Assembly (NCBI RefSeq): GCF_014930455.1
Contig: NZ_JAAIYO010000012.1
Location: forward strand, 124,001-188,000
Source: Corallococcus soli
GTDB lineage: Bacteria; Myxococcota; Myxococcia; Myxococcales; Myxococcaceae
Direction: 5' to 3'
DNA length: 64,000 nt
Shown here: in pieces, positions 1 through 64,000 of the stretch
Layout of the letters: each line of letters opens with the position of its first letter
Numbering within the stretch: the stretch's first letter is position 1
The notes under the pieces: model-generated
Databases searched by the model: none
Told to the model about the DNA's origin: nothing
What the model saw: the letters and a program-made list of their open reading frames with translations, nothing else
Made by a program: the position numbers and the translations under genes

Positions 1-92
1 TGGCTCCCTGAGCTTCGGGAGACGTGCTCAGGCAGTGACCTTGCGCGCCGCGCGGCGGGCCGCGATGTGGCTCCTGGGCACCGTGCATGTCA
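1..92. repeat. Decayed duplicate of the RND gene 3' end
   Basis: This stretch repeats 2488-2578. The first 67 bases align with five mismatches, and the match continues after a one-base insertion to about base 92. It begins with the last codons and stop of the immunity gene in the 2488 copy (Leu-Ala-Pro-stop) and then covers the minus-strand C-terminus of the RND pump. The inserted base shifts that reading frame, so this is a relic rather than a gene. The left edge of the window therefore looks like the tail of another immunity-type gene followed by a copied pump end. Confidence 0.85.
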
Positions 93-181
93 GGGGCCGG
101 GTGAACGGATCGCATCCGGGTCGGAGCAGGGTGGATGCTGTCATGTCGCCTGCGTTCAACAGAGATGGCCGGGAGTGGAAG

Positions 182-1768
182 ATGCGCGCAGACGTCGTGA
201 TGGTGTGCTTGGCGCTCGTGGTCGCCGGCTGCGCTGGGGTGGAGGTGCCCTCCGGGCGAGGAGGCTCCAGGGTGCTCCGCCAGGGCTCGGCTTCGTTCTC
301 CGAGACCTCCCGCGAGAGGCGCCGGAGCGCCGAGGCGGAAGGCGAAGAGCTGGGGGAAGAGCGTCACCGAGAGGCGGTGCGCGTGCCGAGGGGGACGGTC
401 ATCCTTGGCGGTCGTCCCGGCGAGGTGTCGCGACAGGCCCTGGAGCTGGGGCTGCTGGACGTGGACGCCTTCGAGAAGTTGCTGGTGCGCGCGGGGCTGG
501 AGGACGTGGACGCGCTGCCGGTCCGCCGCAACCCCTTCACGCCCGAGGACGCCGTCGAGGTGTTGGGGCGGCTGATGGAGAGGCCGGTGACGCTGCGTAC
601 CTTCCCGCCGCGCATGGCCGCGGGCTTTCTGCTGCGCGAGGTGCTGGAGCGAGGTGAAGTCTCCCGGGAGGAGCTGGTGCGCCGGGTGGCGCGCTTCGCC
701 CGGGAGCAGGTGGCGGTGCTGCGGCCGGACGGGTACCTGGCGTGGGCGCTCGACGGGAGCACGCAGCAGAAGGTGGCGCCCGTCACCTGGAAGGACGGCG
801 CGTTCCGCGCGGGCTACTTCGAGCTGGGGCGCTTCTACAGCGGAAAGGGTGGCGTCTTCCGCCACGTGGATGCGCGGTTGCGCGCCTCGGACTGGAGGCC
901 CCTGGCCGAGGTGTACGACGACGCGGACGTCATCAACCGCTCGCTGGATGGCGCGGAGGACGCCTTCGTGGGGCTGTACCACGCGCTGGGGCAGGTGCTC
1001 TCGCGTCCGACGGACAGCCTCGCGGGGTTGAGACACCTGCCAGCGGGCGTGGTGGCGCTCATCGCGTCCTCGCCGGAGTACTGGGAGCGCTTCCTGCTCA
1101 TGACGTCCGGAGAGCAGATTCGCGAGGTGGCGAAGCTGACGACGAACGTCCTCGTCACCTGGGGCGCGGCGTCAGCGACGACGCGCACGGTGACGGGGAT
1201 GATGGCGGGTGCCGAGGCCACGGTGCCGGTGCTCTCGTTGTCCGCGGAGGGGGCGCTGGTGCTGGAGCGCATCGCGGTGCCGGTGGGGCGCGCGGCGGCG
1301 GTGCTGAGCAGTGGCCCCGGGGCGGTCATCGTCCTCCAGCGGGCCAACGCGTCCACGAGCGGTGCCGCACCCTCGGCCGGCCCCGGCAAGTGGGGGCCTG
1401 CCAGGGAGTCGATGTCGGAGCGCGCCCGGCGCTACCAGGAGCAGGTTTCAGGGCACTCGGCGGACGAGGCCTACTGGGTTGGCGATGTGAAGTTCGACGG
1501 CTTCACGGAGGGCATCCTCCTCGAGGCCAAGGGGCCCGGCTATGCGAACAAGTTCCTCGACAACCTCACGCCCAGGGCCTGGTTCGAGATGTCGGGAGCG
1601 AAGGCCCTTGTCGAGCAGGCTCAGCGACAGCTCCGGGCCTCCTTCGGCACGGGAAGCCGCATCCGGTGGCACGTCGCGGAGCAGAAGACGGCCGAGGCCA
1701 TTCGGGACCTTCTGCGGGGGAGGGGCATCACGGAAATTGAAGTCGTCTTCACTCCTCCACTACCTTGA
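182..1768 (+). CDS. Lipoprotein-anchored polymorphic toxin with restriction-endonuclease-fold C-terminus (Tox-REase-5 type)
   Basis: A 528-residue protein that probably acts as an antibacterial nuclease deployed against neighbouring cells. The start at 182 is preferred over the longer frame from 35 because it gives a lipoprotein signal (hydrophobic core then AGC) and because the 35 start lies inside a repeat relic. The middle of about 380 residues is not recognised. The last 110 residues carry a PD-(D/E)xK-like nuclease core with Asp439 and the Glu448-Ala-Lys450 pair, as in Tox-REase-5 domains. The next gene, 13 bases downstream, is its likely immunity gene. The toxin class is assigned from this motif and neighbour, and nuclease activity is inferred. 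Confidence 0.75.
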   Translation: MRADVVMVCLALVVAGCAGVEVPSGRGGSRVLRQGSASFSETSRERRRSAEAEGEELGEERHREAVRVPRGTVILGGRPGEVSRQALELGLLDVDAFEKLLVRAGLEDVDALPVRRNPFTPEDAVEVLGRLMERPVTLRTFPPRMAAGFLLREVLERGEVSREELVRRVARFAREQVAVLRPDGYLAWALDGSTQQKVAPVTWKDGAFRAGYFELGRFYSGKGGVFRHVDARLRASDWRPLAEVYDDADVINRSLDGAEDAFVGLYHALGQVLSRPTDSLAGLRHLPAGVVALIASSPEYWERFLLMTSGEQIREVAKLTTNVLVTWGAASATTRTVTGMMAGAEATVPVLSLSAEGALVLERIAVPVGRAAAVLSSGPGAVIVLQRANASTSGAAPSAGPGKWGPARESMSERARRYQEQVSGHSADEAYWVGDVKFDGFTEGILLEAKGPGYANKFLDNLTPRAWFEMSGAKALVEQAQRQLRASFGTGSRIRWHVAEQKTAEAIRDLLRGRGITEIEVVFTPPLP

Positions 1769-1781
1769 GGCGAGGCCTCAC

Positions 1782-2498
1782 ATGACCGAAACCATCTACG
1801 CGGGTTCCTACTGGGGAGCGCGACAGGAGTCCGCGGAGGCGTGTGCGCTGCGCATGGAAGTGCTCCTGACGAGCCTGGCCAACGTCGACCCCGGTTTCGT
1901 CCAGTGGTTCCAACAGGGCAGGTCTCGCAAGGCCGCGCTTCAACGCCCCATCGAGCCAAGAGCGACTGCCCTCGAAAAGCTGTTTCGCCGAGGCCAGGAC
2001 CGAGTGTTTGAAGACCTCGGCTTCCGGATGAGTGGTTGGAATGGCGCGAGCGATGACCGCGACGCCAGTGGCTTCGACGTCACCTGTGGGGGGCACTCCC
2101 AGGCGACAGGCAACTTCTGTGTCTTCAATCTCCCCAGCCAGGGAACGCATTCGGAGCGTGTGCTGTCCACGCCTGTACTTGGCGGGCTCGTTCGGAGCAT
2201 GGCGGTCGCCTGGGAACCGGAATGGGCGATCGCGACCTCTTCGGCGCACCGAAACATGGTGACCGACAACCCCAAGCCCGGAACCTTTGTCGGCTGGGTC
2301 ATGTACCTGGCCCGGGTCCGCGGCACCGTGCCCCCGCTGCCTGCCCCCGTGCGCATCGAGCCGGTGGAAGACAAGGGCACGCTGATCATCCTGACCCCCG
2401 AGCGCTTCACCGTGAAGAACCCGGAGCACCTCGCGCTGGCCGAGCAGGTGCGGGGGCTCCTGGCCCAGGCAGGGCTGATGAAGCCCCTGGCTCCCTGA
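1782..2498 (+). CDS. Immunity protein, Imm52-like
   Basis: A 238-residue protein beginning MTETIYAGSYWGARQESAE, the pattern I associate with the Imm52 family, which commonly accompanies Tox-REase-5 toxins. It has no signal peptide, so it should act in the cytoplasm by binding and blocking the nuclease of incoming sister toxin. It lies 13 bases after the toxin stop and is certainly co-transcribed. Its final codons form the beginning of the repeat found at both ends of the cassette. The longer in-frame opening at 1542 lies inside the toxin gene and is rejected. Confidence 0.75.
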   Translation: MTETIYAGSYWGARQESAEACALRMEVLLTSLANVDPGFVQWFQQGRSRKAALQRPIEPRATALEKLFRRGQDRVFEDLGFRMSGWNGASDDRDASGFDVTCGGHSQATGNFCVFNLPSQGTHSERVLSTPVLGGLVRSMAVAWEPEWAIATSSAHRNMVTDNPKPGTFVGWVMYLARVRGTVPPLPAPVRIEPVEDKGTLIILTPERFTVKNPEHLALAEQVRGLLAQAGLMKPLAP

Positions 2499-2578
2499 GC
2501 TACGGGAGACGCGCTCAGGCGGTGGCCTTGCGCGCCGCCCGGCGGGCCGCGATGCGCTCCTGGACGCCGTGCACCAGC
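2488..2578. repeat. Intact partner of the left-end repeat
   Basis: This is the functional copy of the sequence at 1-92. It joins the immunity-gene stop codon to the C-terminal codons of the RND pump on the opposite strand. The pair brackets the toxin-immunity cassette at a spacing of 2487 bases, as expected if a cassette plus its downstream flank was duplicated or inserted by homologous recombination. Confidence 0.85.
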
Positions 2579-5500
2579 GCGTAGAACGTGGGCAGGGCCA
2601 GCAGCGTGAAGAGGGTGGAGGTCACGAGCCCTCCCACCATCACCACCGCCAGCGGCCGTTCGATCTCCGTGCCGTGCAGCGGCAGCACCAGCAGGGGCAG
2701 CAGGCCGAGGATCGCCGTGCCCGCCGTCATCAGCTTGGGCCTCACCCGGCCCAGGCTCGCTTCGCGCACGGCTTCCGGAAAGGGCTTGCCCCGCGCAAGC
2801 AGGTCCTTCGTCTGCGACACGAGCACCAGGCCGTTCTGCACCGCGATGCCGAACAGGCCGATGAGGCCCACGAGGCTGGACACGTTCCATGTCTCTCCGG
2901 CGATGAGCAACGCTAGGATGCCGCCCACGAACGCATCCGGCAGCGTCGCCAGGATGACCAGCGCCTCCGCCACCGAATCCAGCGCCAGGTACAGCAGGAC
3001 GAACACCGCCAGCAGCGCCACCGCGATGGCCACCATCAGTGACTGCGCCGCGCGCTCCTGGCTCTCCACCTTGCCGCCCACGTCCACGAAGTAGCCCGTG
3101 GGCAGCTTCAGCTGCGTGTCCAGCACCTCGCGCAGCTCCGCCGCCGTGCCGCCCAGGTCCCGGCCGGACACCCCCGCCTCCACCGCGATGCGCCGGCTGC
3201 CCGCCTCCCGCCGCACGCTGCCCGCGCCGAACGTCTCTTCAATCGTCGCCAGCTGGCCCAGCGGGATGCGCGTGCCGTCGTGCCCGTCCACCAGCAGGTT
3301 GCGCAGCGCATTCACGTCCCCCCGGCGATGATCCGCCAGCTTCAACACCAGGTCGTAGCGCCGCTGGCCCTTCCAGATCTGCGCGGCCTCCTCGCCCACC
3401 AGTCCCACGCGCACCGCCTTGATGACGTCCCCGGGCGTCAGCCCCACCCGGGCCACCGCGGCGCGGTTCACCTGGATGCGCAGCTGCGGCAGCCCGCTCA
3501 GCTTCTCCACCCGCAGGTCCTCCACGCCCTCCACCTTCGCCATCAGCGCGCGCGTGCGCTCCGCGAGCGACGCCAGCGTGTCCAGGTCCGGCCCGAAGAT
3601 GCGCACGGACAGGTCCGCCGGGCTGCCGCCCAGCCCCTCGTCGATGCGCATCCCCAATGGCGTGGTGAAGAGCGCGGACACGCCCGGCACCTTCCCCACC
3701 GCCTCGCGCATCCGGGCCTCCAGCGCCTCCCGGTTTCCGACGACGTCCTTCTTCAGCACCACCAGCACGTCGGAGAGGGTGTGCGGCATCGGGTCCTCGG
3801 TGCGCTCGGCGCGGCCCGTGCGGCGCACCACGTCGTCCACCTCCGGGAACTCCCGCAGCACGTCCTCCACCCGGTGGTTGAGCCGGTCCACCTCGTCCAG
3901 CGACGCCTCCGGCGGCAGCACCGTCTGGAGCAGGAAGGCGCCCTCGTCCAACCGGGGCATGAAGTCGCTGCCCACCATGAACGCCAACCCCAACGCGGGC
4001 ACCGTGATGGCCAGCGCCACCACGCGCACCAGCCCCGCCCGTCGCATGCAGGCATCCAGCAGCGGCGCGTACACGGCCTTCGCCTTGCGGATGATCCACA
4101 CGTCCTCCGGCTCGCCCTCGCGCGGGGCCCGCAGGAGGAGCCCCGACACCACCGGCACCAGCGTGAGCGCCAGCGCGAGTGACGCGGCCAGGCACGCCAC
4201 CACGGCCGCCGCGAGCGGCTGGTACATGCGGCCCTCGATGCCCGTCATCGCGAACAGCGGGATGAACACCGACACGACGATGAGCGTGGCGAAGGCGATG
4301 GGCCGTCCCACCTCCAGCGCCGCGTGCAGCGCCTCGTCGCGCACCGCGCGGCGGCCCTTGCCCTCGCGCAGGTCGTGGATGACGTTCTCCACGACGATGA
4401 TGGCCGCGTCCACCAGCAGGCCCACCGCGATGGCCAGCCCTCCCAGCGTCATCGTGTTCAACCCGACGCCCGCCGCCTTCAGCAGCAGCCCCGCCAGCGC
4501 CAGCGACAGGGGCAGGGTGAGCGTGACGATGAGCGCCGCCCTCCAGTCCCCCAGCATGAGGAAGAGCACCAGCACCACCAGGAACGCGCCCAGCAGGATG
4601 GCCCGGCCCACGCCCCCCAGCGCGGAGCCCACCAGCTCCGACTGATCGTAGACGACGCGCAGCTGCACCCCCGGCGGCAGCGAGCGGCGCAGCTCCTCGA
4701 TGGCCGCGCGCACCCCCTGCGTCACCCGCACCGTGTCCGCGCCGAACTGCTTGCTCACGCGGCAGCTCACCACCTCGCCCTTGAGCCGGTGGGCCAGGCC
4801 CCGCCGGGGCGCCGGGGCCTCGCGCACGTCGGCCACGTCCCCCAGCAGCACCGGCGTGTCGGCGCGCAGCGCGACCACGGTGTTGTTCAGGTCCTCCACC
4901 GTCTCCGCGCGGCCCATGGCGCGCACGGTCCACTCCATGGGGCCCTGCACCACGAAGCCCCCGGAGGCGTTGATGCTGGCGCCCTCCAGGCCGTGCTGCA
5001 CGTCGTTGAGCGTGATGCCTCGCGCGACGAGCTGATCCGGATCCAACAGCACCTGGAACTGGCGCAGGTAGCCGCCCAGCCGCTCCACGCCCGCGACCCC
5101 GGGCACCGCGAGCAGCCGGTTCTTGATGTCGAACTCCGCCAGGTCCCGGAGCGTCATCAGGTCCGCGCTGCCGGGCTCCGCCTCCAGCGTGAACTCGAAG
5201 ACTTCATTCAGCCGTCCGGTGAGGCTGGACACGAGCGGCGCGTCGGTGCCGGCCGGCAGCTCCGCCTGCGCCTGGGCCACCCGCTCCACGATGTACTGGC
5301 GGCTGCGGAAGTAGTCCGCGTCCGGTTCGAACTCCACCGTCACCTGCGTGACGCCCAGCTGGGAGGTGGAGCGGATGCGGCGCACGTCGGGCAGGCCCGC
5401 CAGCGCCACCTCCATGGGGATGGCCACGGAGGTCTCCAGCTCCTCGGCGCCCATGGCCGGGTTCTGCACGATGATGTTGAAGATGGGCGCGGACAGGTCC

Positions 5501-5643
5501 GGGAACACGTCCTGCCGCAGGTTCTTCAGCGCCACCGCGCCAAACGCCGCCAGCGCCAGGACGAGCACCACCGTCAAACCAGGACGGGCGAACGACGCGG
5601 TGAGGATGCGCCCCGTCAGCGATGCGCGGGGATCAGTGGCCAT
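2515..5643 (-). CDS. Heavy-metal RND efflux pump (CzcA/CusA family)
   Basis: A 1042-residue inner-membrane proton/metal antiporter that exports a divalent or monovalent transition metal through a three-part envelope complex. The length and two-fold repeated architecture (a membrane segment near residue 20, a large periplasmic loop, a membrane block near 330-510, and again in the second half) are standard. The fourth membrane helix carries VGLLVDAAIIVVENV, with the conserved Asp and Glu. The upstream Asp of CzcA is Ala here, as in CusA, so a CusA-like metal range is possible. It is the last gene of a four-gene operon and overlaps the adaptor gene by 11 bases. The substrate metal is not resolved. 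Confidence 0.92.
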   Translation of the reverse strand: MATDPRASLTGRILTASFARPGLTVVLVLALAAFGAVALKNLRQDVFPDLSAPIFNIIVQNPAMGAEELETSVAIPMEVALAGLPDVRRIRSTSQLGVTQVTVEFEPDADYFRSRQYIVERVAQAQAELPAGTDAPLVSSLTGRLNEVFEFTLEAEPGSADLMTLRDLAEFDIKNRLLAVPGVAGVERLGGYLRQFQVLLDPDQLVARGITLNDVQHGLEGASINASGGFVVQGPMEWTVRAMGRAETVEDLNNTVVALRADTPVLLGDVADVREAPAPRRGLAHRLKGEVVSCRVSKQFGADTVRVTQGVRAAIEELRRSLPPGVQLRVVYDQSELVGSALGGVGRAILLGAFLVVLVLFLMLGDWRAALIVTLTLPLSLALAGLLLKAAGVGLNTMTLGGLAIAVGLLVDAAIIVVENVIHDLREGKGRRAVRDEALHAALEVGRPIAFATLIVVSVFIPLFAMTGIEGRMYQPLAAAVVACLAASLALALTLVPVVSGLLLRAPREGEPEDVWIIRKAKAVYAPLLDACMRRAGLVRVVALAITVPALGLAFMVGSDFMPRLDEGAFLLQTVLPPEASLDEVDRLNHRVEDVLREFPEVDDVVRRTGRAERTEDPMPHTLSDVLVVLKKDVVGNREALEARMREAVGKVPGVSALFTTPLGMRIDEGLGGSPADLSVRIFGPDLDTLASLAERTRALMAKVEGVEDLRVEKLSGLPQLRIQVNRAAVARVGLTPGDVIKAVRVGLVGEEAAQIWKGQRRYDLVLKLADHRRGDVNALRNLLVDGHDGTRIPLGQLATIEETFGAGSVRREAGSRRIAVEAGVSGRDLGGTAAELREVLDTQLKLPTGYFVDVGGKVESQERAAQSLMVAIAVALLAVFVLLYLALDSVAEALVILATLPDAFVGGILALLIAGETWNVSSLVGLIGLFGIAVQNGLVLVSQTKDLLARGKPFPEAVREASLGRVRPKLMTAGTAILGLLPLLVLPLHGTEIERPLAVVMVGGLVTSTLFTLLALPTFYALVHGVQERIAARRAARKATA

Positions 5644-6826
5644 GGTCGTCGCCCCCGCCCCTGGACTTCTCCACCTCGGCCTTGAGCAGGAAGGCGCCGT
5701 CCACCACCACCTGCTCTCCGACGGAGAGCCCCGACAGCACCTCCACCAGCGCGCCCACGCTGCGCCCCCGGCCCACCTCGCGCTGCTCGAAGACGCCGGG
5801 CTCCTTCATGGGGATGAAGGCCACCCAGCCGTTCTCCAGCCGCTGGAGCGCCGCCGCCGGCACCGCCGTGAGCGTGGCGTCCGAATCCCCCAGCGGCACG
5901 GACGCCGTCGCGGACATGCCTGGCCGCAGCAGCCCCTTGCTGTTGTCCAGCTCCAGGCGGACGGGGATGGTCCGGCTGGAGGGGTCCACCTGCTGCCCCA
6001 CGTGGCCCACCTTCGCGGGGAACTCCTGGCCCGGGAACGCGGCGAAGGTGACGCGCGCCTCGGCGCCGGGCTTCAGGCGCACCGCGTCCCGCTCGAAGGC
6101 GTGCGCGATGAGCCACAGCGACGACAGGTCCCCGATGCGGAAGAGCGGCTGGGAAGGGTCCGCCATCTGCCCCAGCCGCGCCGCGCGCTCGATGACCGTC
6201 CCGTCGATGGGGGCCTTGAGCACGAAGTTCGGGGCGCCGTCGCTGGAGGCGCCGCTTGCGCCCAGGGACGTCAGGGAGGCCTTCGCGGCGGCGACCTCCG
6301 CCTCCGACGCGGCGGCCTCCGCTTCGGCGGCCTGCACGTCCTTGCGCGCGACGATGCGCTCGTCGGCGAGCAGGCGCTTGCGGTCCGCGGCCTGCCTCGC
6401 GGCGGTGGCGCGGGCCTGGGCGGCCTGGAGCTCCGCGCGGGCCCGGCCCAGCTCCGGACTCTGGAGGTCCGCCAGCCGCTGGCCCTGCTTCACCGCCTGG
6501 CCCGTGGTGACGACGACGGCGGCCACCCGTGCGGGCACCGGCGTGGACACCTCCGCGTAGGCGTCCTCGCTGAAGGTCAGCTCCCCCAGCACGGTGACGC
6601 TCTCCCCACCGGGGCGGGCCTCCACCTTCGCGGTGGTGACGCGCAGGTCCCGGAGCATCTCCTGGGGGATGTGCACGTGGACCTCGTCCTCGGGCTCGTC
6701 GTGGGACTTCGACGGGGCCGCGGGGTCGTGTCCCTCCTCGTGCGCGTCGTCGTGTCCAGGCTTGTTGGCCTTGCAGGAGGCGAGGCCCACGACGAGGACG
6801 GTCAGCAGCAGCAGGGGGGACTTCAT
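5633..6826 (-). CDS. RND periplasmic adaptor lipoprotein (CzcB/CusB type)
   Basis: A 397-residue membrane-fusion protein linking the RND pump to the outer-membrane channel. The start at 6826 gives a lipoprotein signal ending LASCK. The mature N-terminus is rich in His, Asp and Glu (for example HDDAHEEGHD), and the protein ends DDHGH, consistent with metal binding or delivery. A biotinyl-lipoyl-like domain, an Ala-rich coiled-coil hairpin (about residues 105-180) and a beta-barrel region follow in the usual order. The start codon overlaps the stop of the TolC-like gene (ATGA), so translation is coupled. Confidence 0.9.
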   Translation of the reverse strand: MKSPLLLLTVLVVGLASCKANKPGHDDAHEEGHDPAAPSKSHDEPEDEVHVHIPQEMLRDLRVTTAKVEARPGGESVTVLGELTFSEDAYAEVSTPVPARVAAVVVTTGQAVKQGQRLADLQSPELGRARAELQAAQARATAARQAADRKRLLADERIVARKDVQAAEAEAAASEAEVAAAKASLTSLGASGASSDGAPNFVLKAPIDGTVIERAARLGQMADPSQPLFRIGDLSSLWLIAHAFERDAVRLKPGAEARVTFAAFPGQEFPAKVGHVGQQVDPSSRTIPVRLELDNSKGLLRPGMSATASVPLGDSDATLTAVPAAALQRLENGWVAFIPMKEPGVFEQREVGRGRSVGALVEVLSGLSVGEQVVVDGAFLLKAEVEKSRGGGDDHGH

Positions 6827-8094
6827 GGCGTGACTCCCTGTTCCATCGCGTATCGCACCCGGGCAAGGGCGAGCTCCAGCAGGCTGTCCAGCCACGCCGT
6901 CCGCGCCTCCAGCGTGTCGCGGCGGATGAGCATGAAGCCCGCGAGATCCAGCTCCCCGGCGTCGTAGGAGCGCCGCGCGAGCGCTTCGTTGTCGGTGAGC
7001 AGCGGCAGCGCTTCGGTCTCCAGCAGCTCCAGCGCATCCAGGCGCGCGCTGTAGCGGTGTCCCGCCACGGAGATCTGGTTCGATACGGCCAGTCGCGCGA
7101 CCTTCAGCAAACCCGTGATGCGGCCTTCCTCGGCCTCTGCCCTGGCGCGCGCCTCCTGCCCCCGGCTGAAGACGGGCAGCGGCACGCTGAGGGTTCCCAG
7201 GAGGGCCGTCTCGGCCGCCTCGCGCTGGTAGCGCACGCCCAGGGTCACGTCCGGCAGCGCCTCGCGCCGACCCAGGCTGGCGGTGGCCCGGGCCTGCGTG
7301 TGTTCCTCCTCCAGGGCCGTGAGGTCGGCGCGCTCCAGCGTCTTGCCCCCGGGCCTGGGGAGCGGCGCCAGCGCGAGCGTCCTCAGGTCACCCTGGACGC
7401 CAGGAACTTCTGGGATGGAGGCCCCCCCCAGCAGGGCGCGCAGCTCCGACATCAAGGCCTCCGCCTCTCCCATGGCGATCGCCTGCTCCGCCCGGGCCCG
7501 CGCCCGGGCGACCCGCGCCACGTTGACGTCCACCACCGGCACGTCTCCGGCTTCGAAGCGGCGCTCGGTGGCGTGGACGGTGTCGTGCAATGCCACCACG
7601 GAGGCACCCGCCAGCTTCACGCGCTCCTGGGCGTGGAGCACGCGCAGGAAGCACGCGGCCACCTCGCCCAGGGTGAGCCGTTCGGCGTCGCGCAGCGCGG
7701 CCTCCTCGCGTGAGAGGCCCGCCCGCGCGGCCTCCCGGCGCAGGCCCTGCTGGCCGCCAATCTCCAAAGGCTGCGAAAGCCCCACCGCGAGGTCCAACCC
7801 CCGCGCGCCCGTGACGAGCCGCCGTGGACCCGCCTGGACGTCGAGCTGTGGATTGCCGCGCAGCAGCGGCGCGGCGCCCGCCACCGCCCCCCTGGCGGCC
7901 TGGACATGGGCGCGGGCCTCCATCAGGGCGGGAGCCCGCTCCCGGGCCAGGGCCAGGGTTGCTTCGAAGGTGAGGACGGGACCTCGCCGCAGCGGCTGGA
8001 TGCTGAGCGAAGGGGCCGAGGACGCGCCAGCAGGGCACGTCACGAGCAGGGCGGCGGCGAGCCCGAAGGCGGCCGTCGCGGAACGGGTGGACAC
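6823..8094 (-). CDS. TolC-like outer-membrane efflux channel (CzcC family)
   Basis: A 423-residue outer-membrane channel protein. The chosen GTG start at 8094 places a Sec signal (AAFGLAAALLVTCPAGASSA) at the N-terminus. An in-frame start at 8157 would add 21 residues in front of it and is less likely. The sequence consists of long Ala/Arg/Glu-rich amphipathic helices in two repeats, typical of outer-membrane efflux proteins. It is the second gene of the metal-efflux operon and overlaps the adaptor start by four bases. Confidence 0.85.
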   Translation of the reverse strand: MSTRSATAAFGLAAALLVTCPAGASSAPSLSIQPLRRGPVLTFEATLALARERAPALMEARAHVQAARGAVAGAAPLLRGNPQLDVQAGPRRLVTGARGLDLAVGLSQPLEIGGQQGLRREAARAGLSREEAALRDAERLTLGEVAACFLRVLHAQERVKLAGASVVALHDTVHATERRFEAGDVPVVDVNVARVARARARAEQAIAMGEAEALMSELRALLGGASIPEVPGVQGDLRTLALAPLPRPGGKTLERADLTALEEEHTQARATASLGRREALPDVTLGVRYQREAAETALLGTLSVPLPVFSRGQEARARAEAEEGRITGLLKVARLAVSNQISVAGHRYSARLDALELLETEALPLLTDNEALARRSYDAGELDLAGFMLIRRDTLEARTAWLDSLLELALARVRYAMEQGVTP

Positions 8095-8196
8095 GGGAGG
8101 GACCTCTGGACAGGCGGGCACCGCGCGCCAGCGGTCCCGGTCTGGGGCCGGGCACACCGGGGGCGGAGCGCGTGCGGAAGACGACGGACGCGGGGC

Positions 8197-8511
8197 CTAG
8201 ACCAGGGAGGCTATCGGGACGTGCTGGATGTCATCCGCTTCAGCGGATGACGGTTCGGCGTCCTCGAGCGTGATGCGACAGGCGCGGGGTGGGGGAATCA
8301 CGAAGCCCGGCGGCGCGGCGGCGACGGCCAGGGGCTTCACGTGGCTGCAACAGGCGCAGTCCACGCAGGTGGGTGCGCACTGTCCATGGGCGTCGTCATC
8401 CGAGCACCCCGTGACACAGATTTCCGACGGCGCCGGTCCGAAGACGTGCGCGAGCCCGCCTCCCGCCGGAGCGAGGATCATCAGGCAGATGAAGAGCCAG
8501 AGTCGGAGCAC
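8197..8511 (-). CDS. Small secreted Cys-rich protein leading the metal-efflux operon
   Basis: About 104 residues. The GTG at 8511 is preceded by AGGAAG at good spacing and opens a hydrophobic signal segment (LWLFICLMILAPAGGGLAHV), after which processing is expected. The mature part has seven Cys, including the cluster CVDCACCSHVKP, and an acidic C-terminus. I do not recognise the family. Its position as first gene of a metal RND operon suggests a periplasmic metal-binding or sensing role, which is inference. The long N-terminal extension available from 8574 seems too far upstream. Confidence 0.6.
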   Translation of the reverse strand: MLRLWLFICLMILAPAGGGLAHVFGPAPSEICVTGCSDDDAHGQCAPTCVDCACCSHVKPLAVAAAPPGFVIPPPRACRITLEDAEPSSAEADDIQHVPIASLV

Positions 8512-8613
8512 CGGGCAGCTTCCTAGCACGGCCCGGCGCGACTTCACACACAGGCAGGCGCGGGAGCGCTCCAAAGCAACGCTTCAGGAGCGCCCGCCAG
8601 CACCCGGTCCGTC

Positions 8614-9447
8614 TCAGGTGCCGATGCCCTTGCGCAGCCGGTTCCAGTCGAAGTTGGCCGCCGGGTCGTCCTTGCGGCCCTTGGGCACCGCGATGTCCTT
8701 GTGCCCGAGGATGTTGCCCGCCGGCACCTTGTACTCCTGCTTGAGGTAGCCCACGAGCTGGGTGAGGGACTTGTACTGGGCCTCCGTGAAGGCCGTCTTG
8801 CCGCTGCCGTCGTTGACGATCTCGATGCCGATGGAGCGCGCGTTCATGTCCGTGGGCACGCCATTGAGCGCGGACTTGCCCGCGTGCCAGGAGCGCTTCT
8901 CGTCACCGACGAGCTGGTAGATCTTCCCGTCCGTGTCCAGCATGTAGTTGGCGGACACCTTGCTCTGCGGATTGCGCATCCACGCCAGGTCGCCCTTGCC
9001 GTTGTTGGTGCCGGTGTGGTGCAGGATGATGGCGTCGATGTCCGTGCCGTTGCGCGAGTCCGAGTTGGGCGACGGCGTGTTGACGACCTCCGGCTTGGTG
9101 AACTTCCCCGGCTGGGTGGGCGTCGTCGGCGTCGTGGGCTTCGCCAGCGCCTTCTTCAGCGCCGCGGCCGTCTGCTCGCCGTAGAAGCCGGTGGTGGGCA
9201 GCTTCTGGTCGCCCTGGAACTTCTTCACCGCCGCTTCCGTCTGCGACCCGAACGTGCCCGGGCCCGACGCCACCTGCGCCTTCGTCAGGTAGCCCAGCTT
9301 CTGCAGGCCATCCTGGAGCTGCTTCACCTTCGGACCGCTGTCTCCCTTGCGCAGCCCGGCGGGCGGCGCCGTGACCGCAGGGGCCGTGGCCGCCGTCCGC
9401 GGGGTCGCGGCGGGCGTGAAGCTGGAGGAGGAGGGGCGGATGCTCAT
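8614..9447 (-). CDS. N-acetylmuramoyl-L-alanine amidase with peptidoglycan-binding domain
   Basis: A 277-residue protein with a Pro/Ala/Thr-rich N-terminus (about 1-30), a PG_binding_1 domain (about 31-105: GDSGPKVKQLQDGLQKLGYL), a Pro/Thr linker, and an amidase_2 domain (about 135-277). The zinc-site signatures IILHHTGT, SIGIEIV and ILGHKDIAVPKGRKDDP are present. It should cleave the amide bond between MurNAc and the stem peptide. No Sec signal peptide is visible at the chosen ATG, so it may be exported by another route or released on lysis. The in-frame extension far upstream is antisense to the next gene and is rejected. Confidence 0.88.
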   Translation of the reverse strand: MSIRPSSSSFTPAATPRTAATAPAVTAPPAGLRKGDSGPKVKQLQDGLQKLGYLTKAQVASGPGTFGSQTEAAVKKFQGDQKLPTTGFYGEQTAAALKKALAKPTTPTTPTQPGKFTKPEVVNTPSPNSDSRNGTDIDAIILHHTGTNNGKGDLAWMRNPQSKVSANYMLDTDGKIYQLVGDEKRSWHAGKSALNGVPTDMNARSIGIEIVNDGSGKTAFTEAQYKSLTQLVGYLKQEYKVPAGNILGHKDIAVPKGRKDDPAANFDWNRLRKGIGT

Positions 9448-9605
9448 GGTGGAAAATCCCAGTAGAAGTGGACAGCTGTGACTGTGGCGATTATCGCGAG
9501 TCAGGGCCCGGGAGTTGTGTGTCGGCGCCACAAAGAGAACAGCCCCGGGGCCACGGACGTGCCGGGCACCGGGGCTGCGGAGGAGGGCGTGTCGCGCCGG
9601 ACGCG

Positions 9606-10709
9606 TCAGGAGCCGGTGGCGCGGCGCGGCAGCTCGGAGAGGCCCGGTGGGTCGCCGTGCACCAGCGAGTAGGGGTCGAGCGGATCCCCGCCCAGCCCCT
9701 CCAGGGTCACCCAGGTGCCCAGCCCCATGCGCCGCGCGTACTCCAGCAGCATGCGCGTGACGACCTGATCCTCCAGCGCGTGGCCGGTGGAGTCGAACAC
9801 CGTGTTGCGCTCGCGCCAGCCCTGGAATTCCTCTGGCTGCTGCACCACCGTGGCCAGGTCCGGGCCAATCTGATCCGGGTGGAGCTGCTGGCACTCGCCC
9901 TCCAGCCGCGCCTGGCTGGGCAGGTCCGGGCACACGAGGCTGCGGCGCAGCAGCGCCAGCGGCAGCTCCGTCTTGCCCGGACGATCCGCGCCCACCGCGT
10001 TGATGTGCGCATGCGGCTTGAGCCCGTGGCCGGAGATCACCGGCCCGGAGCCCGGCGCCACCGTCGTCGCGGTGCAGAGGATGTCCGAGCGCGACTCCAG
10101 ATCCGCCAGCAGGGTGGGGCGCACGTCCAGCCCCAGGAACGCCACGCGCCGCACGAAGGAGCGCGCCGCTTCCGGATCCACGTCGTGCACCAGCACCTGC
10201 TCCAGCCGGAACACGCGGCTGAGCGCGTGCAGTTGGGTGACGGCCTGCGCGCCACAGCCCACCAGCCCCAGCACCTTGCTGTCCGGAGACGCCAGACACC
10301 GGCTGGCCACGGCCGACGCCGCCCCGGTGCGCAGCGCGGTGGCGAACACCCCGTCCATCACCGCCATCAGGTGGCCCGTGCGCGCGTCGTACAGGCTGTG
10401 CGTCGCGATGAGCGTGGGCAGCCCCGCGTCCAGGACGTTGGCGGGGCAGGAGCCCACGACCTTCATCGTCAGGGTCTCGCCCCGCCGCAGCACGGGCATC
10501 CACTCGAGCGCTCCCAGGGGCCGCGCCTCCGCCGTGAGGGAGAAGCCCTCGCGCTTGTGCACCTGGGTGACAGAGTCGTCCAGCTCCCGCAGCGCCACGG
10601 TGAGCGACTGGATGAGCTCATCCATCAAGGCATTCAGGCCCACGCCCGCCACGATGGCGCGCAGGTCGGTGGGACTGATGAGGAGCGTGCGAGGAGCCGG
10701 GGCCGTCAT
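9606..10709 (-). CDS. Ornithine cyclodeaminase / mu-crystallin family protein
   Basis: A 367-residue NAD(P)-dependent enzyme family member. The substrate-binding half includes MKVVGSCPANV and YDARTGHLMAVMDG, and the Rossmann motif GLVGCGAQA lies near the middle. Characterised family members deaminate ornithine to proline, reduce cyclic imino acids, or make or degrade unusual amino acids, so the substrate here is open. The start at 10709 removes a low-quality N-terminal extension. It faces the sensor kinase at 10890 divergently, and the gap between them carries a perfect palindrome. Confidence 0.85.
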   Translation of the reverse strand: MTAPAPRTLLISPTDLRAIVAGVGLNALMDELIQSLTVALRELDDSVTQVHKREGFSLTAEARPLGALEWMPVLRRGETLTMKVVGSCPANVLDAGLPTLIATHSLYDARTGHLMAVMDGVFATALRTGAASAVASRCLASPDSKVLGLVGCGAQAVTQLHALSRVFRLEQVLVHDVDPEAARSFVRRVAFLGLDVRPTLLADLESRSDILCTATTVAPGSGPVISGHGLKPHAHINAVGADRPGKTELPLALLRRSLVCPDLPSQARLEGECQQLHPDQIGPDLATVVQQPEEFQGWRERNTVFDSTGHALEDQVVTRMLLEYARRMGLGTWVTLEGLGGDPLDPYSLVHGDPPGLSELPRRATGS

Positions 10710-10758
10710 GTGTCGAGACTTTACGCCCCTGCCAGGAATTGCAACCTGCCATTGATGA

Positions 10759-10772
10759 GCAGGAATTCCTGC
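10759..10772. promoter_or_regulatory. Perfect 14-bp palindrome in a divergent intergenic gap
   Basis: GCAGGAATTCCTGC is its own reverse complement. The half-site CAGGAATT also occurs about 30 bases to the left (near 10732). Two related copies between divergent start codons (10709 and 10890) are a plausible operator for a dimeric regulator controlling one or both genes. The regulator is unknown. Confidence 0.4.
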
Positions 10773-10889
10773 CTCGCTGTGTCTTTTGAATGCAGGTGCA
10801 GAGGGTAGGGAACAAGGCGGAGCCCGGGGGCTGTTGGACCTGCGCTCCGCCACCCGAGCACACTTCCCCAACGCCGAGGGACAACCTCC

Positions 10890-12167
10890 GTGATGCACCC
10901 TGGTCCCAGGATTCCCCTTCTCAGCGCCGTTTCAGATGCGCTCGCGGCCCGCACGTCCTCGCCTCCGAACGAAGTCCGCCGCGCACGTGTGCTGTTGGTG
11001 GACGACGTCCCGGCGAACCTGCTGGCGCTGGAGGGCATCCTGGAACCGTTGGGGCAGCAGCTGGTGTCGGTGCGCTCGGGCGACGAGGCGCTCAAGGCGC
11101 TGCTGCTGGACGAGTACGCGTGCGTGCTCATGGACGTGCAGATGCCGGGGCTGGACGGGCTGGAGACGGCGAAGCTGGTGCGCTCGCGGGAGCGCACGAA
11201 GCACCTGCCCATCCTCTTCATCACCGCGCTCAGCCGCGAGACGGCCTACATCACCCGGGGCTATGAGACTGGCGCGGTGGACTTCCTGCTCAAGCCCGTG
11301 GATCCGGACATCCTGCGCGCGAAGGTGTCGGTGTTCGTGGAGCTGTACCTCCGGGGCGAACAGCTGCGGCAGCAGGCGCTGGAGCTGGCGGAGCGGCGGC
11401 GCGTGGAGGACGAGCTGCTGCGCGCGGCGGAGCTGGAGCAGCAGCTGGTGGGCATCGTGGGACACGACATCCGCTCGCCCCTGGCCGCCATCCTCACCAC
11501 CGCCAGCCTCCAGCTTGCGCGCGAGGCGCTGCCGGAGGGCCAGCGCAAGGCCTTCGAGCGGGTGGTCCGGGGCGGCGAGCGCATCCAGCGCATCGTGGAC
11601 CAGCTGCTGGACTTCACGCGCGCCCGGCTGGGCGGCGGCATCCCGGTGGTGCCGCGCCCGGGCGACCTGAACGAGCTGTGCTGCAAGGTGGCGGACGAGC
11701 TGCGCGCGGCGCGACCCGACCGCGCCATCGTCTGTGAATTCACCCGCGACAGTCTCCCGGGCACGTGGGACCTGGACCGGCTGGCGCAGGTGCTGGCCAA
11801 CCTCCTGGACAACGCCCTGAAGTACAGCCCCGGCGACAGCCAGGTGCGCATCCGCACGTCCGAACAGGGCGAGCACACCGTCCACGTGGAGGTGCACAAC
11901 GGCGGGGCGCCCATCCCCCCGCACGTGCGCTCCACGCTGTTCCAGCCCTTGCGCCGGGGCGTCGACACGGACGGCCGTGAGAGCCTGGGCCTGGGCCTCT
12001 ACATCGCGCACAGCATCGTGGAGGCGCACGGCGGGACCCTCCGGGTCGAATCCACCCTGGAGGCGGGCACCACGTTCTTCCTGTGCCTGCCGCGTCAGGC
12101 CCTGGGCGACGCGCGCCGCCTCTCCGCCTGCGCTGAAGCCGCGCGGCCGGAATCGCTGACCGCCTGA
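10890..12167 (+). CDS. Response-regulator/histidine-kinase hybrid
   Basis: A 425-residue cytoplasmic signalling protein with the receiver domain in front of the kinase. The receiver (about residues 30-150) has the VLLVDD acidic pair, the phospho-acceptor Asp in CVLMDVQMPGLDG and the Lys in FLLKPVD. A short coiled coil (about 155-185) leads to an HisKA domain with GHDIRSPL (phospho-His) and an HATPase_c domain with LLDNALKYSP and the SLGLGLYIAHSIVEAHGG box. No membrane segment is present. The start is GTG at 10890 or ATG at 10893, with GAGGG upstream. There is no adjacent partner gene, so it is an orphan. Confidence 0.92.
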   Translation: MMHPGPRIPLLSAVSDALAARTSSPPNEVRRARVLLVDDVPANLLALEGILEPLGQQLVSVRSGDEALKALLLDEYACVLMDVQMPGLDGLETAKLVRSRERTKHLPILFITALSRETAYITRGYETGAVDFLLKPVDPDILRAKVSVFVELYLRGEQLRQQALELAERRRVEDELLRAAELEQQLVGIVGHDIRSPLAAILTTASLQLAREALPEGQRKAFERVVRGGERIQRIVDQLLDFTRARLGGGIPVVPRPGDLNELCCKVADELRAARPDRAIVCEFTRDSLPGTWDLDRLAQVLANLLDNALKYSPGDSQVRIRTSEQGEHTVHVEVHNGGAPIPPHVRSTLFQPLRRGVDTDGRESLGLGLYIAHSIVEAHGGTLRVESTLEAGTTFFLCLPRQALGDARRLSACAEAARPESLTA

Positions 12168-12207
12168 AAAGACAAGTCCCGTCGCGTCAGGAGGATTTTG
12201 CAGTGCC

Positions 12208-12224
12208 GGCTGATTACTTCAGCC
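12208..12224. other. Short hairpin after the kinase gene
   Basis: GGCTGA and TCAGCC are separated by five bases, 40 bases after the kinase stop codon. No T-run follows, so it is only a weak candidate for a transcription terminator. Confidence 0.25.
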
Positions 12225-12285
12225 AAAGGCATACAACTATCCGCCCTGATGAAAACCTCTCAAACTCTCAGCGAACGTCTGGGCA

Positions 12286-12297
12286 CTTTGCTACAAT
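12286..12297 (+). promoter_or_regulatory. Possible -10 promoter element before the hydrolase gene
   Basis: TACAAT at 12292-12297 lies 65 bases before the ATG at 12363, in a locally AT-richer patch. No convincing -35 hexamer is present at the usual spacing, so a non-housekeeping or activated promoter is possible. Confidence 0.3.
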
Positions 12298-12362
12298 GCC
12301 AGACGTCCGGGAGGTGAGGTGCCCCCGGACGTACATGTCCGCTTTGGGGAGGGTGCGAGACA

Positions 12363-13550
12363 ATGACGACCGACAACTCGATGTGGATTCCCGTGGATGG
12401 AAGCGACCCGATGAGGGCGTGGATCCGTCGTCCTGCATCCGGGAGTGGCCCGGCGTTGGTGGTGCTGATGGTGGAGGCGTTCGAGGGGAACGACCACTTG
12501 AAGCACATGACCGAACACTTCGCGGAAGAGGGTTACGTGGTGGTGGCGCCGGACCTCGCGTCGAGGGGGGAGCCGGAGGAAGCGGATTTGAAGGCGGTGG
12601 TGGCCTACGCGCGGGCGCTGCCGGAAGTGACGGGCCTGAAGGGCAAGAAGCAGGTGGGCGCGCTGGGCTTCGGGCTGGGCGGCACGCTGGCCGCGCAGCT
12701 CGCGGTGCACGGCCAGGTGGACTGCGCGGTGGCCTACTGCGCCCCGGGGATGGAGGACGTGCTCGCGGAGGCCGGGCCTGACGCGTCCCCGGTGGTGCTC
12801 AACTTCGCGGAGTGGGACGGCTTCGTGCCCCCGTCCGCGGTGGCGCGCGTGCGCCAGCACGTCACGCCCGACGTGGAGCTGTACGTGTACCCGGGGGTGC
12901 GGCACGGCTTCTTCCGCGAGGGGTCGCCGGCGTACCACCGGCCCTCGCAGATGATGGCCCACACCCGCACGATGGCGCTCCTGCGCCGCACCATGGGCCC
13001 CCGCTACGATCTGTCCACGCTGTGGGACCGGCACACGGAGCTGGAGTTCGCCGTCCGGGACGCCGACGCGACGATGGCCACCATGGTGGCGCACCCGTAC
13101 GTCAACAGCGTGCCGGTGATGACGGGCGGTGTGGGTGCCAACTACCTGCACCGCTTCTACGAGAACCACTTCATCCACGCGAACCCGAAGGACACGAAGA
13201 TGATCCCGCTGTCACGCACCGTGGGTGCGGACCGCGTGGTGGACGAGTTCATCTTCTGCTTCACCCACGACGTGGAGATGGACTGGATGCTCCCGGGCAT
13301 CGCGCCCACCGGCAAGTACGTGGAGGTGCCCCTGGTCGCGGTGGTGAACTTCCGCGGAGACAAGCTCTACCACGAGCACATCTACTGGGATCAGGCGACG
13401 GTGCTGGTGCAGCTGGGCCTGCTCGACCCCCAGGGCCTGCCCGTCTCCGGCGCGGAGTCCGCGCGCAAGCTGCTGGATGAGACCCTGCCCTCCAACACCC
13501 TGATGGAGAAGTGGGACGAAAGCGCGCCCACGAAGCGCCAGGCCGGCTGA
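12363..13550 (+). CDS. Dienelactone-hydrolase-like protein lacking the nucleophile, fused to a SnoaL-like domain
   Basis: A 395-residue cytoplasmic protein. Residues about 5-215 match the dienelactone hydrolase fold, with the acid in EWDGFVPP (Asp152) and the base in VRHGFF (His181). The nucleophile elbow, normally GxCxGG, reads GFGLGG, so Gly104 replaces the catalytic Cys. Residues about 220-390 resemble SnoaL/NTF2-like domains (aromatic-rich, with HDVEMDWMLPG and YHEHIYWD). It is therefore probably not an ordinary hydrolase and may have a binding role or use chemistry supplied by the second domain. GGGAGGG precedes the ATG. It stands alone between the kinase and MCP genes. Confidence 0.75.
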   Translation: MTTDNSMWIPVDGSDPMRAWIRRPASGSGPALVVLMVEAFEGNDHLKHMTEHFAEEGYVVVAPDLASRGEPEEADLKAVVAYARALPEVTGLKGKKQVGALGFGLGGTLAAQLAVHGQVDCAVAYCAPGMEDVLAEAGPDASPVVLNFAEWDGFVPPSAVARVRQHVTPDVELYVYPGVRHGFFREGSPAYHRPSQMMAHTRTMALLRRTMGPRYDLSTLWDRHTELEFAVRDADATMATMVAHPYVNSVPVMTGGVGANYLHRFYENHFIHANPKDTKMIPLSRTVGADRVVDEFIFCFTHDVEMDWMLPGIAPTGKYVEVPLVAVVNFRGDKLYHEHIYWDQATVLVQLGLLDPQGLPVSGAESARKLLDETLPSNTLMEKWDESAPTKRQAG

Positions 13551-13772
13551 GGAAGTGGGGTGACGCCCGCGCCCCGGGGTGGCGTCTACCCAGGGCGCGG
13601 TGTCTGACTTTCACGCCGGAAGACGCGCGGGGGCATTGCGCGGGCTCTCCAGGGGTGTTCACAATGAGGCACCTCACTGGATAGTCCAGGGGGGCTTCGT
13701 TTCCCAGATTCACTCTGGAGTGGCCTCCGCGCGCTGGCGACAGCGTGGAAGGAGGCCGCCACCGACGCCCGG

Positions 13773-15305
13773 ATGCGACTTTCCCTGTCCCAGAAGCTTT
13801 CGCTGGCGCCGCTGCTGGTGGCGCTGTTCTTCACGGTCCTCTTCTTCGGGTACCTCCTCCCGCGGATGTCCTCCGCCTTCGAGGCGCAGGGGCGGGAGGT
13901 GGGGGTGGCCCTGCCCGCGGCGCTCGCCTCCACGCTGGCGGGGGTGATGGCGGAGGGGCAGACGGAGCGGCTCCAGTCGCTGCTGGACCCGGTGGCCCGC
14001 AACGGGAAGGTGGCCTACGTGGCCGTCTTCGACGGGGCGGGACAGCTGCGCGCGGTGTCGGGGGAGTTCGGCCCGGCCATGCGGGAGCTGCGGGACAGGC
14101 TGTCCCGGGCCACGGGGGACGCGACGTTCTACGTGCGCGACGCGGAGCTGCTGGACCTGAGCGCGCGCATGGCGAACGGGGCGGGCAGCGTGCACGTGGG
14201 CTTCAACCGCACGGCGGCGCGCGCGCAGGTGCGGGCCCTCACCACGGGTGTGAGCGTGGTGGTGGTGCTGGCGCTCGTGGCGTTCGTGGTGGCGGGCGCC
14301 GTGCTGGCGCGCCGGGTCGCGGGGCCGCTCGTGCAGCTGACGGAGGCGGCGCGGCGCATCGCGGAGCACGGCGACCTGCGGGAGATGGTCCGCATCGACT
14401 CCAACGACGAGGTGGGGCAGCTGGCGGGCGCCTTCACGCTGATGGTGACCAAGGTCAAGGACCTGCTCGTGCAGTTGCAGCAGTCGTCGGATCTGCTCAA
14501 GGGGTCGGTGGACCACCTGAACGACTCCGCGGGCCGGCAGAACGAGATGGTGTCGCGCCACGCCGCCGCGCTCCAGGAGACGCAGGTGACGGCGCAGGAG
14601 ATCCGCCAGACGTCAGTGGTGGCATCGCGCGCGGCGGAGACGGTCATCGACGTGGCCGAGCGCGCGGAGGCCCTGGGCAAGACGGGCGAGAGCGCCATCG
14701 GGGAGAGCATCGAGGGCCTGGTGGACCTGCGCTCGCAGGTGGAGCAGATCGCCGAGCGCATCATGGCGCTGGGCGAGCGCACCGAGCAGATCTCCGGCAT
14801 CACGGAGACGGTGAAGGACCTGGCGGACCAGTCGCACCTGCTGGCGGTGAACGCGGCCATCGAGGCGGCGCGCTCCGGGGAGCACGGCAAGGGCTTCGCG
14901 GTGGTGGCCCGGGAGATCCGCGGGCTGGCGGACCAGTCCATCCGCGCCACCAATCAGGTGCGCGGCATCCTGGCGGACATCAGCACCGCCATCTTCGCCA
15001 CGGTGGAGATCACCGCCGCCGGCACGCAGCGCATGGAGTCCGGGCTCGCGCAGGTGCGCATGTCCGGGGACACGCTGCGCCAGCTGTCCTCCATCGTGCG
15101 CGACAGCGTGGTGTCCGCCCGTCAGATCTCCCAGACGGTCAACCAGCAGGCCACCGGCATCGAGCAGATCTTCACCGCCGTGAACGAGCTCAACGCGGTG
15201 ATGGGCGACACGGTGAAGCGCATCTCCACCACCAGCGAGTCCGCCGTGGCGCTCAAGATGCTGTCCGAGCGCGTGGCCGCGATGGTGAAGGACTACCGGC
15301 TGTAG
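13773..15305 (+). CDS. Methyl-accepting chemotaxis protein
   Basis: A 510-residue membrane receptor. The first membrane segment is near residues 10-30, followed by a short periplasmic sensor of about 115 residues. The second segment is near 155-180, then a HAMP domain (about 180-235) and a cytoplasmic signalling domain whose hairpin tip reads LLAVNAAIEAARSGEHGKGFAVVAREIRGLADQS in substance (positions about 14840-14940). No CheR-binding pentapeptide is present at the C-terminus. No che genes lie nearby, so its kinase partner is elsewhere. It probably feeds motility or another Che-like pathway. Confidence 0.92.
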   Translation: MRLSLSQKLSLAPLLVALFFTVLFFGYLLPRMSSAFEAQGREVGVALPAALASTLAGVMAEGQTERLQSLLDPVARNGKVAYVAVFDGAGQLRAVSGEFGPAMRELRDRLSRATGDATFYVRDAELLDLSARMANGAGSVHVGFNRTAARAQVRALTTGVSVVVVLALVAFVVAGAVLARRVAGPLVQLTEAARRIAEHGDLREMVRIDSNDEVGQLAGAFTLMVTKVKDLLVQLQQSSDLLKGSVDHLNDSAGRQNEMVSRHAAALQETQVTAQEIRQTSVVASRAAETVIDVAERAEALGKTGESAIGESIEGLVDLRSQVEQIAERIMALGERTEQISGITETVKDLADQSHLLAVNAAIEAARSGEHGKGFAVVAREIRGLADQSIRATNQVRGILADISTAIFATVEITAAGTQRMESGLAQVRMSGDTLRQLSSIVRDSVVSARQISQTVNQQATGIEQIFTAVNELNAVMGDTVKRISTTSESAVALKMLSERVAAMVKDYRL

Positions 15306-15364
15306 GCCGCGCCCCGGAGGTCCGGCCCGGAAGCTCGGAGGATGCCCGGGAGGCCCCCGGGCCT

Positions 15365-16897
15365 TCAGGAGCGGACGTCCGGTGAGCGGGCCTCGCGCAG
15401 GGTGGGCCGCGGGCGGGGCAGGAGCCGCTCCAGCACCTGGCCCACGGTGCGCGCGGTGGCCGCCCCGGGTTCGTTCACCCGGGCCGCGAGGAACGCCGCG
15501 CCCAGGCGGGCCACCGCCGACACGACGAAGAGGACGTGCAGGTTCGCCCAGACGTGGCCGCCCAGCATGAACTGCTGGGGGATGCGCGCGGCCAGGGCGC
15601 CGCCCAGGGCCGCCGCCGCCGCGTACGCCAGGCCTCCGGCGGTGGCGAACGCCGCCAGGTAGAAGGGCCGTCCCCGGCGCGGCGCCACCGTGAGGGGCAG
15701 CGCGAAGATGGCTAGGCCGTGGCCGCTCCACAGCGCGCCCGCCAGGAGCACGTCGAACAGCAGCGGCCACAGCATCCCCGCGGACGGCATCAGCCACAGC
15801 AGCGGGATGACGCTGATGCCCAGCGAGCACGCCATCAGCACCGGCTGCGCGCCCAGCCTGTCGATGGCGCGGCCCCACATGGACGCGGTGAGCACGCGCA
15901 CGCCCGCCACCGCCGCCGCGTGCAGGGCCATGATGACGAAGGTCATCTTGAGGTTCTGCAGGGAGTGCAGCGCGAAGAAGGGCGCGGACACGCCCACCGC
16001 CGCGTTCCACGCCACCTGATACACGAGCACGCGCCGGGCCCCGTCGTCCTTCCATGGCAGCAGCGCGTCCTTCAGCTCCAGCCGGGGCGTGGTGCCGGGA
16101 GGCGCCGGGTCATGCTGCGCGGCCATCATCAGCGTGGTGACGATGCCCATGACGCACGCGGCCAGGGCCAGCAGCGGCAGGGCGTAGCCCACGCCGTCCA
16201 GCATCCGCAGCCGGTCCATCAGGAGGCCCGCGGTGAGGGACGCGCCGGTGCCCATCAGCGTGGTGAGCGCGGTGCGCTTGCCGAAGAAGCGGCCCCGCAC
16301 GGCGCGCGGCACCAGCTCCCCCATCCAGGCCACCCACGCGTTGTTGCCCACCACGGCCAGGAGCGCGGACAGGCCGGCCACCGTCAGCAGCAGGTGCTGC
16401 TGGCCCTCCAGCGAAAGGTCCAACCACGGCAGGAGCGCCAGGGGCAGCATCACCAGCCGCGACAGGCACACGGCCGTGAGGGCCACCCGCCGGTGCCCGA
16501 AGCAGAGGGTGAGCCACGCGGCGGGGAACTGCACGAACTGGGCGAAGAACGGCAGCGCCGTCATCACGCCCACCAGGAAGGGCCCAAGCTTCAGCGCGAT
16601 GGCCCACGCGGTGAGCACCGTGGCGCCCGCGCACGCGGTGAACACCTCCGCGAACATCCCCTCCACGATGGACATGCGCAGCGACCCGCGCAGCCGCTGG
16701 TGGACGGGCGGACCCTGGGGGCCGTCCGACGGTGGGGGCGCCCCCAGCAGCGGCGCTGACGAGCCGGGCAGTGAAGCGCCAGGGCGGAAGAGCGGAACGC
16801 CGGTGGCGAGGGAGGCGAAGCTCTGGACGAGGTGGCGGCGAAAGGCGGCGGGGGACACGCGGCCCCAGATGTCCCACGGCCTTCCCGTCCCCCTCAA
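15365..16897 (-). CDS. Major facilitator superfamily transporter
   Basis: A protein of up to 510 residues with about twelve hydrophobic helices. Cytoplasmic loop motifs such as VPRAVRGRFFGKRTAL follow the first half. The substrate cannot be assigned. The start is uncertain. The TTG at 16897 follows a GGGGG stretch, a GTG at 16858 is also possible, and ATG (MSIVEGMF) occurs only at residue 75, just before the first membrane helix. It converges on the MCP gene with a 59-base gap. Confidence 0.8.
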   Translation of the reverse strand: MRGTGRPWDIWGRVSPAAFRRHLVQSFASLATGVPLFRPGASLPGSSAPLLGAPPPSDGPQGPPVHQRLRGSLRMSIVEGMFAEVFTACAGATVLTAWAIALKLGPFLVGVMTALPFFAQFVQFPAAWLTLCFGHRRVALTAVCLSRLVMLPLALLPWLDLSLEGQQHLLLTVAGLSALLAVVGNNAWVAWMGELVPRAVRGRFFGKRTALTTLMGTGASLTAGLLMDRLRMLDGVGYALPLLALAACVMGIVTTLMMAAQHDPAPPGTTPRLELKDALLPWKDDGARRVLVYQVAWNAAVGVSAPFFALHSLQNLKMTFVIMALHAAAVAGVRVLTASMWGRAIDRLGAQPVLMACSLGISVIPLLWLMPSAGMLWPLLFDVLLAGALWSGHGLAIFALPLTVAPRRGRPFYLAAFATAGGLAYAAAAALGGALAARIPQQFMLGGHVWANLHVLFVVSAVARLGAAFLAARVNEPGAATARTVGQVLERLLPRPRPTLREARSPDVRS

Positions 16898-17054
16898 CCG
16901 GACCCCCGGTGTGGCCTGGGCGCACGGTCGGGCACCAACCGGCCTTATCCCTGACGTTCCTTCCGCTGCGTCCCCTCGCTCGCTGGGCAGGTGGGATTCA
17001 GGTGCGGTTCACGCGGTCTTGAACTATATGAACGACCGGAAGGAGACCGCGCAC

Positions 17055-18053
17055 ATGGATGTCGCTCACGAGCTGACGGAGTTTCTGGGGCAGGTGGAGC
17101 AGCGGCTGAACGCCTTGCTCGCGGATGGCGACGTCGGACCGGACGTGGAAGGTGACACGCTGATGAACGCGGCCCGGCACCTGTGCCTGGGCACGGGTGG
17201 CAAGCGCGCGCGGCCCATGCTCGTGCGCCTCTTTGGTGGCGCGGTGGGCGTCCCGGCGGCGCGGCTGGTGGACGTGGGTGTGGCGGCGGAGATGATCCAC
17301 TCGGCCAGCCTGCTGCACGACGACGTGGTGGACGCGGGCATGTACCGCCGGGGCCGTCCGACGGTGAACGCCCGGTGGGGCAACATCGTCGCGGTGATGA
17401 GCGGCGACCTCATCCTGTCCACGGCCCTCACGCAGCTGTCCCTGCTGGACGCGCGCGTGGTGCAGAGCGGCCTGGCCATCGTCACGGAGATGACCCGCGC
17501 GGCCATCGCGGAGGTGGAGGCGCGCGGCGACATGAACCTACCGCTGACGCGGTTGCGCTACATCGCCGAGGGCAAGACGGGCTCCCTGTTCGGCTGGTGC
17601 GGCAAGGCGGCCGCGACGCTGGCGGACCAGCCGGACGCGGTGGCCCGCTTCGACGCGTTTGGCCGGCACCTGGGCGTGGCGTTCCAGATCGCCGACGACA
17701 TCCGCGACATCCTGGGCACGGACGTGGGCAAGCCCCGGTACGCGGACGTCCATTCGCGCACGCCGTCGCTGCCCATCCTGCTGGCGGTGGCGCGGGATGA
17801 ATCGCTGCGCCGCAAGCTCAAGGACGCGTGGGCGTTCTCCGTCATCACCCCGGAGCGCACGCGGGAGATTGGCAACGCCATCGAGGCCACCGGCGCGGTG
17901 GAGGCCTCCATGTCGATGATGAACACCGAGATCGAGGCGGCGCTGGACAAGCTGGGGCCCTACGCCAGGGACGCGGCGGGCGCGGAGCTGGCCAGCTGGG
18001 CGCACCGGCTGGCCGAGGGCATCGCCGACCAGGTGAAGGGGCGCGCTGCATGA
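17055..18053 (+). CDS. Trans-isoprenyl diphosphate synthase
   Basis: A 332-residue enzyme that extends allylic diphosphates with isopentenyl diphosphate, probably to make the side chain of a quinone or another long prenyl chain. Both Asp-rich metal sites are present: LLHDDVVDAG (first, two residues between Asp pairs) and QIADDIRDILG (second). The basic GGKRARP site is also visible. The ATG at 17055 has GGAAGGAG eight bases upstream and is preferred over the ATG at 17028. It is the first gene of a three-gene set and its stop overlaps the next start (ATGA). Confidence 0.9.
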   Translation: MDVAHELTEFLGQVEQRLNALLADGDVGPDVEGDTLMNAARHLCLGTGGKRARPMLVRLFGGAVGVPAARLVDVGVAAEMIHSASLLHDDVVDAGMYRRGRPTVNARWGNIVAVMSGDLILSTALTQLSLLDARVVQSGLAIVTEMTRAAIAEVEARGDMNLPLTRLRYIAEGKTGSLFGWCGKAAATLADQPDAVARFDAFGRHLGVAFQIADDIRDILGTDVGKPRYADVHSRTPSLPILLAVARDESLRRKLKDAWAFSVITPERTREIGNAIEATGAVEASMSMMNTEIEAALDKLGPYARDAAGAELASWAHRLAEGIADQVKGRAA

Positions 18054-18640
18054 AGGGCTACCTGTGGACGGGGGGGGATCCCGGGAGCCAGAAGACCACC
18101 GCGCCGCTGGAGAATGGCCGGCTGGCGCCGTGGGAGGCCATCGCCGTGGAGGCGGTGGGCAACGTCATCGAGTTCTGGGGCTTCAAGCGCAACCAGGGCC
18201 GCGTGTGGGGCCTGCTGTACCTGCGCGGCGAGCCGCTGACGGCGGGCGAGATCGAGCGCGAGCTGGACCTGTCCAAGGGCGGCGTCTCCATGCTGCTGCG
18301 CGACCTGGAGCGCTGGGGCGTCATCCAGCGCGTGCGCGTGCCGCAAGACACGGTGTGGCGCTACGCGGCGGAGACGGACCTGGTGCGGATGGTGACGCAC
18401 GTGGTGGAGGAGCGCGAGGCGGCCTTCGTCACCCGCATCCGGGCGGACCTGTCCGAAGCGCGCCGGCTGGCGGAAGGCGCTGGCGGCATCCCCGCGGAGC
18501 GGCTGAGGAGGCTGGAGCGCATGGCCACGCTGGCCGAGCATGTGGAGCGCGCGCTGCGCCTGTTCATCAAGACGTCCCGTCTGGATGTGGCGGGCGTGCT
18601 GGGTGCATTCCGCGACGGCGCCCTTTCGCGCAAGGGCTAG
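18050..18640 (+). CDS. GbsR/MarR-type transcriptional regulator
   Basis: A 196-residue DNA-binding protein. A winged-helix domain (about residues 45-115: RVWGLLYLRGEPLTAGEIE, DLSKGGVSMLLRDLERWG) is followed by a helical C-terminal part. This is the layout of GbsR-like regulators, which sense osmolytes in characterised cases. It is translationally coupled to the prenyl synthase, so it may control that operon, though no operator was identified. Confidence 0.82.
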   Translation: MKGYLWTGGDPGSQKTTAPLENGRLAPWEAIAVEAVGNVIEFWGFKRNQGRVWGLLYLRGEPLTAGEIERELDLSKGGVSMLLRDLERWGVIQRVRVPQDTVWRYAAETDLVRMVTHVVEEREAAFVTRIRADLSEARRLAEGAGGIPAERLRRLERMATLAEHVERALRLFIKTSRLDVAGVLGAFRDGALSRKG

Positions 18641-18656
18641 TGGTAGGAGGGCAGTC

Positions 18657-19184
18657 ATGGACTCGCACTACGATCAGGTGATGAAGGCGCGCGCGCAGGC
18701 GGATGCGGACGCGCCCCGGCTGTACTTCGCGTACTCGACCATCCTGGACCGGGCCGCCTTCGAGGAGTGGAAGGGCCAGCACAGCTACGGCTTCTTCGAG
18801 CTGCCGGAAGGGCGGCTGGCCGAGGCGCTGGACGTGGACCTCGTCTACGACTTCCCTTCGCGCTGGTGGGGCGGCCGGGTGGCGGGCCTCACCGACGTGC
18901 CCGGGGCACGCGTGTACGGTCGGCTCTTCGAGATCGCCGGCAAGGACTGGCCCATCGTCCAGCACAAGGAGGGCTTCGTCACCAGCATGTGCGTGGAGCG
19001 CACGGTGCGCGTGCTCGTGGACGGAAAGGAGTTGGACGCCACGGCGTTCGTGACCAACCCGCGCCGTGCGTCGTCGGACGGACCGGTGAGCCCGCGCTTC
19101 GTGGAGGCCCTGGTGCGCGGAGCCCGGAGCGCCGGGCTGCCGGCGGACTACGTGGAGAAGCTGGGCCGCGGCGAGACGCGCTGA
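18657..19184 (+). CDS. Gamma-glutamylcyclotransferase-like protein
   Basis: A 175-residue protein with the GGCT fold signature YFAYSTILD near residue 22, GARVYGRLFEI, and a Glu in IVQHKEGF at the place of the general acid/base. Family members cyclise gamma-glutamyl groups to 5-oxoproline, though many bacterial relatives have unknown substrates. AGGAGGG precedes the ATG. The gene follows the regulator by 16 bases. The codons around its stop resemble the ends of the tandem repeats that follow, as if the repeat array grew out of the gene's 3' end. Confidence 0.75.
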   Translation: MDSHYDQVMKARAQADADAPRLYFAYSTILDRAAFEEWKGQHSYGFFELPEGRLAEALDVDLVYDFPSRWWGGRVAGLTDVPGARVYGRLFEIAGKDWPIVQHKEGFVTSMCVERTVRVLVDGKELDATAFVTNPRRASSDGPVSPRFVEALVRGARSAGLPADYVEKLGRGETR

Positions 19185-19580
19185 GCACGAGACGGTTGTC
19201 GCGACCCCTCCGGCTCACGACTGCGCGGAGGGTTCCTCGTTGGGATACGGCAAGACGCGCCGAGCGCTCGGTGATGCTTGCCGCGAAGCCCCGGGCTCAC
19301 GGCTGTGTGGTGGGTTCCTCGTTGGGCTCCAGCAAGACGGGCTGAGCACTCAGGGCCGCCTGCCGCGAAGCCCCGGGCTCATGGCTGCGTTGCAGGTTCC
19401 ACGTTGGGCTACGCGAGACACGCTGATCGCAGGACGGCTTGTCGCGAAGCCCAGGCTCACGGCTGCGCGGCGGGTTGCATGTTGGATTGCGGCAAGGCGC
19501 GCTGAGCACAGGGGACTGCCTGCCGCGAAGCCCTGGGTTCATGGCTGCGCGGCGGCCCGGGCTGCTCGCTGTACGAGCGC
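19185..19580. repeat. Array of about five imperfect 80-bp tandem repeats
   Basis: The landmark CGCGA, followed by AGCC(C)C(GG)GCTCACGGCTGCG, recurs at about 19200, 19282, 19364, 19443 and 19524, a period of 79-82 bases. A second landmark, (A/G)CGC(T/C)GAGCAC, recurs at 19182, 19261, 19343, 19423 and 19503, the first copy being the stop region of the preceding gene. Each unit also carries GTTGGG..(A/G)CGGCAAG. The last unit breaks down after about 50 bases. The period is not a multiple of three, so the units do not encode a repeated peptide, and there are no unique spacers as in CRISPR. Confidence 0.8.
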
Positions 19581-20194
19581 CGGCCTCGTCTTCGTCGGTG
19601 AGGCAGCCGCCTTCCGGGACAACGCCGTGACCTTGTAGTTGCGGGCCCCCTCCGGGAAGGACCTGCCGTGGGCTTTCCTGGCTCGGTCGTTCTCCCTCGC
19701 TTCGTATGGATTCGCCGCGAGGAACTCCCTGGAGAATGAGGAGCGCTGCTCCTCATTTCGGTCCCGTTGCTGCACGGCGCTCGCCAGGCCACCCTGCTTG
19801 CTTGGGCTCTGACGCCTCCGCATGGCATCCGCAGGATGCTTTCCGGGGAAATGGTGATGAAGCCCGCCCGTTCGCACCCGCGAACTCCTGACTGAACAGA
19901 TATTTAGTGAGGCCGTCGCGTTGACGGTGCGCGCCCCCGGGCCCAGCTGCGCCCGGCTCCCTTACTTCCTGGGGTGGCAGCCTCGTCGGCACCTCTGCCT
20001 TCGGCGCTTCCATGGGTTCGGGGAGGGGAGCGCAGTGGACCGGCAGCCAGTCCGCATGGCCCACCAGCCCCAGCAAGGTTTCAGAGAGGCAGCGCGCCAT
20101 GTGCTCCGTCTTCCTGAGCGCGGCTTGGGACGCGCGGCGACCTCAGCGGCCCTGATCCGCCAAAGATGCCAGGAGCAGTGTGGCCTGAACGGAC
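19581..20194. other. Gene-free stretch with a possible decayed ORF
   Basis: No convincing gene is seen here. A minus-strand frame ending near 19753 and open from 20100 reads plausibly near its beginning (AALRKTEHMARCLSETLLGLV, the frame continuing upstream of the ATG to a stop codon). It then loses the codon usage of neighbouring genes, so it may be the remnant of a regulator or other protein. Base composition is mixed, with AT-rich islands near 19890-19910. It lies beside the TetR-type palindromes described below. Confidence 0.4.
19735..19757. terminator. Perfect 10-bp hairpin, possible bidirectional terminator
   Basis: AATGAGGAGC and GCTCCTCATT are exact reverse complements separated by GCT. 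The stem is flanked by few T residues (a short TTT on the right), so intrinsic termination is only moderately likely. It sits in the gene-free stretch after the repeat array. Confidence 0.4.
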
Positions 20195-20212
20195 ACTGAA
20201 TAAACATTCAGT
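20195..20212. promoter_or_regulatory. TetR-type palindromic operator 1
   Basis: ACTGAATAAACATTCAGT is an inverted repeat with seven-base arms around AAAC. The TGAA-N6-TTCA core is typical of TetR-family operators. A second site with the same core and nearly the same spacer is centred 52 bases to the right. Confidence 0.6.
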
Positions 20213-20246
20213 CATTTTCCTGAAGGCCGCGCGAGGGCTGAATGGA

Positions 20247-20264
20247 CCTGAACAAACCTTCAGG
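20247..20264. promoter_or_regulatory. TetR-type palindromic operator 2
   Basis: CCTGAACAAACCTTCAGG shares TGAA(T/C)AAAC(A/C)TTCA with the site at 20195. The two sites are about five helical turns apart. No intact tetR gene is nearby, so the regulator is encoded elsewhere or its local gene has decayed. Confidence 0.55.
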
Positions 20265-20364
20265 CATTCCAGCCCACCCCAGTGTCGCCATGCCTACATG
20301 CTCAAACGAGCAGCCCCTTCCAGGAGGGCGACTGCCCCTCTCCTCGCCGTTGCATTGAGACATT

Positions 20365-20383
20365 TAAATGATTGTCATTTCAA
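20365..20383. promoter_or_regulatory. Fur-box-like site 1
   Basis: The core AATGATTGTCATT matches the Fur consensus core AATGATAATCATT at 11 of 13 positions. It lies about 190 bases before the small gene at 20560, in one of the most AT-rich patches of the window. Confidence 0.5.
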
Positions 20384-20526
20384 TTCAATCACAGTCGTTG
20401 AGTTGTGTTTGCGTGTCTTTTGATTGATGTTTCATGTGTGTCTTTGAGTGGTGGGTGGACGTCAACGGATCCGGAAATGGCGCGAACCGGCTTGACCCCG
20501 GAAGGGCGTTGTGGCTTCATGAATTT

Positions 20527-20545
20527 GATTTCGATAATCAAAATC
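20527..20545. promoter_or_regulatory. Fur-box-like site 2 at the translation start region
   Basis: The 19 bases from 20527 to 20545 match the Fur consensus GATAATGATAATCATTATC at 14 of 19 positions. They also contain the inverted repeat TTTGATT-N5-AATCAAA (20524-20542). The site ends just before the ribosome binding site TTGGAGG, so binding there would block expression of the 20560 operon. Confidence 0.55.
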
Positions 20546-20559
20546 AATTGGAGGTCGCA

Positions 20560-20832
20560 ATGCGCGGTCAGGGATGCTGCAGGGCGGTGCTGGCGCAGGG
20601 CCCGTGCGCTGAAGTGACGCGGTGCAGTTGTGGGCACATCCACCTGGCGGTGGGGCCGGTGACGCTCCGCTTGGAGGAGGACGTCCTGCGCGCGCTGGGG
20701 CACACCGTTCTGGAGGCCATCCAGCGGCTGGAAGAGGGGGCGCACCCGGCCCACCGCGAAGCCGAGGCCTCGGAGCCGCCGGCCGCCACCGCCACCGCTC
20801 ACGGGGCGCCCAATGGCGGGTGGAAGCAGTGA
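20560..20832 (+). CDS. Small CxC protein, first gene of a probable iron-regulated operon
   Basis: A 90-residue cytoplasmic protein of unknown function. TTGGAGG lies five bases before the ATG. The N-terminal half holds five Cys and the motif RCSCGHIHLAVGPVTLRL, followed by an amphipathic helix (about 38-60) and a His/Ala/Pro-rich tail. A CxC-GHIH element suggests metal or heme binding, which is inference. Its stop overlaps the GTG start of the heme-oxygenase-like gene (GTGA), so the two are translationally coupled. Confidence 0.7.
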   Translation: MRGQGCCRAVLAQGPCAEVTRCSCGHIHLAVGPVTLRLEEDVLRALGHTVLEAIQRLEEGAHPAHREAEASEPPAATATAHGAPNGGWKQ

Positions 20833-21614
20833 GTCCTCAGGGCACGCTGCGGTGGGGTGGCATCCGCTCCGCGCGCGAGCGGCGACTGGGAGAGTCGGTG
20901 GGCTCGCCTTCCGGCACGCCGGCCCAGCCGCTGTCGGTGCGCCTGGAGGAGGGGACGGGGATTGCCCGGCGACAGGCGGAGCAGTCCACGTTCCTGGAGG
21001 CGCTCTTCCATGGCTCGTGGAACGGCGGTGTGTATGGCCAGTTCGTGCGGGCGCGGCACTACGTGAACCACCTGCGTCAGCTGCACGTCCTCTACGAGGC
21101 CTTTGAAGCCGTGCTGCCCGGGGTGAAGGATGCGGCGCTCGCGAGGGTGCTGCGGCTGCCGGAGCTGCGGCGGGCCTCGGCGCTGGCGTCGGACCTGGAC
21201 TGGTTCTGCGGCGATACGCGCACGCAGCCGTTCGCCTGCGCGGAGACGCGGCTGCACGCGGAGCGCATTCACGAGGTGGCCACGGAGGCGCCCCACCTCC
21301 TGCTCGCGCACGCCTACGCCCGCTGCGTGCTGGATCTCTTCACGGCCCCCCAGCGCGCGGACCTCGTCTCGCGGGCGTTCGAGCTGGAGGGGGTTCGTGG
21401 CGCGGCCTTCTACAACGCCGTGTCCGCCAGCGAATTGCCTGCCTTCGAGCGCCGGTTGGCGGCGCGGCTGGACGAGGTCTCCCTCGGTGAGCTGGAGTCC
21501 CAGGAAGTGGTCCAGGAAGCGCGGCTGGCGTTCCGCATCCAGGGGCTCATCTGCGACGAGCTGGCGCGAGACGCCCCCGGCATTGATGACGCGCGCGGCC
21601 CCTTCAATCCCTGA
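20829..21614 (+). CDS. Heme-oxygenase-fold protein with altered heme-site residues
   Basis: A 261-residue protein recognisable as heme-oxygenase-like from ARRQAEQSTFLEALFHG and the following helices (HLRQLHVLYEAFEAVLPG), and from LLLAHAYARCVLDLF in the distal-helix region. Compared with rat HO-1, the proximal heme ligand His25 corresponds to Arg47. Distal Gly139 and Gly143 correspond to Leu168 and Thr172, while catalytic Asp140 is kept as Asp169. It may bind heme differently, bind another cofactor, or act as a regulator rather than degrade heme. Its placement after Fur-like sites and coupling to the CxC protein point to iron or heme physiology. Confidence 0.7.
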   Translation: MSPQGTLRWGGIRSARERRLGESVGSPSGTPAQPLSVRLEEGTGIARRQAEQSTFLEALFHGSWNGGVYGQFVRARHYVNHLRQLHVLYEAFEAVLPGVKDAALARVLRLPELRRASALASDLDWFCGDTRTQPFACAETRLHAERIHEVATEAPHLLLAHAYARCVLDLFTAPQRADLVSRAFELEGVRGAAFYNAVSASELPAFERRLAARLDEVSLGELESQEVVQEARLAFRIQGLICDELARDAPGIDDARGPFNP

Positions 21615-21744
21615 CGCATCTGGACGACGGGCCCGGGGTGGGGTGATCCAAAACCCATGGCCGGGTGATCCACTGCCAGTGGTCACTTCGTCGCCTGGGA
21701 GGGCGATATGCCCTTTTGTGACAGGCACGCTAGGATGGCTGATC

Positions 21745-22101
21745 GTGACGACCCAGATGACTTCCCACATTGATCGCCGCTCCTTCCCCCGGCTCCACGC
21801 CCCCCTCTATTCGCGTCCCGCGCGGATGAAGCTTGGGGAGAAGAAGCAGGTGCTCGATGTCAGCCTCGGCGGCGCGCGCATCTACTCGGATGAGGCGCAG
21901 GACGTCGGGTCGCGGTTGGACCTGGAGTTGTTCCTGCCGGACGGCAGCTCCCTGGAATGTACGGCCCGCATCGTCTGGGCCGTCAAGCTACCCAAGGACG
22001 CCGTGGCCCGCTTCGAGGTAGGCCTGTCCTTCATCGACGTGCCGGAGGCCACGCTGGAGCGGCTGAAGACGGTGCTCGTCGCGGATGAAACAGAGAGCTG
22101 A
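21745..22101 (+). CDS. PilZ domain protein
   Basis: A 118-residue single-domain PilZ protein, a likely cyclic-di-GMP receptor. The binding motifs RRSFPRL (RxxxR) and DVSLGGARIYS (DxSxxG) are present in the right order. The GTG at 21745 has AGGA nine bases upstream, and the ATG at 21757 is an alternative. The diguanylate cyclase at 51434 in this window could supply the ligand, but no direct link is shown. It stands alone on the plus strand. Confidence 0.85.
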   Translation: MTTQMTSHIDRRSFPRLHAPLYSRPARMKLGEKKQVLDVSLGGARIYSDEAQDVGSRLDLELFLPDGSSLECTARIVWAVKLPKDAVARFEVGLSFIDVPEATLERLKTVLVADETES

Positions 22102-22170
22102 CGTCGTGTCACATGCGGTGTCGCAGGGCGGTCCTGGCCTCTGGGCGCCAGGACCGGTTCCTCCACCGCG

Positions 22171-23139
22171 CTAGGCCTTCGACGACGCGCCATCCAGCTC
22201 GCGCAGGTCGTCCGCCTCCAGCTTCACGCTGAACGCCCCCAGCAGCTCCTTCACCTGCGGCACCGACGTCGCGCTGGCGATGGGCGCCACCACCGTGGGC
22301 CGCGTCGCGAGCCACGCGAGCGCCACTTGCGCCTCGGTGGCACCTCGGCGCCGGGCCACCTGCTTCAGCGCGGCGACGACGGCCCAGCCCTTCGCGTTGC
22401 CGTACTTCTTCAACACGCCGTCCGCGCGCTGCGACTTGGGCGGCGGCTGTCCCTCCTGGTACTTGCCGGTGAGGAAGCCCGACGCGAGTCCGAAGTAGGG
22501 CGCCACCGCGAGCCCCTCCGTCTGGCTCAGCGGCTGGAGCGCGTCCTCGAAGCGGGAGCGCTCCACCAGGTTGTACTCCGGCTGGAGCACCTGGTAGCGC
22601 GCGAGCCCCAGGCGCTGCTGCGTGGCCAGGGCCTCCGCCGCACGCTCCGCGGTGTGGTTGCTCAGGCCCAGCGCCTTCACCTTGCCCGCCTTCACCAGCG
22701 CGTCGAAGGCGCGGAGCGTCTCCTCGAGGGGCGTGTTCGGGTCGTCGTAGTGCGCGTAGTACAGGTCGATGCGCTCCACGCCCAGCCGGCGCAGGGACGC
22801 CTCCACGCTCTTCTCGATGTGCTCGCGGGTGAGGCCCTTGCCCAGCGCCGTCTCCGCGCCGACCTTCGTGGCCACCACCACGCGGTCCCTCGCCTTGCGC
22901 GAGGCCATCCACCGCCCCAGCACCGTCTCCGATTCGCCGCCCTGGTGGCCGGGGATCCACCGCGAATACACGTCCGCGGTGTCGATGAAGTCGCCGCCGC
23001 CCTCGATGAACGCGTCGAGCACGGCGAAGGACGTCGCCTCATCGCTCGTCCAGCCGAAGACGTTCCCACCCAGACACAGCGGGAACACCTCCAGCCCTGT
23101 CGTCCCCAGCTTCCGCTTCGTCACTGCCTGCGAGGCCAT
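22171..23139 (-). CDS. Aldo/keto reductase
   Basis: A 322-residue NADPH-dependent oxidoreductase with a TIM-barrel fold. The catalytic tetrad is visible as Asp and Tyr in DFIDTADVYS, Lys in VVATKVG and His in YYAHYDD. The spacing and the PYFGLASGFLTGKY region match the YajO/Tas-like group. It lies 60 bases downstream of glgB on the same strand and may be co-transcribed with it, but a role in glycogen metabolism is not implied. Substrate unknown. Confidence 0.9.
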   Translation of the reverse strand: MASQAVTKRKLGTTGLEVFPLCLGGNVFGWTSDEATSFAVLDAFIEGGGDFIDTADVYSRWIPGHQGGESETVLGRWMASRKARDRVVVATKVGAETALGKGLTREHIEKSVEASLRRLGVERIDLYYAHYDDPNTPLEETLRAFDALVKAGKVKALGLSNHTAERAAEALATQQRLGLARYQVLQPEYNLVERSRFEDALQPLSQTEGLAVAPYFGLASGFLTGKYQEGQPPPKSQRADGVLKKYGNAKGWAVVAALKQVARRRGATEAQVALAWLATRPTVVAPIASATSVPQVKELLGAFSVKLEADDLRELDGASSKA

Positions 23140-23199
23140 TGGCGCGTCCTTTCCGTGCCGCGTGAAGGCCGGACGGAAGGACGCGCCAGGGCGCCCTTC

Positions 23200-25404
23200 T
23201 CAGCCCGGGGTGAACCACACCACCGACAGCGGGGGCAGGGTGAGGGCCGCGGATGACGGCTGCCCGTCCCAGCCGGTGGGCTCGGTGTGCACCTGGCCCT
23301 GGTTGCCCAGGCCGCTGCCGCCGTACTCCCCCGCGTCGCTGTTGAGCAATTCCACATAACGGCCCTGGAGCGGGAAGCCCACGCGATAGTTCTCGCGCGG
23401 CACCGGCGACAGGTTGGCCACGCACACCACGTGACGCCCGGGGGTGCGCGAGCGGCGCACGAACGCCAGCACGTTCGCCGCGGAGGCGTCCGCCTGGAGC
23501 CACTGGAAGCCCACCGGTTCGCTGTCCGCGTCGTAGAGCGCTGGCAGGTCGCGGTAGACGCGGTTCAGGTCGCTCACCAGCTTCTTGATGCCCTGGTGGC
23601 CCGGGTCTCCCAGCAGGTGCCAGTCCAGGCTCTTGTCGTGGTTCCACTCGCCCGGCTGGCCGAACTCGCCGCCCATGAAGAGCAGCTTCTTGCCCGGGTG
23701 GGCCCACATCCACGCGAAGAGCGCGCGCAGGTTGGCGCGCTTCTGCCACGGGTCCCCCGGCATGCGGCCGTAGAGGCTGCCCTTGCCGTGCACCACCTCG
23801 TCGTGGCTCAGCGGCAGCATGAAGTGCTCGCTGAACGCATACAGCAGGCCGAAGGTGAGCTGGTTGTGGTGGTACTGCCGGTGGATGGGGTCCTTGCCGA
23901 AGTACGACAACGTGTCGTGCATCCAGCCCATGTTCCACTTGAAGTGGAAGCCCAGGCCGCCCTCGCTGGTGGGCTGGCTCACCTTGGGCCACGCGGTGGA
24001 CTCCTCCGCGATGACGACGACGCCCGGGTGCTTGCGGCGCACGGTGTCGTTGAGCTCGCGCAGGAACTGGATGGCCTCCTCGTTCTCGCGGCCGCCCCAG
24101 CGGTTGGGGATCCACTCGCCGTGCTTGCGGCTGTAGTCCAGGTAGAGCATGGAGGCCACCGCGTCCACGCGCAGCCCGTCGATGTGGTACTCCTCCAGCC
24201 AGAACAGCGCGTTGGCGATGAGGAAGTTGCGCACCTCGTTGCGGCCGAAGTTGAAGACGAGCGTGCCCCAGTCCGGCTGCGCTCCCTTGCGCGGATCCGC
24301 GTGTTCGTAGAGCGCCGTGCCGTCGAAGTCGCCCAGCGCGTGGCTGTCGCGCGGGAAGTGGCCCGGCACCCAGTCCACGATGATGCCGACGCCCTCCTGG
24401 TGCAGGTAGTCCACCAGGTAGCGGAAGTCGTCCGGGTGGCCGAAGCGCGACGTGGGCGCGTAGTAGCCGCCGACCTGGTAGCCCCAGGAGCCGCCGTAGG
24501 GGTGCTCCGCCACGGGCAGCAGCTCCACGTGCGTGAAGCCCAGCTCCTTCACGTAGCGCGCCAGCTCCGGCGCCAGCTCGCGGTACGTCATGGGCCGGTC
24601 GCCGTCCTCCACCACGCGGCGCCAGCTGCCCAGGTGCACCTCGTAGACGCTCCAGGGCTGGTGCACGGCGTCCGGCTGCTTCTCCCGGGCCTCCAGCCAC
24701 GCGGTGTCGCCCCACGCGTAGCGCGCCAGGTCGTGCACCACCGACGCGGTGGCGGGCGGCGTCTCCGTGCGGAAGGCGAACGGATCCGACTTGAGCAGCC
24801 GGCCGCCGCCGTGGCCCGGGCGGATCTCGAACTTGTAGCGGGTGCCCTCGCCGACCTCCGGGACGAACAGCTCCCAGATGCCGGAGGAGCCCATGCGCCG
24901 CATGCCGTGCAGGCGCCCGTCCCAGCCGTTGAAGTCACCCACCACGGACACGCCGGACGCCGTGGGCGCCCAGACGGCGAAGGACGTGCCCTTCACCCCG
25001 TTGTGGTGGATGAGGTGCGCGCCCATGCGCTCCCAGAGCCGCTCGTGGCGGCCCTCGCCCGCGAAGTAGAGATCCAGCTCCCCCAGCGTGGGCAGGAAGC
25101 TGTACGGGTCGCGCAGCGTGAAGACCTTCTTGCCCGGGTACTCCACCTCCAGCAGGTAGCCGAAGGGCTCCGTGCGGCCGTTGATGCGCGCCTCGAAGAC
25201 GCCGCCGGTGCGGTGCACCATGGGCACCTTGCCGCCGAACTCCGGCAGCACGTGGATGGACACGGCTTCGGGCCGGTAGGCCCTCACCACCATGCCGTCC
25301 CCGTCCGGGTGGACGCCCAGCACGGAGTGCGGCTCCGGATGGCGCAGCTCCACCACGCGTTGCAGCTCCGCCTCCACCTGTGCTCTGTCCGCCGGCTTCC
25401 TCAC
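23200..25404 (-). CDS. glgB: 1,4-alpha-glucan branching enzyme
   Basis: A 734-residue GH13 enzyme that makes alpha-1,6 branches in the growing glucan. An N-terminal branching-enzyme module (about 1-115) is followed by a CBM48-like domain and the catalytic barrel. Catalytic signatures are GLRVDAVASMLYLDYSR (nucleophile Asp), VVIAEESTAWP (acid Glu) and LPLSHDEVVHGKGSL (third Asp). The GTG start at 25404 overlaps the maltokinase stop by four bases, which decides it. It is the last of four genes of the GlgE pathway operon. Confidence 0.95.
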   Translation of the reverse strand: MRKPADRAQVEAELQRVVELRHPEPHSVLGVHPDGDGMVVRAYRPEAVSIHVLPEFGGKVPMVHRTGGVFEARINGRTEPFGYLLEVEYPGKKVFTLRDPYSFLPTLGELDLYFAGEGRHERLWERMGAHLIHHNGVKGTSFAVWAPTASGVSVVGDFNGWDGRLHGMRRMGSSGIWELFVPEVGEGTRYKFEIRPGHGGGRLLKSDPFAFRTETPPATASVVHDLARYAWGDTAWLEAREKQPDAVHQPWSVYEVHLGSWRRVVEDGDRPMTYRELAPELARYVKELGFTHVELLPVAEHPYGGSWGYQVGGYYAPTSRFGHPDDFRYLVDYLHQEGVGIIVDWVPGHFPRDSHALGDFDGTALYEHADPRKGAQPDWGTLVFNFGRNEVRNFLIANALFWLEEYHIDGLRVDAVASMLYLDYSRKHGEWIPNRWGGRENEEAIQFLRELNDTVRRKHPGVVVIAEESTAWPKVSQPTSEGGLGFHFKWNMGWMHDTLSYFGKDPIHRQYHHNQLTFGLLYAFSEHFMLPLSHDEVVHGKGSLYGRMPGDPWQKRANLRALFAWMWAHPGKKLLFMGGEFGQPGEWNHDKSLDWHLLGDPGHQGIKKLVSDLNRVYRDLPALYDADSEPVGFQWLQADASAANVLAFVRRSRTPGRHVVCVANLSPVPRENYRVGFPLQGRYVELLNSDAGEYGGSGLGNQGQVHTEPTGWDGQPSSAALTLPPLSVVWFTPG

Positions 25405-26735
25405 GGGGCATCCTCCATCCGCAGCAGGGCCTCGACGGGGATTCGCACCCAGTCGGGCCGGTTCGCCAGTTCGTAGCGCACCTCGTACAGCAGCTTCTCC
25501 AGCTCGAAGGCGCGCAGCATCACGTCAAAAGCCTCGTCGTTGTCGGGCAGGAAGGGCGCGCCGCGCGTCGCGGACCGGTAGCCCTCCAGGAAGGCGTCGC
25601 GGGTGGGGCCCACGCGCCCGCGCGGCTGGCCGCCCTCCAGCGCCACGGTGGCCTCCGCGTAGTCGAAGGAGCGGATCATCCCCGCCACGTCGCGCAGCGC
25701 GCTGTACTTCTCCCGGCGCGCGGTGAAGGTCCGCGAGGGCTCTCCCTCGAAGTCGAAGAACAGCCACTGGTTCTCCGAGCGCAGCACCTGGCCCAGGTGC
25801 AGGTCGCCGTGGATGCGGATCTTCTGGCCGGAGGGCGCCACCTGCGCCAGCTTCTTCGCGTACGTGATGAGCCCGTCGCGCCGGCCCTCCAGGTCCGCGT
25901 GCAGCCGGCCCGCGTCCGCCAGCGTCACGCCCAGCTCGCCCACGATGGACGCGCTCCAGCGCTGCAGGTCCTCCAGCAGCAGCGGCTCCGGGGAGAAGGC
26001 CAGGTCGTCCGGCCCCGCGGAGGCGAAGGCCTTGTGCAGGTCGCCCAGGCGCGCGCCCAGCTCCCGCATGTCTGCCAGGAAGCCTTCGCCCAGCGCCTTC
26101 TCCTGGCGCAGGCGATCCAGCGTGTACTTCCAGCCGTCCACCGCGTCCGGCACGAAGCGGTGCGCCAGGGCCAGCGTCGCGCCCGCGGGGCCCTCCAGGT
26201 TGAGCGCGCCCAGCAGCTGCGGCGTCGCGCGGAAGGACGTCTTCGTCGCGAGGAAGCGGCCCACCTCGTACTCCGGGTTCACGCCCGCTTCGAGCTTGCG
26301 GATGACCTTGATGATGACGCGCTCGCCCAGCACGAGCGACGTGTTGCTCTGCTCCACGTTGAGCCGGCGCACCGTCAGCGGATCCGGCAGGGCCACGCCG
26401 CTGTCGGTGGAGGAAATCCACTCGCCCACCACGCGGCCGGAGCCGGAGGGCAGCTCGCGGCCCTCACGCGCCAGGCCGAAGAGGGCGCGCACGCAGGCGT
26501 CGTCCTCCAGCGCGCTGACCAGGCCTTCGGGCGTCTGGCGCGCCTGGAGCTGGTAGCGCTCCGGATGGCCCAGCTCGTACACCACCTCCACGATGGCGAG
26601 CGTGAACGTGCACGAGCCCAGCTCCATGTTCACGTGATCCGCCACGCTGACGCTCTTGATGGGCCACGCCTTGCCGGCGAACCATCGCTGGGCCTTGAGG
26701 AAGTCGGGCAGCTTTGTCAGGTCCAAGGGTGTCAC
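25401..26735 (-). CDS. Maltokinase
   Basis: A 444-residue kinase that phosphorylates maltose to alpha-maltose 1-phosphate, the GlgE substrate. It has the aminoglycoside-phosphotransferase-like fold with IRIHGDLHLGQVLR (catalytic Asp), LFFDFEGEP (metal Asp) and a distinctive N-terminal cap beginning LPDFLKAQRWFAGKAWPI. The GTG start has GGAG nine bases upstream. In some bacteria this enzyme is fused to or complexed with TreS. Here it is separate and starts seven bases after the treS stop. Confidence 0.92.
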   Translation of the reverse strand: MTPLDLTKLPDFLKAQRWFAGKAWPIKSVSVADHVNMELGSCTFTLAIVEVVYELGHPERYQLQARQTPEGLVSALEDDACVRALFGLAREGRELPSGSGRVVGEWISSTDSGVALPDPLTVRRLNVEQSNTSLVLGERVIIKVIRKLEAGVNPEYEVGRFLATKTSFRATPQLLGALNLEGPAGATLALAHRFVPDAVDGWKYTLDRLRQEKALGEGFLADMRELGARLGDLHKAFASAGPDDLAFSPEPLLLEDLQRWSASIVGELGVTLADAGRLHADLEGRRDGLITYAKKLAQVAPSGQKIRIHGDLHLGQVLRSENQWLFFDFEGEPSRTFTARREKYSALRDVAGMIRSFDYAEATVALEGGQPRGRVGPTRDAFLEGYRSATRGAPFLPDNDEAFDVMLRAFELEKLLYEVRYELANRPDWVRIPVEALLRMEDAP

Positions 26736-26741
26736 GCGCGT

Positions 26742-28391
<1,650 letters not shown>

Positions 28392-28408
28392 ACGCCTCTC
28401 GGAGGGTG

Positions 28409-30403
28409 TCACTCGAAGTAGTCGAACGCGTGCTCGGTGCGGCGGAAGCGATACACGGCATACACGGCCGCGGGCTGTTCCGGCGTCAGGCGCACCTGCA
28501 CGTCCGGTCCCTGCCACAGGGAGCGTTGGTCGGCCATCAATTCATGCACCTGGTACGTCTCTTCCGGCTTCACGCCCAGCCACTCCATGGGCACGTGCAA
28601 GAGCGCCTCCTGCGGCGCGTAGGGATCCAGGCTCACCGCCACCAGCACCGTGCTGGTGCCGTCCGGCGTGCGCTTGCCGTAGAAGAGGACGCGCTCGTTG
28701 TCGGACGTGAAGAAGCGCAGCGCCGAATAGTGCTGGAGCGCGGGGTGCTGCCGGCGCGCGGCGTTGAGCTTGGCGATCCAGTCGGAGATGTTGCCCGGCC
28801 GGTCCCAGTCCCACGCGACGAGCTGGTACTTCTCCGAGTCCAGGTACTCCTCCTTGCCCGGCACCGGCCGGCCCTCGCACAGCTCGTAGCCGGAGTACAT
28901 GCCCCACACCGACGACAGCGTGGAGGCCAGCGCCACGCGCAGGCGGAAGGCCCCGGGCCCCGCGTTCTGGAGGTTCTCCGGCAGGATGTCCGGCGTGTTG
29001 GGCCAGAGGTTGCCGCGGAAGTAGTCCGCCACCGGCGGCTGGGTGATCTCCTCCAGGTACGTGCGCAGCTCGTCCTTGAACAGGCGCCAGGTGAAGTACG
29101 TGTACGACTGGGTGAAGCCCACCTTGGCCAGCGCCTTCATCACCTTGGGGCGCGTGAAGGCCTCCGACAGGAAGAGCACGTCCGGGTGCAGGTCCTGCAC
29201 CTCACGGATGAGCCAGTGCCAGAACTGCATGGGCTTGGTGTGCGGGTTGTCCACGCGGAAGGTCCGCACGCCGTGGTCCACCCAGAACAGGACGACGGAC
29301 TTCAGCTCCTTCCAGAGGGCATCCCGCGCGGGCCCCATCCAGTCGAAGTTGACGATGTCCTCGTAGCGCTTGGGTGGGTTCTCCGCCGTCTTGATGGTGC
29401 CGTCCGGACGGTGCTGGAACCACTCCGGATGATCCTTCACGTACGGGTGGTCCGGTGCGCACTGGAACGCCAGGTCCAGCGCCACCTCGATGCCGTGCGC
29501 TTGCGCCGCGTCCACGAACGCGCGGAAGTCCGTGAACGTGCCCAGCTCCGGGTGGATGGCCTTGTGGCCGCCCTCCTTCGCGCCAATGGCCCACGGGCTG
29601 CCCACGTCCCCGGGCTGCGCGTTGAGGGTGTTGTTCCTGCCCTTGCGCGCGGTGCGGCCAATGGGGTGGATGGGCGGGAGGTAGACGGTGTCGAAGCCCA
29701 GCTTCTGGATGTAGGGCAGCCACCCTTCCGCATCCTTGAAGGTGCCGTGCGTCTTGCCGTCGCGCTTCGCGGAGCGCGGGAAGAACTCGTACCAGGCGGC
29801 GTTGCGCGCCTTCTCCCGGTCCGCGAACACCTCCAGCACCGGGTCGTAGCGGCTCGCGAGCCCGCGGTCCGGGTGTCGTGACGCGACGTCCGCCAGCTCG
29901 GGTGACAGCGCGACGAGCAGGTGCTCCGGAGAGGGCGGGGTGCGCAGGCGGGCCCCCGCCTCGGCGAGCGTGCGGGCGTCCTCCACGGACACGTCCCGCG
30001 CACGCGCGGCGGCCCCTTCCAGGAGGGCGGCTCCTTCAAGCAGCTCGCTCTTCACGTCGCGGCCCGCGTCCACCTTGCGCTTCAGCTCGTGCGCCCAGGT
30101 GCGGAAGAGATCCGGCCACGCTTCAATCGTGTATTCGTAGCGGCCATTGTGGGCCAGGGGGATGACCCCCTCCCACGCGTCGTTGCTCCGGGGGGTGAGG
30201 GGCACCTCCGCCCATTCCGTCTGCTGGGCGGCGGGGGTGACCTGACGCCAGCGCGCGATGGCCACCAAGACGTCGTGGCCTTCCTTGAAGATGTCCGCGC
30301 GGACGGTGAGGCTCTCCCCGGCGATGCGCTTGATGGCGTAGCGCCCTGCGTCCAGCTGCGGCTGGACGTTCTCGATGAACACGCTTCCGAGTCGGTCGGT
30401 CAT
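28409..30403 (-). CDS. glgE: Alpha-1,4-glucan:maltose-1-phosphate maltosyltransferase
   Basis: A 664-residue GH13_3 enzyme that transfers maltosyl units from maltose 1-phosphate to alpha-1,4-glucan chains. It has an N-terminal beta-sandwich domain (about 1-130), a helical insertion (about 130-200) and a catalytic barrel. Signatures are [19 protein letters not shown], the nucleophile region [11 protein letters not shown] and the acid in [12 protein letters not shown]. The start at 30403 removes a poor N-terminal extension. It is the first gene of the operon glgE-treS-maltokinase-glgB. Confidence 0.94.
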
Positions 30404-30418
30404 ATCGGCTGACGGTGC

Positions 30419-30447
30419 CTTATAGGACTGTGAGTGGGTGGCTCCAG
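30419..30447 (-). promoter_or_regulatory. Possible promoter of the glgE operon
   Basis: On the minus strand TATAAG occupies 30424-30419 with a weak -35 (CTGGAG/TGGAGC near 30446) 16-17 bases upstream. It would begin transcription roughly ten bases before the glgE ATG, giving a nearly leaderless message. No good ribosome binding site is visible at that ATG, which fits. Low certainty. Confidence 0.35.
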
Positions 30448-30614
30448 GCGGCAATGTGCGGGTGTTGTTGATTGAAGAGGGCGACCGCCTGGTCGCGTTG
30501 GCCGGTCAACGTTAGGGATGGAGGGGACAGGCGACTACCCTGAGGGGCTGGGTGAACGGGCTTCAATGGTTGAAGCTGGGATCCGCCCCACCGGTTGCGG
30601 TATCCGGGACGAAC

Positions 30615-31220
30615 ATGGCGCCTACCGACTCCTCCGCCCAGCAAGCGAGTGACCTGTCGGCTGATCGCGACCTGCTGCGGCAGGTGGCGCTCGGCGAAGC
30701 GGATGCCATGCGCGCTGTCTATGCGCGGTGCTCCGCTCGGGCGTACGCCATCGCGGTCCGGTTGCTGCCCACGCGCGCGGACGCGGAGGAGGTGCTGCAG
30801 GAGACCTTCCTGGACGTGTGGCGGCGCGCGCGTGAGTTCGATCCGGACCGTGGGGGCCTGGAGACGTGGGTCACGACCATCGCGCGCACGCGCTCCATCG
30901 ACCGGCTGCGTTCATTGGGAACGGTGTCGCGGATGGTGGAGGGCGCGAGCCAGCAGCCTCCGCCGGTGAGCGCCACGCCGACGGCGCCGGACGTCTCCGC
31001 GTCCACGAAGCAGGAGCAGGAGCGGGTGCGCGCGGCGCTGACGCAGCTTCCGCCGGAGCAGCGCGAGGTGGTGATGCTCGCGTACTTCGAGGGCCTGTCG
31101 CAGAGCGAGATCGCGCAGAAGACGGGGCATCCGCTGGGCACGGTGAAGACGCGGGCCCGGCTGGCGTTGGAGAAGCTGGCGGTGCTGCTGGAAGAGCGCG
31201 CCGCGGCGGCCTCCGGTTGA
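30615..31220 (+). CDS. ECF RNA polymerase sigma factor
   Basis: A 201-residue extracytoplasmic-function sigma factor. Region 2 spans about 30-95 (ADAEEVLQETFLDVWRRA, WVTTIARTRSIDRLR) and region 4 about 135-190 (LPPEQREVVMLAYFEGLSQSEIA, LGTVKTRARLALEKL). The two are joined by a Pro/Ser/Thr-rich linker. The start at 30615 avoids a 21-residue extension. No anti-sigma gene is adjacent, so control may be by another route. It is transcribed divergently from glgE. Confidence 0.88.
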   Translation: MAPTDSSAQQASDLSADRDLLRQVALGEADAMRAVYARCSARAYAIAVRLLPTRADAEEVLQETFLDVWRRAREFDPDRGGLETWVTTIARTRSIDRLRSLGTVSRMVEGASQQPPPVSATPTAPDVSASTKQEQERVRAALTQLPPEQREVVMLAYFEGLSQSEIAQKTGHPLGTVKTRARLALEKLAVLLEERAAAASG

Positions 31221-31350
31221 GCTGAGCAGGACATTCCTCCGGGCCCGCGGGGACGGGCGGTGGAGCAGGCCCGGGCCGTGGCTGCCTTGCCGCCGCGGGT
31301 GCGCACCCCAAACGTTGCGACTGTTTCGGGAACCCCAGGGAGGGGTGGAC

Positions 31351-31932
31351 ATGCGCAAGGTGAAGGATCCGGGTGTGGCGTTGATGAATGAGCGGGAGAT
31401 GCGGCTGGTGATGGCGAGCGCCCCGCGCAACCTGATGGAGCTGTCGGAGCGCGAGCTCAAGGGGATGGTGAAGCGGGCGCGCGGCATGATGGACAAGTAC
31501 ACGCAGCGCTCGCACATGTTGCGGCGGGAGGCGTCCGGCAAGCGCGTCCCCACGCGGAGCCGCAAGGCGGAAGGGGACATGAACACCCGGCGCAAGGCGG
31601 CGCTGTTCCGCACGGCGCTGTCGCGCTTCGAGACGCAGCTGGGCCGGATGGAGAAGGCGGAGATGCGCAAGGCGCGCCCGGCGATGCGCAAGCGTCCGAC
31701 GATGCGCAAGCGTCCGGCGGCGAAGCGGGCGACGGGCACCACGGCCCGCGTCACGCCCCTGCGCAAGAAGACCACGATGGCGAAGCGGGTGGCGCGGCCC
31801 GCGGGCTACGCGCGCCGGACGACGGCGAAGGGCGGGGCGCGCAAGGCGCAGGGATTCCCGTCCATGAAGTCGCAGGCGCACCGGGCCGCGCAGGGCCGCC
31901 GGACGCAGGCGCGGCGCGACTTGATGCGGTAG
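31351..31932 (+). CDS. Lys/Arg-rich basic protein, possibly DNA-binding
   Basis: A 193-residue, strongly basic, Met-rich protein with no recognised enzyme domain. The first 90 residues are helical and mixed (DPGVALMNEREMRLVMASAPRNL in substance). The remainder is low-complexity with repeated MRKRP and KRATGTTAR-type units resembling histone-H1-like tails. GGGAGGGG lies just before the ATG at 31351. It follows the sigma factor by about 130 bases, so co-regulation is possible but not shown. Nucleic-acid binding is inferred from composition only. Confidence 0.65.
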   Translation: MRKVKDPGVALMNEREMRLVMASAPRNLMELSERELKGMVKRARGMMDKYTQRSHMLRREASGKRVPTRSRKAEGDMNTRRKAALFRTALSRFETQLGRMEKAEMRKARPAMRKRPTMRKRPAAKRATGTTARVTPLRKKTTMAKRVARPAGYARRTTAKGGARKAQGFPSMKSQAHRAAQGRRTQARRDLMR

Positions 31933-32042
31933 CGGCCCGTGGCCCGTCCGCCTCACGGAGGGTGCGTGGGGCGGCCGTGGATGGGGGCCTGCGTCTCGCG
32001 CCGGCTCGCCAGGGGCGCTCCTGGTGGTAGGAGTGCCGGACC

Positions 32043-32840
32043 ATGTGGAATCGATGGACCATTGGTATCGGCCTGGTGTCGGGCGTGGCCCTCGCGGTCG
32101 TGCCCGGGGTGCTTTCCCGGTTCGCGCCCGGCGCCTACGAAACGGCGCGCTCGCTCACCCCCTCCTTGCCCTACCTGCTGCTTCCGCTGAGCGGGCTGCT
32201 GGCCCTCTACTACCTGCCCCGCTATCGCAAGAGCCGGGAGCTCACCGACGAGGGGCTCCGGTTGTTGTCGGAGGGGAGGGTGGCCGCGGCGCTCGAACGT
32301 TTCGAGGCGTCGCGTCCCCTGGCCAAGGTGCGGATCATCCCCACGTTCAACATCGCCATCAGCCGGCTCCAGCTCTGGCAACTGCCGGTGGCGGAGCGTG
32401 AGCTGACGAGCCTGGAGGCGAGGACGGATCTCACACCGGAGTTCCGGGCGGTGCTGTCCGCGACGCTCGCGCTGGTGTTCGCGATGGATGGGCGGTTGAC
32501 GCTGGCCGAACAGCGGCTGGCGACGGTGAAGACCCAGGGCGCGAGCCCCCACCTGCTGGCGGTGCTCGCCTCCGCAGTGGTGGCCTGCCGCGCAGGACGT
32601 TGGGAGCAGGCGCGCCAGCAGTTGGGGCACTCCTCGCTGCGAGAGCTCACCGGGCCGCTGCGGGGTCTGCGCGATGCGCTGGAGGCCTGGTGCCAGGAGC
32701 ACCTCACCGGAGTGCCCCAATCCGTGGATGCCGTCGCGGTGTTCGGAGAGGCAGCCCCCGATGTGCTGGAGGCCTGCTGGCCGGAGCTGGTGGCGTTCCT
32801 GGTGGAGCGCTCCTCCCGGCGTGTGGCGGGGAGCGCGTAG
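32043..32840 (+). CDS. Membrane-anchored TPR-like protein
   Basis: A 265-residue protein of unknown function. Two hydrophobic segments (about 5-25 and 40-58) anchor it, and the remaining 200 residues are helical repeats with TPR-like character (for example GLRLLSEGRVAAALERFE and GRLTLAEQRLATV). AGGAG lies nine bases before the ATG. It probably serves as a protein-protein interaction platform on the cytoplasmic face. Confidence 0.6.
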   Translation: MWNRWTIGIGLVSGVALAVVPGVLSRFAPGAYETARSLTPSLPYLLLPLSGLLALYYLPRYRKSRELTDEGLRLLSEGRVAAALERFEASRPLAKVRIIPTFNIAISRLQLWQLPVAERELTSLEARTDLTPEFRAVLSATLALVFAMDGRLTLAEQRLATVKTQGASPHLLAVLASAVVACRAGRWEQARQQLGHSSLRELTGPLRGLRDALEAWCQEHLTGVPQSVDAVAVFGEAAPDVLEACWPELVAFLVERSSRRVAGSA

Positions 32841-32858
32841 CCCTTCAGGGGCCGGGCC

Positions 32859-33206
32859 TCAGGAGAAGCGCACCACGAAGGCCGCGAGCAGCGGGCCCGC
32901 CGCCTGGCCGTCCGCCGTGGAACGCGGGCCGCCCTCCGTGAGCCGCGCGCCCAGCTCCTCCAGCGCGGGCTTCATCTCCTCGAAGGCGCGGGCCGCGTCG
33001 CCAGCGTTGTCGAAGAAGCGCGGGTGCCGCAGCCAGCCCGCGATGCCGCAGGTGATGGAGTGGAAGGAGCGCGCCTCATCCGCTTCGTAGGTGAGGCGCA
33101 GGTTGCCGCGAAAGCCCTGGTCGCGCACCACGAGGCCCCCCTGGCTGCCTTCGCCTCCCAGCGTCGCGCCCGCCTCGTAGTCAGTCCAGCCCGCGTCCTG
33201 ATCCAT
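32859..33206 (-). CDS. Hypothetical protein
   Basis: A 115-residue cytoplasmic protein that I do not recognise. It starts with an acidic N-terminus, has a predicted beta-rich first half (GGLVVRDQGFRGNLRLTYEAD) and a helical second half (ARAFEEMKPALEELGARL). The coding pattern and good codon use support it as a gene. It ends 18 bases from the convergent TPR-like gene. Confidence 0.6.
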   Translation of the reverse strand: MDQDAGWTDYEAGATLGGEGSQGGLVVRDQGFRGNLRLTYEADEARSFHSITCGIAGWLRHPRFFDNAGDAARAFEEMKPALEELGARLTEGGPRSTADGQAAGPLLAAFVVRFS

Positions 33207-33383
33207 GCCTCACCCTTAGCACCGCGCGCGGGCGCATGGGCGGAGTGTCAGGGCAGCGCCATGACGTTCCGCCAGGCTCCGGTCAGGAGGGCCGGGGGTG
33301 GCGGCTCCGGGGTTGCGCTCCGGTTGTCGCACTCCCGCCACTGCCCCAGCTTTGACGTGGGCTTCAGTAGGGGGGCCGCCTTC

Positions 33384-34436
33384 ATGACCGTCGAGACGTT
33401 TCAACCACCGCGCTACTCCGAGGAGATCGTCCCCTTCCTCGCGGGTGACGGTCGCGCGCTGCACCTGGTGCACCTGCGCGGCCATGAGGAGCCGGTCAAG
33501 GGGCCGGTGGTGCTGGTGCACGGCGCGGGCGTGCGGGGGAACATCTTCCGCGCCCCCGTGCGCCAGACGGTGGTGGATGCGCTCATCGACGATGGCTACG
33601 ACGTGTGGCTGGAGAACTGGCGCGCGAGCATGGACGTGGAGCCCGGCGAGTGGACGCTGGACCAGGCCGCCGTCCTGGACCACCCGGCCGCCATCCAGAC
33701 CGTGGTGAAGGAGACGGGGCACGACACAGTCAAGGCCGTCATCCACTGTCAGGGCTCCACCAGCTTCACGATGGCCGCGGTGGCGGGGCTGTTGCCGGAG
33801 GTGGACGTCATCGTCAGCAACGCGGTGTCGCTGCACCCGGTGGTGCCGGCCTCCGCGCGGCTGAAGCTGAAGTACGCCGTCCCCCTGGTCTCCCAGCTGA
33901 CGCCGTACCTGGATCCGCAGTGGGCCTACGGCGGCCCCACGCGCACGGCCCGGGCGCTGACGCGCGTGGTGGAGGCGACGCACCACGAATGCGACAACCT
34001 GGTCTGCCGCTGGACGAGCTTCACCTACGGCACGGGCTTCCCGGTGCTGTGGCGGCACGAGAACCTGAACGCCCGCACGCACGACTGGCTCAAACACGAG
34101 TTCGGGCCGGTGCCCTTCAGCTTCTTCCGCCAGATGTACGCGAGCGTGCGCGCCGGCCACCTGGTGCCCGTGGAGCATTTCAGTGCGCTGCCGGAGGACC
34201 TGGGTGAGCGCGAGCCCCAGACGGACGCGCGCTTCGTCTTCCTGGCGGGGGAGGAGAACCGCTGCTTCCTCGCCGAGAGCCAGCGCCGCAGCTTCGAGCA
34301 CATGGAGCGCTTCCACCCGGGCCGGCACGCGCTGCACATGCTGCCCGGCTACGGACACCTGGACGTCTTCATGGGCAAGCGCGCGGCCCAGGACGTCTTC
34401 CCAACCCTCCTCGCCGAGCTGGACCGCCCGGTGTGA
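33384..34436 (+). CDS. Alpha/beta hydrolase of the cholesterol-oxidase-associated type
   Basis: A 350-residue hydrolase with the oxyanion strand VVLVHGAGVRGNIF, the nucleophile in VIHCQGSTSF (Ser after Cys-Gln-Gly) and the base His in YGHLDVF. The closest pattern I know is the hydrolase module found fused to GMC oxidoreductases in large cholesterol-oxidase-like proteins. Here it is a separate first gene of a six-gene cluster that contains that oxidoreductase. No signal peptide is seen. Substrate unknown. Confidence 0.78.
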   Translation: MTVETFQPPRYSEEIVPFLAGDGRALHLVHLRGHEEPVKGPVVLVHGAGVRGNIFRAPVRQTVVDALIDDGYDVWLENWRASMDVEPGEWTLDQAAVLDHPAAIQTVVKETGHDTVKAVIHCQGSTSFTMAAVAGLLPEVDVIVSNAVSLHPVVPASARLKLKYAVPLVSQLTPYLDPQWAYGGPTRTARALTRVVEATHHECDNLVCRWTSFTYGTGFPVLWRHENLNARTHDWLKHEFGPVPFSFFRQMYASVRAGHLVPVEHFSALPEDLGEREPQTDARFVFLAGEENRCFLAESQRRSFEHMERFHPGRHALHMLPGYGHLDVFMGKRAAQDVFPTLLAELDRPV

Positions 34437-34449
34437 CGAAAGGCCCGCA

Positions 34450-35373
34450 ATGTTCATCCCCAAGCGCATCCAGAGGCAGTCCGGCCGTTACTCGCGGGTG
34501 GACGACATCCCCTACGCGTTGCCGGTGAATTCGCAGGGGTCCCCGGCCCTGATGGCCGCCTTCACCGTGGACGCCCGCCGCGCGGCGGCCCTGTTGCCAG
34601 GCAACGAGCTGCACCCGCTGCGCGTGTCGCGGGACAAGGGCGTGCTGCTCATCTCCGTCATCGACTACAAGACGACGGACATCGGCGCGTACATCGAGTT
34701 CAGCATCGCGCTGGCGTGCACGCATGGGCGCAGGCCGGCCCCTCCGCTGCTGCCGCTGCTGTTCCCCAAGCGCTACGGCGTGGGCCAGTACGTGGTGGAC
34801 CTGCCGGTGAACACGGAAGTCTCCGTGAAGGGCGGCAAGGGCATCTGGGGCATGCCCAAGCACCTGGCGCGGCTGGACTTCAAGATCGAGAACGGGTCGG
34901 TCAGCAGCTCCTACTCGGAAGGGGGCCAGCAGGCGGTGCGCGTGCGCATTGAACGGCCAGGCCGCGCGTGGCTGCCGCTCCGGGCTGCGGCGGTGAACTA
35001 CTGCGCGTTCCGGGGGATGCTGATGAAGTCCTTCATCTACTTCCGGGGCCGGTTCGGCTTCCGGTTCGGCCGCCGCGCCTGGGCCTCGCTGGAGCTGGGC
35101 GACCATCCGCGCGTGCAGGCGCTGCGGGAGCTGAGCATCTCCCCGCGCGCGTTCCTCACCGGGTTCTTCCCGTCGTCGAGCGGCGTGCTGGACGACCACT
35201 TCGAGGCGTGGTTCCTCACCCAGCCCACGCTGCCCACGAGCACGTATCCGGAAGGGCTGGAGAGCGTCGTGGACCTGGGACAGGACCAGACGCCGATGCC
35301 GCCTCCGGATGGGGCCGGCGCGCTGCCCCAGGGCCCGTCCAGGCCCGTCTCCCTACAGGAACTCCGGTCATGA
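34450..35373 (+). CDS. Acetoacetate-decarboxylase-family protein
   Basis: A 307-residue protein with the family core from about residue 20 to 250. GIWGMPKHLARLDF holds the Lys that corresponds to the Schiff-base lysine of acetoacetate decarboxylase, although the usual second Lys is His. Relatives include decarboxylases and aldolase-dehydratases, so the reaction is open. It sits 13 bases after the hydrolase, and its stop overlaps the next start (ATGA). Confidence 0.78.
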   Translation: MFIPKRIQRQSGRYSRVDDIPYALPVNSQGSPALMAAFTVDARRAAALLPGNELHPLRVSRDKGVLLISVIDYKTTDIGAYIEFSIALACTHGRRPAPPLLPLLFPKRYGVGQYVVDLPVNTEVSVKGGKGIWGMPKHLARLDFKIENGSVSSSYSEGGQQAVRVRIERPGRAWLPLRAAAVNYCAFRGMLMKSFIYFRGRFGFRFGRRAWASLELGDHPRVQALRELSISPRAFLTGFFPSSSGVLDDHFEAWFLTQPTLPTSTYPEGLESVVDLGQDQTPMPPPDGAGALPQGPSRPVSLQELRS

Positions 35374-35915
35374 AGCGCGGCCACCTGCTCCACCTGGCGA
35401 ACGCGTGCCTGCTCTTCCTGTGCGTGTCCATGTACCTGGGGACGGGGTGGTCGCTGGTGCTGTTCTCGTTCCCCATCGCGTCGCAGCTCACGGTGGACAA
35501 CTACTACCTCCAGTTCGTGCCGCAGGTGCAGGCGGCCACGCGCTTCTTCACCGGCATGACGCTGGTGATGCTGGTGTCGGCGGCGGTGCTGGCGTGGCGG
35601 GAGCGGCGGACGGGGCTGCGGTGGTATCCGCTGCTGGTGCTGCTGGCGGTGGTGGTGGCCACGCTGCTGACGCGCTTCTTCATCTTCCCGTACAACGCGG
35701 AGATGGCGGCCGGCATCACGTCGCCCGAGCGGCTTTCCCAGGTGCTGGGCGCGTGGATGGGGATGAACCGCATCCGCGTGGCGCTGTGGACGGTGCAGTG
35801 GCTGTCCATGCTGGGCTACTTCGTGCACCGCTTGCTGCGCGCTGAACATCCGGCGGGGGTTCGGTGGCCAAGCTTCGGCTTGAGCATCCCTCCGCGCCGG
35901 GAGGTCCGCGCATGA
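35370..35915 (+). CDS. Four-helix integral membrane protein
   Basis: A 181-residue protein with about four membrane helices (near 8-30, 58-76, 83-102 and 135-152) and no recognised motif beyond aromatic-rich loops such as VDNYYLQFVPQV. It is coupled by four-base overlaps to genes on both sides, so it belongs to the hydrolase-oxidase cluster. It may anchor the enzymes or move a lipophilic substrate, which is inference. Confidence 0.65.
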   Translation: MKRGHLLHLANACLLFLCVSMYLGTGWSLVLFSFPIASQLTVDNYYLQFVPQVQAATRFFTGMTLVMLVSAAVLAWRERRTGLRWYPLLVLLAVVVATLLTRFFIFPYNAEMAAGITSPERLSQVLGAWMGMNRIRVALWTVQWLSMLGYFVHRLLRAEHPAGVRWPSFGLSIPPRREVRA

Positions 35916-38149
35916 GCCCGGGCCTGTCGCGGCTGGAGCGCCTGTCCCGCACGCACGGGCGCGAGTGGCGATGGGCGCTCGCGGCCATCGGGTGGATCAC
36001 CGTCGTGTCCGGCGCGGTCCAGATGTTCCTGCCGGGGACGGAGCTGCGGCTGCTGCAGGCGGACGCGTCCGCCACGCCCTCGCACTTCTTCCGCATCGTG
36101 GGGATGTTCATGGTGCTGTTCGGCGGCCTGTTGCTGCACGGCCTGCACGAACCCCGTGCGAACCCGGCCGCCTTCCTGTGGTCGGGGCTCCAGAAGGTGG
36201 GCGCGTGCCTGATGGTGGCGCTGGCCGTGGCGCTCGGGCTGCTGTCGCCGTTGTCGCTGGGCGTGGCGGCGTTCGACGCGCTGTCGGCCGCGCTGGTGCT
36301 CGCGTTCTACGTGACGCTGCGCCAGCGTGAGCAGGTCATCTCCGTGCTCAAGCCCCATCCGGAGGTGGGGGCCGGAGGGGACACCGGCCCGCTCTCCGCC
36401 GCATCGCAGGTGACGGGACTCGCCGGGCCGCTGCGGCCCTCGCGGGGCGACGGAACGCTGGCGGCGTCCGAATGTCTCCCCAGGGGGATGTCGAGTGCTT
36501 CGCTGGCCTTGCTGCGTGAGGCGGATCCGGCGGAGGTCGCGGTCCCGCTGGCGGTGTCGCAACGGGAGGCCGTGGCTTCATCAGCCGAGGCCAGCCCCGG
36601 AGCAGGGGAGGCGGCGGAGCCACGACGCTCCCTCATCCTGGCGGGTGGCGGCATGCGCGTCGCCTGGCAGTCAGGCGTGCTGCGCGCGCTGACGGACGCG
36701 GGGCTGGACTTCGTGCATGCGGACGGCACGTCGGGCGGCATCATCACCCTGGCCATGTGGCAGTCCGGCCTGTCACCCGCAGAGATGTGCGAGCGGTGGC
36801 GGACCCTGCGCGTGAGGGACTTCGTGTCCCTCATGCCCCTGGACGCGTACGCGCAGCCCTGGAAGCTCGAAGCGCTGGGGGACGCGGACGGCATCGTCGG
36901 GCGCGTCTTCCCGCACCTGGGCATCGACGTGGACGCCGTGCGCAAGAACCGCGAACGCGAGGGCACCTTCAACGTCTGCGACTTCGGCCGGAAGACGAAC
37001 GAGGCCATCCCCCACACCGACGTGGACCTCGACCTGCTGGTGGCGGGCATCTCGCTGCCCCTCTTCATGCCCCCCGTGCCGAAGGACGGGCGGATCTACC
37101 TGGACTCGGTGTGGATCCAGGACGCCAACGTGATGGAGGCCGTGCGCCGGGGCGCGGACGAGGTGTGGATCGCCTGGTGCATCGGCAACACGCCCGAGTA
37201 CGGCGCGGGCTTCTTCCGCCAGTACGTCCACATGATTGAGCTCAGCGCCAACGGCGCGCTCTTCGCCCAGCTGGAGCAGGTGCGTGAGCTCAACGCGCGC
37301 ATCCTCGCGGGTGAAAGCGTCCCCGGGCACTCGCGGCCCATCGCCGTCCACCTCATCCGGCCGGAGCGGCCCCTGCCGTTGGATCCCGACTTCTACGCGG
37401 GGCACGTCACCGCCGCGTCCCTCATCGACCTGGGCTACTCGGATGCGTGTCGCTACCTGAGCACGGCGGACGCCCGGGGACTGCCCCTCACCCCGGAGAT
37501 CACCCAGATGACCGAGCCCGCTCCCGACCTGACCTTCCGCGAGACCATGTCCGGTCCGCTTGCGCTGGGCACCTCCGCGCCCGAGGAGGGCGCCCACGAC
37601 GGCCGCCCCACGCCCTTCACCATGCACTGCACCATCAGCATCGACGACATGGACGCCTTCGTCCGTGATCCCTCCCATGCGGCGAGGCTGGTGGCGCACG
37701 TGCAGTACCCCCCGCTGGGGGAGGACCTGCCCGTGCGCGAGGGCAGCTTCAACCTCTTCCGGTCCACGGACGACCCCGGTACGAAGATCATGAGCTACGG
37801 CCTGCGCTTCCAGGCCCACGGCCGCGACTACTTCCTGGACGGCACGAAGACCCTCCACGACGACCCCGGCCCCGACCTCTGGCGCGACACCACGCGCCTG
37901 TACTGCCACCTCCACGAAGGCACCGACGCCCGGGCGCCCGTGGTGGGCGCGGGCATCCTGGTGCTGGGCATGCGGGAGCTGTTGCAGCTGGTCACCAGCA
38001 TGCGCTCCTCCCGTCCTGGCGCGGACGGAGTGAAGGCGGTGTCCCAGTTCGGCCGGCTGTTCCTGGGCGCGCTCTGGGACCTCTACGCGCCCCGGGCCCA
38101 GACGGAGCAGGAGGGGGAAGGTGAGGTGCCGCATGGGCGCGACGGCTGA
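35912..38149 (+). CDS. Membrane-patatin fusion with an oxidase-associated C-terminal domain
   Basis: A 745-residue protein of three parts. Residues about 1-150 hold four membrane helices. After a low-complexity linker, residues about 240-530 are a patatin-like lipase domain with the oxyanion motif AGGGMRVAWQSG, the nucleophile in DGTSGGII (Ser) and the Asp in WIQDANV. Residues about 550-720 (TFRETMSGPLALG, EGSFNLFRSTDDPG, DGTKTLHDDPG, LYCHLHEGTD) match the extra domain that follows the GMC part in large cholesterol-oxidase-like proteins. This combination looks unusual. It probably hydrolyses lipids at the membrane surface beside the oxidase. Confidence 0.75.
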   Translation: MSPGLSRLERLSRTHGREWRWALAAIGWITVVSGAVQMFLPGTELRLLQADASATPSHFFRIVGMFMVLFGGLLLHGLHEPRANPAAFLWSGLQKVGACLMVALAVALGLLSPLSLGVAAFDALSAALVLAFYVTLRQREQVISVLKPHPEVGAGGDTGPLSAASQVTGLAGPLRPSRGDGTLAASECLPRGMSSASLALLREADPAEVAVPLAVSQREAVASSAEASPGAGEAAEPRRSLILAGGGMRVAWQSGVLRALTDAGLDFVHADGTSGGIITLAMWQSGLSPAEMCERWRTLRVRDFVSLMPLDAYAQPWKLEALGDADGIVGRVFPHLGIDVDAVRKNREREGTFNVCDFGRKTNEAIPHTDVDLDLLVAGISLPLFMPPVPKDGRIYLDSVWIQDANVMEAVRRGADEVWIAWCIGNTPEYGAGFFRQYVHMIELSANGALFAQLEQVRELNARILAGESVPGHSRPIAVHLIRPERPLPLDPDFYAGHVTAASLIDLGYSDACRYLSTADARGLPLTPEITQMTEPAPDLTFRETMSGPLALGTSAPEEGAHDGRPTPFTMHCTISIDDMDAFVRDPSHAARLVAHVQYPPLGEDLPVREGSFNLFRSTDDPGTKIMSYGLRFQAHGRDYFLDGTKTLHDDPGPDLWRDTTRLYCHLHEGTDARAPVVGAGILVLGMRELLQLVTSMRSSRPGADGVKAVSQFGRLFLGALWDLYAPRAQTEQEGEGEVPHGRDG

Positions 38150-39908
38150 GCACTTCGACGTCGTCATCGTGGGGTCGGGCTTCGGGGGCTCGGTGATGGC
38201 GTGGCGCCTGGCGGAGGCCGGCCTCCGGGTGTGCGTCCTGGAGCGCGGCAAGGCGTATCCCCCCGGTTCGTTCCCCCGCAGTCCGCACGACATGCGCCGC
38301 AACTTCTGGGATCCGCGCAAGGGCCTGCACGGCCTCTTCAACCTGTGGTCCTTCCAGGGGCTGGGCGGGGTGGTGGGCGCGGGCCTGGGCGGCGGGTCGC
38401 TCATCTACGCCAACGTGCTGCTGCGCAAGGACGAGAAGACCTTCATCCACGAGGACCCGCGCGACGGCGGCTATGAGGATTGGCCCGTCACCCGCGAGGA
38501 CCTGGAGCGCCACTACGACGCGGTGGAGCGGATGATGGGCGCGCAGCGCTATCCGCTGGAGCACGCGCCGTATTCCTCCACCGCGAAGACCCAGGCCATG
38601 CGGCTCGCCGCCCAGCGCCTGGGCCGCGCCGCTGACTGGCAACTGCCTCCGCTGGCGGTGACGTTCGGAAACCCGGGCGAAGTTCCCGTGCCGGGCGAGC
38701 CCATCCGCGAGGAGCACCCCAACCTCCACGGCCGCACGCGCACCACCTGCCATCTGTGCGGCGAGTGCGACATCGGCTGCAACACCGGCAGCAAGAACAC
38801 GCTCGATTACACGTACCTCTCCGCGGCGAAGCGCGCCGGAGCGGAGCTGCGCACGCGCGCGGAGGTGACGGAGCTGTGGCCCGCCGACGGTGGGGGCTAC
38901 GTCGTGCAGTACCTGGATCACACCGACGTGACGGAGGAGACGCCGCGCGAGGGGCCCCAGTCGATGCTGCCCCGCACCACCGTCACGGCGGACCGGCTGG
39001 TGCTGGCGGCGGGCACGTTCGGCACGTCCTACCTGCTCTTGAAGAACCGGCGGCACTTCCCCGCGCTGAGCGACCAGTTGGGTTCGCGCTTCTGCGGCAA
39101 TGGCGACCTGCTGGGCTTCATGCGGCAGTGCCGCGACAGCAGCACGGGCAAGGCGTTGCCGCGCATCCTGGATGGCGGGCACGGCCCGGTCATCACCAGC
39201 GCGCTCCATTTCCGGGGCAAGGAGGAGGGCGGCACCGGCCGGAGCTACTACATCGAGGACGCGGGCTTCCCGGAGTTCGTCAACTGGCTCTACGAGGGCG
39301 CGCACCAGGTGCCGCTGATGCAGCGCGGCCTGCGGCTCATGTGGCGGCTGCTGCGCGGTTGGACGGGCGTCACGCGCGACACCGACGTGAGCGAGGAGAT
39401 CGCCGAGCTGCTGGGGGACTGTCTGGGCTCCGCGACGTCCCTGCCGCTGCTCGGCATGGGCCGTGACACGCCCAACGGGCACATGCGCCTGACGGACGAC
39501 GGGATGCTGGACATCGACTGGAAGCTGCACGGCTCGAAGACGTATTTCGGCAGCGTGCGCCAGTCGATGAAGGACATCGCCACGGCGCTCGAAGGCAAGC
39601 TCGTGCAGAACCCGCTCAGCTACGTGAGCCGGGTCATCACCGTGCACCCGCTGGGCGGCTGTCCCATGGGCCGCGCGCCGGAGACGGGCGTGGTGGACGC
39701 GACGGGCGAGGCCTTCGGGCACCCGGGTCTGTACGTGGCGGACGGCGCGATGATGCCGGGCCCCACCGGCCCCAACCCGAGCCTCACCATCGCCGCGCTC
39801 GCGGATCGCTTCGCGGACCATCTCATCGACGCCCACTTCCACGCCGCGCCCGTCCACGGTTGGACCCGGGCGGAGGAGGCGTCATGGCCGTCCGCGCCCC
39901 CGATGTGA
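38133..39908 (+). CDS. GMC oxidoreductase, cholesterol-oxidase-like
   Basis: A 591-residue flavoenzyme predicted to oxidise an alcohol, possibly a sterol or related lipid, with FAD. The Rossmann motif VVIVGSGFGGS is at the N-terminus. The Cys-rich loop CHLCGECDIGCNTGSKN and the C-terminal HPLGGCPMG region are characteristic of the cholesterol-oxidase-like branch. The ATG at 38133 is chosen, but a GTG at 38121 has a stronger ribosome site (AGGAGGGGGAAG) and is a real alternative. It overlaps genes on both sides. No signal peptide, so it is cytoplasmic. Confidence 0.85.
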   Translation: MGATAEHFDVVIVGSGFGGSVMAWRLAEAGLRVCVLERGKAYPPGSFPRSPHDMRRNFWDPRKGLHGLFNLWSFQGLGGVVGAGLGGGSLIYANVLLRKDEKTFIHEDPRDGGYEDWPVTREDLERHYDAVERMMGAQRYPLEHAPYSSTAKTQAMRLAAQRLGRAADWQLPPLAVTFGNPGEVPVPGEPIREEHPNLHGRTRTTCHLCGECDIGCNTGSKNTLDYTYLSAAKRAGAELRTRAEVTELWPADGGGYVVQYLDHTDVTEETPREGPQSMLPRTTVTADRLVLAAGTFGTSYLLLKNRRHFPALSDQLGSRFCGNGDLLGFMRQCRDSSTGKALPRILDGGHGPVITSALHFRGKEEGGTGRSYYIEDAGFPEFVNWLYEGAHQVPLMQRGLRLMWRLLRGWTGVTRDTDVSEEIAELLGDCLGSATSLPLLGMGRDTPNGHMRLTDDGMLDIDWKLHGSKTYFGSVRQSMKDIATALEGKLVQNPLSYVSRVITVHPLGGCPMGRAPETGVVDATGEAFGHPGLYVADGAMMPGPTGPNPSLTIAALADRFADHLIDAHFHAAPVHGWTRAEEASWPSAPPM

Positions 39909-41734
39909 GCCGTCACCCCGGGGCGCTTCCCGCCTGGCGCGGGGAGGAGCGGCGCCGCGGGTGGCGCGGGCCGTCCCGGAGCATGCCTCCGGGCAAGCCG
40001 ATGGTGGCCTGGTATGCGCCGGAGGTGCTCGCGAAGACGGGCCTGAAGTCGGTCCTGTCGGCGACCATCGGGCGGCAGGCGGACCGGCGGTTGCTGGACG
40101 CGGTGGCGCGACCGCAGCCCCTGGCGTTCGACTACTCGGTGGACGGCGACGGCGAGGCGCGCGAGGAGCTGTGGCTGGACTACGTGTCGGACCTGGGTGA
40201 CGGCTGGGACTCCACCTACGCGGTGGCGTCCGCCGTGATGGCCCCGACGCTGGATGTGCGCGACGCGACGGGGAAGGTGCACTCCACGCGGGGCGGCGAC
40301 GTGCTCGTGTTCGGCGGGGATGAGGTCTACCCGACCGCGAGCGTGGAGGAGTACCAGGCGCGCACGGTGGTGCCGTACGCGGCCGCGCTGAACCGCCGCC
40401 GTCACCGGCCGCACCTGTTCGCGGTGCCGGGCAACCACGACTGGTACGACGGGCTGGTGTCGTTCACGCGCCTGTTCTGCCAGGGCCGGCGCACCGAGGG
40501 CTGGCGCACGAAGCAGCAGCGCAGCTACTTCGCGCTGAAGCTGCCGCACGGATGGTGGCTGCTGGGGACGGACATGCAACTGGAGTCCGACCTGGACGCT
40601 TCCCAGGTGGAGTTCTTCCAGAAGGTGTCCGGGCAGATGGGCCGCGAGGATCGCGTCATCCTCTGCAACGCGGAGCCGGCGTGGATCAAACAGCAGGTGA
40701 AGCCCCGCGCGGGCCGCGGCTTCCTGGACCACAACATCGACTTCCTGGAGCAGAAGGTCTTGGGCAAGCGGGTGAGCGTGTTCCTCGCGGGGGACCTGCA
40801 CCACTACCGCCGGCACGAGAACCAGGACGGGCGGCAGAAGATCGTCGCGGGTGGGGGAGGGGCCTTCCTGCACCCGACCCACCTGCCCCGGGTGGACACG
40901 CGGCCGGACGGCTTCGTGCTGAAGGAGTGCTATCCGCCGCAGCGGACGTCCCGGCGGCTGACCTGGCGCAACCTGCTGTTCACCGGCCTCAACCCCGCGT
41001 TCGCCGCCTTCATGGGCTGCGTCTACACGCTGCTGGGATGGGGTGTGGCCGCGAACCTCAACGAAGGCGCCGTGGCCGCGCCGCCCTTTCGCGAAGTGCT
41101 CAACGCCGCGTTGCAGAGCACGGGCTCACTGGTGCTCGCGGCCGGAACCCTGCTGGGCACGGTCGCCTTCGCGGATGACCGCAGGGGCCGGCGCTTCCGG
41201 CAGGTGTCCGGCGTCCTGCACGGCGCGGGGCACCTGCTCCTCGCGCTGCTGCTCACCTGGGGCGTGTCCATCATCGCCGCGCCCCTGGCGACCGAGCTGC
41301 AATGGAGCCTGCGGCGCGACTTCCTGAGCGGGCTGCTGCTCTTCGGCGGCGGCGCGGTGGTGGGCCCCCTGGTGGTGGGCGTGTACCTGCTGCTGTCGCT
41401 CAACGTGTTCTCCTGTCACCCCAACGAGGCGTTCTCGTCGCTGTCCATCCCGGACTGGAAGAACTTCCTGCGGCTGCACTTCGACGCGAACGGTCGCCTG
41501 ACGGTGTACCCGGTAGGCCTCCGCCGGGTGCCGCGCCGGTGGCGACCCGGGCGCTCCGCCGAGGAGCCGGCCTGGGTGCCGGACCCGGAGGACCGCCGGG
41601 CCACGCCCCCCGCGCTCATCGAGCCGCCCATCGTCATCGGGCGCTCGAAGGCGCTGCCGCTGACGTCGGACATCGGTCAGTCCGCACCCGCCCCGTTGCC
41701 TCGGGACGAACATCCTCCGCCTGGCCCGGTTTGA
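39884..41734 (+). CDS. Metallophosphoesterase fused to a multi-helix membrane domain
   Basis: A 616-residue protein. Residues about 130-340 form a calcineurin-like phosphoesterase with GNHDWYDG, LFGGDE-like acidic strand VLVFGGDEVYP and the terminal LAGDLHHY metal motif. Residues about 360-530 hold four or five membrane helices, and a basic cytoplasmic tail follows. GGAGGAGG lies before the ATG. It overlaps the oxidoreductase by 25 bases and is the last gene of the cluster. Substrate unknown, though a membrane lipid phosphate is plausible. Confidence 0.78.
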   Translation: MAVRAPDVSRHPGALPAWRGEERRRGWRGPSRSMPPGKPMVAWYAPEVLAKTGLKSVLSATIGRQADRRLLDAVARPQPLAFDYSVDGDGEAREELWLDYVSDLGDGWDSTYAVASAVMAPTLDVRDATGKVHSTRGGDVLVFGGDEVYPTASVEEYQARTVVPYAAALNRRRHRPHLFAVPGNHDWYDGLVSFTRLFCQGRRTEGWRTKQQRSYFALKLPHGWWLLGTDMQLESDLDASQVEFFQKVSGQMGREDRVILCNAEPAWIKQQVKPRAGRGFLDHNIDFLEQKVLGKRVSVFLAGDLHHYRRHENQDGRQKIVAGGGGAFLHPTHLPRVDTRPDGFVLKECYPPQRTSRRLTWRNLLFTGLNPAFAAFMGCVYTLLGWGVAANLNEGAVAAPPFREVLNAALQSTGSLVLAAGTLLGTVAFADDRRGRRFRQVSGVLHGAGHLLLALLLTWGVSIIAAPLATELQWSLRRDFLSGLLLFGGGAVVGPLVVGVYLLLSLNVFSCHPNEAFSSLSIPDWKNFLRLHFDANGRLTVYPVGLRRVPRRWRPGRSAEEPAWVPDPEDRRATPPALIEPPIVIGRSKALPLTSDIGQSAPAPLPRDEHPPPGPV

Positions 41735-41768
41735 GTGGCGCGGGGCAAAGCCCTACGCTCTGCGGCCC

Positions 41769-42455
41769 ATGAAGGCGATGCTCCTGTCCCTGCTGCTCCT
41801 CGGTGCCGCGCCGCCTGGCGCCGCGCCGTCGTCCCTTCCCCCCGAAGCGCTGGGCGCGCCCCCGCTCGTGGATGCCTCGCCCACGGCGTGGGCCTGCACC
41901 ATCGACACGCTGCGCGCGGGCAAGGAGTGCGTCTTCGAGGCGGAGCTGCCCCCGTCCGGCGCGCCCGACGCCAGCGTGGAGAGCGCCAACATCAAGCTCC
42001 TCCAGGACGCGTCGCGCGCCCTGTGCTCGGAGGCCATCAGCCACGCGCGCGACGGCGTGGCGGATCCCAAGCTCGTCTCCGTCTGCGAGCGCAAGTACAC
42101 CACCGTCGTGGGCCGCTGCGGCCTCGAAGGCCAGTCGCCAGTGGTGGACGCGAAGGGGCGCTTCTCGCCGTCCGCCCGCGCCTGCTACCGCGCGCTGTCC
42201 AGCGTGCTCCAGGAGGTGCAGTTGATGGCCACCGTGGCCTCCTCCTGCTGTGAGTGCTCCGCGCGGAGCCAGTGCCCCGGCAACGGCGAGGCCTGCTACG
42301 CGGACGTGTCGCGCCAGCAGGCCGGGCCCGGCGCGCTCGCGTGCCTGGACGAGCGCTGCCGCGACGCCTGTTCAATGATGCTGCCGCCCTCCGCGTCCAT
42401 TCCCCGTCCGTCCCCGTCGCGCGACAGCCAGGACACCGGCTCCGCGGCGCTGTAG
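41769..42455 (+). CDS. Secreted Cys-rich hypothetical protein
   Basis: A 228-residue protein with a short Sec signal (MKAMLLSLLLLGAAPPGAA). The mature part has about a dozen Cys, concentrated in SSCCECSARSQCPGNGEACY and following positions, consistent with disulfide bonding outside the cytoplasm. Function unknown. It starts 34 bases after the phosphoesterase and precedes a lipoprotein gene by 28 bases. Confidence 0.65.
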   Translation: MKAMLLSLLLLGAAPPGAAPSSLPPEALGAPPLVDASPTAWACTIDTLRAGKECVFEAELPPSGAPDASVESANIKLLQDASRALCSEAISHARDGVADPKLVSVCERKYTTVVGRCGLEGQSPVVDAKGRFSPSARACYRALSSVLQEVQLMATVASSCCECSARSQCPGNGEACYADVSRQQAGPGALACLDERCRDACSMMLPPSASIPRPSPSRDSQDTGSAAL

Positions 42456-42483
42456 CCCCAGGCCTTCCGAAGGAGCCCGCGCC

Positions 42484-43449
42484 ATGCCCCGTCTTCCGTT
42501 GCTGACCCTGCTGGGCGCGCTCGCCACCGGGTGCGGCGCCGCGCATACGCACGTGAACCTGGAGGACCGCGCCCTCACGGACGCGCCCGCGCCCCAGCCG
42601 GCCCCGGTGCTCGCGCGGGCCCGGCCTGCCGCGGAGAATCCGCCGACCTCACCCCAGGATGCCCGCGCGTTCGCCGCCCGCTACCCCACGCCCACCCTGT
42701 GCGAGGGCGCGGCCCGCAGGCTCCAAGCGACCTCGCGCGATGACGCGTGGCTGGCGCTGAAGGTGTGCGCCGAGTCGCCCGCGTTCACCCAGCTGGGCGC
42801 GGTGCTGGGCAATGCCTGGGCGGAGGACCTGCGCGTGCGTCCGGACGCGGCGAACCTCATCGCCCGCGTGGTGGCCCACCGGGGCGGCAGCGTGGACGGC
42901 GAGCTGCGCCTGCTGCACTCGCGCAAGGTGCCCATCTTCTCGCTCGCGTCCGCCATCGCCCAGCCGGACACCTACCGGGGCCGCTACGTGCTCCTGCGCG
43001 CCCAGGTGGCGGATCAGCGCACGGACGGCGAGCGCCCCACGCTGTGGCTGGTGGAGCAGGGCCTCCAGTCGGTGGCGTCCCGGCGCGAGGTGGGGATGAC
43101 GTTCCGCACGGACACCGAGTCGGAGACGTCCGGCGACCTGGGCGGACGCACGGCCCTGACGGGTGACGGCAGGGTGGGCGGTTCGATCGTCACGCGCGAG
43201 TCCACCGGCCAGACGGCGATGGAGCGCACCTTCGACAACATCTCCGAGGAGACGGGCCGCGAGGCCCTGGGCCGGCTGGCGTCCGCGGATCCGTTCCTGG
43301 AGACGCGCCGCGACTACGTCATCCTCGCGCGCTTCGACGGGCTGCGCGTCACGTCCGGCATGACGGACGACGACGAGGACGAGGGCCCGAGGATCCCGGT
43401 GCTCACCATCGTCGGCTACCACCTGCCGCAGGCGCTCGCCGTCGACTAG
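42484..43449 (+). CDS. Hypothetical lipoprotein
   Basis: A 321-residue envelope protein with a lipoprotein signal (LLTLLGALATGCG). It has a Pro/Ala-rich tether (about 30-60), a helical region (about 60-150) and a C-terminal beta-rich region where YRGRYVLLRAQVADQ resembles OB-fold-like strands in outer-membrane proteins. An acidic run (DDDEDEGP) lies near the end. I do not recognise a family. Its stop overlaps the convergent stop of the next gene by four bases. Confidence 0.65.
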   Translation: MPRLPLLTLLGALATGCGAAHTHVNLEDRALTDAPAPQPAPVLARARPAAENPPTSPQDARAFAARYPTPTLCEGAARRLQATSRDDAWLALKVCAESPAFTQLGAVLGNAWAEDLRVRPDAANLIARVVAHRGGSVDGELRLLHSRKVPIFSLASAIAQPDTYRGRYVLLRAQVADQRTDGERPTLWLVEQGLQSVASRREVGMTFRTDTESETSGDLGGRTALTGDGRVGGSIVTRESTGQTAMERTFDNISEETGREALGRLASADPFLETRRDYVILARFDGLRVTSGMTDDDEDEGPRIPVLTIVGYHLPQALAVD

Positions 43450-43925
43450 CGCCGCGCCTCGCGCTTCGGGGGGGCCGGCGCGGTCAGGTCGCGCGACGGC
43501 GTCCCGGAGTAGATCTCCACGTCGGTGGCCACCCAGGTCCCCAGCCGCTCGCCGTAGGTGGTGTGCACCAGGGCGCCCTCGCGAAGCTGGGAGCGGGGCA
43601 CGCGCTGGCCGTCCCGGAGGATGCGCGTCGAAGGGCCCACCTCGAAGGGCCGCTCCACGCCGTCGTCGTCCCGCACGGTGAAGCCCCGGGTTCCGGCCAC
43701 CGTCACGGTCCCGTAGAAGTCGGGCACCTCGTTGGCGACCTCCTCGCCCGCGCTCCCGCTGCCGCCGCTGCCTTCCGGCAGGGTCTCCATGCGGGACAGG
43801 GGGAAGACCGCGAGCGCCGGGCCGTGGTCCCTTGCTTCCTCGGTCGGCCCTCCCCGGGACTGACACGCGGTGGCGAAGAGCCCCAGCCCCCCGAGCAACA
43901 GCAACCTCCCCATCCCCTGGTGCAT
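43446..43925 (-). CDS. Small hypothetical lipoprotein
   Basis: A 159-residue protein with a lipoprotein signal (LLLLGGLGLFATACQ) and a Ser/Gly-rich tether. A small beta domain (about 70-145) follows, where FYGTVTVAGTRGFTVRDDDG and TRILRDGQRVPRSQL suggest an RNA/DNA-binding-like or DUF5666-like OB barrel, as often seen in periplasmic proteins. GAGGAGGG precedes the ATG. Function unknown. Confidence 0.65.
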   Translation of the reverse strand: MHQGMGRLLLLGGLGLFATACQSRGGPTEEARDHGPALAVFPLSRMETLPEGSGGSGSAGEEVANEVPDFYGTVTVAGTRGFTVRDDDGVERPFEVGPSTRILRDGQRVPRSQLREGALVHTTYGERLGTWVATDVEIYSGTPSRDLTAPAPPKREARR

Positions 43926-44098
43926 GGCGCCCTCCTCGCGGTCCCCTCCAAGATGGGCCGGAAATCCGCGCCGACAAGCGCCCCCGGGAGGTAGGGCGGG
44001 GCCAGTGTCCTCGGGGGCACGGCGACCGTGACTCCGGGAGGGAACCGTGGCGCGCCACCCGCACGGTGAGCGTGGGGCAGGGGAGGGGGAGCCGGGAG

Positions 44099-45481
<1,383 letters not shown>

Positions 45482-45586
45482 CTTAACATGGGGAAATAGA
45501 AAGGCCCGGTCTCCCCGCGCGCGTCGTGAAGCAGCGCGTGCGGGGGGAACAGGCCCTCGACGAAGATGCGGTGCTGGAAGAAGAGG

Positions 45587-45796
45587 CTACGGCGCGACGG
45601 CCGGTGCCGCAGGCTTCGCGTGCTTGTAGAACAGCACCAGCGTGTAGCAGTGGAACTCGTTGTCGGAGGACTGGCAGACGACCCGGTCCACGATTTCGAG
45701 GTCGGAGTTGCTCTTGATCCAGCGGGTGACGTTCTCACCCAACTCTTCCCGCTCCTTGGCCTTGGTAGCGGAGAAGACCTTCACGCCCGTGAACAT
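45587..45796 (-). CDS. Small conserved-looking hypothetical protein
   Basis: A 69-residue soluble protein beginning MFTGVKVFSATKAKEREELG, with a predicted alpha/beta pattern and a Lys/Pro/Ala tail. A good promoter (TTGACA, 18 bases, GATAAC) lies 45 bases upstream, which supports it as a real gene. Function unknown. It is the gene directly before the FHA activator on the same strand. Confidence 0.65.
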   Translation of the reverse strand: MFTGVKVFSATKAKEREELGENVTRWIKSNSDLEIVDRVVCQSSDNEFHCYTLVLFYKHAKPAAPAVAP

Positions 45797-45840
45797 CGCC
45801 TGCCACTCCTTGTGCGGTGGTGAGAAAAGGCTGACCGGGA

Positions 45841-45870
45841 GTTATCGCACACGCCGTTTCAAGGTGTCAA
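45841..45870 (-). promoter_or_regulatory. Sigma-70-type promoter of the 69-residue gene
   Basis: Reading the minus strand, TTGACA (45870-45865) is followed after 18 bases by GATAAC (45846-45841). The predicted start of transcription is about 40 bases before the ATG at 45796. Confidence 0.5.
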
Positions 45871-46049
45871 AAATGCTGCGCCCGGAAAGTGGGGAAGTGC
45901 GAGGGAGCAGGGGAGCGCGGGGCGCGGGGGTTTGCACGGTGGACGTCATGCATAGGTTCACCCGGTCGCACCCGGTCTGGATTGGGGCGGGGCCCGGAAC
46001 AATGCGGTTCCAGGGGCATGGGCGGGAAAAAGGGGGCAGGACCGTGGAC

Positions 46050-46319
46050 ATGAAGACGAAGAAGGACCTGGCGGTGGATTTCATCAACACCATCCGCACC
46101 ATGGAGCCGAGTGCGCTCAACGCCCTGATCGTGAAGGAAGCGGGCGAGGAGCTGGCGCAGTTCTTCCTGAACTACAGCGCCAACCTCATCTCCAAGGATC
46201 CTTCGCGGGTGCTGGAGAACACCTCGTCGCTGATGCTGATGGGCTACCTCATCCGCACGTACGAGGAGAAGAACACCCAGGCCAAGCAGGGCAACTTCCA
46301 GTCCTACGCGTTCGCCTGA
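46050..46319 (+). CDS. Small helical hypothetical protein
   Basis: An 89-residue soluble, helix-rich protein (MKTKKDLAVDFINTIRTMEP) with no Cys and no membrane segment. GGGGGCAGG lies upstream of the ATG. Longer in-frame openings exist, but their codon use is poor. Function unknown. It lies divergently from the 69-residue gene and 69 bases before the PHP gene. Confidence 0.6.
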   Translation: MKTKKDLAVDFINTIRTMEPSALNALIVKEAGEELAQFFLNYSANLISKDPSRVLENTSSLMLMGYLIRTYEEKNTQAKQGNFQSYAFA

Positions 46320-46388
46320 GCGCCCGCGGCCCGGGCCCCTCGCGCAGGCTCGACAGGCCCCGTGGGGCCTGTTAGGCACGCGTCGCCC

Positions 46389-47126
46389 ATGCTCATCGAC
46401 CTACACGCCCATTCCCATCTGTCCAAGGGGTGCGAACTGGATCCGCGCGCCGTGCTGGAGCGGGCGGCGCTGTTCGGCCTGGACGCGGTCGCCTTCACGG
46501 AGACCAACACCCAGGACGGCTGCGACGAACTCTTCGAGATCGGCGCCAAGGCGAAGGTGAAGGTGTTCGTCGGGCTGGAGCTCGTCACCGACCGGGGCCA
46601 GTACCTCTGCTTCTTCCCGAAGCCGGAGCTGGCGCCGGAGCCCGTGCAGCTGTGGGGCAGCAACCGGGAGAAGCCCTGGAGCGCGGCCGAGTGCCTGCCC
46701 AAGGTGAAGGCCCTGGGGGCGGCCATCGTCGCGGCCCGGCCCTTCGACAGGGACGTGCCGCACCCCGCCATGGAGTACGTGCGCTCGCTGTCGGGCGTGC
46801 TGTGCGCCGTGGAGGGCTACAACGCCAAGGTGAAGCAGACCGCCAACGACCTGGCCGTGGAGGCCGCGGACGGGCTCAAGCTGCCCTGCGTGGGCGGCAG
46901 CGACGCGCGCGGCTCCCTGGACGAGATGGGCCGCGGCGCCACCTTCTTCAAGCGCGACGTGCTCACCCAGGCGCAGCTGGTGGAGGAGCTGTTCAAGGGC
47001 GACTACTGGCCGGTGATGGCCGGCGAGCTGCCCCGCCTCACCCGTCCCGGCGAGGCGCAGGCCCAGCGCAAGGGCGGCGGGGGCGGCGGCAAGAAGCAGC
47101 AGCACCGCCGCGGCGGCCGGCGCTAG
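46389..47126 (+). CDS. PHP-domain metal-dependent phosphoesterase
   Basis: A 245-residue protein with the PHP metal-site motifs DLHAHSHLSKGCELDP at the N-terminus, AFTETN, GLELVT and VGGSDAR near residue 180. Relatives hydrolyse phosphodiesters or nucleotides (for example TrpH-like RNase AM and nucleoside 3',5'-bisphosphate phosphatases). The last 30 residues are a Gly/Lys/Arg/His-rich tail (GGGGGGKKQQHRRGGRR) that may bind RNA or phosphate-rich surfaces. The start at 46389 places the motif at residue 4 as usual. Confidence 0.82.
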   Translation: MLIDLHAHSHLSKGCELDPRAVLERAALFGLDAVAFTETNTQDGCDELFEIGAKAKVKVFVGLELVTDRGQYLCFFPKPELAPEPVQLWGSNREKPWSAAECLPKVKALGAAIVAARPFDRDVPHPAMEYVRSLSGVLCAVEGYNAKVKQTANDLAVEAADGLKLPCVGGSDARGSLDEMGRGATFFKRDVLTQAQLVEELFKGDYWPVMAGELPRLTRPGEAQAQRKGGGGGGKKQQHRRGGRR

Positions 47127-47127
47127 C

Positions 47128-47865
47128 TCACGGCAGCAGGGAAGTCCCCGCCTCCTCGGCGCGCACCAGGCGGCCGTCGGTGAGGAACGCCTTGCGGCGC
47201 TCCCCGGCGTAGCGCCACTCCTCGTGGCGCGCCGTGCCCTCCAGCGACCGGCGCACCGACTCCGGGGGGCCCCAGGCCATGCGCACCGCGTCCGCCGGCA
47301 TGTCCACCACCAGCTTCTTCGTGCGCACGGCCTCCTTCACCGTGGCGCTGAAGCCCGCCAGCTCCTTGAGCGGGTGGGGGGAGAGGGTCTTCTCCAGCTC
47401 CGTGCGGAAGGCGTCCGGCCGGTCCAGGTTGGGCGGCAGCACCAGCACCACCTGCTCACCCGCCGGGGCGCCCTCCACCGTCACGTACACCCATGGCCAG
47501 GAGCGCGGGGTGTAGAGGACGCGCTCGGTGACGACCCAGGCGGTGGGGAACTCCACCTTCGTGATCCGCACGCGCGCGCCCGCGGGCACCGTGGCCTGGA
47601 TGGGGCCGGGGCTGATGGGCTTGCCGCTGGTGTCGTCCAGCAGCCGCACGTCCTCGGGAGGGTAGGGCGTCAGGAGCCGCTTGGACGCGTCCCCGAAGAA
47701 GGGCGTCAGGTAGGCGGAGACGCGCAGGTACTGATCCGCCTCCGGGCCGGTGAGGGTCCTGTCCAGCGAGGCGCGATCCTCGGGGGACATGCGGGTGGCG
47801 GAGGCGCAGCCGGCGAAGGCCAGCAGCGGCAGCAGGAGGAGCAGGGAGCGGGAGGGACGCGGCAT
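47128..47865 (-). CDS. Hypothetical lipoprotein
   Basis: A 245-residue protein with a lipoprotein signal (LLLLLPLLAFAGCAS). The mature part is an alpha/beta mix of unknown family, with a short beta segment resembling SH3-like loops (AGARVRITKVEFPTAWVV) and a C-terminal piece (AWGPPESVRRSLEGTARHEEW) like that seen in SmpA/BamE-type proteins, where WG.P......G....W is typical. Outer-membrane location is likely. It converges on the PHP gene with one base between stops. Confidence 0.7.
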   Translation of the reverse strand: MPRPSRSLLLLLPLLAFAGCASATRMSPEDRASLDRTLTGPEADQYLRVSAYLTPFFGDASKRLLTPYPPEDVRLLDDTSGKPISPGPIQATVPAGARVRITKVEFPTAWVVTERVLYTPRSWPWVYVTVEGAPAGEQVVLVLPPNLDRPDAFRTELEKTLSPHPLKELAGFSATVKEAVRTKKLVVDMPADAVRMAWGPPESVRRSLEGTARHEEWRYAGERRKAFLTDGRLVRAEEAGTSLLP

Positions 47866-47918
47866 GGCACCTGGACGCGCGCGGGATGGAACGCGCGCGC
47901 TACGGCTGCCTGCTTAGC

Positions 47919-48122
47919 CTAGCGCAGGGATTGCGTCAGCGCCGGCGTGCCCGCCGAGGCCTGCTTCGCGTCGCGGCACCCGCGCTGCGCGGGGCACACG
48001 GGCCCGCGGCCATGGGGGTCCGCGACCAGGAGGAAGCGACCCTGCCCCCTCGCATCCGTCAGCTCCGGATGACCGCACAGCGCGCAGTGGCGGGGGGGAC
48101 GCTTCGAGGGAGGAAAGGGCAC
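47919..48122 (-). CDS. Possible small zinc-ribbon protein
   Basis: About 67 residues from a GTG at 48122. The pairs HCALCGHPE and CPAQRGC, separated by about 25 residues, form a plausible four-Cys zinc site (GRFLLVADPHGRGPVCP between). The ribosome site is weak, and the gene lies in the 325-base gap between two better-supported genes. It is supported mainly by the Cys spacing and codon use. Confidence 0.45.
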   Translation of the reverse strand: MPFPPSKRPPRHCALCGHPELTDARGQGRFLLVADPHGRGPVCPAQRGCRDAKQASAGTPALTQSLR

Positions 48123-48190
48123 GACCCGAAGTGTGTGCCCGGTCCGCGCCCCCGGCGAATTTTCAGCCGGGGGCGGCCTTCGCGACGACG

Positions 48191-48517
48191 CTACGACTTG
48201 TCGCCGCCCGAGGAGGCCGGCGCGGGGCTGGCCGCGGGGGCGGGGCTCGCAGGAGCGGTGGAGGTGGCCGGCGCCGCCGTGGAGGCGGACGACGACGAGG
48301 ACGACGACGCGCCTCCGCCTCCGTCCTTCTTGGTGGAGCCGTAGAGGTCCGAGTACCAGCCGCCACCCTTGAGGTGGAAGCTGGAGCGGCTGACCTGCTT
48401 GGTCAGCGTGCCACCAGCACCGCACGCGGTGCACGCGGCGGGGGCGGGGTCGGACATCTTCTGCAGGACGTCAATGGTCTTTCCACAGGCCGAGCAGCCG
48501 TACTCGTAGATGGGCAT
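48191..48517 (-). CDS. FmdB-family zinc-ribbon protein
   Basis: A 108-residue protein whose first 45 residues are a canonical FmdB/CxxC regulatory zinc ribbon (MPIYEYGCSACGKTIDVLQ, then ACTACGAGGTLTKQVS). A Lys/Gly stretch and a Ser/Ala/Pro-rich tail of 45 residues follow, longer than in typical members. The role of the family is unclear, and regulatory function has been proposed. It ends 18 bases before the hypothetical gene on the same strand begins its own reading frame at 48535. Confidence 0.85.
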   Translation of the reverse strand: MPIYEYGCSACGKTIDVLQKMSDPAPAACTACGAGGTLTKQVSRSSFHLKGGGWYSDLYGSTKKDGGGGASSSSSSSASTAAPATSTAPASPAPAASPAPASSGGDKS

Positions 48518-48534
48518 GGGGTGGGTACCTCGTC

Positions 48535-49794
48535 TCAGTGCGAAGGGGGAAGGGCCTGCGAGGAGAGCTGCTTGCGCAGCGACTCCGCCAGACCCAGGCG
48601 CTCGAAGGCGCGGGTGACCAGCTCCGCGGGCGCGCCGTGTTTACGACCCACGACGTTGGCCAGCGAGTGGAGATCGGTGGCGTCCGGCATCGCGTCCTTC
48701 ACCAGCCGCTCCAGCTCCTTGCGGAGCGAGTCGGTGAAGCGCTTCTGGATGCCCAGGTCCGCCAGGTACTTGTCCTTGCCGAGCATGTCCAGCCGGTGGG
48801 TGAGGTGGGAGGTGGCCAGCACCTCGTTGCGGAAGCGCTCGCGCATCGCCTCCACCTCCTCCTCCAGGCGCAGCGCGTGCGTCAGCCGCTGCAGCTCGCT
48901 GGGGCTCAGGCCCAGCGCCCAGGCGACGCGGCCGGCGGCGCCCCGCTGGGAGGCGTACGCGGTCTGGAGGTTGCTCTTCTCGCGCGCCTCCAGCGTCTCC
49001 ATGATGCCGTGCTGGCGAAGGACGTTCTCCATGTCCACCTGGGTGAGCTCGCCCCGGGGCCCGTTGTAGCGGTGCTCCAGGGTGCGCAGGAGCGAGTAGC
49101 GGTGCTCCGTGGCCTCGATGGCGGCCTCCAGGGTCTCCTTGCCCTCCGCGCGCGTCAGCTCGAAGAACGACAGCCGCTGGGCCTCCACGCGGGTGAAGCG
49201 GCCCCGGGGGCGGGGCAGCTCGCGCTTGACGAAGCGCGGGGCGTCCTCGTCCTCCGGGGACGGAGCCGGGGCGGCCTGCTCGGCGGTGGGCTCGGCCTCG
49301 TCGAGGGTGTCCTCGTCGGTGACGCGCTTGCGCGGGGCGATGCGCTCCTGCACGGCGGCGGCCTCCGCCTTGGCGCTCTTGCGGCGGCCCGTCTTCGGGT
49401 CGGTGTCCGCCGGGGCGGGCGCGCCCGTGGGGGGCAGGGCGAAGGTGGGCGTCGTGGAGACCGGCGCGGGGGGCGGGGTCTTCTCCTCGCGCACCTGGGC
49501 CAGCTCCTGGGCGACCGCGTAGTAGCCGCACGTCTGGCGCTGGGCCGCGAGCGACGGGGGGACGCCCCTCAGGATGTCCACCAGGGCGAAGGGCCCCAGC
49601 GGAGAGGTCTCCGGTTCGCCGTCCGTGAGGGAGCGGACCCGGAAGTCCTCCTCCTCGGAGAGGAGCGCGAGCGCTTCGCGGACCTCCTGGGCGGGTGCGG
49701 GGGCCTTCGCGCGTCGGCAGAAGTCCGACACCGCCACGGCCACCGGCGTGGGTACGTCGTCAGGCTGCCGTCTTCTCTGCCAGGGACTGATCAT
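48535..49794 (-). CDS. Hypothetical protein with Pro/Ala-rich middle
   Basis: A 419-residue cytoplasmic protein. Residues about 1-105 are helical (DFCRRAKAPAPAQEVREAL), and residues about 105-200 are a Pro/Thr/Glu/Asp-rich linker. Residues about 200-419 are long helices with repeated Arg/Glu/Leu patterns (LTHALRLEEEVEAMRERFR), suggesting a coiled coil. No family is recognised. A TTGACA-type promoter lies about 65 bases upstream. Confidence 0.65.
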   Translation of the reverse strand: MISPWQRRRQPDDVPTPVAVAVSDFCRRAKAPAPAQEVREALALLSEEEDFRVRSLTDGEPETSPLGPFALVDILRGVPPSLAAQRQTCGYYAVAQELAQVREEKTPPPAPVSTTPTFALPPTGAPAPADTDPKTGRRKSAKAEAAAVQERIAPRKRVTDEDTLDEAEPTAEQAAPAPSPEDEDAPRFVKRELPRPRGRFTRVEAQRLSFFELTRAEGKETLEAAIEATEHRYSLLRTLEHRYNGPRGELTQVDMENVLRQHGIMETLEAREKSNLQTAYASQRGAAGRVAWALGLSPSELQRLTHALRLEEEVEAMRERFRNEVLATSHLTHRLDMLGKDKYLADLGIQKRFTDSLRKELERLVKDAMPDATDLHSLANVVGRKHGAPAELVTRAFERLGLAESLRKQLSSQALPPSH

Positions 49795-49835
49795 GGAAAG
49801 GTTCGGAAAAATGCTCGTTTACGAGGGCGGTTGCC

Positions 49836-49863
49836 TCTATCTTCGCCGCCAGACAGGTGTCAA
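49836..49863 (-). promoter_or_regulatory. Possible promoter of the 419-residue gene
   Basis: On the minus strand TTGACA (49863-49858) is followed after 16 bases by GATAGA (49841-49836). The -35 is perfect but the -10 is weak. It lies in the 226-base divergent gap shared with the Fur-family gene. Confidence 0.4.
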
Positions 49864-50020
49864 TGAGCCAGTCCGACCCCAATGTAAACAGCCCACGCGC
49901 GGCGCAAGTCGATGGCCGTGGTAGTCAGGGGAGCGGGCGCTCCCTGAGGGCGGCAGGCGAAATGGGCTTGCGGGGACGGTCATCCCAGCCTCAACACATG
50001 TGGTGCTCCAGAGATTGCAG

Positions 50021-50512
50021 ATGACGACCCATCACTCCCACGCCCATTCCCACGACGCGAAGGACAAGGACGACGTGCTGGCCCGCTACATGGCCCAGCA
50101 CGGTCTGAAGAGCACGCGTCAGCGCAGCCTCATCATCGACACGTTCTTCGCCGTGGGGGGCCACCTGTCCGTGGAGGAGCTGTGGAACAAGGTGCGCGAA
50201 CAGGACACCAAGGTGTCCGTGGCCACCGTGTACCGGACGATGAAGCTCCTGAACGAGTGCGGCCTGGCCCACGCGCGCAACTTCGGCGACGGGCAGACGC
50301 GCTACGAGGCGGCCGCCGGGCGTGAGCACCACGACCACCTCATCTGCACGAGCTGCGGCACCATCGTGGAGTTCGAGAATGATCGCATCGAAACGCTCCA
50401 GGACGCGGTGGCGCGCAAGCACGGCTTCACGGTGACGTCGCACAAGATGGAGCTGTACGGCCTGTGTCACGACTGCCAGCTCCGGGGCGGCCCCCCGACG
50501 ACGGAGGCGTGA
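50021..50512 (+). CDS. Fur-family metalloregulator with His-rich N-terminus
   Basis: A 163-residue transcription factor. The first 18 residues (MTTHHSHAHSHDAKDKDD) hold five His and are likely a flexible metal-binding tail. The winged helix (about 25-95) includes STRQRSLIIDTFF and VSVATVYRTMKLLNECG. The dimerisation domain has REHHDHLICTSCG and GLCHDC, so both the regulatory metal site and a structural Cys4 zinc site appear intact. Whether it senses iron, zinc or nickel is open. It could recognise the Fur-like sites near 20365 and 20527. Its stop overlaps the next start (GTGA). Confidence 0.9.
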   Translation: MTTHHSHAHSHDAKDKDDVLARYMAQHGLKSTRQRSLIIDTFFAVGGHLSVEELWNKVREQDTKVSVATVYRTMKLLNECGLAHARNFGDGQTRYEAAAGREHHDHLICTSCGTIVEFENDRIETLQDAVARKHGFTVTSHKMELYGLCHDCQLRGGPPTTEA

Positions 50513-51036
50513 CCCCGGTGCGAGCGCGCGCCCTGGCGTGTGCCGTGGCCGTGGGTGTCCTGTCGCTGTCCGGGTGCCACCGGAACAGCGGGCCGGTGGA
50601 CGCGGGCCCGGCGTTCCACCGGGCGCTGTGGCTGCCGTCGGTGGGCCCCGTGCGCTACGACCCCCGGCAGCTCCCGGGCAGGGTGGTGCTGGTGTCGTTC
50701 CTGGCCACCTGGTGCTTCCCGTGTCTGGCGGACCTGCCCACGCTCAAGAACCTCCAGGAGGCGTACGGCGCCCGGGGCTTCCAGGTGGTGGCGGTGGGCA
50801 TGGACCTGGATGAGGGCCGCGTGCTGGCCCCGTTTGCGGACCACTACGCGTTCCCGTACCCGGTGCTGGTGTCGGACGAGGCGATGCGCGCGGGGCAGAG
50901 CGCCTTTGGCCGGATCCGCGCGTTGCCCAGCACGGTGCTCCTGGACAAGCGCGGCCGGGCGGTGGCCGCGTGGCAGGGCGTGGAAGGCCAGGCGGACGTG
51001 GCGAAGGCCATTGAGAAGCTGCTGAAGGAAGACTGA
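50509..51036 (+). CDS. TlpA-like thioredoxin-fold lipoprotein
   Basis: A 175-residue redox protein outside the cytoplasm. The GTG at 50509 overlaps the fur stop and opens a lipoprotein signal (AVAVGVLSLSGCH). The thioredoxin domain has FLATWCFPCLADLPTL (CxxC active site) and the cis-Pro region RALPSTVLLD. Such proteins reduce periplasmic disulfides, for example in cytochrome c maturation, or act as peroxidases. Coupling to a Fur-family gene suggests metal- or peroxide-linked redox control, which is inference. Confidence 0.88.
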   Translation: MTPVRARALACAVAVGVLSLSGCHRNSGPVDAGPAFHRALWLPSVGPVRYDPRQLPGRVVLVSFLATWCFPCLADLPTLKNLQEAYGARGFQVVAVGMDLDEGRVLAPFADHYAFPYPVLVSDEAMRAGQSAFGRIRALPSTVLLDKRGRAVAAWQGVEGQADVAKAIEKLLKED

Positions 51037-51155
51037 CGCTTCGCGCCCGTTTCCGGAGCTGCTTCGGAGCTTCTCGGGGGCGCTTCCGACGGTGCTACAG
51101 GGCTGGAGCGGAATTCTTGCGGGCAGGGGGGCCGCTGGTACCTTCGCCGGCGTTC

Positions 51156-51437
51156 ATGACGTCTCGGCGAAAGCTCCTGATGGCGGCGGCGGTGGTGGCG
51201 GTGGCCTTGAGCCTGGCCTCGGTGGCGGACGCCAAGGGCTTCCGGCGCTACCTGCGCCTGCGCAATGACGTGGAGGTGCTCGATGAGCGCAACCGCGCCC
51301 TGGCCGCGCAGAACGACGCGCTTCGTCGGGAGATCGCCGCGCTCCGCAAGGATCCGGCGACGTTGGAGCAGTCCGTGCGTGAGGAGCTTGGCTACGTGAA
51401 GCCGGGCGAAATCGTCTTCCACCTGGAGTCGCCATGA
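51156..51437 (+). CDS. FtsB/DivIC-family septum protein
   Basis: A 93-residue bitopic protein: one membrane helix (about 7-25), a coiled coil (about 30-72: LRLRNDVEVLDERNRALAAQND) and the short C-terminal motif EELGYVKPGEIVF typical of FtsB/DivIC. These proteins bridge FtsL and FtsQ in the divisome. The start at 51156 removes a 13-residue extension without hydrophobic character. The stop overlaps the start of the diguanylate cyclase gene (ATGA). Confidence 0.82.
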   Translation: MTSRRKLLMAAAVVAVALSLASVADAKGFRRYLRLRNDVEVLDERNRALAAQNDALRREIAALRKDPATLEQSVREELGYVKPGEIVFHLESP

Positions 51438-53596
51438 CCTCGCTGCCCTCGGTGCCCTCTCCGGCGAAGCTCGTGCGCGCGTTCTTCCGCGCGATCCCCG
51501 CGGCCGTGGCCCTGGCGACCTTCGTGCATCTGGCGCGGGGGGGCTTCCGGGGCCTGCACACGCTGGGGTGGACGGAAGCGGCGCTGGTGATGGGGCTGCT
51601 GGTCGGCATTGGCATGGCGGCGTGGCGCCGGGCGATGCGCTCCTCGGTGGGCGCCATCATCGACCTGCGCGACGACCTGGAGCTGGGCGGCGGGCTCATC
51701 TCCGCGGCCTTCATCGTGGTGGCGATCGGCGGCACGGAGCTGTTCCCCATCGTCTACCTGTTGATGGCGTTCCTGGTGGCGTTCCTGCCGCGCAACGCGG
51801 GCATGACGCTGCTGGGCGTGGCGCTGGTGTACGACGGGCTCGTCACGCTGGGCGGGCCGGTGGTGAACCTCACCGGCTTCCTGACGCACACCATGTTCCT
51901 GGCGCTGTTCGCGGGGCTGTACCACCTGGTGCTGTCCGCGCGGATGGCGGTGGCGAAGCGGGCGGAGTCGGACGCGGTGCAGAAGCGCATCCGCGAAGTG
52001 GAGGAGCGCGCGCGCACCTTCCGGCTGGTGAGCTCCGGGACGCAGGACAGCTTCAGCGGGATGAGCTCCGATGAGAAGTGGCTCGTCGCGTCGGTGAAGG
52101 AGATTGAAGGCGCGGTGCACGCGGCGCTGGAGATCGCGGAGACGGGCCTGCGCACGGACACCTGCGCGGCGTTCCTGCTGACGTCGGACGACCGGAGCCT
52201 GAAGCTGTACGACTGCCGCTCGCCCACGGAGCGGGTGCAGCGCGAGAAGTTCAATGCGGGCGAGGGCATCATCGGCGGCGTGCTGAAGCGCCGGGCGCCG
52301 GTGCGGATGAACTCGCCGCAGGGGCTCAAGGGCGTCACGTACTACGAGAGCGGCGGTCCCACGGTGCAGGCGCTCCTGGCGGTGCCCATCCTGGAGGGCA
52401 GCGGGCTGGTGCGCGGCGTGCTGGTGGCGGACAAGCTCAAGAACGAGCCGTTCACGGACCAGGACGAGAAGCTGCTGACGACCATCGCCGGTGAGGTGCT
52501 GCGCTCCATCGAGGTGGAGCGGGTGATGAGCTACATCCGCAAGACGCGCGACGAGAAGGACCGGTTCTTCCGGGCCATCGAGGAGCTGAACCGCGCGGGC
52601 AGCCCGGACCAGGTGTTCGTGGCGGTGCTGGAGTCCACGCGGCAGCTGGCCGGGCTGGACTTCTGCGCGGTGACGCTGGTGTCGGAGCAGGAGGGCAAGC
52701 GGGTGCACCGCGTGGTGCGGATGTCGGGCGTGACGGCGCAGGGCAAGGCGATGGAGGGCCGGACGTTCCCAGACAACAACGGGCTGGTCGCCAACGTGGT
52801 GCGCTACGGGGCGCCGCTGCCGGGGCGGGACATCAAGGCGATGGACCGTCAGGTCATCTTCGACGAGGAGACGCAGGTGCGCGGTCTGGGCGCGCTGAAG
52901 ATCTTCCCGCTGGTGGCGGGGGACCGCATCCTGGGCACGCTGGTGGCGGGGTCGCGCAAGAAGGCGGCGTTCGAGCAGGACGTGCTGCGGATGATTGAGG
53001 TCATCGCCATCCAGGCGGCGCAGGCGGTGCTGCGTGCGCAGCTCTACGAGCAGATGGAGAAGATGGCGACGACGGACGGCCTCACGGGGTTGCTCAACCA
53101 CCGCACGTTCCAGTCGCGGGCGGACGAGATCCTGGCGCAGGCGCGCCGGTACAACCGCAAGTGCTCCATCGTGTTGACGGACGTGGACCACTTCAAGAGC
53201 GTGAACGACACGTACGGGCACCCGACGGGCGACCAGGTGCTCAAGGGCGTGGCGCGCATCATCAAGACGCTGGCGCGGGACACGGACGTGGTGGCGCGCT
53301 ACGGCGGCGAGGAGTTCGTGATGGTGATGCCGGAGACGGACGCGCACGGCGCGAAGGTCATCGCCGAGCGGATCCGCGAGGCGGTGATGGCGGAGGTGTT
53401 CCAGACGGAGATGGGCCCGCTGCGCATCACGATGTCGCTGGGCATCTCCACGTTCCCGGACAACGGGCAGGAGAAGCAGCAGCTCATCGACCTGTCGGAC
53501 CAGTGCCTGTACCACTCGAAGCGCAACGGCCGGAACCAGGCCGTGACGGTGGCGCAGATGCAGGGCGGCCGGAAGCTCCAGGCGGTCGCGGAGTAG
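51434..53596 (+). CDS. Membrane-bound GAF-GGDEF diguanylate cyclase
   Basis: A 720-residue enzyme predicted to make cyclic-di-GMP. Five or six membrane helices occupy about residues 10-180, a short coiled coil follows, and two GAF domains span about 220-370 and 390-535. The GGDEF domain (about 555-705) has an intact active site RYGGEEF and an inhibitory site RDTD five residues before it, so product inhibition is expected. It is translationally coupled to the FtsB-like gene, suggesting a link to division or cell-cycle state. The ligand of the GAF domains is unknown. Confidence 0.93.
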   Translation: MTSLPSVPSPAKLVRAFFRAIPAAVALATFVHLARGGFRGLHTLGWTEAALVMGLLVGIGMAAWRRAMRSSVGAIIDLRDDLELGGGLISAAFIVVAIGGTELFPIVYLLMAFLVAFLPRNAGMTLLGVALVYDGLVTLGGPVVNLTGFLTHTMFLALFAGLYHLVLSARMAVAKRAESDAVQKRIREVEERARTFRLVSSGTQDSFSGMSSDEKWLVASVKEIEGAVHAALEIAETGLRTDTCAAFLLTSDDRSLKLYDCRSPTERVQREKFNAGEGIIGGVLKRRAPVRMNSPQGLKGVTYYESGGPTVQALLAVPILEGSGLVRGVLVADKLKNEPFTDQDEKLLTTIAGEVLRSIEVERVMSYIRKTRDEKDRFFRAIEELNRAGSPDQVFVAVLESTRQLAGLDFCAVTLVSEQEGKRVHRVVRMSGVTAQGKAMEGRTFPDNNGLVANVVRYGAPLPGRDIKAMDRQVIFDEETQVRGLGALKIFPLVAGDRILGTLVAGSRKKAAFEQDVLRMIEVIAIQAAQAVLRAQLYEQMEKMATTDGLTGLLNHRTFQSRADEILAQARRYNRKCSIVLTDVDHFKSVNDTYGHPTGDQVLKGVARIIKTLARDTDVVARYGGEEFVMVMPETDAHGAKVIAERIREAVMAEVFQTEMGPLRITMSLGISTFPDNGQEKQQLIDLSDQCLYHSKRNGRNQAVTVAQMQGGRKLQAVAE

Positions 53597-53609
53597 GGCG
53601 GCGGTACCG

Positions 53610-54392
53610 ATGCAGCCGATTCCCCTCGCCGTCACCACCAGCACGAAGACGGATGTGCCCACGGTGCGTGAGGCGCGGGCCGTGGCGCAGCGGTGGGGCC
53701 TGCCGTTCCTGCCGCGCCGCTCCAGCGAGGGCATTGCCCCGTGGCTTGGCACGAAGGTGGACGCGCTGCTCGTCGTCGGTGGCGACGGCGTGACGCTGTG
53801 GGAACCCCAGGGTTCGTTCGCCTTCCACGCGGGGATGGCGCACTTGCGGCGCATGCGACTGCGGCAGGGCCAGCGCGACGACACGTTCCTCAAACTCGCG
53901 GAGCTCGTCCCTGGGGATGCGGTGCTCGACTGCACCCTGGGACTCGGGCAGGACGCGCTGGTGGCGTCACTCGCGGTGGGGCCGCAGGGCAGGGTGGTGG
54001 GTTTGGAGAAGAGCCTGCCCCTGTGCGTCGTCGCCGCGGAAGGGCTCCAGCGCTACGACCGGGGCGCGGACTCCTGCGCCATCGAGGTCCACCACTCGGA
54101 CGCGCACGCGTACCTGAAGACGCTGCCCGCGAAGTCCTTCGACGTCGTCTTCTTCGACCCGATGTTCGCCAAGCCCAAGAAGGCCCAGCCCGCGTTCGAC
54201 GTGCTGCGCCGCTTCGCGGAGCACGCGCCCCTCACCCCCGGAGCCCTGGAGGAGGGGAGGCGTGTCGCCCGCCGCTGGGTCGTCGTGAAGGGCGCCCGGC
54301 ACACCGACGACCTGCTCAAGCTGGGCATCGAACCCGCGCCCACCTCGCGCTTCAGCGAAGTCATCTGGGGCAGGCTGCCCGCGACGCCGTAG
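53610..54392 (+). CDS. SAM-dependent methyltransferase, RsmJ-like
   Basis: A 260-residue class I methyltransferase. The SAM-binding motif is LDCTLGLGQDAL, and the catalytic-site region is VVFFDPMFAKPKK, the DPMF variant seen in RsmJ-type 16S rRNA m2G methyltransferases. The N-terminal 90 residues are a separate alpha/beta domain. The assignment to RsmJ function is tentative because the family has many relatives. It starts 13 bases after the cyclase stop. Confidence 0.75.
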   Translation: MQPIPLAVTTSTKTDVPTVREARAVAQRWGLPFLPRRSSEGIAPWLGTKVDALLVVGGDGVTLWEPQGSFAFHAGMAHLRRMRLRQGQRDDTFLKLAELVPGDAVLDCTLGLGQDALVASLAVGPQGRVVGLEKSLPLCVVAAEGLQRYDRGADSCAIEVHHSDAHAYLKTLPAKSFDVVFFDPMFAKPKKAQPAFDVLRRFAEHAPLTPGALEEGRRVARRWVVVKGARHTDDLLKLGIEPAPTSRFSEVIWGRLPATP

Positions 54393-54398
54393 CGCCGC

Positions 54399-56108
54399 CT
54401 ACCCCCGCTCTGAACCCTTCGGCGGCCCTTCGCTCCCCAGCGGGGACATCTTGCTCGACAGCGCTCCGGCCTGCTCGTGCGCCATCAGGTCGCGCGGCGA
54501 GCGGTAGTACTGCATCGGCGAGTGGTGCAGGAAGTTCGAGACGCGGCTCGTGTACAGGCACGCGTACTGCTCCACCTGGTAGCCGAACCGGCTGTTCTCG
54601 TTGCCTTCCTTGAACAGCAGGCCCCAGTACGGATTGAAGCCCTCCTCCACGTCACGCTCCAGCGTGGTCGCGATGCCGTTCGTCTCCTTCAGCGACCGGC
54701 GCAGCTTCTCCAGCTCCGCCTTCGTCTTCTTGCGCAGCTCCTCCGCCTCCAGGCGCTCCGCCTCCGACAGCTCCCCGCGCTCCAGCCGGCGCTCCACGGA
54801 GTTGAGCACCGTCTTGCGGTGGTTCACCTCGTCGTCCAGCCGCGCCCGCGTCAGCTCCACCTCCGACAGCGTGTCGATGTCCGCGCGCCGCTGGTCCGTG
54901 TACGTGATCTCGTCCTCAATCTCCTGGACGACCATGCACGTGCGCCACAGCGACGACTTCTTCGACTTCAGGATGTCGCCGTAGATGTGGTCGCCCACGT
55001 AGAGGATGTGCTCACCCCGGTAGCCCGTCATCTCCTCGAACTGGGCCAGGTTGCCGCCGGAGTACACCGTGCCGCGCTCCAGCGACTTCGCCTCGCCCAC
55101 GACGCGGCCCTCCTCCGTCGTCGAGTCCAGCTCCAGGAACGGCCGGCTCTCCGTGAAGAACGCCGGCTTGCCCGCCGCCGTCACCGTGAAGTCGAAGTAG
55201 TTGCGCCAGCTCGGGTACTCCGGGAGCTGCCCGTCCAGCAGGTAGCGCATCACCGCGTTCGTGTAGTCCCACGCGGAGTTCGTCAGCAGGAACAGCCGCT
55301 TCCCACCCGAGCGCAGCTTGTGCAACGCCGGCCCCAGCTCCGGGTCCAGGAACACGTAGCGCGCGAGGTCCTTGCGGATCTCCCGCTTGAGCGAGTTGTC
55401 CCGGTGCACCGTGTCGATGGCCTCCCGGATGTCGTCGTAGAGCTTGCCGTACCCCACGGTGTGCCCCATCGACTCCATCAGCTCGATGATGCCGGAGAAC
55501 AGGCACGTCTCCGGCAGCGCGAAGAGCGTGTCGTTCCACGCGAACTGCGGGTTGCGCAGCCGCACCCGCTTGTTGCGGTACAGCTCCTTCCACGCCTCGC
55601 GCTTCAGCGGCCGGAGGCCGTGGTACGCGCGCCCCACGTGCCCGAAGCGATCCATCTTCAGGACGTTGCCGTTCACCCGGTCCACCGCGAGCCCACGCAT
55701 CACGAAGTGGTGGTCGTAGAGCAGGCCGCCAATGAAGGGCGGATAGCCGTACTCGCTGATCAGCTTCGCGATGGTCATGTCGAACGACAACTGCTCCAGC
55801 CGGCGCATGTGGTAGATGGCCAGCGTGTAGTCCATGTCGAACCCGATGAGCTCGACGTGGTCCATGCGCAGGTTGCGGTTGACGAACACCTCTCTCGCGC
55901 GCGGCACCTGGGCCGCGGGCTCCCGGGGCGTGGAGAGCAGCCGGCCAAGCACCTCGTCGGTGAGCAGCTCGTGGGCGCGGTGCGCCGCATCGTCGGCGCG
56001 CTCCCGGTTGATGGAGGAACGGAAGCTCCCGTGCAGCGGATCCACGGAGGGTCCGCCCGGGATGGGCTGGGTCGGAGAGAGGATGGACGGCACGGGACCG
56101 CAAGACAT
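54399..56108 (-). CDS. HAD-IG family 5'-nucleotidase
   Basis: A 569-residue enzyme of the cytosolic purine 5'-nucleotidase (cN-II-like) group. HAD motifs are the nucleophile strand GFDMDYTLAIY, LLTNSAWDYT, and the metal-binding YVGDHIYGDI. Lys in the KKSSLWRT region follows. A charged coiled coil of about 60 residues (RRLERGELSEAERLEAEEL) is inserted near residue 430. The start at 56108 is followed by a Ser/Pro-rich leader. A very long upstream extension in this frame runs antisense to the kinase gene and is rejected. Likely substrates are IMP or GMP. Confidence 0.85.
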   Translation of the reverse strand: MSCGPVPSILSPTQPIPGGPSVDPLHGSFRSSINRERADDAAHRAHELLTDEVLGRLLSTPREPAAQVPRAREVFVNRNLRMDHVELIGFDMDYTLAIYHMRRLEQLSFDMTIAKLISEYGYPPFIGGLLYDHHFVMRGLAVDRVNGNVLKMDRFGHVGRAYHGLRPLKREAWKELYRNKRVRLRNPQFAWNDTLFALPETCLFSGIIELMESMGHTVGYGKLYDDIREAIDTVHRDNSLKREIRKDLARYVFLDPELGPALHKLRSGGKRLFLLTNSAWDYTNAVMRYLLDGQLPEYPSWRNYFDFTVTAAGKPAFFTESRPFLELDSTTEEGRVVGEAKSLERGTVYSGGNLAQFEEMTGYRGEHILYVGDHIYGDILKSKKSSLWRTCMVVQEIEDEITYTDQRRADIDTLSEVELTRARLDDEVNHRKTVLNSVERRLERGELSEAERLEAEELRKKTKAELEKLRRSLKETNGIATTLERDVEEGFNPYWGLLFKEGNENSRFGYQVEQYACLYTSRVSNFLHHSPMQYYRSPRDLMAHEQAGALSSKMSPLGSEGPPKGSERG

Positions 56109-56175
56109 AACACGCGGGGCTCCCGGTCGCCGCGTCCTTGCGGGCTTCGCACGGGGCTGGCACGCTCTGGCCCCG

Positions 56176-56502
56176 ATGCGCTCCTCCCGTCCATCCCCGG
56201 CCCCCGCCGAGGACCTCCACGCGCGCCTGTCCGCACGGATCGCCGCGCTGGAGGACCGGGTGCGCCGCCTGGAGGCCCGCCTGCTCCTGGAGGGCCGCAA
56301 GCCGCCCCCCGTGCGCTCGCGCCCCAGCGTCTCCGCCGCCACCGTCCGCGTGGGCCGCGCCCGGCCGCGCTGCCCCGGCTGCACCCTGGAGCTGCCCCGG
56401 GGGCGACGCGGTGAGTCGTGCGTCTGGTGCGGCTTCGTGTTCGCCGCCGTGGCCCGGCGTCCGCGCGGGGCCGCCGCCAAGACGGCGCGGAAGACGCGAT
56501 GA
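56176..56502 (+). CDS. Coiled-coil zinc-ribbon protein
   Basis: A 108-residue basic protein. A short coiled coil (about 15-42: ARLSARIAALEDRVRRLEARL) precedes a compact zinc ribbon with CPGC and CVWC, and the tail is Lys/Ala-rich (AAAKTARKTR). I do not recognise the family. Its stop overlaps the pseudokinase start (ATGA), so it is the first gene of a three-gene signalling operon. Confidence 0.65.
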   Translation: MRSSRPSPAPAEDLHARLSARIAALEDRVRRLEARLLLEGRKPPPVRSRPSVSAATVRVGRARPRCPGCTLELPRGRRGESCVWCGFVFAAVARRPRGAAAKTARKTR

Positions 56503-58694
56503 GCGGGACGTACCGACTCATTGGCCGCACGGAAGCGGGGGACCTGGCGGAGCTGTACGGGGCCCTGCTGGTCCCCACCATCCCCGTCGCGGTGAAGCTG
56601 TTCCTCCAGCGCACCTCCGACCCCGCCTATGCCCGCGAGCTGGCGGAGACCGTCCGGCGGCTCCAGCCCGTGCGCCACCCGGGCATCCTCCACGTGGTGG
56701 ACCTGGGCTTCGTGCGCCAGCGGCTCGCGGTGGTGCGCGAGGACGTGGACGGCTTCACGCTGGGCATCGCGCTCCAGCGCCTCAACACCAAGGAAGTGCT
56801 GCTGCCGCCCACCGTGGCGCTGTCCATCGTCATCCAGTTGCTGGAGGCGGTGCAGCTGGCCCACGACGCGGGCGTCGTCCACGGTGCCCTCACCCCCGGC
56901 AACCTGCTGCTGTCCCGCGAGGGCTACCCGGCCATCTGTGACTTCGGCGCGCTCCATGCGCTGCTGGCCGTTCCCCAGCTCAAGCGCACCTTCGCGCATC
57001 GCGGACGCAGCGCGTACCGCGCGCCGGAGGTGACGCGCGGAGAGCCGCCCACGGCCGCGTCCGACGTGTACTCGCTGGGCGCCATCGCCTACGAGCTGCT
57101 CACGCTGCGCGAGGCCGTGGTGCCCGGCAGCGGCGTGAGCACCCGCCGCGAAGCGCTTCCGCCCCCCAGCCGGTTGGACCGTCGCCTCAACGCGCGGTTG
57201 GACCCCGCGGTGATGCGCGCGTTGGATCCTGCACCCCAGCGGCGCTTCCGCTCGTGCGGCGAGTTCGCCCAGGCCCTGCGCAACTTCCTCTCCACGGGCG
57301 GCGGACTGCCCGGCTCGGAAGACGTGGCGCGCTTCGTGTCGGAGCTGTTCCCCAACGAGGTGAGCATCGCCGCGCCGGGCCCCGTGCCCTTCGCGGAGCC
57401 CTTCCAGTTGGAACCCGTCTCCGGCGCGGAGATGGAGGACCTGCACGCCGAGGAGCACGAGGCGTCCATCGTCCAGCGCGCGCCGTACACCCGCGCGCCC
57501 ACCGAGGAGGAGGCCTCCGCGAACACGCAGGAGGCCGCCCCCGGCTTCGAGGAGTATCGCCCCCAGGACTACGCGCCGGACGCCCAGGCGCCGGAGGAGG
57601 CCGCCCCCGTCCCGGGCGACGCCCGGAGCACCGACCCCGCCCATGCCGGCCCCCTGGAGCAGGGCTGGGATGCGCCCCCCGGCGTCCTCGCGCAGAAGTC
57701 CCGCCGTCAGGTCCTGCCGCAGGGTGGGGCGGACGGACACTCCTCCACGCGCGTCGGACGCAACCCCCGCATGAAGGTGGTGGAGGACTTCTCCTCGCCG
57801 CCGCCGTTGGGGGACGACGAACCTCCCGCGCCCTCCGAACGCCGCGCGGCCCTGCGCCCCGCGCGCGGCGCCGCGGGCCGCTCCCCCGCTCAGGAGACGC
57901 TCCTCCTCTCGTCCGTGGGCCCGTCCCAGCCGGGCGCGAACCGGGGGGCGGATGGCGCGGAGCTGCCGCGTCAGGAGCGCCGGGGCCGCGCCGAGCCGAC
58001 CGAGGCGCTCCCCGCCGAGCCCGGGAACGCCCCAGCCCGCCGCGCGGGTGCCCCGGGCCGGGACGACGGACGCCCCCGCCACGACATGGCGGTGCCCGCG
58101 CCCTCGGACAGGCACCTGCCGCCGGCCCAGCGCTTCGACACGGTGGAGACGCCGCGCATGGAGGCGGTGGACATGGTGCGGCGCCGCAAGCGCCTGCGCT
58201 TCATCGCCGTGGGCATCGCGTCGGTGGGCCTCTTCATCTTCGCCGTCGCGGTGTGGCGGCTGGGCCTGGAGTCCGCGCCCCCGCCGCCCCCCCTGCCGCG
58301 CTACGACCCGAACGCGCCCGTGGCGGCCGGGAGCCCCAGCTCCACCCAGCTGCGCCCCATCGCGCCTCCGCCGCCCGCGCCCCCCAGGGCCGCCGCCTCC
58401 CAGGACCTGGAGGACCAGGAGGACGACGGGGACGGGGCCGAGCCGGCCGTGCCCACCAAGGCCCAGCGGGCGTTCCTCACGCTGCGCACCAACCTGCCGG
58501 CGCGCGTCTACATCGACGGGGCGCGGGTGGCGCGCACGACGCCGCTGGTGAACTACCCGGTCCGCATCGGCACGCGCGACATCCGCGTGGTCGCGCTCTC
58601 TACCGGCGAGCGCAAGGACTTCCAGCTCCGCTTCTCGCGGGGCCAGCACCAGAAGCTGGAGGAACAGTTCCAGCCTCCTCCCACCAGGCGGTGA
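56499..58694 (+). CDS. Predicted Ser/Thr pseudokinase with membrane anchor and PEGA-like domain
   Basis: A 731-residue protein. Residues about 1-270 form a protein-kinase fold with Lys33 in VAVKLF and Asp148 in CDFG. The catalytic-loop HRD is HGA (Ala130 in HGALTPGN), and the Gly-rich loop is degraded, so phosphotransfer is unlikely. A Pro/Ala-rich linker of about 280 residues follows, then one membrane helix (about 567-585) and a periplasmic PEGA-like domain near 650-715 (VYIDGARVARTTPLVNY). It probably acts as a scaffold or ligand-sensing pseudokinase for the response regulator encoded next. Confidence 0.82.
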   Translation: MSGTYRLIGRTEAGDLAELYGALLVPTIPVAVKLFLQRTSDPAYARELAETVRRLQPVRHPGILHVVDLGFVRQRLAVVREDVDGFTLGIALQRLNTKEVLLPPTVALSIVIQLLEAVQLAHDAGVVHGALTPGNLLLSREGYPAICDFGALHALLAVPQLKRTFAHRGRSAYRAPEVTRGEPPTAASDVYSLGAIAYELLTLREAVVPGSGVSTRREALPPPSRLDRRLNARLDPAVMRALDPAPQRRFRSCGEFAQALRNFLSTGGGLPGSEDVARFVSELFPNEVSIAAPGPVPFAEPFQLEPVSGAEMEDLHAEEHEASIVQRAPYTRAPTEEEASANTQEAAPGFEEYRPQDYAPDAQAPEEAAPVPGDARSTDPAHAGPLEQGWDAPPGVLAQKSRRQVLPQGGADGHSSTRVGRNPRMKVVEDFSSPPPLGDDEPPAPSERRAALRPARGAAGRSPAQETLLLSSVGPSQPGANRGADGAELPRQERRGRAEPTEALPAEPGNAPARRAGAPGRDDGRPRHDMAVPAPSDRHLPPAQRFDTVETPRMEAVDMVRRRKRLRFIAVGIASVGLFIFAVAVWRLGLESAPPPPPLPRYDPNAPVAAGSPSSTQLRPIAPPPPAPPRAAASQDLEDQEDDGDGAEPAVPTKAQRAFLTLRTNLPARVYIDGARVARTTPLVNYPVRIGTRDIRVVALSTGERKDFQLRFSRGQHQKLEEQFQPPPTRR

Positions 58695-58696
58695 AC

Positions 58697-59356
58697 GTGG
58701 AGCGCACGCGCATCTTCGTCGTCGAGGACCAGCCGCAGCTGCTGCGCAACCTGGTCAAGGTCCTGAACACCTTCCCTGAACTGGAGCTGGTGGGCACGTC
58801 CCAGGACGGGGAGCAGGCGGTGGAGGACATCGTCCGGGAGCGCCCGCAGCTCGTCCTCCTGGACCTGGAGCTGCCGAGCATGCACGGCATCCAGGTGACC
58901 CAGAAGGTCAAGCGCCGCGCCCCGGAGGTGGAGATCCTCATCCTCACGTCCTTCGAGGAGGAGCAGAAGGTCTACGAGGCCATCCAGGCGGGCGCGTCCG
59001 GCTACCTGGTCAAGCGTGTGGGGCCGGAGAAGATCCGCTCCGCCATCCAGGAGGTCATGGAGGGCGGCACGGTGCTGGAGCCCCTCATCGCCCGGCGCTT
59101 CTGGAACTACTTCCAGTCCGTGCAGGCGAAGCCCGCCCAGAAGTCCGCCGAGCTGCCCTGGGGGCTGACGGCCCTGGAACTGGACGTGCTGCGCTACGTG
59201 GCCAAGGGCCTGTCCAACGCGGAGGTGGGGCAGGTGATGACGCTGGAGCGCCGGACGGTGCGCACGCACCTGTCGCATATCTACCGGAAGATGGGCGTCA
59301 ACTCCCATGTGGACGCCGTGGTGATGGCCCTGCGTGAAGGTGTCGTGGATCTCTAG
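58697..59356 (+). CDS. NarL/FixJ-family response regulator
   Basis: A 219-residue transcription factor. The receiver (about 1-120) has the acidic pair in VVEDQP, the phospho-acceptor Asp in LVLLDLELPS, and Lys in YLVKRVGPEK. The C-terminal LuxR-type helix-turn-helix (about 155-215) has LTALELDVLRYVAKGLSNAEV and RTVRTHLSHIYRKMGV. The GTG at 58697 follows the pseudokinase stop by two bases, and a GTG at 58691 overlapping it is an alternative. No histidine kinase is adjacent. Confidence 0.9.
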   Translation: MERTRIFVVEDQPQLLRNLVKVLNTFPELELVGTSQDGEQAVEDIVRERPQLVLLDLELPSMHGIQVTQKVKRRAPEVEILILTSFEEEQKVYEAIQAGASGYLVKRVGPEKIRSAIQEVMEGGTVLEPLIARRFWNYFQSVQAKPAQKSAELPWGLTALELDVLRYVAKGLSNAEVGQVMTLERRTVRTHLSHIYRKMGVNSHVDAVVMALREGVVDL

Positions 59357-59383
59357 CCTCGCCGTGGTTACGGTGGGGCACCT

Positions 59384-60718
59384 ATGGCAAAGGCATCCCC
59401 GCGGTCCGCCGCGCGCGCGGTGGACCCCATCCTCCACGCCCTCTTCGACGTTCACGAGGCAACGCTGCCCAACGGTCTGAAGGTCCGCCTGCTGGCGAAC
59501 CACCAGGCCCCGGTGGTGAGCCTCTACACCTTCTTCCAGGTGGGCAGCCGCAACGAGCGGCCCGGCATCACCGGCATCAGCCACCTGTTCGAACACATGA
59601 TGTTCAACGGGGCGAAGAAGTACGGCCCCAAGATGTTCGACAAGACGCTGGAGTCGAACGGCGGCCGCTCCAACGCGTACACGTCCAACGACATGACGGT
59701 GTACTACGACGACTTCTCCGCCGACGCGCTGGAGACGGTGCTCGACCTGGAGTCGGACCGGATGCGCTCGCTGCGCATCTCCGATCAGACCCTGGCCAGC
59801 GAGCGCGAGGTGGTGAAGGAGGAGCGCCGCGTCCGCGTGGACAATGAAATCCCCGGGATGATGGACGAGGAGCTGGGCACGCTCGTCTACAAGGCGCACG
59901 CGTACCGCTGGCCCGTCATCGGGTGGATGGCGGACATCGAGAACATCACCCGCGAGGACTGCCAGGAGTACTTCCGCACGTACTACGCGCCCAACAACGC
60001 GGTGCTCTACATCGCCGGCGACATCGACCCGAAGAAGACGCTCGCGCTGGTGCGCCGCTACTACGGGAACATCCCGCGCGGCCCCACGCCGCTGCCGGTG
60101 CTCAACGCGGAGCCGGAGCAGAAGGGCGAGCGCCGCGCCGTGGTGCGCCACCCCGCGCAGTCCCCGTCGGTGATGATCGGCTTCCGGGGCCCTGCGGCCC
60201 GCCAGGAGGACACGCTGGTGCTGGACGTGGCCCAGTACATCCTCACCAAGGGCGAGGGCAGCCGGCTGGTGAAGTCCCTGGTGTATGACCAGAAGGCCTG
60301 CGTGTCGGTGATGCTCGACTGGAGCTGGCGCATCGACCCGGGGACCGTCCTGTTCTACCTGGAGCTCAAGCCGGACTCGGATCCGGCGAAGGTGGAGGCC
60401 CTGCTGTACGCGGAGCTGGAGAAGCTGGCGCGCGAGGGCGTCACCGACAAGGAACTTCAGAAGGCGAAGAACAACCTGCGCGCAGACCACCTGCGCGAGC
60501 TGTCCACCAACAGTGGCCGCGGCCACGCCCTGGGCCACTACGAGGCCCTGCTGGGCGACTGGCGCGAGGGCCTGTCCCTGCCGACCTTCTACGCTTCCGT
60601 GACGCCGGAGCAGGTGAAGGCCGTCGCCGCGAAGTACTTCGCCCCCGAGCGTCGCTCGGTGGTCACCCTCCAGCCCGAAGCCGGCGCCATCGAGCCCGGC
60701 GAGGACGCGGACGCTTGA
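59384..60718 (+). CDS. M16 zinc peptidase, catalytic subunit
   Basis: A 444-residue M16 (pitrilysin-type) peptidase with the inverted zinc motif HLFEHMMF (HxxEH) near residue 67 and the downstream Glu of KEERR. No signal peptide is present, so it is cytoplasmic or exported without a Sec signal. It pairs with the following inactive M16 gene, as in other two-subunit members of the family. The substrate is unknown. The second gene overlaps it if its TTG start at 60715 is used. Confidence 0.9.
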   Translation: MAKASPRSAARAVDPILHALFDVHEATLPNGLKVRLLANHQAPVVSLYTFFQVGSRNERPGITGISHLFEHMMFNGAKKYGPKMFDKTLESNGGRSNAYTSNDMTVYYDDFSADALETVLDLESDRMRSLRISDQTLASEREVVKEERRVRVDNEIPGMMDEELGTLVYKAHAYRWPVIGWMADIENITREDCQEYFRTYYAPNNAVLYIAGDIDPKKTLALVRRYYGNIPRGPTPLPVLNAEPEQKGERRAVVRHPAQSPSVMIGFRGPAARQEDTLVLDVAQYILTKGEGSRLVKSLVYDQKACVSVMLDWSWRIDPGTVLFYLELKPDSDPAKVEALLYAELEKLAREGVTDKELQKAKNNLRADHLRELSTNSGRGHALGHYEALLGDWREGLSLPTFYASVTPEQVKAVAAKYFAPERRSVVTLQPEAGAIEPGEDADA

Positions 60719-60747
60719 AGCGTCCCGCGAGGAAACCCCTCCCGCGT

Positions 60748-62247
60748 ATGGCCTCCCGAAAAATCGCCGCCGTGAAGAAGACCGTCCGCAAGGCCGCCAA
60801 GGCCGCCAAGGCCGTGCGCAAACAGGCCGCCAGCGCCCGCGAGAAGGTCCGCGCCCGGGTGCCGGCGCGCTCCAAGCCCGCCGCCAAGGCGAAGCTCGCC
60901 CTGGTGCCGAAGTCCGCCGCCACCGGCGCGCTCAAGCTGCCGGAACTGCATGAGAGCACCACCTCCACCGGCCTGAAGGTCATCGCCGCGGAGCGGGGAC
61001 CGCTGCCGCTCGTCTCCGTGCGGCTGGTGATGCGCTCGGGCGGCGTGTGGGATCCCCCGGGCAAGGACGGCCTGGCGGACTTCTCCGCGCGCCTGCTGCG
61101 CCGGGGCACCCAGAAGCTGGATGCGGACGCCATCAGCGAGGCCGTGGAGTTCGTGGGCGCCAGCCTCTACGCGGGCGTCAACGAGGACGTGCTGTCCGTC
61201 TACCTGACGACGCCCGCGGAGCACTTCTCCGCGATGCTGGACATCCTGGGGCAGGTGGTGCGCGAGCCCACGTTCCCGGAGCAGGAGGTGGTGGACGCGC
61301 GCGAGCGCGCGCTGGCGCAGTTCGCCAACGACCTGGACGACCCATCCTCCATCGCCGACCGCGCCTTCAGCCGCCTGCTCTGGGGAGACCACCCCTACGG
61401 GCGCGACCTGGGCGGCATTAAGCGCACCGTGTCCACCTTCACCCGCGACGACGTGGTGCGCTTCCACGCCGAGCGCATGGGCCCGCGCGTGTCGATGCTC
61501 ACGGTGGTGGGCGCCATCGCGCCGGAGACGGTGGCGGCGGAGGCGGAGCGCGCGTTCGCCGGCTGGACGGGCGGTCCGGACGCGCCCACGGAGCTGCCTC
61601 GCAAGCAGGAGCCGCTGGCCAAGGCCGGGCAGGTGCTGCTCATCGACAAGCCGGACCAGACGCAGTCCCAGGTGCGCCTGGGCGGCCCGGGCTTCTGGCT
61701 GGGCCACGAGGACTACTTCCCGGCGACGGCGATGAACATCGCGCTGGGCGGCGGGTTCACGTCGCGGCTGATGAACGAGATCCGCGTCAACCGGGGCCTC
61801 ACCTACGGCGTCAGCTCCTACTTCGACACGATGAGCGCGGGCGGCGTCTTCGCGCTGTCCACGTTCACGAAGACGGCCTCCACGCGGGAGATCATCGACG
61901 TGGCGCTGGAGGAGATCCACGGCGTGCGTGACGGCGGCCTGAAGCCGCGCGAACTCAAGGACGCCCAGAGCTACCTGGCCGGCCTGTACCCGCTGCGCAC
62001 GGAGACCAACGAGTCCGTCGCGTCCGTCATCGCGGACATCCGCATGCACGGCCTGGGGGACGACTGGGTGGAGAAGTTCCGCGACCGGCTGCGCGCGGTG
62101 ACGCCGAAGGACGTGGCCCGCGTGGCGAAGAAGTACGCGTTCGCGGACAAGCCCGTCATCGTCGTGCTGGGCAAGGCGTCGGAGGTGAAGCCGCTGCTCG
62201 AAGGGCTGGGCCCCATCACCGTGGTGCCTGCCTCGGACTACGAATGA
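60748..62247 (+). CDS. M16 peptidase-like partner without a zinc site
   Basis: A 499-residue M16 homologue in which HxxEH is replaced (GLADFSARLLRRG), so it is non-catalytic. The substrate-binding Arg/Tyr pair is kept in RVNRGLTYGVSSYF. It should form a heterodimer with the preceding subunit. The first 60 residues are Lys/Ala-rich (KAAKAAKAVRKQAASAREKVR), an unusual basic leader. The ATG at 60748 is chosen, with a TTG at 60715 as an alternative. The stop overlaps the pseudouridine synthase start. Confidence 0.85.
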   Translation: MASRKIAAVKKTVRKAAKAAKAVRKQAASAREKVRARVPARSKPAAKAKLALVPKSAATGALKLPELHESTTSTGLKVIAAERGPLPLVSVRLVMRSGGVWDPPGKDGLADFSARLLRRGTQKLDADAISEAVEFVGASLYAGVNEDVLSVYLTTPAEHFSAMLDILGQVVREPTFPEQEVVDARERALAQFANDLDDPSSIADRAFSRLLWGDHPYGRDLGGIKRTVSTFTRDDVVRFHAERMGPRVSMLTVVGAIAPETVAAEAERAFAGWTGGPDAPTELPRKQEPLAKAGQVLLIDKPDQTQSQVRLGGPGFWLGHEDYFPATAMNIALGGGFTSRLMNEIRVNRGLTYGVSSYFDTMSAGGVFALSTFTKTASTREIIDVALEEIHGVRDGGLKPRELKDAQSYLAGLYPLRTETNESVASVIADIRMHGLGDDWVEKFRDRLRAVTPKDVARVAKKYAFADKPVIVVLGKASEVKPLLEGLGPITVVPASDYE

Positions 62248-62942
62248 GCGGCGGCGCCCGCATCCTCTTCGACGGCGCGGGGGTGCTCGTGGTGGACAAG
62301 CCGGCCGGGGTGCTCGTCATCCCCGGCCGCGAAGGCGGCCCGTGCCTGCGCGACACGCTGGAGGCGGAGCTGGGCCGCAAGGTGTTCGTGGTGCACCGGT
62401 TGGATCGCGACACGTCCGGCGTCCTCGTCTTCGCCCTGGACGCGGCCGTGCACCGCGCGCTCTCCCAGGCCTTCGAGGCGGGCAAGGTGCGCAAGCGCTA
62501 CCGGGCCCTGGTGGAGGGCCGTCTGGAGGCCCCCCAGTGGGTGGACGCGCCGCTCGTGGCGGGCCGCAAGGGCCGCATGCGCGTCGCGCGCCCGGATGAG
62601 CCGGACGCCAAAACGTCGCGCACCCGGGTGCGCCCGGTGGAGACCTTCGCCAACGCCTCGCTGGTGGAGGCGGAGCCGGTGACGGGGCGCACGCACCAGA
62701 TCCGCGTGCACCTGCTGTCCCTGGGCCACCCCCTGCTCGTGGACCACCAGTACGGCCGCGAGGCGCCACTCACCGGGAGCGACCTGGGAGGGCAGGGGAG
62801 CGGCGCGGTGCTGGCGCGCACGCCCCTACATGCCGCGCGCGTGGAGTGGCCGGCGCTGCCGGGCGTCGCGGCGCGCGCGGTGGAGGCCCCGCTGCCCCCG
62901 GACATGCTGCGGGCCCTGGAGCTGCTGCGCGCGGCCGGGTGA
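62244..62942 (+). CDS. RluA-family pseudouridine synthase
   Basis: A 232-residue enzyme that isomerises uridine to pseudouridine in RNA. The catalytic Asp lies in HRLDRDTSGVLVF, and the C-terminal TGRTHQIRVHL motif is typical. It lacks an S4 domain, like TruC/RluA-type members. The target RNA cannot be named. It is coupled by ATGA to the M16 pair, though a functional link is not apparent. Confidence 0.92.
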   Translation: MSGGARILFDGAGVLVVDKPAGVLVIPGREGGPCLRDTLEAELGRKVFVVHRLDRDTSGVLVFALDAAVHRALSQAFEAGKVRKRYRALVEGRLEAPQWVDAPLVAGRKGRMRVARPDEPDAKTSRTRVRPVETFANASLVEAEPVTGRTHQIRVHLLSLGHPLLVDHQYGREAPLTGSDLGGQGSGAVLARTPLHAARVEWPALPGVAARAVEAPLPPDMLRALELLRAAG

Positions 62943-62954
62943 CGGGCGCGGAGC

Positions 62955-63764
62955 CTACGGGGAGGGGGCCAGCATGAAGCTGTTGGACGTGCCGCCCACG
63001 CCGTAGCCGTCCAGCACGAAGAGCTGCACGGGGCCTTCGGTGGCGTCCACGACGACGAGCTCCGTGCACACGCCGCCGTCGCAGGGACCAATCTTCTTCG
63101 GCGTCACCTTGCCGCGCGACGAGGTCAGCTCCAGGGAGCCGCCGAAGTGCGCGGCCCTCGGCCCCTCGGCGTGCACGGTGATGGAGAAGGACTGCCGGCT
63201 CGTGCGCGCGCCCTCGATGGGCTCGAAGTTGAACCCCGTGATGTCGCCTTCGAGGATGGGATCCTCCGGATGGGGGCCCGCGTCCGTCCCCGCGTCCTCG
63301 TCCATGGCCCCCGCGTCGGTCGCCATCAGGATCCCGGCGTCCTCCCCTTCGGGATCCGTCTCCTTGTCCTGTCCGGGAGGCTTCAAGGTGAGGGCGTCCT
63401 GTTGCTCCGCCTCCCGCCCGTCCTCCAGGCGCAGGCGAACGGAGTGCGCGCCCGCGCCCAGCCCCCGCGGCACCGTCACGATGACGACGCCCGAGGGATC
63501 GAAGTGCGTCACCGTCGCTTCCGTCTCATCCAGCCAGACGCGGCCCGTCTCCATGAGGTGGGCGTCCACCGTCTCCTCGCCGTAGTCCACGGACACGGCG
63601 TACCGCGCGTCGAAGCGCACGGTGAGCTCCGCGTCCTTCGCGTTGACCAGCAGCGTGTCCGGCTCCACCGACAGGATGCTCGGCTGCGGCAGCCCGGTGG
63701 AGCCTCCGGCGCAGGCCCACGCGAGCACGGCGCACCCCAGCAGCGCGAGCGCGGCCCGCTTCAC
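62955..63764 (-). CDS. Lipoprotein with IPT/TIG-like domain
   Basis: A 269-residue protein with a lipoprotein signal (LALLGCAVLAWACAGG). The next 90 residues are a beta-sandwich of the IPT/TIG type (ILSVEPDTLLVNAKDAELTVRFD). An acidic Asp/Ala/Gly/Thr linker (about 135-170) leads to a second beta domain containing CDGGVCTELVVVD. Surface display is likely and function is unknown. The GTG start overlaps the stop of the partial gene upstream (GTGA). Confidence 0.7.
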   Translation of the reverse strand: MKRAALALLGCAVLAWACAGGSTGLPQPSILSVEPDTLLVNAKDAELTVRFDARYAVSVDYGEETVDAHLMETGRVWLDETEATVTHFDPSGVVIVTVPRGLGAGAHSVRLRLEDGREAEQQDALTLKPPGQDKETDPEGEDAGILMATDAGAMDEDAGTDAGPHPEDPILEGDITGFNFEPIEGARTSRQSFSITVHAEGPRAAHFGGSLELTSSRGKVTPKKIGPCDGGVCTELVVVDATEGPVQLFVLDGYGVGGTSNSFMLAPSP

Positions 63765-64000
63765 GGAACGAACCTCAGCCCCGCGGACACGGACACGCCA
63801 CCCAACTGGGCTCGCAGCGACGGCGTCTCGATGGGGGCCAGCGCGCCGCGCACCTCCGTGAGGAGGCTCCAGCGCCCGAAGTCATACGCGCCCTGCACGG
63901 ACAGGAAACCCATGGCCGCGACTCTGCGCTCATCCACCGTCGCCGGGAAGTCGTCCGGAGTGCGAGTCGCATCGTCGGTGAGGCGGTGACTGAAAGGCAG
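63761..64000 (-). CDS. C-terminal part of an outer-membrane-protein-like gene
   Basis: The last 79 codons of a gene that continues past the window's right edge. The end (AYDFGRWSLLTEVRG, then VSVSAGLRFVP) has alternating beta-strand pattern typical of outer-membrane beta-barrels, though the final residues are not a perfect C-terminal signature. It is coupled to the lipoprotein gene that follows. The rest, including any signal peptide, is outside the window. Confidence 0.65.
   Translation of the reverse strand: MPFSHRLTDDATRTPDDFPATVDERRVAAMGFLSVQGAYDFGRWSLLTEVRGALAPIETPSLRAQLGGVSVSAGLRFVP

Follow-up and report, generated by a model that had tools for sequence, protein, structure and literature searches.

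The window, that is, the whole stretch of 64,000 nucleotides of Myxococcota DNA analysed here, contains two overlapping genes on its forward strand, which from their open reading frames encode a small protein followed by a heme oxygenase (HO)-like protein. The small gene (20560..20832) encodes 90 residues, which the model folds into four beta strands and a helix, with the motif CSCGHIH at residues 22-28 (20623-20643). An earlier note on this DNA had described just such a protein ahead of a protein of HO fold, and it is present as claimed. The second gene, a pseudo-heme-oxygenase gene (20829..21614), has a GTG start and encodes 261 residues. The stop of the small gene and the start of the HO-like gene share the four nucleotides GTGA (20829..20832, forward strand), in frame. 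The same 4-nt in-frame overlap was found at all 23 junctions that we read, as GTGA in 22 and ATGA in one, with HO-like frames of 236-273 residues. The translational coupling proposed earlier is thus backed by the position of the two genes. The small protein ends in WKQ in 23/23 adjacent pairs aligned and in WEQ in one genome (G029). The DNA that encodes WKQ, TGGAAGCA, followed by GTGA or ATGA, doubles as the overlap with the HO-like gene, and the seat of the WKQ constraint may be the DNA rather than the protein. A Fur-like operator, GATTTCGATAATCAAAATC, lies on the forward strand at 20527..20545 (G000:C12:144527-144545), 14 bases 5' of the small-gene ATG. The upstream gap also holds an imperfect tandem array (window positions 19162-19550) with a period of about 80 nt, in which a 27-nt core is present in five copies at spacings of 79-82. 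Promoter and terminator scans of the locus each returned none, and there were no Rfam matches.

The HO-like protein matches the Pfam family Heme_oxygenase (PF01126) with 90.7 bits against a cut-off of 23, and solved heme oxygenases are matched by sequence with a best E value of 5.9e-19. NCBIfam has no name for this protein or for the small protein. The AlphaFold model of the HO-like protein, made with 23 sequences (mean pLDDT 83.3), matches heme oxygenases with VIA Z up to 26.9 and an rmsd of about 2.1 A over about 210 residues, and the structure alignments give the protein 23-28% identity with the closest solved HOs among the matches listed. The Pfam score and the model fold match both support the retention of HO fold signatures. 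In the structure alignment residue 32 falls on residue 10 of HO-1, which places Arg47 (codon 20967-20969, forward strand) at the position of HO-1 His25. In an alignment on the motif HAYxR..GDLSGG, Leu168, Asp169 (codon 21333-21335, forward strand) and Thr172 fall on HO-1 Gly139, Asp140 and Gly143. Sequence and model therefore agree with the earlier assignment of Arg47 in place of the proximal His, of a retained catalytic Asp169, and of Leu168 and Thr172 in place of the distal glycines. In addition, Ala211 replaces HO-1 Arg183 and Glu40 replaces Lys18, and besides Asp169 the window protein keeps Tyr89, Arg165, His161 and Glu93, the equivalents of Tyr58, Arg136, His132 and Glu62. The earlier note had allowed for a proximal His elsewhere in the helix; in the window protein there is no alternative, the proximal helix (residues 35-51) being free of His.

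A pseudo-HO has the HO fold and lacks the conserved His, and the window protein has this combination. The proximal His, Gly139 and Gly143, and Arg183, by which a biliverdin-producing HO is recognised, are all missing from it. According to the excerpted text of PMC5623701, His25 is the heme ligand and is fully conserved in HOs, the H25A and G143H forms of HO-1 are inactive, and D140A becomes a peroxidase. Structures of the HO-1 H25R mutant, one of them with biliverdin bound, are among the matches to our model. Without the ligand of the heme iron, Gly139 on the distal side and Arg183, which binds the porphyrin, the window protein is expected from sequence and model to be unable to cleave heme in the classical way.

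To place these residues among relatives we used an HO alignment of 54 rows, of which 46 are of the pair type (from 44 of 62 pseudo-HO genomes, plus two named records), four are canonical, three are of the BphO type and one is a further degenerate HO (G028). Among the pair-type rows the proximal residue is Arg in 24, His in seven, Ala in six, Leu in four, Val in four and Thr in one, and the His ligand is thus lost in 39/46. None of the 46 has Gly139 or Arg183, and 37/46 are without Gly143; Asp140 is kept in 41/46. The four canonical HOs of the same bacterial family all keep His, Gly139, Asp140, Gly143 and Arg183. The equivalents of Tyr58, Arg136 and Asp140 (Tyr89, Arg165 and Asp169 in the window protein) are present together in 37/46 pair-type rows. 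Nine rows of an Archangium type keep Gly143 and lose Arg136, with Asp140 in only four of the nine, and the 37 rows outside the Archangium type are without equivalents of Lys18 and Arg183.

All 16 rows from the window's own genus, Corallococcus, have Arg at the proximal position, and seven Myxococcus-group orthologues have His at the aligned position. A tree of all 54 rows implies at least 12 changes of the proximal residue, and on it the seven His-bearing Myxococcus-group rows nest inside non-His groups. Long branches meet in this tree (BphO with the Archangium-type group), which leaves its deep joins unsure; the drift among Myxococcus-group rows is independent of these joins. A fixed, selected proximal Arg is ruled out by the drift on the tree. 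Since Arg is found in 16/16 rows of the genus and the tree shows drift beyond it, we regard the residue as fixed in the window's genus and the position as free to change in the family. The earlier description of a 'rewired' active site does not hold, as the position drifts among Arg, His, Ala, Leu, Val and Thr. G028 encodes a degenerate HO of another kind (L120:4656-5285), with Trp at the proximal position and the distal motif gone; the small gene was not detected in that genome.

We also considered erosion of the cleft, of which there was no sign: in 37 rows, the 32 positions assigned to the cleft have a mean entropy of 0.77 versus 0.90 at 172 others, with 4034 of 5000 random sets as high, so that the cleft varies no more than other positions do. 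The median dN/dS of the HO-like gene is 0.32 in a set of the window and 10 Corallococcus-group rows and 0.43 in nine Myxococcus-group rows, and the Pfam-matched stretch is stop-free in 16/16 same-genus genomes. Judged by these sequences, purifying selection acts on the HO-like protein, which we class as a bacterial pseudo-heme-oxygenase.

A search of 96 genomes of Myxococcaceae with the HO-like query gave a match in 66. Three of these with a canonical HO (G114, G118 and G020) and the one with the degenerate HO (G028) were left out, and the remaining 62 pseudo-HO genomes all carry the small gene, versus at least 6 of the 34 other genomes of the family. With G028 counted, the small gene accompanies 62/63. 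The two genes are adjacent by their coordinates in 56 of the 62; in the six genomes of one genus they are far apart or on different contigs. A genome survey of the two-gene unit had been proposed earlier as a check, and in this survey both genes are present in each of the 62 pseudo-HO genomes. The co-occurrence is confounded by descent, and for the unlinked genus linkage offers no explanation. A contig scan with two strict peptide patterns gave 25 loci, in records of Myxococcota or of unplaced Deltaproteobacteria MAGs and in one named Comamonas. This last record, Comamonas sp. KCTC 72670 (L144; BNCN01000001.1), carries the pair and groups with Myxococcus, and is probably a mislabelled myxobacterium. 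Among the genomes surveyed, retention of the pair extends across soil bacteria that form fruiting bodies.

The small protein belongs to a family of which no scanned member scored above the Pfam or NCBIfam cut-offs. We found the family in at least 75 of 195 Myxococcota genomes searched, at most 28 candidates being scored per genome, so that absences are not firm. In 13 of those 75 genomes the small gene is present without a pseudo-HO of the pair type. Of seven genomes outside the bacterial family that carry the small gene, PF01126 is matched in one (G136), by a canonical protein with His and GDLSGG. No relatives of the small protein were found on plasmids at E values up to 1. The model of the small protein has four strands and a main helix, with residue blocks 11-60 at 93-98 pLDDT. 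Its fold matches are weak (best VIA Z 4.1, rmsd 2.8, 58 residues) and include PUR, COMM and PC4 among others; Foldseek gave no match under an E value of 0.001 among the folds listed. The PC4, PUR-alpha and COMM-domain folds have a strand-helix arrangement like that of the small protein, but a Z of about 4 is not evidence of kinship. The motif CxCGHxH is invariant in 23/23 adjacent pairs aligned and is not kept in the unlinked genus, nor in all family members outside adjacent pairs. C22 and G25 are near-invariant in the family. The variation of C24, H26 and H28 outside adjacent pairs rules out a universal CxC metal site in the small protein. The median dN/dS of the small gene is 0.42 in the Corallococcus-group set and 0.33 in the Myxococcus-group set, with one pair at 1.75.

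We viewed 18 small-family loci without an adjacent HO (L052-L054, L105-L116 and L192-L194, with Pfam-scanned neighbours at L108, L110, L112, L113 and L114). Five of the 18 adjoin iron genes, namely fur, flavodoxin, imelysin (two loci) and HmuY (in one genome of the unlinked genus); at the other 13, no iron gene was seen next door among the neighbours viewed. In two distant Myxococcota genomes a cluster of imelysin, di-haem oxidoreductase, imelysin and HTTM genes (L108:1892-6946 and L110:1008-6045) is headed by a small-family gene with a Fur-like operator. All four cluster genes were checked with Pfam in one genome and the first two at L110, where the last two were assigned by eye.

The Fur-like operator GATTTCGATAATCAAAATC has 14/19 matches to the Fur consensus. 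At the window locus, where a second Fur-like stretch lies upstream, the site scored is the one at 20527-20545; of the Fur-like sites that the earlier note placed ahead of the pair, this one is real. Of 59 distinct small genes, 55 have a stretch with at least 12/19 Fur-consensus matches within 160 nt around the start, compared with 27 of 1686 control windows; the four genes without such an operator are at L106, L107, L114 and L125. In the unlinked genus a Fur-like operator of its own precedes the HO-like gene in 6/6 genomes, and the small gene has one in all four promoters read. A degenerate form of the operator pattern, allowing up to one mismatch, has six sites in the window's own 9.4 Mb genome, and its reversed control has none. 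The five sites other than that of the pair adjoin genes for HmuY; Peripla_BP_2 with FecCD; imelysin with DUF5122; a TonB-receptor plug/TonB_C; and ribosomal protein S4. The site that precedes the S4 gene (L182; G000:C1:1426783-1426801) might be controlled by Fur or by another metalloregulator. Co-occurrence with HmuY was tried as a test and proved uninformative, HmuY being present in 82/96 genomes of the family. The operators strongly suggest iron control of the pair, which is apparently switched on when iron is scarce, and Fur is the regulator that we infer from them. Excerpts of PMC9973013 state that in M. xanthus under iron starvation the isc and suf operons are controlled by RisR alone, and that E. 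coli also uses Fur on isc/suf. Because the M. xanthus operons are under RisR alone, the reach of Fur in myxobacteria needs testing.

Among the closest solved relatives of the HO-like protein, by sequence and by model, are Corynebacterium HmuO and Leptospira HO, in both of which the His ligand and the GDLSGG motif of the distal side are present; the window protein has neither. Both of these enzymes are linked to iron supply. The window's genome also encodes a BphO-type HO (G000:C1:1013162-1013731) of the same Pfam family (46.9 bits), which differs from the HO-like protein in keeping HH and an LGGQ distal motif and which lies on a separate branch of the tree. For Arabidopsis HO2, a published pseudo-HO, we know of no Fur-type control or small partner gene. 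HO2 has the same Arg at the His position as the window protein, but it is located in the chloroplast and its part in photomorphogenesis is undefined, and Plasmodium PfHO, like the window protein, has an HO fold, no His ligand and replacements of the distal Gly-Gly (both from excerpts of PMC11634067). The same excerpts describe PfHO as having lost HO activity and having another role in the apicoplast; this protein of a eukaryotic organelle is 15-20% identical to known HOs (PMC11634067), whereas the myxobacterial protein has 23-28% identity to the closest solved HOs listed and a Fur-like operator. A literature search that covered few subscription papers found no description of the bacterial pair. 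Pseudo-HOs themselves are already known, and what this pair adds is a new setting and a partner family without a name.

We give about an even chance to the reading of the pair, from sequences and models, as an iron-starvation module in which the HO fold would be non-catalytic and the complex would handle a tetrapyrrole or dock on a partner. In Myxococcaceae both genes would be repressed by Fur and induced by iron starvation, so that the pseudo-HO and the small beta-sheet protein would be produced together. They would form a complex that binds or senses a tetrapyrrole (heme, a porphyrin or a breakdown product), or that docks on another protein, in the setting of heme/siderophore iron scavenging. 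The complex, its ligand and its role are what we infer for the pair. We favour a non-catalytic protein because the ligand is lost in 39/46 rows and Gly139 in 46/46 and yet the protein is kept, and because it is tied to the small protein and an iron-type operator with a cleft no more variable than the rest. Observations that count against this reading include the degenerate HO of G028, the operator site at the S4 gene, the 13/18 loci without an iron neighbour, the seven orthologues with a proximal His, and the confounding of the co-occurrence by descent. A rather doubtful alternative makes the HO-like protein a pure protein-protein adaptor or regulator that holds no tetrapyrrole, the small protein being the active partner and the HO fold its carrier. 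This would fit the wider distribution of the small gene (at least 75/195 Myxococcota genomes, 13 of them without a pair-type pseudo-HO) and its presence in all 62 pseudo-HO genomes. The absence of Lys18 and Arg183 equivalents from the 37 rows outside the Archangium type also fits, as does Arg236, which at least 95% of the 46 rows carry at a position occupied by Glu in the four canonical ones. A pure adaptor sits less easily with cleft positions that are not more variable than the rest and with the several ring-contact residues that remain. We think it very unlikely that the protein is a metal-dependent (dimetal) oxidase. Heme-oxygenase-like diiron enzymes share the HO fold, and iron control would suit such an enzyme, but the columns at least 95% conserved in the 46 pair-type rows hold no Asp or His that is new relative to the four canonical HOs, the comparison being with those four. 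The only such Glu is Glu112, an ordinary HO residue that varies among the canonical rows, one of which has it, as do solved HOs. Furthermore, the structure matches listed (50 per list) are all heme oxygenases. The earlier proposal of an undescribed iron or heme system thus stands as to an iron-related unit, for which we found no description, and finds no support as to the metal-dependent oxidase.

The retained residues leave room for heme chemistry of some kind. The proximal His in seven orthologues and the Tyr58/Arg136/Asp140 trio in 37/46 rows make it possible that the HO-like protein has some heme chemistry; nothing found in these sequences points to heme degradation by a different chemistry. 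An unlikely form of this idea is a working heme oxygenase that holds heme and releases its iron with a replaced or borrowed iron ligand, which could be water, a solvent base, or a Cys or His of the small protein. The same trio, the lack of erosion at cleft positions, an operator pattern common to an HmuY gene and the CxCGHxH on the small protein in 23/23 adjacent pairs aligned would all suit it, and the title of a work cited in PMC5623701 states that exogenous bases restore the activity of the His25Ala mutant. On the other hand, the Gly139 and Arg183 equivalents are lost in 46/46 rows, the proximal helix of the window protein has no His to offer, and the unlinked genus has not retained CxCGHxH. 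That the HO-like gene is decaying and functionless, as the loss of several active-site residues could indicate, is hardly credible given a Pfam-matched stretch without stops in 16/16 same-genus genomes, median dN/dS of 0.32 and 0.43, and the conservation of the operator and the 4-nt overlap. More speculatively, and we think improbably, the small CxCGHxH protein might complete or gate the cleft of the ligand-less HO fold in a Fur-controlled heme-handling system. If this were true, the unit deployed under iron starvation, a split one that carries heme, senses it or releases its iron, would resemble no heme oxygenase described so far.

The cellular roles of the pseudo-HOs of plants and malaria parasites are described as largely unknown in the excerpted text of PMC11634067. 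For the presumably non-catalytic HO fold of the myxobacteria there are a partner gene, a probable regulator and genes of heme/siderophore uptake that probably share its regulon. Deletions are in use in M. xanthus, according to excerpts of PMC9973013, and gene removals are feasible in Myxococcus and Corallococcus, which would make an HO fold without heme chemistry directly testable. The pair also brings out a small, apparently iron-starvation-related protein family that is present in at least 75 of 195 Myxococcota genomes and whose scanned members match nothing in Pfam or NCBIfam.
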